Shown: positions 1-33,447 of the stretch, in pieces
Layout: every line of letters begins with the position of its first letter
How positions within the stretch are numbered: the first letter of the stretch is position 1
DNA from: a virus
DNA: 33,447 nucleotides
IMG/VR virus record: IMGVR_UViG_3300018019_000025
Coordinates: 1 to 33,447 of that record
Direction: 5' to 3' (one strand)
Notes under the pieces: generated by a model
The model's database searches: none
The model's input: only the letters and a program-made list of their open reading frames with translations
Told to the model about the DNA's origin: nothing
Translations under genes and position numbers: made by a program

Positions 1-2058
1 CGGGCCGTCGAAAGGACCGATGGCCGTGCTTCCCACACCGGCACACAGTCCTTCGATAATCAGAAGTTCTGCCTCCAGCGTTGCCACTGCCGCCGCGGGC
101 ATATACACCAGCGGGAAGTTCAGCGCGGCCGAAACGATGTTTCCCGATCCATCGGCGAATGCCGTTCCCAACAATCCCGCCTGGTTGGCCGTGTACGTAT
201 AGATACCATCGAGGATCTGATAATGTGCGTTCCCGTCCCATACAAGGGACGCGCCGTTGGTGTTCGTCCAGCGGGTGTAGCCATAGCCCATGCCGGACGG
301 CGTGTAGATCCCCAGCACGGCTGCTTGCGGGCTGCCGGCCAGGCTCGTCACGGTGACGGTCGGCGACAACGCCGCTACTTCGGCCGCGGTGGCCAGCCCC
401 GCCTGGCTGAAGTCCGCCTGGCTGCTGAAGACGTTGACGGCTGCGGTAAGTCCTTCGCCGGTAGCAAAGCTGGCGCCGCCAATCACCGTGTCGCGGACGA
501 AGTTCGTGATGGTGCCGGCGTTGCTTACCAACGGCGCGCCGGTCGGATAACTGCCACCGCGGATGATGAGGTTCGTAATCGCACCCTTCCACGCGAGTGA
601 CGGCGCGACCGTGCCCGGCTGAGTACAAACGCAGTCTTCAAGGATGAGCGTTTGGAGAATTGCGCCACCCGGAAACGAGTAGTCCTGGAAAATGTTATTG
701 CCGCTCGTGCCCGTCAGCTTGCAGCCCTTGAGGTGAATTGTGCCGCCCAGACAGTTGGGCGTGCTGAGAATCAAAACTGGAATATCAGCGGCTTGGGCGT
801 TGAGGGCGTCAATGGTGATGTTCACCACGTCGCCCGCGCTGAAGTAGGTAGTGAACGCGTACGTATTCGCCCAATCGCACTCGCCCCAGTTCAAGGCGAT
901 GGGGGCGATGGGTTGAGCAGTATCCGTCTGCATATTACCCGTCTGCATATTACCCAGACGGATGTAAGCGTTCCTGATCGGCCCCCAGATGTGCAATGCG
1001 TCCTCGTAACTGTCGAAACTATCGCAGTCCAGAACTTCCAAGTCACTGATGTTTCCGAATAAATAGCTGAATTGATTTGCCCCGCTGACTGTAACTTCTT
1101 CCAGGCGAACGTGCGTCGCGCCGATGATAGTGACTGCGGCCGGAACCGTCCCGTAAACACCGCTGCCCGAGATGCCCAGTTTGCGGATTACAATGTCCTG
1201 GTCGATGATGGTCGGCTGCACGACAGGCACGACCGTGAAACTCGGGGAGCCGGTGTAGCCATCTGAGGGTGTGAAAGGACCAGTGATCGAACTGCCAGTG
1301 AACGCCACCGTGGGTCCAGCGATATTAGTATTATCGGTGATGCTGTAAACGCCGGCAGCCAATGCCATCGACCAAACGTAGTCCGTTGTCCCCCACAAGG
1401 TCGTTGCCCCGTCATGAATTGCCGGAGAGACAGGGAACAACACACCCTCCAAACTGTATGGTCCGCCGGTCGTTGGCTGCGTCTCGCAGTACTGGTAGAC
1501 GAAGCCAGGCTGCGTCGGATAAGCGCCGGCGATATGCGCGTTTTGGAGGAACACGTCCGTGGGCAGGATCAGCCGGGGGGTCCGGTCGATGGCCTCGATT
1601 TCGACGCCGCTGTAAACGAGAGGGTTTGAGGCGCAATAGTGTTTTCCGTCCCAGACGATCTTGCCCCCGCCCGCTGCCGCTAAAGCTGCCATCGCGGCAT
1701 TGAGAACGCTGCTATCGTCCGTAGCTCCGTCGTTGTGAATGCCGGGGAGTTGGGACGTCCGCACGGTCCCGTCGCTGGCGAACGCGACTTCCGGGGTGAG
1801 ATCTCCGCTGACCAGGCCGCCGGATGCTCCGCTGCCGGTCGTGATCGTGACGTAGCCCGCCGCGTCGCCGTAGATGGCGGGCTCGTACTGGAGAAGGACG
1901 AGGCCCGGATTCGTTTTCAGTACCGTGACGGTGGCATGGGCGGAGACGTCGGCGCCGGCCAGGTTCACCAGTTGCGTGACGGCGGCCGTGGCGCCGGTGC
2001 CGATGTTGGCGGGCGTGCCAAGGTTTGCGCTCTGCTTGATGGCCAGGAACTTATTCAT
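1..2058 (-). CDS. Tail spike / receptor-binding protein with pectate-lyase-like beta-helix (3' end outside window)
   Basis: Reading starts at the ATG at 2058, which overlaps the stop of the preceding gene by ATGA, and stays open for 686 codons to the window edge. Residues about 1-95 are an alanine- and threonine-rich head. At about 105-125 lies a segment HNDGATDDSSVLNAAM followed by a glycine-rich turn, the hallmark start of the pectate-lyase-3 family found at the front of phage tail-spike beta-helices. The rest is repetitive short strands (VTIIGATHVRLEEVTVSG and similar), as in right-handed parallel beta-helices. The likely role is binding, and perhaps cleavage, of a host surface polysaccharide. 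It is the last gene of the head/neck cluster. The family call is by motif; whether it has enzyme activity cannot be judged. Confidence 0.75.
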   Translation of the reverse strand, partial: MNKFLAIKQSANLGTPANIGTGATAAVTQLVNLAGADVSAHATVTVLKTNPGLVLLQYEPAIYGDAAGYVTITTGSGASGGLVSGDLTPEVAFASDGTVRTSQLPGIHNDGATDDSSVLNAAMAALAAAGGGKIVWDGKHYCASNPLVYSGVEIEAIDRTPRLILPTDVFLQNAHIAGAYPTQPGFVYQYCETQPTTGGPYSLEGVLFPVSPAIHDGATTLWGTTDYVWSMALAAGVYSITDNTNIAGPTVAFTGSSITGPFTPSDGYTGSPSFTVVPVVQPTIIDQDIVIRKLGISGSGVYGTVPAAVTIIGATHVRLEEVTVSGANQFSYLFGNISDLEVLDCDSFDSYEDALHIWGPIRNAYIRLGNMQTGNMQTDTAQPIAPIALNWGECDWANTYAFTTYFSAGDVVNITIDALNAQAADIPVLILSTPNCLGGTIHLKGCKLTGTSGNNIFQDYSFPGGAILQTLILEDCVCTQPGTVAPSLAWKGAITNLIIRGGSYPTGAPLVSNAGTITNFVRDTVIGGASFATGEGLTAAVNVFSSQADFSQAGLATAAEVAALSPTVTVTSLAGSPQAAVLGIYTPSGMGYGYTRWTNTNGASLVWDGNAHYQILDGIYTYTANQAGLLGTAFADGSGNIVSAALNFPLVYMPAAAVATLEAELLIIEGLCAGVGSTAIGPFDGP
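926..955 (-). repeat. 15-bp perfect tandem duplication inside the tail spike gene
   Basis: Plus-strand unit GTCTGCATATTACCC occurs twice head to tail (926-940 and 941-955). It is in frame and duplicates five residues (GNMQT). In a beta-helix such short duplications usually land in a loop or add to a coil, so this looks like a slippage event. Confidence 0.9.
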
Positions 2059-3281
2059 TTGCCGCGCCTCCGGAATCTGCGGACCGCATAAGCGCCCGCG
2101 GCGAGGCTGCCCATCGCGGCCATTGCGTACCAGTGCGGCCAGTAGGTGCCCGCCACGCCATGTATCGTGTTGCCGGCCACGAGCTGCGATCCGGCGATCG
2201 ATAGCGTGCCCGTGGCGCCGGCATAGCTGGCCGATGAAAACGTGACCCCGCTCCACACGTCGCCAGGGCCCGCGTTGCCCGTGGCGGCCGATGCCGATAG
2301 CGTGCCCGCCAGCGCCAACGCCGGCCCCCAGGACGTGCCGTAACTCACGACGCCGGGGTTGAGCTCCGTGACGTCGTACGTGCCGCTGCCGCTGAAGCCC
2401 AGCAATGCCGTGCTGATCGTGTTGGACCCGGCCGAGACGTTCAGCGTGCCGCCGCTCGTGTAGCCCGTGCTGCCGCAGGAAAGGTTCAGTGTGCCGCCCG
2501 TGACACTGCCGGTTCCGCTGCTTGTCTGCCCGAGGAAGTTCACAACTTCGCCAGTACTGCCGCCTGTCGGCGCGGGGATGAAGCAGGCACTTATTGCAGC
2601 AGGGTAGTTGGAGCCGGTGATACCACTCCACACCGGATTTTGCGCCGCTGTGCTGCTGCCCAATGCCATGTAGGCTGCTCCGCTGGTATAGTTCGTATTC
2701 GTAGACGAAGAATATGCCGCGGTGCTCGACAGCGTAAACGACGAGGTCGGCGAGATGCTTGTGGACTCGTATGCCGCGGCCCCTGTGATGAACAATGCTC
2801 CGGTGCCGCTGGGTGTGATGGAGCCGGGTTGAATCGAGGCCGTCAACGTCGTGCTGTTTTGCCAGCCGGTCGCCGTTTGCAGGACCGGAGTATAATTTTT
2901 GAATACCATCACGTTGAGATACGCGAGGCCGCTTAAGCCGGTTAGGGTGAAGGTGTGCCCCGTGCCGACATTCAGAATGCCCCCGTTCACTGCGGCACTG
3001 GTCCAGGCGATGTTGGCACCCGGGAAATACACCCCCGTGTTGGATCCAACGATCGGCAGTATGTTCCAGACATTGCTGTAGGAATCACTGATAGCCGGCT
3101 TGGTCCCGTGCAAAATATCAACAAACACCACGGCGATGAAGGTTGCGCCGGTAGTGTTGGTGCCGGCGGTGGTGAGCGTGCCCGTATTGCCGACCGTTGT
3201 CGATATTGATAAAATTGTCTGTCCCCGTGCCGTGCCGGCGGCCAGCAGGCAGAGGGCGAGGATGAGGGTGCGGAGTTTCAT
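2055..3281 (-). CDS. Exported Thr/Ser/Gly-rich protein with C-terminal membrane anchor
   Basis: A 408-residue protein with a clear Sec signal peptide (KLR, hydrophobic core, ATG ARG-Q cleavage region near residue 20). The middle is low in charge and rich in Ser, Thr, Gly and Ala, as in beta-sandwich surface proteins. The last 25 residues form a hydrophobic segment followed by RRFRRRGK, a tripartite tail resembling bacterial sorting or anchor signals, although no PEP motif precedes it. Its ATG overlaps the stop of the upstream gene by four bases, and its own stop overlaps the tail-spike start. It may be placed in the host envelope or may be a surface component of the virion. I do not recognise a family. 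Confidence 0.7.
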   Translation of the reverse strand: MKLRTLILALCLLAAGTARGQTILSISTTVGNTGTLTTAGTNTTGATFIAVVFVDILHGTKPAISDSYSNVWNILPIVGSNTGVYFPGANIAWTSAAVNGGILNVGTGHTFTLTGLSGLAYLNVMVFKNYTPVLQTATGWQNSTTLTASIQPGSITPSGTGALFITGAAAYESTSISPTSSFTLSSTAAYSSSTNTNYTSGAAYMALGSSTAAQNPVWSGITGSNYPAAISACFIPAPTGGSTGEVVNFLGQTSSGTGSVTGGTLNLSCGSTGYTSGGTLNVSAGSNTISTALLGFSGSGTYDVTELNPGVVSYGTSWGPALALAGTLSASAATGNAGPGDVWSGVTFSSASYAGATGTLSIAGSQLVAGNTIHGVAGTYWPHWYAMAAMGSLAAGAYAVRRFRRRGK

Positions 3282-3667
3282 AGCTTGCAGCCTCCCTTCG
3301 CCATCTGAACGGTGTGCTCGTGCTCAATAGTGCCGATCCTCCTGCCGTGATCTTCCAGAGTGCGTCCGTGCTCGTCCAGTTTGGCGTTGATCGTGGCGAT
3401 ATGCGGACTCTTGCCCTGGGCGATGTCCTGAACCCAAATCCGCGTGTCGGCTACGGTCGTTTTGACTTCTGCCAGCGATTCTTTGATAACGCCGTGATTC
3501 TCGGCCTGTTTCGTCTCGATCTTGCCGAAGTTTTCCGTCATGTCGGCCTTGATCTTGCCGACGGAGCGAATTGATCCCAGATAGGAACCAAGACCGGCCA
3601 GGACCACCATTGTGATGATGGTTGCTCCGCCGACAATCCAGGTCGCAAATGCAGTAGGATCTATCAA
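3278..3667 (-). CDS. Membrane-anchored coiled-coil protein, possible lysis accessory (XhlA/spanin-like)
   Basis: Translated from a TTG at 3667 preceded by GAAAGGAACC, which leaves a nine-base spacing; no ATG is available upstream. The 129-residue product has one N-terminal transmembrane helix (residues about 8-32, IVGGATIITMVVLAGLGSYL). After it comes a long charged helix with heptad character (KIKADMTENFGKIETKQ onward) ending in Cys-Lys-Leu. This N-terminal anchor plus coiled coil is typical of phage haemolysin XhlA-type and inner-membrane spanin-like proteins. It follows a two-helix membrane protein. The lysis role is inferred from topology only. Confidence 0.6.
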   Translation of the reverse strand: MIDPTAFATWIVGGATIITMVVLAGLGSYLGSIRSVGKIKADMTENFGKIETKQAENHGVIKESLAEVKTTVADTRIWVQDIAQGKSPHIATINAKLDEHGRTLEDHGRRIGTIEHEHTVQMAKGGCKL

Positions 3668-3708
3668 AATAACGGTTCCTTTCAATTCTTTCTCCGTTCC
3701 TGCCGGGG

Positions 3709-3954
3709 TTAGTGGATCATCGGCCCATTGCCGTGGTTGAACGTCACGATGGGGTGGCCCATGAAGGCCAGGATCACACCGATGAGCACCAGCACGGCCA
3801 GGATCATAAGGCCGATCTTGGCAAACTTGCCGAACGGGGCAAGGACAGTGAACTGGCTGCTTACATAGTCGATGAGCCAGAATAGCAGACCAAAGATTAG
3901 GCCGCACCCCAGCATGTACAAAACGAACATCACAACTCCCTCGATGCTGAACAT
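3709..3954 (-). CDS. Small two-helix membrane protein (holin-like)
   Basis: An 81-residue protein with two hydrophobic helices (about 8-32 and 45-67) separated by a short polar stretch, ending in a hydrophilic tail. The start at 3954 follows AGAAGG with a five-base spacing; an alternative ATG at 3930 follows GAGGGAG and would remove eight residues. Size and topology fit class II holins, and the next gene is an anchored coiled coil. A second candidate holin cassette sits near 17.8 kb, so which one is the holin is unresolved. Confidence 0.6.
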   Translation of the reverse strand: MFSIEGVVMFVLYMLGCGLIFGLLFWLIDYVSSQFTVLAPFGKFAKIGLMILAVLVLIGVILAFMGHPIVTFNHGNGPMIH

Positions 3955-3967
3955 TTCCGCCTTCTTT

Positions 3968-4318
3968 CTACTTAGTCAGTTCTCTTACCTGAATAACAGT
4001 CATGTAGCCGATCCTGCAGACCATTGGCAATCCACGGCGGTAGACGATCACTCGTGGTATCGGTTCACCATTGCAGAACCCATCCACATAGGGCTTGTCA
4101 ACGTTGATGGCAACGTATCGCACGTCGCTGTCTCGCAGGCACTTGACGCACCTCGGGCAGACCATCGCCTGACAGGCAGGGCACCACGAGGCATGGACCA
4201 CGACGACCATCGGCCGTCCGGCCTGCCAATCGGCGTAGCCTTGCTCATAGGTTATCTCGCCACCGTGACATTGCTGCAAGACTAGGAATGTAACTATCGC
4301 TAGTAGTAGCGTTTTCAT
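3968..4318 (-). CDS. Secreted thioredoxin-fold protein with CPAC active site
   Basis: A 116-residue protein. Residues 1-20 form a Sec signal peptide ending near CHGG. The mature part carries VVVHASWCPACQ, the thioredoxin active site (Cys46 and Cys49), then a second CPRC at 54-57 plus Cys60, an expected beta strand (YVAINVD), and a cis-proline strand EPIPRVIVY. The fold is complete but short, about the size of a minimal thioredoxin. It would act outside the cytoplasmic membrane, reducing or forming disulfides. It overlaps the neck-protein gene by ATGA, so it is expressed with virion structural genes. The extra cysteines next to the active site are unusual and could bind metal. Confidence 0.8.
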   Translation of the reverse strand: MKTLLLAIVTFLVLQQCHGGEITYEQGYADWQAGRPMVVVVHASWCPACQAMVCPRCVKCLRDSDVRYVAINVDKPYVDGFCNGEPIPRVIVYRRGLPMVCRIGYMTVIQVRELTK

Positions 4319-4863
4319 GCTTGCCCCGCTACGTCGTTGACAACTTGTACGAAACTATTCCAATAGGAATTGAACGTGTTACGGATCCACGGACGCTGTA
4401 CAACCGGCCCGGTCCCCTTGTCGGGTCCAATCGTCGGGTAGCGGATGCCCATTTCGTGACCAGTCATGTAACCCGGCAACGTGCGGAATCCGCCGCGTGT
4501 ATCGTTCTCCGGCGAGTCGCCGCCGATACGTACACGGATGATTCCCTTGGTGTCATCCCGTTCGATGATCTGATAACCTATCGACCGTGCCCCTTCTCCG
4601 CTGCGTGATTGCAACCGAATCCGTATCTTCCGTCCGCCGCTCCATTCTGCTGGATTCCGTTCCCACCTTCCGCCGCGTCTCGTTTCCCGTAGATACATCA
4701 TGGGGCTAACCGTGCCCGAGATGCTCTGACCCGGCAAGCCACTCGATACCGAAGCCTGAAGAAGCTGCACCATGTATCCGCAACCGGCGTGTACGCCAGC
4801 TTCAAGGGCGTTCATGGCGGCCTCGCGGGCGGCTGCTTCAAGAGTGGAAGGGTCAAAGGTCAT
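4315..4863 (-). CDS. Neck / head-tail completion protein (HK97 gp10-like)
   Basis: 182 residues, begun at an ATG overlapping the upstream stop. An N-terminal helix (AAAREAAMNALEAGVHAG) is followed by a basic Arg-rich middle. The end RPWIRNTFNSYWNSFVQVV resembles the RPFLRPAF-type C-terminus of HK97 gp10-family neck proteins. Its position, third after the major capsid gene, fits head completion or tail joining. No motif is decisive, so the call rests on order plus the C-terminal pattern. Confidence 0.5.
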   Translation of the reverse strand: MTFDPSTLEAAAREAAMNALEAGVHAGCGYMVQLLQASVSSGLPGQSISGTVSPMMYLRETRRGGRWERNPAEWSGGRKIRIRLQSRSGEGARSIGYQIIERDDTKGIIRVRIGGDSPENDTRGGFRTLPGYMTGHEMGIRYPTIGPDKGTGPVVQRPWIRNTFNSYWNSFVQVVNDVAGQA

Positions 4864-5651
4864 TTACGGCCTTTCTTCTTGGCTGTTTCGCCTTGCGGAA
4901 ACTGTGGCTGTGGCAACGGCGGCGGTCCCGACGTTCCGCCGTTGAAGTATTCAATTCCCTCGGTGATTTCCACGCAGATAGCACACGGCAATCTATCTAT
5001 GCGTTCCGCATCGTAATAATTCATAATACGATAACGATTTTGCTCAAGGTCAAGCAACCTGTAGTCGGCGGCTGCTATGTCGATCGGTAACTGCTCTTGG
5101 AAGATCGCCCGGATCGTTTCTCTCGACCATTCCGCCGTGAACCGTATCATAGCGTCCGTGCTACTCGGCTGTAACCGGCAAGTGACTTGATCGGCTTCTG
5201 TGGGTACTGTCTGCCCGCTGACGTATCCTACCCAATTCGGTTTCGCTTCGTTCGCCCGCCCCTTGCCATAGATGGGAGATTTCAGGATCGTAACCGTGTT
5301 CAAGGCTCCGGTGATGATCGACAGGTTGCGACAGTGACACTCGTAAGTCTCAACCTGGTTCTTGTATCGTACTGCGATGATCGTCCAGTACACACCGTCG
5401 CTTGCCGTTACCAACACCGATCCGAGAGGCGGCTTTGCCGACTGCGAAGCGGGCCATATTTTCAGCGAGTCTTGCTGAACGACCTGCCCTGCCGCCGGTT
5501 CCATTTCTCTGGTGTCTACCGGCTCGTCAAGAATAGCCGTTATCGTCTTGTCCGCTTGCCCCTCGATCTTCAATACGCCACTATCAAGGCCAATGACGAC
5601 CGTTTGCAGGTCGTTGGGAATCTCGGCAAGTAGTGCATCGTAGTAGGTCAT
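4860..5651 (-). CDS. Putative head-tail connector / head completion protein
   Basis: A 263-residue protein starting at the ATG that overlaps the previous stop (MTYYDALLAEIPN). The N-terminal two thirds look like mixed beta structure; the C-terminus is Pro-rich and then strongly basic (TAKKKGRK). I recognise no family. Its place between a small post-capsid gene and the neck protein suggests a connector or stopper, which is inference from gene order. Confidence 0.5.
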   Translation of the reverse strand: MTYYDALLAEIPNDLQTVVIGLDSGVLKIEGQADKTITAILDEPVDTREMEPAAGQVVQQDSLKIWPASQSAKPPLGSVLVTASDGVYWTIIAVRYKNQVETYECHCRNLSIITGALNTVTILKSPIYGKGRANEAKPNWVGYVSGQTVPTEADQVTCRLQPSSTDAMIRFTAEWSRETIRAIFQEQLPIDIAAADYRLLDLEQNRYRIMNYYDAERIDRLPCAICVEITEGIEYFNGGTSGPPPLPQPQFPQGETAKKKGRK

Positions 5652-5938
5652 AGCCCGCGCGATACCCGTTCCCACGGTTGGTTTTTCAGGAGTTGCCGCT
5701 GAGTTGTCTCAATGGATGCGTCAAACCAATCCATCAACTGCTTGAAATTAAAACGATGGCCATGCACGTCGTAGTCGGGCTTCGGACCAGCTTGGACGAT
5801 TGACAGTTTCAGGCTTATGAGGCTGGCGAGAGTTTGCGCGAGGTCGCCGGTCATGGCCGGGAAGTTGATAACGTAAGGCTGCCCGCCGTAGTTGGGGTCA
5901 TTGGGGTTCAGCGGGCTTGGTGCCGGTCCTACGCTCAC
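5648..5938 (-). CDS. Small protein after the major capsid gene, unknown function
   Basis: 96 residues, GTG start at 5938 with AAAGGAAG in front. It has a Pro/Asn-rich start and a helical, mixed-charge second half (FKQLMDWFDASIETTQRQLL). It overlaps the next gene by ATGA. The position of a first connector gene is suggestive, but no family is recognised. Confidence 0.55.
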   Translation of the reverse strand: MSVGPAPSPLNPNDPNYGGQPYVINFPAMTGDLAQTLASLISLKLSIVQAGPKPDYDVHGHRFNFKQLMDWFDASIETTQRQLLKNQPWERVSRGL

Positions 5939-5957
5939 GGGTGTCTTCCTTTATAGG

Positions 5958-6002
5958 ACGCCCGGCAGGGTGAAAGTGTTGAGGAAAGCCCCTGCCGGGC
6001 GT
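5958..6002 (-). terminator. Strong GC-rich hairpin after the major capsid gene
   Basis: ACGCCCGGCAGGG pairs perfectly with CCCTGCCGGGCGT over 13 bp around a 19-nt loop, 13 bases after the capsid stop. No U tract follows (the minus strand continues CCTATAAAGG), so it is not a classic terminator. It may cause partial termination or protect the 3' end of the abundant capsid mRNA. Confidence 0.6.
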
Positions 6003-6015
6003 ACCGTAGCGTGGC

Positions 6016-7605
6016 CTACGACTGCTGGGGAAGGAAATTCAAGAGCGCGGCTTGACTGCAAAAATTCTGCCGCGCGATCTTGCGGGGGTTGTGCCACGCC
6101 CAGATGCCGCGGTAGTCGCTTCTCCACCGGAAGGCGATGCCCTGGCTGAACTCGGCTTCGCTGTTGGCCGGTGCCTGAATGACCTTGATGGCCCAGTTCT
6201 GGTTGAACATGAGCGATTCCTTCAGGTTGCCGTGCCACCACACGTAATCCGCCATGACTCCGTTGGCGGTCGTTCCGGGGATGCTGGCCGTTTGCACGGG
6301 GGTCGTGTCGCCGTACAAGCCGCTGACGATCATGCGTTGCCGCAAGAGCTTGCTGACCTGCACGTCGATGTCGCCAAGCTGGTCCTGGATGAGATTCGGC
6401 CCGGTTTCGACTGTCGTTCCCGGAGCCAAGTTTGCCACCTGGCTGATCTTCCACTGCGAGTAGTGCTTGATGACCTGGGCGATGTTGAACCGTGCCGTGT
6501 ACGGGGCAAACAGCGTCGGGAACTTGCCAAGTGTGATCGGTCGGCCGGTGTTCGGGTTGTTGATCTTGGACTGGAAAATGTCCGACCGCTGGAAAGCCAG
6601 CCAGTTGTTCAGGGCGTTGTTGTCCACTTCGTTGACGAATGGGAATGGGCGATTTGGGTAGGTCTTCGCCAACTGTCCCGTACCATTGTTCAACGCCGTG
6701 TTGCCCGCCTGATACGGGTCGATGGAGATGTCCGCGTCGTCCCACGCATACTTCTCGGTGTACGGTGCAATCGGATTCGTAACGCCGATGAGCATGTCGA
6801 GGCCGTTGATCTCCTTCTCGGCTGCCAGTTCCTCCCCGATGTCGCCCGCGATCTTGGAGACCATGCCCGTGCGGTCTGCATACACGGCCGTCTTGTCGAG
6901 TCCGATGATGAGGCCGTGTTCCTCGGTGGCCGGCAAGCGGATGTAGTTCTCCGCAGCCGATGCCTGCCGGTACGTCTCGCCAGGCTTATGGAGCAGCGTA
7001 TTCTTCACGGGCCCGGTCTGACCGGGAGTTGGCCCCATCGTGTCCTTGACGAGCGGCGTCGAAATGCCGGGAACGACTTCGCCGGTGACAAACTCCGTGG
7101 GGTAGATGCCGGCTGCCTTGGACAGAATGAAGTCCTCGTGCTCGAATCCCTTGAGGGTCGAATTGATGAGCAGTTGGCCGACGAGCATTTGGAACATCGT
7201 GAAGTCCATTGCGGTCGTTTCCGCCCCGGCTTCACGCAACCGGCCGGCGAGCATGGATCGTTCGATCTCGCGTTCCAAGAGGCGAGTCTGGTCCGCCGGG
7301 TGGAACAGTTCGAGGACGCGGCTGCGTCCGATCGGGCTACCGTCGCGTTCCAAGATCGTCTCTTCTGCGATCTCGCGGATGCTGACGCCACCCATATCCT
7401 CCAAGAGGACTTGGGGCGACTTGCCGGGAATGCGAATGTTCTGGTGCTGGTGCCGGTTCAAGGCGAGAGAGTTTTCGCGGAAGCCGTGAAAGGTTTCCGT
7501 TTCCTCGATAAACTCTTCGCTCAACCGGCCGCGGTATCCGCGTTCCGCCGCTTCCTGTTGGACGGCCATGCGGAACATGCGGCCGATGTCGATTGCGGGT
7601 TTCAT
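6016..7605 (-). CDS. Major capsid protein (HK97 fold)
   Basis: 529 residues, ATG with CAGGAGAA in front. It lies downstream of the capsid protease/scaffold and upstream of neck genes. It is rich in the extended segments expected of a capsid subunit. The C-terminal part (VKASE-like region here reading ESLMFNQNWAIKVIQ, then GIAFRWRSDYRGIWAWHNPRKIAR) resembles the surface-loop and final beta-strand pattern of phage major capsid proteins. The N-terminal 110 residues are helical and may be the delta domain. Length is larger than HK97 gp5 (385 residues), so an inserted or extra domain is likely. The call combines order, length and C-terminal pattern. Confidence 0.7.
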   Translation of the reverse strand: MKPAIDIGRMFRMAVQQEAAERGYRGRLSEEFIEETETFHGFRENSLALNRHQHQNIRIPGKSPQVLLEDMGGVSIREIAEETILERDGSPIGRSRVLELFHPADQTRLLEREIERSMLAGRLREAGAETTAMDFTMFQMLVGQLLINSTLKGFEHEDFILSKAAGIYPTEFVTGEVVPGISTPLVKDTMGPTPGQTGPVKNTLLHKPGETYRQASAAENYIRLPATEEHGLIIGLDKTAVYADRTGMVSKIAGDIGEELAAEKEINGLDMLIGVTNPIAPYTEKYAWDDADISIDPYQAGNTALNNGTGQLAKTYPNRPFPFVNEVDNNALNNWLAFQRSDIFQSKINNPNTGRPITLGKFPTLFAPYTARFNIAQVIKHYSQWKISQVANLAPGTTVETGPNLIQDQLGDIDVQVSKLLRQRMIVSGLYGDTTPVQTASIPGTTANGVMADYVWWHGNLKESLMFNQNWAIKVIQAPANSEAEFSQGIAFRWRSDYRGIWAWHNPRKIARQNFCSQAALLNFLPQQS

Positions 7606-7652
7606 GTGTATTCTCCTGAGTTCAGGTTTAGTGTTCGGTGTGAGTTGCGGCG

Positions 7653-8114
7653 TTATTGCCCTTCAACTACGATAACGCCGGTCGTCGATGCAGTTGTCGA
7701 TGCCATTGTGACGCTAGTGGTGCTCGGCGTCAATGTCCCGAATTGGCCGGCGGACGTTCCGCTAGTCAGGATCGGCGTGTAGGTGAATGCAACAGGGAAC
7801 GTGAAGGTTGTTGTTGCCGACGTTATAACTGTCGTACATCCGATGATGGCCTTCTTGTAGTACGTCCCGTCGAAAGGCTCTGCAAAGGTGATCGTGCCGT
7901 TGTTACTGATCGTTGGGCTAGACGATGCCGACGTGCTGGTGGAGATAGCGGCATTGCAGTTGTATGAGCCGTTGGTATCGACTCCTGCAACGGCCGTGCC
8001 TGCCGCGTTGTGCCACGTTTGCACGTTCGTTGCCGTGTTCGCGGCGATTGCGAAAGCGATGATCCCGCCGAGGATGAGCATCGACGGAATGACGAAGCGG
8101 AGAAAGTTTTTCAT
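7653..8114 (-). CDS. Small exported or membrane-anchored Ser/Thr-rich protein next to the capsid gene
   Basis: 153 residues. Residues 6-27 form a strong hydrophobic helix after a basic N-terminus (KNFLRF), ending AIAAN, so a signal peptide or anchor. The rest is Thr/Ser/Ala-rich beta-like sequence with two cysteines (Cys53, Cys93 approximately). Between capsid protease and capsid one expects a decoration protein, but a Sec signal would take it out of the cytoplasm. Function is unknown. Confidence 0.6.
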   Translation of the reverse strand: MKNFLRFVIPSMLILGGIIAFAIAANTATNVQTWHNAAGTAVAGVDTNGSYNCNAAISTSTSASSSPTISNNGTITFAEPFDGTYYKKAIIGCTTVITSATTTFTFPVAFTYTPILTSGTSAGQFGTLTPSTTSVTMASTTASTTGVIVVEGQ

Positions 8115-8151
8115 GTTCGTTTGTCCTCTGTGAAAGAGTGAAATGGTTTGG

Positions 8152-9597
8152 TTAGGCCGAAACGGGGATGCCGCCTTCGATGATCGTCGGCTTGATGGTG
8201 ATGCACACCCGGTTCTGTTGCTGGCCGTTTTCCACTTGGCGGTTCATTCCCCAAGAGGGATTGACAACGCCGATCCGCTGGAGCATGTTCGTGCTCATTG
8301 CCGTGACGATGGCCCCGTTTGCGATGGCGTAGCCAGTTCCGACGATCCCGGACCCGCCGCCGTAGGTTCCCGTGTTGTTCCATCCACGGGTGACGGTCAG
8401 ACTCGTTGTTCCGCCGCCGGCCGTGACGAGCATCTGCTCAGGAGGCGTGGAGACTGGCGTAACCGGCGCGGAAGCCGCAATCGTGCCAGCCGTGGTTTGG
8501 TTGTAACCACGGATAACGGTAAGAACCGGATAGACGGTGACGGCGGCGGCCGCTGCGGCTGTAGCTGCGGTGCTTCCAAAGCCCTGCGCGGTTCCGGCCG
8601 ATCCTCTGGTTCCGACTGTGATTGTCGGATACGGCTGTGCGGCCGGATTGAACCCAGTGACGACCATCAATTCGGTGCCGATCAGCAATGCACAACCAAT
8701 GGCCAAGCCAGATGGGATGCTGGTAACGCTGAGCGTCGTCTGACTTGCGCTGATCGCGTATTCGAGCGTAGTGCTGGCAAGGACGCCGGAAACGGCCGTG
8801 ACATAGACTTCCTCCACTCCTGCCGGAGTGGTGGTCGCAACGGTCAAGGTCGTTCCAGGTCCGATGCCGGTTCCGGTGAGAATCGGGATGAAGGCGCTTC
8901 CTATGGACGTGCCTGCCACGCCGGTTCCGCTGGCCGGAATGACAGTGTTGACGTTTGCTGTAACGGTCGTTGCCGCGCTTCCGGTGGTCGAAACCTCGAT
9001 CACGCTGCCGTTGGCGATTCCCGCCCCGCTTGCGACAGGGATGGTCGTGACTGTGGCCGCGACCGTGTTGGTGGTTGTCGTGTTCGCCCCGTAGAGTGCA
9101 TCGACCGTCTGGGCGTCGTTGACAGTGGACGTGGCATTGACGTACTGCGAATTGCAGATTCCGTTGGCATTGGCCGCGATTCCCAGGGGAGTGACGAAGC
9201 TCGGGAAAATCTGGTTCGGGCAATCGTACTCCCACACGCCGGCCGTCGCAACCTTGATGGCGTCCTGATACATCAGGCTCGGGTTCGGAGAGAATTCGCC
9301 GGGGGCAAGCCCGACCTTCTCTTCCGCCACGCCGACGAAGACGGCGGCGAAAGCGGATTGCCAACCGGCTGCGGTCGTGGCCCCCACGCTGTTTCCGGTG
9401 TAGGACAAGAGCCACGCCGGGTAGACGCAGCCGCTGATGAGGTCGAGGAAAAGCAATTCGCCGCGTCGGATGCAGAACACGACGGTTGTGCTTCCAAGGA
9501 ACGGAACGGCCTGCGTGCCCTGCATGACGGATTTGGGCGGGCAACGAAAGATTTCACTTTTCGTGTCGCCCTTCATATACCTGAACTGGTTCGACAT
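8152..9597 (-). CDS. Head-region structural protein with repeated beta modules
   Basis: 481 residues, start ATG with GGAGAAATAACC. The N-terminal 150 residues contain aromatic and cysteine positions (FRCPP, FCIRRGELLF). From about 170 the protein turns into Thr/Ala/Gly/Val-rich modules of the type TTLSVTSIP-x-GLAIGCALLIGTELMVVTG then VTRG or VGTRG, seen at least twice and also near 205-240 and 390-410. Such modules occur in phage head fibres and decoration proteins. It is placed between scaffold and capsid genes. The name is inferred from context and composition. Confidence 0.55.
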   Translation of the reverse strand: MSNQFRYMKGDTKSEIFRCPPKSVMQGTQAVPFLGSTTVVFCIRRGELLFLDLISGCVYPAWLLSYTGNSVGATTAAGWQSAFAAVFVGVAEEKVGLAPGEFSPNPSLMYQDAIKVATAGVWEYDCPNQIFPSFVTPLGIAANANGICNSQYVNATSTVNDAQTVDALYGANTTTTNTVAATVTTIPVASGAGIANGSVIEVSTTGSAATTVTANVNTVIPASGTGVAGTSIGSAFIPILTGTGIGPGTTLTVATTTPAGVEEVYVTAVSGVLASTTLEYAISASQTTLSVTSIPSGLAIGCALLIGTELMVVTGFNPAAQPYPTITVGTRGSAGTAQGFGSTAATAAAAAAVTVYPVLTVIRGYNQTTAGTIAASAPVTPVSTPPEQMLVTAGGGTTSLTVTRGWNNTGTYGGGSGIVGTGYAIANGAIVTAMSTNMLQRIGVVNPSWGMNRQVENGQQQNRVCITIKPTIIEGGIPVSA

Positions 9598-9648
9598 GGT
9601 TATTTCTCCAAAAGTGTGGATTGATTTGTTGTCGGGTTTGCAGCCGGA

Positions 9649-10110
9649 TTACCCGAAATACTTCTTCTTCGCTTCGGGTGCGAGCGTGCCGCGCTGGCCG
9701 GCGTTCGGATCGCGTAGCTCCTCCATTGGGCCAGGCATCCTTGCCTCTTGGACACGGCCGCTGAACGCCGGCTTGTAGTCCTGGATGATCGCGGCCCGAA
9801 TGGTCTTGTCGGCTGCGGAAAGCAACTGCTCCCGCAAGCGGCCGAAGAGGCCCTTCGTGGCCGGTGCCGTCGAGGCGGTCGTGGCGTCGATGCCTGCGGT
9901 CTTGAGTTCGGCGGCGATTTCCGCTTCCTTGAGGCGACCGGCTTCGAGTCCTTGAAGTCTGGTCACTTCCGCCTGTGCCGCTTCGAGTTGGGCCTTGGTC
10001 GTCTTGACCTCTTCGGTCAAGCGGCCGTGTTCGTCGGTCCCGGTGAGCTTGGCGACAAGATCGGGTCGTTCTTTGGTCAGTGTTTCGACCGTGATGTCTT
10101 TGAATTCCAT
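9649..10110 (-). CDS. Nested scaffolding protein from an internal start
   Basis: Within the protease gene, in the same frame, an ATG at 10110 (MEFKDITVETLTK) is preceded by AGAGGAGA eight bases away, the best ribosome-binding site in the neighbourhood. Starting there yields a 153-residue protein consisting of the coiled coil (about 40-75) and the C-terminal basic region. This is the lambda C/Nu3 arrangement: the protease gene also makes free scaffold in the same frame. The evidence is the ribosome-binding site and the domain boundary that coincides with it. Confidence 0.65.
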   Translation of the reverse strand: MEFKDITVETLTKERPDLVAKLTGTDEHGRLTEEVKTTKAQLEAAQAEVTRLQGLEAGRLKEAEIAAELKTAGIDATTASTAPATKGLFGRLREQLLSAADKTIRAAIIQDYKPAFSGRVQEARMPGPMEELRDPNAGQRGTLAPEAKKKYFG

Positions 10111-11196
10111 ATCGGAAGTCTCCTCTGTGAGTTTGGGTTTGCCGCCGCAACAGTCGGGGCAGTTACATTCGATGGACGAAAGTTCCTTGAGATGATCCTT
10201 GAGAACGGCGATTTGCCGGTTCCGCTTGGCATGGTGCTGCGGGTACTTACTGCTGTCCCACATGGCTTCATCTAGCTTGCGTGAGGCAACGTCAGCAACT
10301 TCCCGCATTCGTCGACGCGGCGCATCCTTGGCGAGTTCGTCGGCAATCTCGCCTTCAATCAATTCTCCGTGAAGGTCGAGTACCGCTTCCAAGAGCCTGC
10401 CGCGTTTCTCTTCGAGCGTGCCGTCCGCAAGCATGATGGAACGGAGATTGTCGCCGGCAGACAGGACCGATTCCGCAAGCGGCTGCTGGTCGGTGGGAAT
10501 GGATTCCTCGTCCTCTTTCATGCCGTTGGTTGTTCCGGGTCGCATAACCACATCTGCGGATAGAACACGGTCGATACGGTAGACCTGCTTACGGCCCTTG
10601 GAATCAAGGTTCCAATGACAATCGAAATCGGGTGAGTAGCCGATATTCTTCGGCGCATGCTTGGCCCGCCAAACGAGTTTCGGCGTGAGAGGATCCGCTG
10701 TCGGCATGGCATGATCGGCGTGGATTCCATCGGATGCTACACGCGGGTTTCGCATGACGCCAATGTTATCGCGGACTCCTTGCCCCCGACCATCGCGGTC
10801 GTGACCGGCGAAGGAATTGCAACTCTCAAACAGCCTGTGGCCGGTTTGCAATGCCTCGTCCAGATAATCGACGCGGTTGCGGCTGGTCTTGCCGAGGATC
10901 AGCACGTCCTTTAAGACGGTCGTTTCGCCGTTGTCTTCGGTGACGACTTCAACCGGCTTGGACTGCCAGATGGTTGATTCCTGGAGCCTGCCGTTACCGG
11001 ATTGATCGGATTCCTTCATGTTCCCTACCGCTGCGTTCGCTATCTTGATTGCCGATGCGTCAGCTTCCGATTCGCTCTTTCCGTCCGCAATGGCCTTCCT
11101 GCGGGCTTCATTGGCGATTTCCGACCACTTTTTCTTCTTGGCTGGGGTGTCGGCTTTGGAAGTCTTTTCCTCAGCATCTTTAGCAGACCAAGGCAT
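9649..11196 (-). CDS. Capsid maturation protease fused to scaffold domain
   Basis: 515 residues. Residues 1-58 are a lysine-rich domain (PAKKKKWSEIANEARRKAI... ASAIKIANAAV) that often begins phage prohead proteases. The middle (about 75-260) carries the protease-like core with conserved His-Asp and Asp-rich positions (NSFAGHDRDGRG, ADHAMPTADPLTPKLVWRAKH, IGYSPDFDCHW). After a CNCPDCCGG segment near 345 comes a long coiled coil (about 390-430), the scaffold part. The gene lies just upstream of the structural genes, as expected. Start ATG at 11196 has AGGGG eight bases before it. The catalytic residues cannot be fixed from sequence alone. Confidence 0.7.
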   Translation of the reverse strand: MPWSAKDAEEKTSKADTPAKKKKWSEIANEARRKAIADGKSESEADASAIKIANAAVGNMKESDQSGNGRLQESTIWQSKPVEVVTEDNGETTVLKDVLILGKTSRNRVDYLDEALQTGHRLFESCNSFAGHDRDGRGQGVRDNIGVMRNPRVASDGIHADHAMPTADPLTPKLVWRAKHAPKNIGYSPDFDCHWNLDSKGRKQVYRIDRVLSADVVMRPGTTNGMKEDEESIPTDQQPLAESVLSAGDNLRSIMLADGTLEEKRGRLLEAVLDLHGELIEGEIADELAKDAPRRRMREVADVASRKLDEAMWDSSKYPQHHAKRNRQIAVLKDHLKELSSIECNCPDCCGGKPKLTEETSDMEFKDITVETLTKERPDLVAKLTGTDEHGRLTEEVKTTKAQLEAAQAEVTRLQGLEAGRLKEAEIAAELKTAGIDATTASTAPATKGLFGRLREQLLSAADKTIRAAIIQDYKPAFSGRVQEARMPGPMEELRDPNAGQRGTLAPEAKKKYFG

Positions 11197-11219
11197 AATT
11201 CGGCCCCTAAACGAAAATA

Positions 11220-11247
11220 GCCCCGCAAACCGGGTGGTTCGCGGGGC
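11220..11247 (-). terminator. Rho-independent terminator after the sigma factor gene
   Basis: On the minus strand GCCCCGCGAACC pairs with GGTTTGCGGGGC (12 bp with one G-U) around an ACCC loop, followed by TATTTTCGTTT. It lies in the 101-base gap between the sigma factor stop and the protease start and would separate the packaging/sigma unit from the head genes or act as a partial attenuator. Confidence 0.75.
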
Positions 11248-11297
11248 CGTTGGTCGTTGCCAAGTACCTCACGTTCTCTTCTATACTACGGCAATTC

Positions 11298-11978
11298 TCA
11301 TGGAATCGCAATAGCAGATTTTCGATGATTCCCTATATTTCCGTGGTCTTGGACGGAAATTCTCTCCCTGGAACGGATAAATACGATGGTTTCACTGATT
11401 ATCTGGCTGACTCTGGACTCGGAAACGCCGATGGATTCCGCGGCTTCCTTCATGCTTAGACCTTCCAAAAAGTAGAGAATCACGGATAATCGCTGGTTCT
11501 TTCGCAATCCACGCAAGGCACGCCGCACTTCGTCCCGTAACTCCATTGTCTTGCGGTCGTATACTTTTGGGTGGGAAGCATCCTGTTTCTCGTCGGCGTT
11601 TTCGTTGTAGAGAATCTTCTCCTGACGCATGACAACGACGGGTTCTTTCCGTTGTCGGACGAGTCTAGGAACCCAATCCATATTTCGCAGCCCGTCAGAG
11701 AACGACCCTGCGATCCGTCGCATGGCGAACGTCTTAAACTTCAAGCCACGCCGCTTGTCGAATCGTCGGATGCAATCCAATAGGGCTATCGAGCCGTCTT
11801 GAAACAGGTCTTGCCAATCGACGCTATCAGGCAACTTGGCGGCCTGATTGAAGGCTAGTTGCTTCACCCACGGCAGATAGAAGTTGACGAGCCTATTGAA
11901 CGCATCATCGCAGCGTCCATGCCAATAGGCCCGCCAAAGTGAGGCTTCCGTGTCGATATTCCGTGTAGCTGTGGGCAT
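11298..11978 (-). CDS. Phage RNA polymerase sigma factor, sigma-70 family (FliA/sigma-28-like)
   Basis: 226 residues. Region 2 is visible at about 55-98 (DLFQDGSIALLDCIRRFD, then FKTFAMRRIAGSFSDGLR). Region 4 lies at about 150-200 with the helix-turn-helix LSMKEAAESIGVSESRVSQI, close to the FliA consensus. Between them region 3 is reduced and charged. Such a factor redirects host RNA polymerase core to phage promoters. It sits after GroES and packaging genes and before the head genes, so it could switch on the genes to its left. Start ATG at 11978 has AAGGGG before it; a solitary CRISPR repeat ends only 14 bases upstream. Target promoters were not found by eye. Confidence 0.85.
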   Translation of the reverse strand: MPTATRNIDTEASLWRAYWHGRCDDAFNRLVNFYLPWVKQLAFNQAAKLPDSVDWQDLFQDGSIALLDCIRRFDKRRGLKFKTFAMRRIAGSFSDGLRNMDWVPRLVRQRKEPVVVMRQEKILYNENADEKQDASHPKVYDRKTMELRDEVRRALRGLRKNQRLSVILYFLEGLSMKEAAESIGVSESRVSQIISETIVFIRSRERISVQDHGNIGNHRKSAIAIP

Positions 11979-11992
11979 CCTGTCCCCTTATT

Positions 11993-12024
11993 GTTTCAAT
12001 CCACGCCCGCACACGACGGGCGAC
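11993..12024 (-). CRISPR. Solitary CRISPR repeat unit A (type I-C-like), candidate RNA anti-CRISPR
   Basis: Read on the minus strand, this 32-nt unit starts GTCGCCCG, forms a 7-bp hairpin (CGCCCGU against GCGGGCG, with one U-G wobble, loop CGUGU) and ends with GTGGATTGAAAC, the conserved 3' end of type I-C-like repeats. There is one copy only, no spacer array and no cas gene. It lies in the gap between a hypothetical gene and the sigma factor, 14 bases upstream of the sigma ATG, on the transcribed strand. It differs from unit B at two positions. Solitary repeats in phages are known as RNA-based anti-CRISPRs; activity here is inference. Confidence 0.85.
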
Positions 12025-12083
12025 GCAAGAACACCACGGGCAGAATTGATCTTCGATAGAACTAGGTCATTGGCCATTGTTCG

Positions 12084-12485
12084 CTATTGCAGCATTTGGT
12101 CCTTGGCAGAGATTGACGTGCTTATCTGCTGGGCGGAACCATCCTGCCAAGACACTTCAATACTCGTCTTGCCATAGAAGTGAACGCCTTCAATCAATCC
12201 TGCCGCCGCGAGTAGAAATAGCTTCTCAATATGAGCCTTGGCACGTTCCAACTTCTCGCGGTTGTTCGTGGACAGGATAGGCGTGATTGCCGCTGGCGGC
12301 TCTGGGAAACGGTATAGCCGGTCTTCAGATTCCCGTAGCGGAGTCGGATTGGGAGTCTGCCCCTCTTGTTCCGATGGTTCAGCCCACGGCACGCCGCCAG
12401 ACTGTTCGCCTGCCTCGGCGGCATGCAATTCGTCGGCGGTGCGCAATGGCCGTGAGAGAAGTTCTTCCATTCGATTCTTCGCCAT
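12084..12485 (-). CDS. Hypothetical acidic protein
   Basis: 133 residues, ATG directly after AAGGAGTA. The N-terminal 65 residues are Glu/Pro/Gly-rich and probably disordered; residues 70-133 look folded (EKLERAKAHIEKLFLLAAAGLIEGVHFYG, then ISVSW-like strands). It is located between the GroES-like gene and the sigma factor. No family is recognised. The adjacent 105-base gap towards the sigma gene holds the solitary CRISPR repeat and nothing else I can identify. Confidence 0.55.
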   Translation of the reverse strand: MAKNRMEELLSRPLRTADELHAAEAGEQSGGVPWAEPSEQEGQTPNPTPLRESEDRLYRFPEPPAAITPILSTNNREKLERAKAHIEKLFLLAAAGLIEGVHFYGKTSIEVSWQDGSAQQISTSISAKDQMLQ

Positions 12486-12537
12486 TACTCCTTGACCTCC
12501 GGGTGAATCTGCTCAATGGGGACGCCACACTCACAGC

Positions 12538-12918
12538 CTACCCCGCCTTTCCGTTGCTGGCTGGTTGCTTATCTCCGTCCTCAAAGATGACCTTGGCAAG
12601 CAACTGCCGCTCACTGCACACGAACAGGCGGGTGTTGCCGGACTTCGGGACCGGAATCTCCTCTGGAAACGCCGTCATGCCGGGCGGGCAGATAACCAGG
12701 TCGCCCACCTTGTACTGCATGGGGAAACGGTCAAGATCGCAGCCTGGCGGGTCGATTAAACGTACCACTGCTTGCATCGTCCGAAGCATCCCCGGTCCAG
12801 CGGCGACGATGCGGCCGTACCACTGGACAAGCGGTTGCGGGTACGTGATGCCTTCGGGACTCTTGTGTACAAGCTCACGCTCAACGATCACGCTGTCTAA
12901 GGGCGGTTCAAAACGCAC
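12538..12918 (-). CDS. GroES-like co-chaperonin (T4 gp31-type)
   Basis: 126 residues from a GTG at 12918 with GAAAGGAAAG in front; longer in-frame starts would overlap the preceding gene. The sequence opens RFEPPLDSVIVERE, matching the GroES start (RPLDDRVVVKR), then a mobile-loop-like stretch (KSPEGITYPQPLVQ) and YGRIVAAGPGM, the GroES GxVxAVGxG signature, followed by YKVGDLVICPPGM. GroES-like phage proteins cap the host GroEL and help fold the major capsid protein. Location among head and packaging genes fits. The C-terminal 35 residues are an extension. Confidence 0.75.
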   Translation of the reverse strand: MRFEPPLDSVIVERELVHKSPEGITYPQPLVQWYGRIVAAGPGMLRTMQAVVRLIDPPGCDLDRFPMQYKVGDLVICPPGMTAFPEEIPVPKSGNTRLFVCSERQLLAKVIFEDGDKQPASNGKAG

Positions 12919-12935
12919 TTCACTTTCCTTTCGTG

Positions 12936-13163
12936 TTAAGGTTCCAATTTCAAGGGTTTCACGGTAACTCCCTTGCCTTCTGGGCGGAAACATAAATGGT
13001 CGCCGTCGATCCTGACCTGACTGTTCGGCACGCGGTTCTTGAACCTCCCATGCACGATGATGCTGCATACCATGCCGTCGCCGGTCGTGCGAACAGCCTT
13101 GACCGTTCCGCTTCCACGGTCAGATATCGAAACTTGGTAGAGACTGCCGGGCTGGATGGTCAT
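12936..13163 (-). CDS. Small beta-rich protein, unknown
   Basis: 75 residues, ATG overlapping the preceding stop. The pattern (PGSLYQVSISDRGSGTVKAVRT, MVCSIIVHGRF, VRIDGDHLCFRP) suggests a small beta barrel such as an SH3- or KOW-like fold. No family is recognised. It is co-translated with the GIY-YIG fragment and sits 17 bases before the GroES-like gene. Confidence 0.55.
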   Translation of the reverse strand: MTIQPGSLYQVSISDRGSGTVKAVRTTGDGMVCSIIVHGRFKNRVPNSQVRIDGDHLCFRPEGKGVTVKPLKLEP

Positions 13164-13333
13164 GCGTGAAGCACTCCACGGCGTTCAAGGAAGGCACGGC
13201 GGCCAAGCGGAATTAAGTCGGTTCGGTGCCGCAGCCATCGCTGGTGCATGTTCACGGAACTTCCGTAGTACGCACGGTTGTTTACCGTGTTACGAATCCG
13301 GTATATCCCAGAAGTCTGAATAGTGCGTGTCAT
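13160..13333 (-). CDS. Truncated GIY-YIG homing-endonuclease-like protein
   Basis: 57 residues, too short for most gene calls. It starts at the ATG overlapping the portal stop and ends in an ATGA overlap with the next gene. Residues 8-40 match the start of the GIY-YIG domain: SGIYRIRN (GIY at 9-11), a variant YYG instead of YIG at 22-24, SSVNMHQRW with the conserved Arg32, then HRTDL. The rest of the domain, with the catalytic Glu, is missing. It is either the remnant of a homing endonuclease inserted after the portal gene or a reduced DNA-binding derivative kept in the operon. Confidence 0.65.
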   Translation of the reverse strand: MTRTIQTSGIYRIRNTVNNRAYYGSSVNMHQRWLRHRTDLIPLGRRAFLERRGVLHA

Positions 13334-15624
13334 TCTGTTTCCGTAGCCGCTACTGCTTCAGCCAAGACTTTCAATTCAGGCCGCAAGACAAAAAGCCACT
13401 CGCGTTCAAAGTAGTTGGATAGTTTATGAGCGAGGCTGTAGCTGAACTTCCCATCCCGCATCATAACAAACTCGCAGCATTCGTGCAATAGGTCGCAATT
13501 ACGATCATAGGCGACAAAGGACCAATCCACGAAGATGATCTCAGGTGGCAAGAAAGGCCAGCGTTCCGAGTTGCCCGCTACAATCGTGTCGGCGGAATCG
13601 TGGCGGACAGACATCTCCCGCATGTCAACCGCCCATACAGTCTGGTTATCGACGACGCCAAGCCGTAAGCCTTTTACGCCAGGTTCGTACTCCCCTGCCG
13701 TTGCCGGGTCGATAGGCTCTTTCATTCGTGGCAGGGAAAGAATTTCGGACTTGATTTTCGCAAGGAAATCGTCGGTAATCCAAACCGTCGCCATTGCTAA
13801 TTCTGATTCGGTAGGCTTGTCGTGCCCTGCCGGGTCGTGACTACTCTCTTGTAACCGCGATTGGAACCACGTGTCGAACGCTTCCTCGACTGTGGCCCCG
13901 CTGGCCCGCTGCATCTGCCGTCCCTCTTGATCGGCAGAGAACGGCCGCGCATTTGGCGTCATGCGGTTCCTGGGTCCGGTTCCATTCTGCTGGCCGTTTG
14001 TGCCAGGCTTGCCGTTGCCGTTCACTCCCGGCGTCGGCATAGGCTGCGGGTACTTCTTCGCAAGCTCGGCTTCCGTCTTTGCTTCAGCTTCCTTCTCAGC
14101 GGCAAGATTCGCCGTCTCGGTTTCGTCGTCACGGCCTATAAGCATTCGCCATGTACGCTTGGACGTTATGCCGCATTGGCTTTCGATCTGCATCTCCTGG
14201 GCGGCCTGGATTCCAAGTCGTCCAAGTGGCGGTCCCCTCATTTCCACGCGGACTAGTTCGCGTGCTTCCTCCGGGTAGCGGCCGTACTCAATGCCTACGT
14301 CGATGATCTTTGCAACGACCAAAGTATCGGCGTCGATGGTATCGTACTGATGATCCTCAAATGTCTTGACTACCGGCCCTTCTGCTACCATGCTCGCACT
14401 GTAGGAAGCACCTGCCCCTAATGTACCTGACACCATGTAATCGGCCAAACCCATCGACGTAGCGACGGATTGAAGCTCGGCCTGGATCGCCGCTATGGTT
14501 TCCTTGATCTCAAGATTCTGAGACGGGAAGGTGTACTGCGTCTGATTCGAGGCATCGACAACTGCTGCGTCTGGCAAATCCCAAAGCGTATCCTGCCGTC
14601 CTGTCGGCGTGTGGATCGTCGTGACGGCATTCTGCGACAGAAGCGGCTGGATGCTTCCGGCTAGCGCGTCAACATGCTGCCGGATCAAGCCGACCTTGTT
14701 CCTGAATTGGACGAGGTTGCCCGATGCCTTCAAGGTCTTCAAGGATTGCTCTAGCCGGGCCTGTGTCCAGTAGGTGTCCGGGATTCCGCGTGGTGTCCCC
14801 TTATCGACGTTGTTTTTGACGTGCTGGATTTCGTCGGCAGAGACCATCCGCTGCCATCCTTCGAGTGCTTTCGTCTGTGCACCGAGATAGTTCGTGCGGC
14901 GAATGTAGTAGCCTTGTGGGTTCTCGTAATCGTCGCCGTCGAATTGGATACCGAAGTAGCAGTTGGTAGTCTCCGATGATCCCGGCGGCGTCCAGACGTT
15001 CAGCGGTTCAACGAAAGACACCCGCAAGCGTCCCCCTTGAACCTTGAAGCGGCGGAAGAATTCACCGTCGCGGCTGCGGCGTTCGATGGATTCTTTCTGG
15101 TGTTCGCGGTAGCCGGCGGCGTAGAACTCGTCCAGGTCCGCTTGCACTCGCGTCAGCATATCCTCTGGACCCTTGGAGTTTGGATTCCGCCACCCGGCCG
15201 TCCAGTTGTGGCCCTTGCCGATGACGTGCGTTTTCAGCGAATGAAGGATTCCGTGCGAGTAGGGATTGATCGAACAGAAAGCCCTAGACTTGGCCCTGAT
15301 GCGACGGTGCTGAACCTCATTGATGTAGAACGCGGCCCCGTAGCACGGTCGGAACATGCACATATCGTAAGCGAATCGGTAGCTCCCGTCGCGGAAGTCG
15401 CCTACTTGCGATTGCTGGCCCCAGAAGTCCGTACCATCAAGCCCGTTGGTGAAGCCTATTTCGCCGGTGATGTCGTCTTCCAAGAGGCGGGAAAGCCAGG
15501 TGCATTCCTGCTTCAAACGGTTAATGTCCCGGAATACTTCCGGTGTGACGAAGGATACCGGCGGCGGGGCCGGTCGTTCCGGCTTTCCGCGAAAGACTTC
15601 CGTAATGCGAGATAGGATGTTCAT
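13330..15624 (-). CDS. Portal protein (lambda-type)
   Basis: 764 residues from the ATG at 15624 (MNILSRITEVFRG); a longer frame from a GTG inside the CRISPR-like repeat is open but unlikely. Lambda-portal-family traits are visible: the RRSRDGEFFRRF and VEPLNVW region (about 185-215), DPxGxxxxYYIRR-type hexa-segment (ENPQGYYIRRTN), and the MVSADEIQHVKNN signature followed by the arm EQSLKTLKASGN. The C-terminal 250 residues carry an extra variable domain with EFVMMRDGKFSYSLAHKL. It forms the dodecameric DNA portal. It lies after TerL, as usual. Confidence 0.8.
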   Translation of the reverse strand: MNILSRITEVFRGKPERPAPPPVSFVTPEVFRDINRLKQECTWLSRLLEDDITGEIGFTNGLDGTDFWGQQSQVGDFRDGSYRFAYDMCMFRPCYGAAFYINEVQHRRIRAKSRAFCSINPYSHGILHSLKTHVIGKGHNWTAGWRNPNSKGPEDMLTRVQADLDEFYAAGYREHQKESIERRSRDGEFFRRFKVQGGRLRVSFVEPLNVWTPPGSSETTNCYFGIQFDGDDYENPQGYYIRRTNYLGAQTKALEGWQRMVSADEIQHVKNNVDKGTPRGIPDTYWTQARLEQSLKTLKASGNLVQFRNKVGLIRQHVDALAGSIQPLLSQNAVTTIHTPTGRQDTLWDLPDAAVVDASNQTQYTFPSQNLEIKETIAAIQAELQSVATSMGLADYMVSGTLGAGASYSASMVAEGPVVKTFEDHQYDTIDADTLVVAKIIDVGIEYGRYPEEARELVRVEMRGPPLGRLGIQAAQEMQIESQCGITSKRTWRMLIGRDDETETANLAAEKEAEAKTEAELAKKYPQPMPTPGVNGNGKPGTNGQQNGTGPRNRMTPNARPFSADQEGRQMQRASGATVEEAFDTWFQSRLQESSHDPAGHDKPTESELAMATVWITDDFLAKIKSEILSLPRMKEPIDPATAGEYEPGVKGLRLGVVDNQTVWAVDMREMSVRHDSADTIVAGNSERWPFLPPEIIFVDWSFVAYDRNCDLLHECCEFVMMRDGKFSYSLAHKLSNYFEREWLFVLRPELKVLAEAVAATETE

Positions 15625-15670
15625 AGTTACACCGCCTGTCCCATTGCTGCGTAGGCCGTTGCCCGTGGTG

Positions 15671-15702
15671 GTTTCAATCCACGCCCGCACGCGGCGGGCG
15701 AC
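15671..15702 (-). CRISPR. Solitary CRISPR repeat unit B (type I-C-like), candidate RNA anti-CRISPR
   Basis: Minus-strand 32-nt unit beginning GTCGCCCGC, with a perfect 7-bp stem (CGCCCGC with GCGGGCG, loop CGCGU) and the 12-nt end GTGGATTGAAAC typical of type I-C-like CRISPR repeats. It lies in the 85-base gap between the TerL stop and the portal start, on the transcribed strand, with no second repeat within spacer distance. Its two differences from unit A fall in the stem-loop and keep pairing. Such solitary units are known in phages as decoy guide RNAs; activity here is inferred. Confidence 0.88.
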
Positions 15703-15709
15703 TGTGCAA

Positions 15710-17041
15710 TTATACCGCTTGCTGCATCATATTGTAGGCTATCAGTCGTGGACGCAAAATCTGTCCCGTGGTTGCGAGAACAAGACAGCGAACCGCGTAT
15801 TCCAGGGAGTCTACCCCATCGTCATTTTCAGCAAGTGGGAAAGCCATCATCTGCTCGACTAGCAATTTCGCCCCCGGCGAATTGGCCTTGAAGCGAAACT
15901 GCCTGCGAGAAACATACGGCGTCAACCGGCGAATCCGTTGCTCCTTTGGAATCTTGTCCGTCCCCATTGGCGTGATAGCCATTACTACTTTCTGTTCGTC
16001 GGCAATCTTGTGCATTTCCGCGATGAGCAGATTCATCCCCATTTCTTCCTCAACCACGAAGTAATGCGGGTTGAAGTCGCGGTAAATTTCCACGCCGTTG
16101 TGGCATATCTTGGATGAGTCCTCTCGCTTCCTCATATCGGCGTCAAGGTACATGATCCCGTTCTGCCATAGGCACTTGACGTAGGCCGCGTAGTCGTCGC
16201 CCTTGCCTTCCTTGCCAAGCGACGAATCGAGCGACACGACGCGGATTCCTCCCTGTGCCATTGGCGGCCATTCTTTGAACCAGAGGTTATCGAAGTATTC
16301 CGCCTGCCACTCGGCCCCTTCCATGTAGACGCACTCGCCTTCAAGCTCGCGTAGGATACGCATGGGTGAAGCAGCGTAGTCGCGTAGAAGCGAGGCGTAG
16401 AATGACGGCTCTATGAATGTATTCTCTTTGAGGGACGCCCGGAAGAAAACGCTGTCGCCTTCCGGGTTTTTCAGGCACTTGATCCTGGCCGGGCCGAATT
16501 TAGTATTTATCTGCTCGTATGCCTCAATCGTGCAATTCTTAATGAAGTGCTTGCTCGTCCAGTGGTCGGGGCTGCCTGGGGTAAACGTCCATTGGCTCTT
16601 GCCACGCTTGCCGCCTTCGCGGAGTCGCCCCTTCAATATCGTGTAGGCTTCCTCCTTGGTTCCCTGCATTTCATCGCCCCATAGTTCACTGAGGCTCGGT
16701 CCCCGCAATCCATCAGGGTCTTCCGCTGAACAGAAATAGTAGGTTGCCCCATTGGCGAGTTGTGCGGTCTTCTTCGTTTCGTTGTAGCAGCCGCGTCTCC
16801 ATAGGCCGAATTGTTCCGCGTATTCCTGGAAGATCGAGAACGTAGACTTATCCATCATCTTGTATGTCGGGGCCACAACCATGTAGTGACAATGCGGCTT
16901 GGACCGAGTTAGCAACCGAATCGCGCCACTACGACTTTTTCCGCTACCCACGCCGCCTGTCATTGCCACGGAGAAGTAATCTGCCAAGCAGAATGCCTTC
17001 TGCTTTGGATAAGTCTCGACTGATTTCCTTTCAGCTACCAT
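15710..17041 (-). CDS. Terminase large subunit (TerL)
   Basis: 443 residues. The ATPase Walker A is AMTGGVGSGKS (29-36). A Walker B-like WGDE is at 121-124, and LxGxGP (GLRGPSLSELW) is nearby. The C-terminal RNase H-like nuclease shows VVSLDSSLG (near 270), VVEEEMG (near 340) and DGVDSLEYAVR (near 415-425), the three acidic clusters expected for headful or cos-type packaging nucleases. It is preceded by TerS with an 11-base overlap and an SD GGAGG. It packages the DNA into the prohead through the portal. Confidence 0.88.
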   Translation of the reverse strand: MVAERKSVETYPKQKAFCLADYFSVAMTGGVGSGKSRSGAIRLLTRSKPHCHYMVVAPTYKMMDKSTFSIFQEYAEQFGLWRRGCYNETKKTAQLANGATYYFCSAEDPDGLRGPSLSELWGDEMQGTKEEAYTILKGRLREGGKRGKSQWTFTPGSPDHWTSKHFIKNCTIEAYEQINTKFGPARIKCLKNPEGDSVFFRASLKENTFIEPSFYASLLRDYAASPMRILRELEGECVYMEGAEWQAEYFDNLWFKEWPPMAQGGIRVVSLDSSLGKEGKGDDYAAYVKCLWQNGIMYLDADMRKREDSSKICHNGVEIYRDFNPHYFVVEEEMGMNLLIAEMHKIADEQKVVMAITPMGTDKIPKEQRIRRLTPYVSRRQFRFKANSPGAKLLVEQMMAFPLAENDDGVDSLEYAVRCLVLATTGQILRPRLIAYNMMQQAV

Positions 17042-17717
17042 CGGAAACCTCCGGTGGTGGCAGGGCTGGCACGTCGATCACTTGGCCTTCCAGGATGTCG
17101 GATAGCTCCTCTCGCGTGCCCCGGACGTTCAAGGTGATGTCGTACTGTTTGATCTCTTTGACTTCAACTTGTTCCGGTGCATCGGCGGCGTGCAACTTGC
17201 GGTACGATTCGTCGAGGTCGTTGGCGAGTTTGATGAGTTTGAAGTAGGAATCCCGTTCGGCAGTCGTGAAGCTACGGTCTCCCCCTATGCGCTGCTGCCT
17301 CATTTCGTCCATTCGATTGATTTCGTCCTTGATCTTCCCTTGCCTTTCAAGGTTCCTTGCGGAGCATTGCGCCCGAACGAGCTTCGGATCGTCTACGCCG
17401 AAGCTGCGAAGTGCAAGTTTGCAATAGCTCTTATGCGACAAGACAAGCCGCTGGCACACGTCCGCTTCCGAAAACCCCCGACTGACGAGATCGGCAAAGA
17501 TTCGCTTGCGGAGAGATTGAACCTGGTCTACCGGCATCCGGCCTGATTCAAGGAAGTAGAGGTCGTCCGCTGATAGAGTTGCCGGTAGATTCGGGTCTTC
17601 GGCTTGGACGCGGGACTGCCACTCCGTATACTCACGGAGCATGGCGTCCATGAGTTCGGTCGAAAGGCCGTTGACTGGCCGTTTGCGACGTTTGGTTTTC
17701 GGAGTGGCTGTTTCTAT
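17031..17717 (-). CDS. Terminase small subunit (TerS), probable non-standard ATA start
   Basis: 228 residues from codon ATA at 17717, in the sequence AAAGGAACCGAAGCCATAG, which overlaps the stop of the preceding gene by four bases. No ATG lies between that point and Met-Asp-Ala-Met about 24 codons in, which has no ribosome-binding site. Features are a helix-turn-helix-like segment SEADVCQRLVLSHKSYCKLALRSFG (about 120-145), a central basic helix, and a C-terminal part with PALPPPEV tail. Placement immediately before TerL and overlap with it support TerS. An alternative is a start within the upstream gene. The function is inferred from position and size. Confidence 0.6.
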   Translation of the reverse strand: METATPKTKRRKRPVNGLSTELMDAMLREYTEWQSRVQAEDPNLPATLSADDLYFLESGRMPVDQVQSLRKRIFADLVSRGFSEADVCQRLVLSHKSYCKLALRSFGVDDPKLVRAQCSARNLERQGKIKDEINRMDEMRQQRIGGDRSFTTAERDSYFKLIKLANDLDESYRKLHAADAPEQVEVKEIKQYDITLNVRGTREELSDILEGQVIDVPALPPPEVSDGS

Positions 17718-17860
17718 GGCTTCGGTTCCTTTTGTTGCTGATTCTTCGATCCAGACGGCGTGAATGATACGCCCAGAGCCTGGAGATGGCAAGCCAAAAT
17801 CGTCGCGTCTACTGCTACGATCATAGCCACAACGCCGATTAGGACGATCGCGCTGCTCAT
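17714..17860 (-). CDS. Small single-helix membrane protein
   Basis: 48 residues starting at the ATG at 17860 (TAATG overlap with the previous stop), with AAAGGAACCGAAG in front. One transmembrane helix spans about 4-27, followed by a polar Lys/Pro/Gln tail ending KEPKP. It lies in the cassette with a two-helix protein and a permuted NlpC/P60 protein, so it may be a small holin or antiholin component. No family recognised. Confidence 0.5.
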   Translation of the reverse strand: MSSAIVLIGVVAMIVAVDATILACHLQALGVSFTPSGSKNQQQKEPKP

Positions 17861-18060
17861 TACTTCGGTTCCTTTGGAGTAACTGCTGACGTGACGTATC
17901 CCAAGAGTCCGCTGACAACATTGCTTGCGATGATAAGTAACGTCGTCACAGTTGTAGCCGTAATCGCGTTTGATCCGAGATACGCCGCAGAAGCAACACA
18001 AGATAATGCTATGGTAATCAGGCCGCCACAGATGACGCACGGCAAAAGGTTACTGCTCAT
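17860..18060 (-). CDS. Small two-helix membrane protein (holin candidate)
   Basis: 66 residues, ATG overlapping the previous stop by ATGA. Two hydrophobic stretches (about 5-26 and 35-58) are separated by a short loop; the tail is TPKEPK. The length and topology fit a class II holin. It is embedded in a set with a peptidase-like protein, so lysis is the likely role. Confidence 0.5.
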   Translation of the reverse strand: MSSNLLPCVICGGLITIALSCVASAAYLGSNAITATTVTTLLIIASNVVSGLLGYVTSAVTPKEPK

Positions 18061-18236
18061 TTTCCCTCCGCTGCCTTTTGCAGGTCCGCGTGAAGCCCGT
18101 CGACCCGCGCGATCAACTCAAGGCACTTCGCCGGATCGCCAGCTTGTTGCGATCCCGGATTGAAGTACCCCGCCAGAATCCCGGATATGAAATCGTCGCG
18201 GGCCTTGTCGATCAGGGTTACGATGGATGTTTTCAT
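18057..18236 (-). CDS. 59-codon hypothetical protein in the lysis-like cassette
   Basis: A 59-residue reading frame with ATGA overlaps on both sides (start at 18236, stop at 18057). It is amphipathic and helical (MKTSIVTLIDKARDDFIS, AKCLELIARVDGLHADLQKA). The perfect coupling on both sides supports translation. No family recognised. Confidence 0.65.
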   Translation of the reverse strand: MKTSIVTLIDKARDDFISGILAGYFNPGSQQAGDPAKCLELIARVDGLHADLQKAAEGK

Positions 18237-18787
18237 GACTGGAGCACCCCCTGCACTTCCTGTTTCGTTCCCGTAGCCAATCGTTCGGTAGGAAGGCTGT
18301 CAAGCCAGTCTAGGTCCGCTTGCGTGACTTCAACCGGCGTGGCAAGCAACACCGGCTTCCCGGTGACTTGGCTGAATAGCTTGCCAGGGTTCGGGTAAGG
18401 GTCGATGGTCGGCAATGTCGGAATAACCTGCAAGTCCTCGTATGCCCATCCTGAACAGAACTCATGGTGCGGCGTATGGTAGCCGCTGTTCTTCCAAGCG
18501 GAAAGTGCCCCCTCAAGGTCGTAAGGCCAGCCTACGCGGGCTTGTAGGTAGGCCAGCATCGAAGCCGGGGCGGTCTCTGGATCAATGGCTATGGCGACGT
18601 GGTAGGTCGATGATTGAGTTATGGCCGCTACGATGCGGCCTAGAGAATCAGTCCAAGGCCCAAGAAGTTCAAAGTAGAGCCATACACCTGGGCACACATA
18701 AACGACTAGCCAGTGGGATGGGTTGTCGATGTCCGACAGTGTGTCGGTTTCAACGCAACCTTCAAGAAGTGCTTGGAAGAATCGCAA
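18233..18787 (-). CDS. Permuted NlpC/P60 (YiiX/YebB-like) cysteine-hydrolase fold protein
   Basis: 184 residues from a TTG at 18787 with AAGGAGAA seven bases before it. STYHVAIAID (His63) and the later EFCSGWAYEDL (Cys111) place the catalytic His before the catalytic Cys, the circularly permuted order of the YiiX group. VGWPYDLEGAL (85-94) is the GxPYD-type motif between them. There is no signal peptide. In phages these enzymes may cut peptidoglycan peptides or amide/ester bonds, fitting a lysin role with the neighbouring membrane proteins. Which substrate is cut cannot be decided. Confidence 0.65.
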   Translation of the reverse strand: MRFFQALLEGCVETDTLSDIDNPSHWLVVYVCPGVWLYFELLGPWTDSLGRIVAAITQSSTYHVAIAIDPETAPASMLAYLQARVGWPYDLEGALSAWKNSGYHTPHHEFCSGWAYEDLQVIPTLPTIDPYPNPGKLFSQVTGKPVLLATPVEVTQADLDWLDSLPTERLATGTKQEVQGVLQS

Positions 18788-18812
18788 TGTTATTCTCCTT
18801 CAAGCCACAGGC

Positions 18813-18832
18813 GGGCCACTTCCTTGTGGCCC
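18813..18832 (-). other. Hairpin in the gap before the NlpC/P60-like gene
   Basis: GGGCCAC pairs with GTGGCCC over 7 bp around a 6-nt loop, in the 66-base gap between the peptidase stop (18854) and the TTG start. No U tract follows. It may stabilise the RNA or reduce readthrough; otherwise nothing is recognised in the gap. Confidence 0.5.
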
Positions 18833-18853
18833 TTGCCGTGGGCTTTAGAATTA

Positions 18854-20272
18854 TCAAGGAGCGTTCTGGAAAACGTCCTCTGCGGCCTTGAGTGCCTTCT
18901 TTGCGAGGGTCGGGTTCTTCCTACCCATCTCATAGAGCTTCAACACCCTATCCGAAGGTGTCGGGCTTGAAAACGGTTGAACCACCGTGGTCTGTCCCTT
19001 CTTGGCCGTAGCCCACATGGACTCGGTCGTCGCATTGCAGGAGAATGCCACGCGGGCGTATCCTTTCTCGCCCCAGCCGGTGCCCCATGAGTTGCGGAGG
19101 ATGAAGTATCCGCCGCCGGAAACCGTGGGGTCGATCTTGTAGCCGACGAGACTGACTTGATGGTCGATGCCACTCGACAGGTCTCCGACGTAGATTCCGC
19201 CGCTGTAGTTCATGAAGTCGTCGGGGCAGCCTATGCACACGCTCGTCACGCCGTAGGTCACAAGCGATTCCTCGACAGATTGCACGTCGGCAGGGCCAGT
19301 GACCGTACCGGCATATCCCCAATCTTGGATCGTAAATCCCGACGCCGTACCACTGAGTTGGCAACCCTGATTGCAAGCATTATCTTCCGGCCCGTAGGAT
19401 TGGACGGTAGGAATACCGTTGCCTTGTTTGAGCCATTGGAAGATCGTGGTTGCATCACCGCCGTCGCAAGTGCCGTCACCGTTCGGATCTAGGTCCACGA
19501 TGTACTGCACGGATAGCGGTTGCGAAATCGTCAAGTTTCCGTCCTTAATGTTGGCGCAACAGACCGTATCGACGCCTGAATGGTCGTGACACGTCCCCAC
19601 GCCGTCCTGGTCTTCGATTGCCGGGCAACCGGAGCGAAGGTCAAGGCTACTTGGAATCGTGATCGCGCCGTGTTTGGAGTGGAATGCCTTGTGGGTCAAG
19701 GCGTCCCTAACGTGCAAGGCGTTTCGGGTCTTCTCGGGAAGGATGATCAGGCCGGTAGCGTGCTTCTTCGGAACGGGCGGAATCTTGCCGATCGGTGCGA
19801 GTGTCGGAACAGGAGGAGCCGAGCAAGCCGCAGCCTGGAGTTGAATCGCCAGTTGAATTACCTGGGGCGGGATCGTACCCGGAGAAAACGAGTTGGTCAT
19901 TTCCAGGGCGATCAAGGCCATTGTGGCCTTCTGACACTCCGTGAACCGAGGCGTCCGATCAAGTCGTGCCTGCAACTTCTTTAGGTCGTTCCCGTCACTT
20001 GCGCGCCATGCGCGGACGGCAGTGGTTGCCTCCTTGAATGGCCCGATGGCCAGTCGAGAACCGAAGCCGCGGGCGACGGCCTCGGCCATGTCGGCATTGT
20101 CGTCAGAGGAAGTCTTGCATCCGCAAGGCGCGGCAAGCGGCGGCGTCGGAAGGACCGGGACGAGCATCCATTGGCCATTGACGATGAGCGAATGATCGGG
20201 GGCCGGCTGCTGGGCCAGACTTCCGGCCACGTTGCAGCAAAGCACGATTGCGAACAGGGAAAAGAATTTCAT
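18854..20272 (-). CDS. Secreted papain-family (C1) cysteine peptidase
   Basis: 472 residues from the ATG at 20272 with GGAGAAA before it. Residues 1-20 are a Sec signal peptide, then an approximately 190-residue propart. The C1 core is recognisable: Gln222 in EDQDGVGTCHDHSG and Cys228 as the nucleophile (followed by His rather than the usual Trp), then His371 in GIDHQVSLVGY, and Asn394 in ILRNSWGTGWGEKGYARV, the most characteristic papain motif. It would be exported and activated by propeptide loss. A papain peptidase is unusual in phage; it could digest host surface proteins. It lies in the unit downstream of the strong promoter. The His after Cys is a departure from the family. Confidence 0.85.
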   Translation of the reverse strand: MKFFSLFAIVLCCNVAGSLAQQPAPDHSLIVNGQWMLVPVLPTPPLAAPCGCKTSSDDNADMAEAVARGFGSRLAIGPFKEATTAVRAWRASDGNDLKKLQARLDRTPRFTECQKATMALIALEMTNSFSPGTIPPQVIQLAIQLQAAACSAPPVPTLAPIGKIPPVPKKHATGLIILPEKTRNALHVRDALTHKAFHSKHGAITIPSSLDLRSGCPAIEDQDGVGTCHDHSGVDTVCCANIKDGNLTISQPLSVQYIVDLDPNGDGTCDGGDATTIFQWLKQGNGIPTVQSYGPEDNACNQGCQLSGTASGFTIQDWGYAGTVTGPADVQSVEESLVTYGVTSVCIGCPDDFMNYSGGIYVGDLSSGIDHQVSLVGYKIDPTVSGGGYFILRNSWGTGWGEKGYARVAFSCNATTESMWATAKKGQTTVVQPFSSPTPSDRVLKLYEMGRKNPTLAKKALKAAEDVFQNAP

Positions 20273-20318
20273 GGGTTTCTCCAAACTGAAAATGAGGTAA
20301 GGGGTTGGATGCGGGCCT

Positions 20319-20522
20319 CTACTTGGCACGCGAACAGGTCGCCGGGGCACATGCGTCCGGGGCACACGCGGCCGGGGCCTTGACGATCACGACACGCCGC
20401 AGCGGCAGGACGTGCCGGCGAGTCTGGTTCCATTGGCGGACGCGGGCCAGCGGGCCGGCTTCGACGGAACACGGGGAAAAGAGAAAACAAGCGGCAAACA
20501 AGAGGCAAGCGAGGCGTTTCAT
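20319..20522 (-). CDS. Small exported basic, Cys-rich protein
   Basis: 67 residues, ATG after AAAGGAAG. A signal peptide at 1-22 (KRLACLLFAACFLFSPCSVEAG) is followed by a basic segment (RVRQWNQTRRHVLPLRR) and a C-terminal Ala/Pro/Cys repeat (AACAPDACAPATC). It is the first gene after the promoter at 20580-20608 and is followed by the exported peptidase. No family; probably an envelope-associated peptide. Confidence 0.55.
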   Translation of the reverse strand: MKRLACLLFAACFLFSPCSVEAGPLARVRQWNQTRRHVLPLRRVVIVKAPAACAPDACAPATCSRAK

Positions 20523-20579
20523 GGGTCTTCCTTTCGAGAAAACAGGGTGAAAATAGAATCTACACTGAGATAATCGCGT

Positions 20580-20608
20580 ATTTTACCACGAATCAGGCTG
20601 GCTGTCAA
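20580..20608 (-). promoter_or_regulatory. Near-consensus sigma-70 promoter
   Basis: Minus strand: TTGACA at 20608-20603, exactly 17 bases, then TAAAAT at 20585-20580. It is in the 92-base gap between thyX and the small exported gene, pointing into the peptidase/lysis/packaging unit. This is the best host-type promoter in the window. Confidence 0.8.
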
Positions 20609-20614
20609 GCGGAC

Positions 20615-21274
20615 CTATTGCATGGCGTCCGTTATCGGAAAGATAGATGGCAATTTTGCGTGAAGATCGCGGAAAAGTGGAATCATAACCTCTCGCATTT
20701 GCGGGTGTGCGGCGGTAGCCGTGCGAAGTCGCTGAATATGACGCCACTCGCGGAGGTTTGCCGTGACGACGATCTCTGTCTTGAGGCTATTCGGCAGGAC
20801 GGAGCGGGCTTGTTCAGGCTTCCATCCGATACCACGGAGTCGGATGTATGAAGCCTCGGAGGCAAGCATGGATTCAAACCATTGCCGTATAGCACAATCT
20901 CGGATGGTCGGTTGTTCAGAATGTTCGCCGTCGATAAGTTCCAAACACCACGGCGGGATAACGAACGTGATTCCAGCAGTCTTTCCGCCAGGTGAATAGT
21001 CGCAATACCGCGTGCTTTCTTGCGAGAAAGAGCAAAGACGATGCCGCACAAGTTCGTGCGATACGCCACGGTCGATTGTGAACTTGACCATGAGGCTCGC
21101 GTGCTCAATCACGGATTCATGGCCCCGCTTGATAAGCATTTCGCAAAATGGATCAGCGGTTTCCGGGCCGATCTTAGCCTCGCTCTTGTAGCAGCAGCGT
21201 CCCGCCCGTTCGATGATTCGCGGTAGGCCGTCAAGGTCTGTGAGGATTTCGTAGCTCGGTCGTATCAATCTCAT
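20615..21274 (-). CDS. thyX: Flavin-dependent thymidylate synthase
   Basis: 219 residues. The ThyX signature RHR-x7-S is present as RHRLCSFSQES (77-87) followed by TRYCDY, with the HESVIEHA segment (52-59) in front, typical of family members. Reaction: dUMP plus methylenetetrahydrofolate to dTMP using FAD and NADPH. It supplies thymidine nucleotides for phage DNA synthesis. Start ATG overlaps the DUF3310 stop by four bases. Length is normal for the family. Confidence 0.95.
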   Translation of the reverse strand: MRLIRPSYEILTDLDGLPRIIERAGRCCYKSEAKIGPETADPFCEMLIKRGHESVIEHASLMVKFTIDRGVSHELVRHRLCSFSQESTRYCDYSPGGKTAGITFVIPPWCLELIDGEHSEQPTIRDCAIRQWFESMLASEASYIRLRGIGWKPEQARSVLPNSLKTEIVVTANLREWRHIQRLRTATAAHPQMREVMIPLFRDLHAKLPSIFPITDAMQ

Positions 21275-21498
21275 TGTTCAATCTTCGGAAATTGTTTACG
21301 GTTCTGGATTTCTCTGGAAAGATACCATACGGCTTTCTCTAGGTCTTGTACGGCATCACCTTTTTTCCCCGACCGTGCAATATACTTCACGGCATTACCG
21401 AGACAGAATCCAAGCTCCCATGCCTCGATAACCTTTATCGCCTCATACGGATTATTTTCTCCTCCGTAATGTGGTGGATGGTTCACTGCTTCCGTCAC
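21271..21498 (-). CDS. DUF3310 protein (phage nucleotide-metabolism-associated)
   Basis: 75 residues from a GTG at 21498 that overlaps the HTH-gene stop (GTGA) and has GGAGGGG eight bases before it. It matches the DUF3310 pattern: VNHPPHYGG near the start, then a FCLGNAVKYIARSGKKGD core followed by the helix DLEKAVWYLSREI. Such proteins are common in phages next to nucleotide genes; the biochemical function is unsettled. Confidence 0.85.
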   Translation of the reverse strand: MTEAVNHPPHYGGENNPYEAIKVIEAWELGFCLGNAVKYIARSGKKGDAVQDLEKAVWYLSREIQNRKQFPKIEQ

Positions 21499-21692
21499 GG
21501 CTTCGACCCCTCCAACTTGCACGGAATCCCGTGCTTTTTTACGAAGGCCGCAAGGTCCGCCTTCACAACCCGCCGATGCTTCGAGCCTGGAATGACGTAG
21601 CCCTTCAAGAGGCCCATGTCAATCCATTTTGCAACCGTTCGATTGGCGACGTTGCATATCTTGGCTATCTGTCCGGTCGTTAATGTCTCCAT
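21495..21692 (-). CDS. Excisionase-type helix-turn-helix DNA-binding protein
   Basis: 65 residues, ATG with TAGGAGT before it. TTGQIAKICNVANRTVAKWIDMG is a MerR/excisionase-like HTH, followed by PGSKHRRVVKADLAAFV, the wing and dimer helix of the DNA-binding domain (excisionase family). It could regulate the adjacent operon or recombination; no integrase is visible in the window, so regulation is more likely. Confidence 0.8.
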   Translation of the reverse strand: METLTTGQIAKICNVANRTVAKWIDMGLLKGYVIPGSKHRRVVKADLAAFVKKHGIPCKLEGSKP

Positions 21693-21735
21693 TGGCCTAC
21701 TCCTAAAGTTTCTGATACTTACCGATAATTACGTG

Positions 21736-22350
21736 TTACGAGTAGTCGAGTTCAAAATGTTCTTCAAAATGTTCTGTAATGATCTGCCACGCCTCACGGT
21801 CTTTCTGTCCACCAACATTGCGAACAAGCTTAGAAATGATAAAGAATGCCGCGTTCAACTTCGGTAGAATTGTCTCGATGGTCGCCTTGGACTTCTCTCT
21901 GATGTTCTTGGCTTCCATCTGAATGGCATCCGTCCTCTCAATGTCCTTGTATTCGTCTTTCTTTTCAAGTACGGCGTCGGCTGCTGCGGACAACACTGAG
22001 ACGGGTAGAGATGCTGTCTTGCGGTCAACGCGGAAGAGAAGCATCTTCTTTTTTGTTTCCGCATAGGAGTCAAATTGCTGGTAGTTCATGTACTTGAGAC
22101 ATATCGGCCTGGCTAGCGCGAGAACTAACTTCATCCTATCGTGTTTATTCGTCCGAACTTCTTCCAATTGTGACATTGCGAAGTCGCAAGCTTTCTCGAA
22201 AAGATCACGCGCCGTCTTGTAGAGCGTAGCAGATTCTTGGAACATGGCTACTGCTTCATCCGACAGGCTGATTCCGAATCTCGATTCAATCGCCGGAGTC
22301 TTGTCTGTGTTTCTTGAAACGTGGCGTGTAATTTGTACTGGTTCTTTCAT
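21736..22350 (-). CDS. Helical hypothetical protein
   Basis: 204 residues, ATG with GAGGAGTAGAC before it, directly after the RMF-like gene. It is mostly alpha-helical, with Lys/Glu-rich central and C-terminal coiled segments (KDEYKDIERTDAIQMEAKNIREKSK). No family recognised. The 43-base gap to the next gene contains only a ribosome-binding site. Confidence 0.5.
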   Translation of the reverse strand: MKEPVQITRHVSRNTDKTPAIESRFGISLSDEAVAMFQESATLYKTARDLFEKACDFAMSQLEEVRTNKHDRMKLVLALARPICLKYMNYQQFDSYAETKKKMLLFRVDRKTASLPVSVLSAAADAVLEKKDEYKDIERTDAIQMEAKNIREKSKATIETILPKLNAAFFIISKLVRNVGGQKDREAWQIITEHFEEHFELDYS

Positions 22351-22352
22351 GT

Positions 22353-22559
22353 CTACTCCTCAAGCTCTAATACGGCCAAGTAGGCCGCGTGTTGGCCGTC
22401 CGCCCATTGGACGGCTTCTTGTGAATCGCTCTTGAAAGGGCACTTCTTCGGAACCTCAGGATTCCATGCTGCTTGCATGTAGCTCGCGTAGCCTTGGTTG
22501 TAAGGCGAAAGGCTGTCGTAAACCGCCCGCGTAATCTTCTTCTGGCCGCCTGGGTTCAT
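22353..22559 (-). CDS. Ribosome-modulation-factor-like protein
   Basis: 68 residues, ATG overlapping the previous stop. PYNQGYASYM (19-28), then KKCPFKS (38-44) and QWADGQHAAYL (51-61) match the spacing of Escherichia coli RMF (HQRGYQAG, EMCPYQ, QWLGGWREA). RMF binds 70S ribosomes and drives dimerisation during stationary phase. A phage copy could hibernate host ribosomes or protect them. Homology is by motif only. Confidence 0.6.
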   Translation of the reverse strand: MNPGGQKKITRAVYDSLSPYNQGYASYMQAAWNPEVPKKCPFKSDSQEAVQWADGQHAAYLAVLELEE

Positions 22560-22939
22560 GGCTTCGGTTCCTTAGCTTCCGCCCGCAATGCGTCCGTAAG
22601 TTTCTCGTACTCCACTTCGCAGCAATCCCATGTTCCGCAAAGCGGGCAAACATTACTGCTCCAGAACTCGTTATCGTCTTCCGTGTAGGTGTAGTCGTCT
22701 CTTAGTTCTGTGTGTTTGAATGTCCCACCACATTCGCAGCAACGGACTTCGGTAGGGATGTATTCGTAAAGCCACTCTGGCTCCGGTTCGTGACCGTATT
22801 CTCGCACATGTTGGCGTATCGTTCCGTTATCGTCAACGTACTTCATGACAGCAACCATAGTCGTGGTACTTCCGGCAGATGGGTTTCGACGTATCGTAGA
22901 ACGATCAATCTTGATGATGACTGGTGTGCTGTCTGTCAT
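22556..22939 (-). CDS. Zinc-ribbon protein
   Basis: 127 residues from the ATG at 22939, after GAGGAATAGC. The C-terminal half contains RCCECGGTFKH and NVCPLCGTWDCCEVEYE, two CxxC knuckles of a zinc ribbon. The N-terminus (VIIKIDRSTIRRNPSAGSTTTMVAVMKY) looks like a beta strand region. Translation is coupled to the RMF-like gene by ATGA. Confidence 0.6.
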   Translation of the reverse strand: MTDSTPVIIKIDRSTIRRNPSAGSTTTMVAVMKYVDDNGTIRQHVREYGHEPEPEWLYEYIPTEVRCCECGGTFKHTELRDDYTYTEDDNEFWSSNVCPLCGTWDCCEVEYEKLTDALRAEAKEPKP

Positions 22940-22940
22940 G

Positions 22941-23096
22941 CTATTCCTCTTCGTAGTCTTTCGGTTCAAACAGAAATTTGCAACCGCACTTAGGACAGAA
23001 GCACTCTCCCGCACAAGAGCAATCAAAGTCCTCTGGTGAACCGCGAAACTCGCATTCCGGGCAACCAATTTCCCATCCCTTCAACGGCACGATCAT
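22941..23096 (-). CDS. Small two-knuckle zinc-ribbon protein
   Basis: 51 residues, ATG at 23096 overlapping the stop of the helicase-methyltransferase. Contains GCPECEFRG, CSCAGECFCPKCGCKF, i.e. eight cysteines in paired CxxC form. It was probably missed by ordinary gene callers because a longer frame starts upstream. Function unknown; small zinc ribbons in phages often act as RNA polymerase or replication adaptors. Confidence 0.65.
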   Translation of the reverse strand: MIVPLKGWEIGCPECEFRGSPEDFDCSCAGECFCPKCGCKFLFEPKDYEEE

Positions 23097-26000
23097 TCCT
23101 CCCCGCCGTGGTCGCCTGAGTCGGACACGGCGATTTCTTTTTCCTCTTCCAAGGCATCGAACAGCATCGGAACGTCGCGGTTCAATGCCGCCTGCGTGCA
23201 GTAGATCACGGCGTCGGCGTGATAGCTGGCGTTCAGTTCGCAACCCATGCCGAACCGCTTGAGCTTCACGGCCCAATACGCCACACTCCCGATGCCGTCG
23301 AAAGGATCATAGACCACTTCCCCTGGCATCGTGAATTGCGTAATCAAACGCTTGATGATATCCTCCTGCAGGGGACAGTTCTTGACAATACAGCCTTCCA
23401 CCGTATAGCTCTCGTCCTCTTCCACGCGTAGATTCCATGTTTCGACGCATTCCGAAGGTTCGGCGGATCGAACGGTCTTCCATGCCCCATCTTCGACGAC
23501 AAATGGAACTGTTACCCTACTGAGTTGCCTATCAGTTGGATCATCGAAGCAGAATGCGTAATCCTGCTGACAGTGAACAGTCCTTCCTTGGATCGTAGCT
23601 TCCCGTTCCGGTCGCCCACGGTAGATGCTGGCGATAGCCCCGTAGACCCGCTGGGCAAGCATGGCCATTCCGAGAAGTAACGCCTTGGAAACGCTACTAC
23701 CTGTGAAGCGTTTCCGCTCGTCTAAATAATGTCCGTCCCCTGACAGGTATCCATCAAGTAGAATCTTGGCGTGGGCGGGTGGAAGCGTAAATGCTTCCGG
23801 TGGGAGATGCTTATTAGCCGCCCCTCTTCCGCACTTCGCTAGGATGCTTCGGATTGCGAAATCTTCATCCCGCAGAGTGATTTGCATTCCTGTGCCAACA
23901 TCGTGCGGAACTCCCGCGTGGACGCCAAGTGTCTCAACAAGATACTCAGTCTCATGGTAGCCACAACTGATCGTGTAGCTCAACACCTGACCGTCGCGTC
24001 CTTCGTGGCCTCCCTTGTGACCATCGGCAAGCCAGCGTCCGACAATCCACCAATGATGCATGCTGTCGTTGTGCGGAGTCTCGACTGGAGGTAATTTGAG
24101 ATTGACGAAATGGCCCACCGTCTCAGATGCTTCAACCCAGAGAGGATCACGCTTGATCGCGTCAAGACGCCGTTTGGCTCTCGCCCAAGGAATCTGTCTC
24201 ACCTTGCGAGTCCATAGCTTGTGGTCTGGCGTCAACTTCAAGCCGGGAACGCCTTGTGCCAGCAATTCCACGGTTTCACGTATGCCAGTACTCTGGCTGA
24301 CGATTACTTTTCTCCAACGGCCCATGTGGGTCAAAACCTCGTCTCCAGTAACGACGGTTTCGATTGGGATGTACCCATGCTGCCGCGTGAGAACAAGAGA
24401 CCCAACGGCAACGCAGAGGTGCATGACACGCCCGGTTCTCTCTTGGAGCATGTTCAGCGTCCGCATCCGTGCAACGTCGCTCCACACGTCCGGGTGCGGG
24501 CTGTGCGGCGGCATGACCATGAACGTAGATGGCAACCGCTTGTCGCGTTCCATCAACTCGCCTAAGTTGACGTGGTGCTCGAAGTCATAGACCGTCGAAA
24601 GGCACTCTTCTTTCCAGCGGCGGTAGATTTGTGCGTGCGGCAGGCTGTCCATATCTTCCGGCGTCAGAAAGCGGTTGCCGCTGCTTCGCATGTAGCCGTG
24701 GGCGTCAAGTTGCCAGCGCGCCCGCGAGTAGCCCGTACCCGGCACTACCTTGCCGCCGTCGTAATCGTAGGGGCCGATATGCCCGTCCGGGAACTCCGTG
24801 TCCGGCTTGCTCTTGAGAACAGGATCGTCCGCGTAGCCGTTCGATAGATCGCTCGGCGGCTTGCGGAACAACAGGACGTATTCCGGCACTCCGCAACCCA
24901 TGCGGCTCCCGTCCTTGCATTGTTCGGACCAGCCTAGCCGGTATGTCTGGTTGTTCTCCCGCACAACGTCCGTCGTGACGGTCTTCATCCCCAGGAAGGC
25001 GAATCCATGCTTCATGTAGTGGGCAATGGCTTCCGCGTGGAATGGATGAAGCGTCTGGAATCCAAGGCCGGTCAATCCGCCCGGTACGATCCTGTCCTTG
25101 ACGTGGATGCAGCAAACTCGGCCGGGGCGAAGCACGCGGAGCAGGTTCGGCGTCAGAAAGTCCATCTGTGCCCAAAAGGCGTCGTTGGTTTCACTCTCTC
25201 CGAAGTCCGCGTAGTTTGCGGAGTACTGATATTGGAATGAGAAAGGAATACTGGTGATAATTAACGATACCGTGTCTTCCTTCATGGCTGCCGTTTCCAG
25301 CACGGTATCGTTATTGACGAGTCGCCAGTTCTCTCCGGTTTCCTCCACCCGCTTGATGCCCATGCCTTGTTGCAGGGCCTTGATCTTGGAAGCGGACGCC
25401 AGGCCGTGCTCGCGGATGATCTCGGCCATCTTGCTGAGTTGCTTCTTGTGCCGTTCCCACTTGGCTTCAAGCACGTCGCGGATGCCGGATTCAGCCTCGG
25501 TGTAGATGATGTCGATGGTGACAGGCTGCTCTTGTAGGAACCTATAGATGCGGTGCATGGCCTGGGCGAACAAGGCGAACTTGTAGCCGATGCCGACGAA
25601 GATAGCCCGGTGGCAATGCTTCTGGAAGTTGCACCCCTGCCCCAGCATGGATGCCTTTGAGGATAGATACGGAATCGTACCGTTAGCGAATCCCATGACG
25701 GCGGCCTCGCGTTCCTCCCATTTCTGTGTGCCGTAGACCGATGTGCATTCCGGCAGGGCCTTGTGAATCGCTTCCCGTTCCTTTTCCAGGTCGCACCAAA
25801 TCAGGAAGTGCTCGTTCGGAGATTCCGCGATGATCGCCTTCATCTTGGCGATACGATCCGCCAAGCTGTCCCGTTTCTCGGCGGCGGCCTGCGATAGACC
25901 GGCGGCGGCGTCCTTCCATAGCTTCTTCTGCCCGTCGCGGTCGATGGCGGCCGTGTCGTTGTTTGTCGGCAGTTCGTGCCAATTCACCGTCATTGGCGGA

Positions 26001-26797
26001 AGGATGTAGCCCTCGTCCGAGTAGCCAAGATCGCTCGGCGTGGACAGGAACGTCGCCCAAGTACTGACCCATAGCCAGAACTCTTCCGCCTTGTTGGCGT
26101 GCAACGTCAGATGGTCGGCCTTAGTCGAGTCACGCTTGAAGAACCTGGTCTTAGCCTCGCCTGTTGGCATGACGCCAAGCCAGTCCGCGTAGGCCAGTAG
26201 CTCGATGTATTCGTTCGGGTCCGGGGTCGCCGTCGCCACAAAGCGGAATGTGCTTGTTCCCTCAAACAGGCCCATGAGCTTACGAAAGGTCAGCGTCGAT
26301 CCAAAACCGCGCAGGATGGCCGCCTCGTCCAGGCTCACTACATCGAATCCGCGCGGGTCGAGTTTTCCGTTGCGTACCGATTCGTAGTTCGTGACGTAGA
26401 TCGGCGTGCCAAGGTCTACCAGTTCCTTCTGGTTGACCTGGCTTTGAAGATCGTCCATGTGCTGAATGAAGCACGTTCGCAGTCCGATCATGGCGGCATC
26501 GTGGGCGAACTCCTGGCGGACGCCGAGGGGACACACGATCAAGGCTTTCGACTGCGGGCCGAGGTGCTTGGTGATGATGCGGCAGATTTCCAGCTGGATC
26601 AGACTTTTGCCGAGGCCAAAGTTAGCGAAGATTGCCCGGCGTCCTCCTTGGACTGCCCATTGGACGATTGCTTTCTGGTGCGGCTTCAGAAGTGGGTGAA
26701 TGTCTTCCAGCTTGCATTCGCAGCCGGCGTCCTTAGAGATAGACACCTTATCTTCAAGGAACTTCTGATAGGCGGCAAGGTCTACGGTCGTGCTCAC
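23093..26797 (-). CDS. Fusion of SNF2-like helicase and N4/N6 DNA methyltransferase, interrupted by an intein
   Basis: 1234 residues from the GTG at 26797, which is preceded by GAGGAGAAATT and overlaps the previous stop by GTGA. Helicase part: FGLGKS (60-65, Walker A), SLDEAA (155-160, Walker B), QAMHRIYRFLQ (motif VI) in the C-terminal lobe. Methyltransferase part: TSIPF (515-519, the motif IV variant of TSPPY), LLRVLRPGRVCCIHVKD, then, after the intein, CPLQEDII (from 1141) and DPFDGIGS (1164-1171, motif I). The motif order IV then I is the beta class. Removing the intein joins MHL to CPLQ. Likely role: a translocating DNA modifier protecting phage DNA. Confidence 0.82.
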   Translation of the reverse strand: MSTTVDLAAYQKFLEDKVSISKDAGCECKLEDIHPLLKPHQKAIVQWAVQGGRRAIFANFGLGKSLIQLEICRIITKHLGPQSKALIVCPLGVRQEFAHDAAMIGLRTCFIQHMDDLQSQVNQKELVDLGTPIYVTNYESVRNGKLDPRGFDVVSLDEAAILRGFGSTLTFRKLMGLFEGTSTFRFVATATPDPNEYIELLAYADWLGVMPTGEAKTRFFKRDSTKADHLTLHANKAEEFWLWVSTWATFLSTPSDLGYSDEGYILPPMTVNWHELPTNNDTAAIDRDGQKKLWKDAAAGLSQAAAEKRDSLADRIAKMKAIIAESPNEHFLIWCDLEKEREAIHKALPECTSVYGTQKWEEREAAVMGFANGTIPYLSSKASMLGQGCNFQKHCHRAIFVGIGYKFALFAQAMHRIYRFLQEQPVTIDIIYTEAESGIRDVLEAKWERHKKQLSKMAEIIREHGLASASKIKALQQGMGIKRVEETGENWRLVNNDTVLETAAMKEDTVSLIITSIPFSFQYQYSANYADFGESETNDAFWAQMDFLTPNLLRVLRPGRVCCIHVKDRIVPGGLTGLGFQTLHPFHAEAIAHYMKHGFAFLGMKTVTTDVVRENNQTYRLGWSEQCKDGSRMGCGVPEYVLLFRKPPSDLSNGYADDPVLKSKPDTEFPDGHIGPYDYDGGKVVPGTGYSRARWQLDAHGYMRSSGNRFLTPEDMDSLPHAQIYRRWKEECLSTVYDFEHHVNLGELMERDKRLPSTFMVMPPHSPHPDVWSDVARMRTLNMLQERTGRVMHLCVAVGSLVLTRQHGYIPIETVVTGDEVLTHMGRWRKVIVSQSTGIRETVELLAQGVPGLKLTPDHKLWTRKVRQIPWARAKRRLDAIKRDPLWVEASETVGHFVNLKLPPVETPHNDSMHHWWIVGRWLADGHKGGHEGRDGQVLSYTISCGYHETEYLVETLGVHAGVPHDVGTGMQITLRDEDFAIRSILAKCGRGAANKHLPPEAFTLPPAHAKILLDGYLSGDGHYLDERKRFTGSSVSKALLLGMAMLAQRVYGAIASIYRGRPEREATIQGRTVHCQQDYAFCFDDPTDRQLSRVTVPFVVEDGAWKTVRSAEPSECVETWNLRVEEDESYTVEGCIVKNCPLQEDIIKRLITQFTMPGEVVYDPFDGIGSVAYWAVKLKRFGMGCELNASYHADAVIYCTQAALNRDVPMLFDALEEEKEIAVSDSGDHGGEE
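23378..24415 (-). other. Intein with LAGLIDADG homing endonuclease
   Basis: 346 residues. The first residue Cys begins CVAVGSLVLT, typical of block A. TPDH (62-65) is block B, IVGRWLADG (124-132) and LLDGYLSGDG (219-228) are the two LAGLIDADG helices, and VETWNLRVEEDESYTVEG (about 324-341) is block F. It ends KN, then Cys of the extein. The penultimate His of most inteins is Lys here. Insertion is between the motif IV and motif I halves of the methyltransferase, immediately before the conserved CPLQ. Confidence 0.88.
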
Positions 26798-27033
26798 AAT
26801 TTCTCCTCTTTGATTCCGCTGATACGGTGGTTTGCATCCGAATTTGCCCGCTTGGCGATGTCCGAGTTGGCCGGTCGCGGTTGCCATGCTTCGCAAGAGC
26901 CTGCCCCACGCTGTGTGACAACGACCATTAGCCCGCTCTTGCGGCAAAGACGTTTGACGGTACGATCTGTCGTGTACCGTCGCGTGCCGGCTGCTGCCCA
27001 GCAGTTCTTGCAGGTATTGGATTCCTGTTTCAT
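26794..27033 (-). CDS. Small basic cysteine-containing protein
   Basis: 79 residues, with ATGA overlap upstream and GTGA overlap downstream. The N-terminus has CKNCWA, later CRKSG and SCEAW; the protein is basic (KEEKL end). Likely a zinc-binding nucleic-acid protein. No family recognised. Confidence 0.55.
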   Translation of the reverse strand: MKQESNTCKNCWAAAGTRRYTTDRTVKRLCRKSGLMVVVTQRGAGSCEAWQPRPANSDIAKRANSDANHRISGIKEEKL

Positions 27034-27419
27034 TGAAGCTCCTTGACGATCTTCGCGTATTCTTTCGCCACGGCGTTCAGCATCTCGGCCAAGAACTCCT
27101 TGGTACACTTCGGACGCCAGAGGCGGATGACGGCTGATGGGTTGGAGTGCTCCGGGTCGGCCCACTGCTTGACAGTGAGAAGTCTGACAAGCCTGTCTTG
27201 GCTCGGGCAACTCGTCTCGTGCTCGTGGCAACGGCGGCAAAGGAAAATCCACGTTTCCGGCATAGTGATCGTCTTAGACCGTATCGGGCCTCCGATGATC
27301 TCGTGAACGTCCATAATGTCGCCACTACGGAGACTAGCCTTGCATCCTGGATTGTGGCATGCGTCTTGCTGCCGTCGCCATTCGTCGCGGGTGATTGGCT
27401 TAGTCGATGGATGTTGCAT
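27030..27419 (-). CDS. HNH-type endonuclease
   Basis: 129 residues from the ATG at 27419 (with CAGGGATA before it); longer frames overlap the upstream gene. CHNPGC (21-26) and CRRCHEHE (61-68) are paired zinc knuckles flanking DVHEIIGG (38-44), the HNH-type H-E-x core. In phages such proteins nick DNA during packaging, or are mobile endonucleases. Its position among replication genes, away from the terminase, favours a free-standing one. Confidence 0.7.
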   Translation of the reverse strand: MQHPSTKPITRDEWRRQQDACHNPGCKASLRSGDIMDVHEIIGGPIRSKTITMPETWIFLCRRCHEHETSCPSQDRLVRLLTVKQWADPEHSNPSAVIRLWRPKCTKEFLAEMLNAVAKEYAKIVKELQ

Positions 27420-27597
27420 TATCCCTGTCTTCCTGGTCCAGTACTTCGATCTTGATTTCCGCTTGGCAGTTGGCACAGAAGCAGCAGTCTTCGTCGGCCC
27501 CTAGTGCATCGCAATCGTCCAGTAGCGATTCCTGGCCGCACTCTCCGCAACGGACCATAGCGGGCGAATCCTCAAGGTCAAAGAGTATGTCAGCCAT
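27400..27597 (-). CDS. Acidic zinc-ribbon protein
   Basis: 65 residues. VRCGECGQESLLDD and CCFCANCQAEIKI form a zinc ribbon in an otherwise very acidic protein. The ATG at 27597 sits in CCGATCATGG, with no Shine-Dalgarno sequence, the same context as the gene at 28345. Ends inside the HNH gene (20-base overlap). Confidence 0.6.
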   Translation of the reverse strand: MADILFDLEDSPAMVRCGECGQESLLDDCDALGADEDCCFCANCQAEIKIEVLDQEDRDNATSID

Positions 27598-27605
27598 GAT
27601 CGGTT

Positions 27606-28124
27606 CTAAAAGTCTACTGGTGGTCTATCCGCAAGAGGTGGAGGTTCCATCATCTCCAACGCGTCCGGTGATAGCTCCATGATCTTGTCGGAGTAGGTAT
27701 CGCCCGGTTTCCTGCCGGTAATGGTCGTCGCCAGTATCGTCACGTTTTTGAACCGATTGAGCATGGAGAAGTGGTGGTCGCGTTCGTCTTGCTCATAGTA
27801 GTAGGCTTCGTCATCGTAGTTTTTCCAGAATGATTGATCCTCATAGGATCGCATGACGGCGGATTCGCGTACCGTCCACTCGTTTCGCGGCTTTGCCTTG
27901 ATCGCGTCCATTTCCACCAAGGCTTCGCGCGTCTGCCGCTCGGCCCATTCGCGTTTCGATTCCTTAGCCTTGGCAATCTTGTACTGCCGCACGGCTTCGT
28001 CAACAAGGACCGCTGCCTGCTTCCGTAGGCCGTTCGCTTCGTCGATGCTGGCAACTTCTGCCGACAATGCCATTTCAAAATGGCAGTAGTCGAATGACCT
28101 CATGACCTTGACACTGGCTTGCAT
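27606..28124 (-). CDS. Hypothetical protein, helical
   Basis: 172 residues from the ATG at 28124 with AGAAAGG before it. The first 20 residues (ASVKVMRSFDYCHFEMALSAE) are followed by a helix (DEANGLRKQAAVLVDEAVRQY) and a Lys/Glu-rich stretch. The C-terminus is Pro/Asp-rich. I do not recognise a family; the location suggests a DNA-metabolism role. Confidence 0.55.
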   Translation of the reverse strand: MQASVKVMRSFDYCHFEMALSAEVASIDEANGLRKQAAVLVDEAVRQYKIAKAKESKREWAERQTREALVEMDAIKAKPRNEWTVRESAVMRSYEDQSFWKNYDDEAYYYEQDERDHHFSMLNRFKNVTILATTITGRKPGDTYSDKIMELSPDALEMMEPPPLADRPPVDF

Positions 28125-28135
28125 AACGAACCTTT

Positions 28136-28345
28136 CTACTTGAAGAACCAACTAAACGCTGATTTGATAACGGACAATGTGACTTCCTGGCAGATGATCC
28201 ATTTCAGCCACGCGAACGGTACGAAAATGAAGTCGATGATAGCCCAAAAGATGCTATGGTGAATCGCGTATCCGATCATCGCCGTCAACAGGCTGAAGAT
28301 CGCGTACAAGCATCCCATTCCGCCTTGCGTTTCGTGGTTTTCCAT
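28136..28345 (-). CDS. Small membrane protein
   Basis: 69 residues with hydrophobic segments at about 11-25 and 28-50, rich in aromatic residues (FWAIIDFIFVPFAWLKWI). It has no Shine-Dalgarno sequence but lies 10 bases behind a promoter-like -10, so its transcript could be leaderless or short-led. No family recognised. Confidence 0.55.
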   Translation of the reverse strand: MENHETQGGMGCLYAIFSLLTAMIGYAIHHSIFWAIIDFIFVPFAWLKWIICQEVTLSVIKSAFSWFFK

Positions 28346-28354
28346 GATCGGTGT

Positions 28355-28383
28355 ATTCTAGCAGATTTCCGCTTTGTGTGCAA
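28355..28383 (-). promoter_or_regulatory. Promoter, extended -10 type
   Basis: Minus strand TTGCAC at 28383-28378, 17-base spacer, TAGAAT at 28360-28355, with TGC directly before (extended -10). Located in the 45-base gap before the membrane protein gene. Confidence 0.45.
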
Positions 28384-28390
28384 TGGGGGT

Positions 28391-28879
28391 CTAAAGGATT
28401 TCTTCCCATCCCTCTTCGATTTTTTGAATCATTCGGAACGTATGCTCCGGGAACAGGCGTCGTGCCGCAAGGAATTTCACGCGGGCTTCTGGTGTTAGGG
28501 CGTGCTTTCCCTTTCCCTTGATCTCGCGGAATTCTAACCGCCCGTCTGGATACCATACGCCGAAGTCAGGATAGAAAACGCAACTCTTTCCGGTCCCATC
28601 GTCAATGCGTAAGCCCATCGGCTCGTAGGCCCATCGGGCGATAGTACCGGCTTGCACTTCCGCTATCAGGACGAAACGGTAGATGCGTTCCCATCCTGTC
28701 TTGAACTTGTCGTCAGGATGTCTCTCTTGCATGGCGTTGCGATTGACGCCGCCTTTCGGTTTAGCAAGCTTCGCAGCAATCTCGGCGAGAGCATCCTGTA
28801 CCGGCGTGCTGACTTTGATGCGGTCGTGGTGCTTGGCAATGAAGGCGATTATCTCCGCGTGCGTCATTTTGATCGGCAT
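28391..28879 (-). CDS. PD-(D/E)XK nuclease, DUF1064-like (resolvase type)
   Basis: 162 residues, ATG with GGAGGGAGTGCC. The core FYPDFGVWYPDGRLEFREIKG shows Asp105 and the Glu119-x-Lys121 pair, after a helix and a strand, then a helix (PEARVKFLAARRLFPEHTF). Such phage proteins are thought to cut branched DNA, like RusA or Holliday resolvases. Its neighbours are replication genes. Confidence 0.7.
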   Translation of the reverse strand: MPIKMTHAEIIAFIAKHHDRIKVSTPVQDALAEIAAKLAKPKGGVNRNAMQERHPDDKFKTGWERIYRFVLIAEVQAGTIARWAYEPMGLRIDDGTGKSCVFYPDFGVWYPDGRLEFREIKGKGKHALTPEARVKFLAARRLFPEHTFRMIQKIEEGWEEIL

Positions 28880-29097
28880 GGCACTCCCTCCGGGTCAACG
28901 GCATCGCATGTCCAGTTTCGCTTGACAGCGACATTTGCGAGTAGGCACTTGCCGCCTTCACGATGGAACCGTAGGCAATGATCGCAAGTGCGGCCAGCGT
29001 CCGATTCCTCAATGGTTGCCATTCGGCGATTGTTCGCGTTGTTGCGAGTGGCGTTGCCTGCCACTTGCCACGGATCGGGTAAAGTCTGCGTTTGCAT
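28864..29097 (-). CDS. Zinc-binding hypothetical protein
   Basis: 77 residues from the ATG at 29097 (CAGGAG seven bases before); an ATG six bases upstream is possible. CDHCLRFHREGGKC and WTCD give Cys/His positions of a zinc finger. It overlaps the nuclease start by 16 bases. Confidence 0.6.
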   Translation of the reverse strand: MQTQTLPDPWQVAGNATRNNANNRRMATIEESDAGRTCDHCLRFHREGGKCLLANVAVKRNWTCDAVDPEGVPCRSK

Positions 29098-29118
29098 GAT
29101 CATGCTCCTGTGTACTAT

Positions 29119-29172
29119 ACGGCGGCCAATTTCATAAACCGCCGTTTGTCGCCCCCGGCTACACCGCCGGGG
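29119..29172 (-). other. Two hairpins around a gene junction
   Basis: CCCCGGC pairs with GCCGGGG (29153-29172, loop 6) and overlaps the stop codon at 29159; ACGGCGG pairs with CCGCCGT (29119-29145). No U tract follows. Together they probably slow or shape the mRNA in the 61-base gap. Nothing else is recognised there. Confidence 0.4.
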
Positions 29173-29665
29173 AAAGTCTCTGGTGATTCGGATATTTCTT
29201 GCGGGCTATCGCTTCCCGTCGTTCTGCTTCGATGCGAAGTCGCGTAGACTCTTGGTCAAGATCGGTCGTGTCTCGCATGTACGGGTATGGCATGGCTGTA
29301 CGTGTGTCGTACCAGTGAATCTCGGATCGTTGCATTACGAGCTTGCGGACGTTCGGAGACAAGCCTTCCTCCATGATGGCCTCGGCTTCGATAAGTCGCC
29401 ATCCTCGTGGCACGTCGGCAAAGTGTACTGACACCTGGTTGCCGTATGCTTCGATCAATCCGTCAGCGTGACACACTATAAGGCAGCGTGCCCGCCGTGC
29501 AAGTCGCCTGTCCACTTCCGCCCGAATTTCAGTCTCAAGGGCGTCTGTTTTCAGTAAGAGCCACTCAGGAAGAACCCGGTCAAGTATCTCTTGGCCGGGT
29601 TCTTTCAGTGATAGCCATGCGGCAAGGCTCTCTGCGGAAGTGAAGACAAGCGGCTTCTTTGGCAC
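29159..29665 (-). CDS. Hypothetical protein
   Basis: 168 residues from the GTG at 29665, three bases after the previous stop. Helical N-terminus (AESLAAWLSLKEPG), basic middle (DRRLARRARCLIVCHADG), Glu-rich C-terminus. No family recognised. Confidence 0.55.
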   Translation of the reverse strand: MPKKPLVFTSAESLAAWLSLKEPGQEILDRVLPEWLLLKTDALETEIRAEVDRRLARRARCLIVCHADGLIEAYGNQVSVHFADVPRGWRLIEAEAIMEEGLSPNVRKLVMQRSEIHWYDTRTAMPYPYMRDTTDLDQESTRLRIEAERREAIARKKYPNHQRLSPAV

Positions 29666-29668
29666 GGT

Positions 29669-29977
29669 CTACTTGCCCTTGCGGCCCTTGCTCATTGTCT
29701 CGACAGGCGTGTCAGTGGCCGGCGGCGGGTCGCTTGCGGGCGTTCCCGCATGGGCCTGCCCGTCGATCAATGGAAGGTAGTCTGGCGCGTCGCAACCGAC
29801 CATTCCGACCAGGGTGGTCAGCGATTCCATTGCCGTCTTTGCGGCGGCGGTGATTTCCACGCGGATGGGCTGCATGACGGCCAGCTTCTTGCAAGTGGCA
29901 ACTGCCTTGACGATCGGACTCGTCTCGGGCTTCGTCAGGCGTGGGTGGATGATGTCGTCGGCAAACTTGGTTTTCAT
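29669..29977 (-). CDS. Hypothetical protein
   Basis: 102 residues, ATG with GAGAGGAAAGT in front. Basic N-terminal half, then a Pro/Thr-rich probably disordered tail ending KGRKGK. No family recognised. It follows the helicase. Confidence 0.55.
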   Translation of the reverse strand: MKTKFADDIIHPRLTKPETSPIVKAVATCKKLAVMQPIRVEITAAAKTAMESLTTLVGMVGCDAPDYLPLIDGQAHAGTPASDPPPATDTPVETMSKGRKGK

Positions 29978-29992
29978 ACTTTCCTCTCGGGG

Positions 29993-32242
29993 TTAAAAGT
30001 CGTCGGGCGGTGCGGAAGTCGCCCCTGCCCGCTTCGCTTTCCCCGCCGACACGATCCTTCCGTACACGTCGCCCGGAAGTCCTATGCTGCGATTCACGTT
30101 TACGAGCACCCTGCCGATGTGGTTCAATCGTTCGGGCGTGCCGGCCTTGTGAATGTCCTCTAGCATCCGGCTTTCAAACTCCGTCACGTTCTTCTTCGCG
30201 GAAATAAGTGCCGATGCGTCGGCCCCGCTCTTGACCCAACTATGGTCGATGCCTTTCAATGCCATGACCTGTTTGAACGTCGGACCTTTCGGTTCCCAGT
30301 TTCCCTCGTCGATGCCGTTCTTATATGCCACGTCCTCTAGGCTCATGCCCTTTTGAAGCTGGTCGATGATCCGCCCCGCCTGCTTCTTCGTCAGCAGCGT
30401 GTTGCGTATCGCAAGCCCCAGGAATTCCATGAAGTGATACTGCGGCTCAGTGGCTTCGTTTGTGCTGGCCTGGCTACCGTAGCCTACCTCATGGGCGGTG
30501 TACTCGGCTTCCGCCCCCGCCTTCGCCCGTCTCTCGGCCAGTTCGCGGGCGTGTGCCTCCGCTCGTTCCCGTTCAGCCTTCGCACGGGCCTTTGCTTCCG
30601 CGTCTTCTCGTTTGGCTTGCTCAATGGCTCCCTCTACGTCGGCCTCTTCGTCTATGCCTGTTGACGTGAGAATGTCGCGGGCCCGCTGTACGATCTTGTC
30701 GGGCAAGCCTTCGGCGTATATCTCGACCGTCGATGCACAGTCTGGTAGGCCAGTGATGCCAACAAGGTCAACGACAAGGCAGAAAGGCTTCGTTTCCGCT
30801 ATGGCTGCTAGACGTTCTTCTTTCGTCTTTCCTCCGTCTACCGTCTTGCGGCGCGGCCGGCAACCGCGTCCTTTCATTTGCTCCGCTAGACTGCTGGCCT
30901 CTTTGCTTACTGGCCGGAAAACCGCCACGCACTCTATGTCAGGATCGTTGTAGCCCTCTCTGCATAGCCCGCAAATAGACAGAAATTGAAACTCACCAGA
31001 CTTGTGACCTGCATAAATCGGATTACGGTCGCTTGTGCTGCCGTCTAACTCTTGGGCTTGATTGCTCTTATCGATGTCGAAAGCCTCTATCAGCCTACCG
31101 CACTTGCAAGTTGCCCCATCACCTATCAATAACGTCGGATACCATGCTGTCTTACCGCAGGTGCAAACCGCTCGGCTCCTGGCGTTAATGAACGATGCTA
31201 CGTCCTTCGCCATTTGCACAGTAGGTGAGAAGATGAGCGTCCGCCGGTCCTCCACCATATCGAGCAATGGGCCTACTAGAGTGGCAAGCGTTTTCTCGTT
31301 TCCTAGCTCTCTCTCTAACTGTCCTTCGTCAAAGTCGTTTCCGATCTTTCCGAGAGTCTTGAAGTCTACCCCCTTGACTTCGATGTACCGCTGTTTGTAC
31401 GGTACGGCCCAGCCGTCCAATACTCCGCACATTTGTCCGGGCTTCATTAGCGGCAGATCAAGTGATATGCCTGGAAACATCTTGTCCCCGATACTCACTC
31501 CATCCGAACGCTTAGGTGTCGCGGTCATGCCTGTGCGGCGTGACAATGGATTCTGATCGAACCAATCGACTAAGTGCCCTACTTGCTTCAATGCGTAACT
31601 GAACTTATGAGCCTCGTCGCAGGCTATCAGCCAGTTGTATTTCAACGGGTCATACTTGTGTACCCGGCTCCATCCTCCGCGTGCTGCTTCTGGTTCGGCG
31701 TTTAAGCGGGCTATTTCGTCTCTGGCAACTTCCGGGGCGATGTCGTGCTTTTGCAGCATCTTCAAGATGCTCTTGATCTTCTCTTTAGGAACGCATCCCG
31801 TTTCTATCCCGTATTCTAGCAAGGCGGTTTTTTGTTCCTCTGTCGGTGCCGGCCTAAGTGCTAGCGATTGACGGGTAGCCACGATGATCCTCGGAACATA
31901 CTTCGGATCGAGTAGCGTTGCTGTCCCCATTTCGATCTGCGGTTCCCCCCAATCGGTTCCAAGATAATCCAGTACTTCAAGGCTGAATTGCTTGACAAGT
32001 TCCTCTTCGTAAGAGAGGATCATAGCCCGGTAATCATCGCCGCGTTGTAGCCAAGTGTCGATCTTGAGACAGGTCATCAAGCTCTTGCCGCAACCAGTGA
32101 ACCCGCGTGTGAGTACACCTATTACGCCGCTATCCCATAGGCGGAAAGTCTCGTCATGGTCCGTGATTTGGTAATCGCGGGGAACGATGCCTGCCCGGCT
32201 ACGGGGCTTCTCCGGTTCAGGGAATAAGGAGAGGTCGGTCAA
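29993..32242 (-). CDS. Superfamily 2 DEAD/DEAH helicase with N-terminal clamp-binding-like motif
   Basis: 749 residues from a TTG at 32242 overlapping the upstream stop by TTGA. Walker A GFTGCGKS (47-54), DEAH box (208-211), SAT-type motif GMTATPKR (about 240) and motif VI QMKGRGCRPRR are visible. A zinc knuckle with CTCG and CKCG lies in the second lobe. About residue 555 starts a charged Ala/Glu/Arg coiled coil (EAKARAKAERERAEA), then a winged C-terminal part. Residues 3-7 read DLSLF, close to the sliding-clamp motif QL(S/D)LF. Probably replicative or recombination helicase. Confidence 0.8.
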   Translation of the reverse strand: MTDLSLFPEPEKPRSRAGIVPRDYQITDHDETFRLWDSGVIGVLTRGFTGCGKSLMTCLKIDTWLQRGDDYRAMILSYEEELVKQFSLEVLDYLGTDWGEPQIEMGTATLLDPKYVPRIIVATRQSLALRPAPTEEQKTALLEYGIETGCVPKEKIKSILKMLQKHDIAPEVARDEIARLNAEPEAARGGWSRVHKYDPLKYNWLIACDEAHKFSYALKQVGHLVDWFDQNPLSRRTGMTATPKRSDGVSIGDKMFPGISLDLPLMKPGQMCGVLDGWAVPYKQRYIEVKGVDFKTLGKIGNDFDEGQLERELGNEKTLATLVGPLLDMVEDRRTLIFSPTVQMAKDVASFINARSRAVCTCGKTAWYPTLLIGDGATCKCGRLIEAFDIDKSNQAQELDGSTSDRNPIYAGHKSGEFQFLSICGLCREGYNDPDIECVAVFRPVSKEASSLAEQMKGRGCRPRRKTVDGGKTKEERLAAIAETKPFCLVVDLVGITGLPDCASTVEIYAEGLPDKIVQRARDILTSTGIDEEADVEGAIEQAKREDAEAKARAKAERERAEAHARELAERRAKAGAEAEYTAHEVGYGSQASTNEATEPQYHFMEFLGLAIRNTLLTKKQAGRIIDQLQKGMSLEDVAYKNGIDEGNWEPKGPTFKQVMALKGIDHSWVKSGADASALISAKKNVTEFESRMLEDIHKAGTPERLNHIGRVLVNVNRSIGLPGDVYGRIVSAGKAKRAGATSAPPDDF
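32196..32241 (-). repeat. Direct repeat, copy 1 (start of helicase gene)
   Basis: 46-bp segment ending at the first codons of the helicase. It matches 32677-32722 at 44 of 46 positions; both differences are synonymous in the duplicated reading frame. Confidence 0.9.
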
Positions 32243-32610
32243 CTTAAATCCACCCTACAAGTCTGAGTTGTGCGGCAACGATATGCTGCGGTACACAGCC
32301 AATAAATTGTGAGTCTTCTGGATTTCTTTTCCGTTCGGATCAGCTTCGCCTCTTCGAGCCTCTCGACTGCTGCCATCACGGTCTTCGGGTCCAAGCCGGT
32401 TTCGGTGGCAATCTTGCGGATGCCCGGCCAGGCTTTTCCTGTCTCGTTGTCGGCGTGATAGCCAGCGATGGCGACGTACACGGCCACACCTGCTGACTTG
32501 ATCTTTGGCATTGCGGCTAGGACGTGCTTGGGGACTATTGCAAACGGCCGCTCGAACCTGGTCGGTAGCGGCTCTTCGGGTCCGTGGTATCCGTGGTAGG
32601 GTTTCTTCAT
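32239..32610 (-). CDS. Winged-helix DNA-binding protein (phage replication-organiser type)
   Basis: 123 residues, ATGA overlap upstream. After a His/Pro-rich head, AVYVAIAGYHADNETGKAWPGIRKIATETGLDPKTVMAAVERLEEAKLI gives a winged helix-turn-helix, followed by a basic wing. The GKAWPGIRKIA-type motif is common in phage O/DnaD-like replication initiators and helix-turn-helix 36 proteins. It lies directly before the helicase, with which it overlaps, so origin or helicase loading is suggested. Confidence 0.7.
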   Translation of the reverse strand: MKKPYHGYHGPEEPLPTRFERPFAIVPKHVLAAMPKIKSAGVAVYVAIAGYHADNETGKAWPGIRKIATETGLDPKTVMAAVERLEEAKLIRTEKKSRRLTIYWLCTAAYRCRTTQTCRVDLS

Positions 32611-32723
32611 TCACAATCTCCGGGGGCCGGGCCGACGGCGCGGGGAGGATGGAGCCCGCGGCCGTCAACCCGGCATCGGCTACGGGGCTTCTCCGGTTCG
32701 GGGAATAAGGATAGGTCGGTCAT
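32607..32723 (-). CDS. 38-codon ORF duplicating the helicase N-terminus (clamp-binding-like peptide)
   Basis: It starts at the ATG that overlaps the upstream stop and ends in an ATGA overlap with the winged-helix gene. The first 16 residues (MTDLSLFPEPEKPRSR) are identical to the helicase start although the DNA differs at two silent positions. The remainder is Arg/Gly/Pro-rich. It is either a duplication remnant or a small translated peptide presenting the DLSLF clamp-like motif. Confidence 0.5.
   Translation of the reverse strand: MTDLSLFPEPEKPRSRCRVDGRGLHPPRAVGPAPGDCE
32677..32722 (-). repeat. Direct repeat, copy 2 (start of the 38-codon ORF)
   Basis: Second copy of the 46-bp segment, 481 bases upstream in the transcript. 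See copy 1 for the match. Confidence 0.9.
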
Positions 32724-33447
32724 ACGAGTTGCTGATAGGCGTTCCGAGTCACCATGCCGGTCTTATGGCAGTCCTTGCAACCGGCAGCGTCCCCTTTACA
32801 ACGGGGACACGGTTCGGCGGGCTTGCATGATCGGATGGTTTCCAGCACGGCGGCGAACTTGTCGATTGCCCCTTGCTTGCGGTTCAGGTCTTTCGCCCAG
32901 GGGCCGTCAAGTTTTTCGATCTCCTCGTCAAAGACCTTGCGAATCGCCCGGCAGATGGCTTCGATCTTGGATTGTTCGGCCTTGATCTTCTCTTCAATGG
33001 TGAGTGGGGCCACTTCACCAGTCTCGATGGCATTACGAAGGGTCTGCCGTCCAGCCAGGATGGAAGCCAGCAAGGCCGCTTGCAGGTCTTCGTCGAATTC
33101 CGCGAACTTCGCCCGCTGCTCTTTGGTGGCCTTGATCTTAGCAGCGATGGGACCGTCTTCGTCGGATTCACCGTCATTCTCCCACGGTGCTCCGTCCCCA
33201 TTTTCTGATGGCTCGGGTGCGGGAGGCGGCGGTAGATGACGTTCGACCACGGCTTCCACGGCGGCGGCGGTGATAGGCTCGCCGGTCTTCTCGGATTCCT
33301 TAACAACTTCCGCCCACGCCTTAGCCTGCTCTTTCGGTGTTTCGAGTTGTGCCAGAGGGCGAGCCTCACGTTCTGTCTTAGGTAGCGTTACCCCCCCTTT
33401 GCTGTTTTTGTCCCCCATGGGGGACAAATTTTCGACGCCGCCAGATC
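32720..33447 (-). CDS. ParB-like/zinc-ribbon protein, 5' end outside window
   Basis: The frame is open to the window edge, so the real start lies outside; an internal TTG at 33427 would give 235 residues. The visible segment LPKTEREARPLAQLETPKEQAKAWAE resembles the linker after the ParB-nuclease-like domain in phage and plasmid proteins (LPxxExQxRPLxxLxPxxQxxAWxxAV). A Pro/Glu-rich region, a helical domain and a DnaJ-like zinc knuckle CPRCKG...CKDCHKTG near the end follow. It probably binds DNA. The family is suggested, not proven. Confidence 0.5.
   Translation of the reverse strand, partial: SGGVENLSPMGDKNSKGGVTLPKTEREARPLAQLETPKEQAKAWAEVVKESEKTGEPITAAAVEAVVERHLPPPPAPEPSENGDGAPWENDGESDEDGPIAAKIKATKEQRAKFAEFDEDLQAALLASILAGRQTLRNAIETGEVAPLTIEEKIKAEQSKIEAICRAIRKVFDEEIEKLDGPWAKDLNRKQGAIDKFAAVLETIRSCKPAEPCPRCKGDAAGCKDCHKTGMVTRNAYQQLV
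33407..33428. other. 22-bp perfect palindrome
   Basis: TTTGTCCCCCA followed by its exact complement, centred on CATG, in the ParB-like gene. Could be an operator or a hairpin; coding is uninterrupted through it. Confidence 0.6.

Follow-up and report, generated by a model that had tools for sequence, protein, structure and literature searches.

The 5' end of a RadD-like helicase gene is present twice in a metagenomic virus contig, and the extra copy opens an ORF of 38 codons. The explanation that best accounts for the whole arrangement, and which we hold to be very probable, is that a gene insertion stranded the old start of the helicase as this short ORF; the tail of the helicase is, in addition, a putative docking motif. 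The argument for the insertion is built on the repeat, the gene arrangement in relatives and a clean empty site. The contig is IMGVR_UViG_3300018019_000025, positions 1 to 33,447; this whole stretch is called the window below and all coordinates refer to it.

Repeat and gene order

The two copies of the repeat (32677-32722 and 32196-32241) lie in direct orientation at a spacing of 481 bp and are identical at 44 of 46 positions. In length and quality this pair tops all direct repeats of the window, the runner-up being 41 nt at 85%. The latter (11984-12024 and 15662-15702) is found near gene ends, its copies 3.7 kb apart, and its shared core GTTTCAATCCACGCCCGCAC resembles a CRISPR repeat by eye. 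The copies of the 46-bp repeat differ at one Leu codon (CTA/CTC) and one Pro codon (CCC/CCT), silently in each case, and have a protein stretch of 16 residues in common, MTDLSLFPEPEKPRSR. Their start codons differ, the short ORF beginning with ATG and the helicase with TTG.

The minus strand carries, one after the other, the upstream ORF (33427-32720), the 38-codon ORF (32723-32607), the HTH gene (32610-32239) and the helicase (32242-29993), connected by three successive 4-nt stop/start overlaps, ATGA, ATGA and TTGA. The stop of the upstream ORF overlaps the ATG of the short ORF (ATGA), the TGA of the short ORF overlaps the ATG of the HTH gene (ATGA), and the helicase start is joined to the HTH gene via TTGA. 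A first-pass annotation of this DNA had described a 46-bp direct repeat with two silent differences and a short ORF coupled on both sides. Both descriptions are confirmed, including an ATGA junction at each end, with the correction that the next gene encodes a 123-aa HTH protein and not the helicase.

The upstream ORF (32720-33427, minus strand) has 235 aa from a TTG. Its frame is open to the contig end, and it probably represents only the C-terminal portion of a larger product; its homologues before the helicase in relatives have 276-453 aa. The C-terminus is a zinc knuckle, CPRCKGDAAGCKDC. Pfam gave nothing above the cut-off for the family. By eye, the N-terminal part appears ParB/sulfiredoxin-like in L011, L012, L014, L020 and L021 (motifs ILDGRHKHKA and DGRRRE). 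The gene, whose zinc-knuckle C-terminus is likewise unmatched, accompanies these helicases as a conserved partner.

A second contig of the same phage (L009, IMGVR_UViG_3300037843_000174) is 99.97% identical over 20,442 bases, with 7 mismatches; it covers 6600-27041 of the window and so stops short of the repeat region. A terminase search returned this near-identical contig and one weak match, nothing more.

Several other minus-strand genes of the window could be assigned. A sigma-70-type factor with regions 2 and 4 is encoded at 11298-11978, a papain-family cysteine protease with a signal-peptide-like start at 18854-20365 (Peptidase_C1, E 4.1e-30), and a ThyX thymidylate synthase at 20615-21274 (Thy1, E 4.5e-45). 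An ORF of 1284 aa (23093-26947) combines an SNF2-type helicase domain with an N6/N4 DNA methylase; between its two domains lies an intein-like stretch that starts at about CVAVGSLVLTRQHGYIPIE and ends with VEGCIVKNC.

The helicase and its relatives

The helicase (29993-32242, minus strand; 749 aa) matched ResIII/SF2 in Pfam above the cut-off and also phrog_16. The core motifs GxGKT/S, DEAH, TATP and QxxGRxxRP are present (G50-x-G52-K53, D209EAH212, T240ATP243 and Q455MKGRGCRP463) and are conserved in A1/A2. RadD is the nearest solved structure by sequence profile in the PDB (E 1.7e-25) and by fold (E 4.4e-15). On these matches we call the protein RadD-like, which is as far as the evidence reaches. 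Some related helicases carry intein-like insertions, at differing sites (L011:3390-6650, L014:4422-7076 and L026:2230-5133). That of L011 interrupts the Walker A motif and is of the LAGLIDADG type (Hom_end_hint, 2.8e-15), that of L014 lies after GLC and before REGF, and that of L026 has no Pfam match.

Searches with the full-length helicase, with the HTH protein or with the peptide pattern of the repeat returned no relatives; a conserved fragment of the helicase core did, and was followed by alignment profiles, all in other viral contigs. The 18 related loci comprise 17 that were read at the N-terminus and placed in a tree with the window, plus the more distant L015. The nearest four relatives have 52-60% identity to the window helicase. 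A genome scan with the helicase alignment gave one distant helicase and no others.

An upstream-type gene stands directly before the helicase in 15 of the 18 related contigs; it was recognised by tblastn in 11 loci and by eye, via the CxxC...CxxC C-terminus, in L015, L020, L031 and L043. The helicase has other neighbours in L032, L034 and L047. Upstream gene and helicase overlap by ATGA in L013, L015, L020, L025 and L043, overlap by 1 nt in L018, L019, L021 and L023, and are separated by gaps of 8-12 nt in L011, L012, L014, L026 and L028 and of 54 nt in L031. Nine junction bases, CTCGTATGA, are common to L043 and the window. The helicase tree nests the window within the family, as sister to the empty-site locus L013 (support 100/99).

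The insert

The 435 bp between the repeat copies (32242-32676, minus strand; 58.9% G+C) were found only in the window and are absent from all 18 related contigs. They contain, in this order, a hairpin, a GGAG and the HTH gene. The G+C-rich hairpin (32626-32674, minus strand) has a 19-bp stem with one bulge and makes up most of the non-repeat tail of the short ORF. Its folding z is -4.05, with 0 of 200 shuffles folding as well, and it is the lowest-energy 64-nt stretch found on the minus strand of the window. An intrinsic terminator was rejected because a T tract is absent, and a known RNA family was rejected as well. The GGAG (32618-32621, minus strand), a Shine-Dalgarno-like site, lies 7 nt 5' of the ATG of the HTH gene.

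The HTH gene (32239-32610, minus strand) encodes a winged HTH_36 domain whose match exceeds the Pfam cut-off. No HTH gene stands in front of the helicase at the 18 related loci, and no homologue of the protein was found in the 16 related records searched, several of which are fragments. A scan of the minus strand of the insert, limited to consensus promoters and terminators, found none.

Origin of the arrangement

Deleting 481 bp, the 435-bp insert together with one copy of the repeat, gives a single helicase ORF of 749 aa with an ATG start and an ATGA overlap. Because the relatives have direct junctions, several of them ATGA and one with the same CTCGTATGA, we take the ATG of the short ORF to be the ancestral helicase start. 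The sister position of the window to L013, which has an empty site, argues that the insertion is derived. We infer from this that a segment was gained rather than lost many times; recombination is the presumed route.

In the ancestor, an ATGA overlap would have linked the zinc-knuckle gene directly to the gene of the RadD-like helicase. The 435-bp segment, with its hairpin and HTH_36 gene, would have entered at the 5' end of the helicase gene and duplicated 46 bp of that end. The upstream copy would have kept the old ATGA start but, after 16 codons, would have continued into insert DNA as far as a chance stop at the HTH start, which would produce the 38-codon ORF. The downstream copy would have stayed joined to the helicase and now forms its functional 5' end, with a new TTG start that draws on the last base of the insert and overlaps the HTH stop. 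A sibling phage of HTH-helicase order may have supplied the segment by recombination, or it may have been end-joined, with duplication; 46 bp is long for a transposition target duplication. The searches turned up neither a donor nor a homologue for the insert as a whole. The two silent differences may have arisen once the duplication was in place, or the donor may have brought them in.

The short ORF

The product of the short ORF (32607-32723, minus strand) has 38 aa, MTDLSLFPEPEKPRSRCRVDGRGLHPPRAVGPAPGDCE. Its first 16 codons are the original helicase start, and codons 17-38 are 22 codons of inserted DNA, mostly the hairpin. This non-repeat tail stays open in 76% of base shuffles of the same composition. 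The first-pass annotation had read the silent differences as a hint of selection on the peptide. Of all single changes that the shared codons allow, however, a quarter are silent, so that two of two would be silent by chance with p about 0.06, and selection acts on the helicase copy regardless. The annotation had also named conservation in related phages as a check, and the ORF occurs in front of the helicase at none of the 18 related loci. Given the hairpin DNA in the tail, the shuffles that stay open, the p value and the absence from relatives, it is unlikely that the peptide was selected for. The short ORF is probably the scar of a gene insertion, either debris or at most a translational relay, and we infer that it has no peptide function of its own.

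A relay is possible, if rather doubtful. Ribosomes would end the upstream gene, restart at the ATGA, translate the 38 codons, melt the hairpin and pass to the HTH gene and then, via TTGA, to the helicase; only the openness and the ends of the short ORF would matter, not its peptide sequence. The chain of three 4-nt overlaps is unbroken, and the strongest hairpin of the strand lies inside the short ORF just before the HTH start, as such a role would have it. However, the HTH gene has its own GGAG past the hairpin, the first overlap is inherited and the second can be chance, and none of the 18 relatives carries the insert, so that conservation cannot speak for a relay.

We consider it very unlikely that the phage uses the peptide to inhibit its host by occupying the beta clamp, as the first-pass annotation had suggested, or as a decoy in competition with the helicase for a common partner. 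The LF tail is indeed common to the peptide and to the helicase family, in which it is conserved, both copy differences are silent, and a free pentapeptide of the clamp consensus, unmodified, can bind the clamp of E. coli with an affinity in the tens of micromolar (PMC6204406). Yet the last 22 codons are insert and hairpin DNA, position 1 of the motif lacks Gln and the expected affinity is weak, and the ORF, missing from all relatives, is explained by the insertion. A selected inhibitor peptide is unsupported. That the stranded start was reused as a free decoy peptide against the helicase and host proteins at the sliding clamp, forming a self-tuning regulator of replication in phage or host, seems to us highly improbable.

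We give very little credence to an ancestral HTH gene that was lost in all relatives, with the short ORF as a later duplication of the helicase start. Neither a donor nor an excision scar is known, which would suit this history, but it requires a loss in every other lineage, and the window is nested as sister to L013, which has no HTH gene; parsimony disfavours it. An assembly artefact joining strain variants is just as improbable: although the region lies near the end of a metagenomic contig and a single contig spans it, the HTH_36 gene of the insert is complete, brings its own ribosome site and is joined to its neighbours on either side by clean stop/start overlaps, and there are two sites at which the repeat copies differ.

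The N-terminal tail of the helicase

Besides the insertion, the preferred reading holds that the helicase tail is a putative docking motif. The helicase core begins at about residue 20, and the tail before it varies in length and sequence. At residues 3-8 of this tail, the window and its 17 tree relatives carry Leu-Phe, with the Leu in 18 of 18 and the Phe in 17 of 18 (L028 has LL). The window has MTDLSLF; examples from the relatives are METLF, MSEATLF, MNLPLF, MADVTLF, MELF, MIQQDLF, MQHQAELF, MQLLF, MQLSLL, MQKSLF, MQQFLF and MEQDLF, and the tail of the distant L015 is MSQKLFLF. The longer N-terminal peptides are MTDLSLFPEPEK in the window, MQHQAELFPEEK in L023 and MQLSLLDNPIEK in L028. Among about 94 other ORFs of at least 200 codons in the same loci, two have LF within the first 8 residues, both signal-peptide-like; as the sequences are related, this comparison is a description and not a probability.

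In the predicted model of the helicase, mean pLDDT is 34 for residues 1-10, residues 1-13 are under 50, and the mean is about 88 from residue 21, with the core at about 90. A tail packed against the helicase core was rejected, the LF segment being disordered in the model. Nor is the tail general among RadD-like helicases of phages: seven from outside the family were compared, and that of Salinibacter M31CR41-3 alone has it (MSQLF). A disordered tail with two fixed residues reads as a linear docking motif, and the conserved Leu-Phe tail, judged by sequence and model, probably serves the helicase for docking to a protein.

The consensus of the bacterial clamp motif, QL[S/D]LF, has been revised to Q-phi-x-[L/M]-[F/L] together with a six-residue form (PMC9690074, PMC13254535). 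Its Gln increases affinity and is not absolutely required, whereas the final residues are critical (PMC13254535). Position 1 is Asp in the window. Gln is found there in 5 of the 18 members and is absent from 13; the five (L021 QQDLF, L023 QAELF, L028 QLSLL, L032 QQFLF and L047 QKSLF) have the pattern Qxx-L-[F/L], and L023 and L028 fit the revised consensus in full. A phage-encoded beta clamp (C-terminal domain family) was found in none of 17 records, control genomes having matched, so any clamp partner would be that of the host. We put the chances at about even that the helicase tail is a docking motif for the host sliding clamp; the main alternative is some other partner. The first-pass annotation had likened the shared N-terminus to the clamp box and proposed that the helicase uses it for recruitment. 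The likeness holds for the Leu-Phe and breaks down at the Asp that the window has in place of Gln; recruitment accords with a conserved LF in a variable, disordered tail and with the five Gln-bearing members. Overall the annotation's interpretation is partly supported, in that conservation lends strength to a putative clamp-type motif in the helicase itself.

These data illustrate how a gene insertion can imitate a selected micro-protein, complete with shared N-terminus, silent differences and tight coupling, which makes it a trap for the annotation of small ORFs. The by-product may matter more: these RadD-like helicases of phages form a family that has diverged widely and yet retains Leu-Phe in a disordered N-terminus. 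The conserved LF and the Qxx-L-[F/L] of five members suggest that the helicases are recruited to a hub of host replication, for which the sliding clamp is the most plausible candidate, and the tails provide a short list of candidate clamp-binding peptides.

Comparison with known systems

E. coli RadD (YejH; PDB 6jde, 7r7j, 8h5y) is an SF2 DNA repair helicase known for RecA-dependent acceleration of strand exchange (PMC8887467). The window helicase has the same SF2 core motifs, with 17-19% identity over the fold alignment and a global TM-score of 0.35-0.45, a low value of the kind to be expected when a helicase has two domains and additional regions. It differs by its N-terminal LF tail, a Cys-pair insertion and its own C-terminal region. 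The HTH protein is similar to the N-terminal domains of phage replication initiators (phrog_270, phrog_391); their profiles are about 300-380 aa long, whereas the 123 aa of the window protein correspond to the HTH part alone.

Moron-type insertions in phages place a small gene in one phage that is missing between the same two genes in relatives. The insert of the window is alike in the empty site of the relatives and in its well-formed ribosome site, and differs in that no consensus promoter or terminator of its own was found and in the 46-bp duplication of its neighbour's 5' end. From the bacterial beta-clamp motif the helicase family departs in the Gln, missing in the window and most members, and in the location of the motif at the extreme N-terminus; the DLSLF of the window nevertheless fits four of the five positions, and the terminal Leu-Phe is kept, in a flexible tail.
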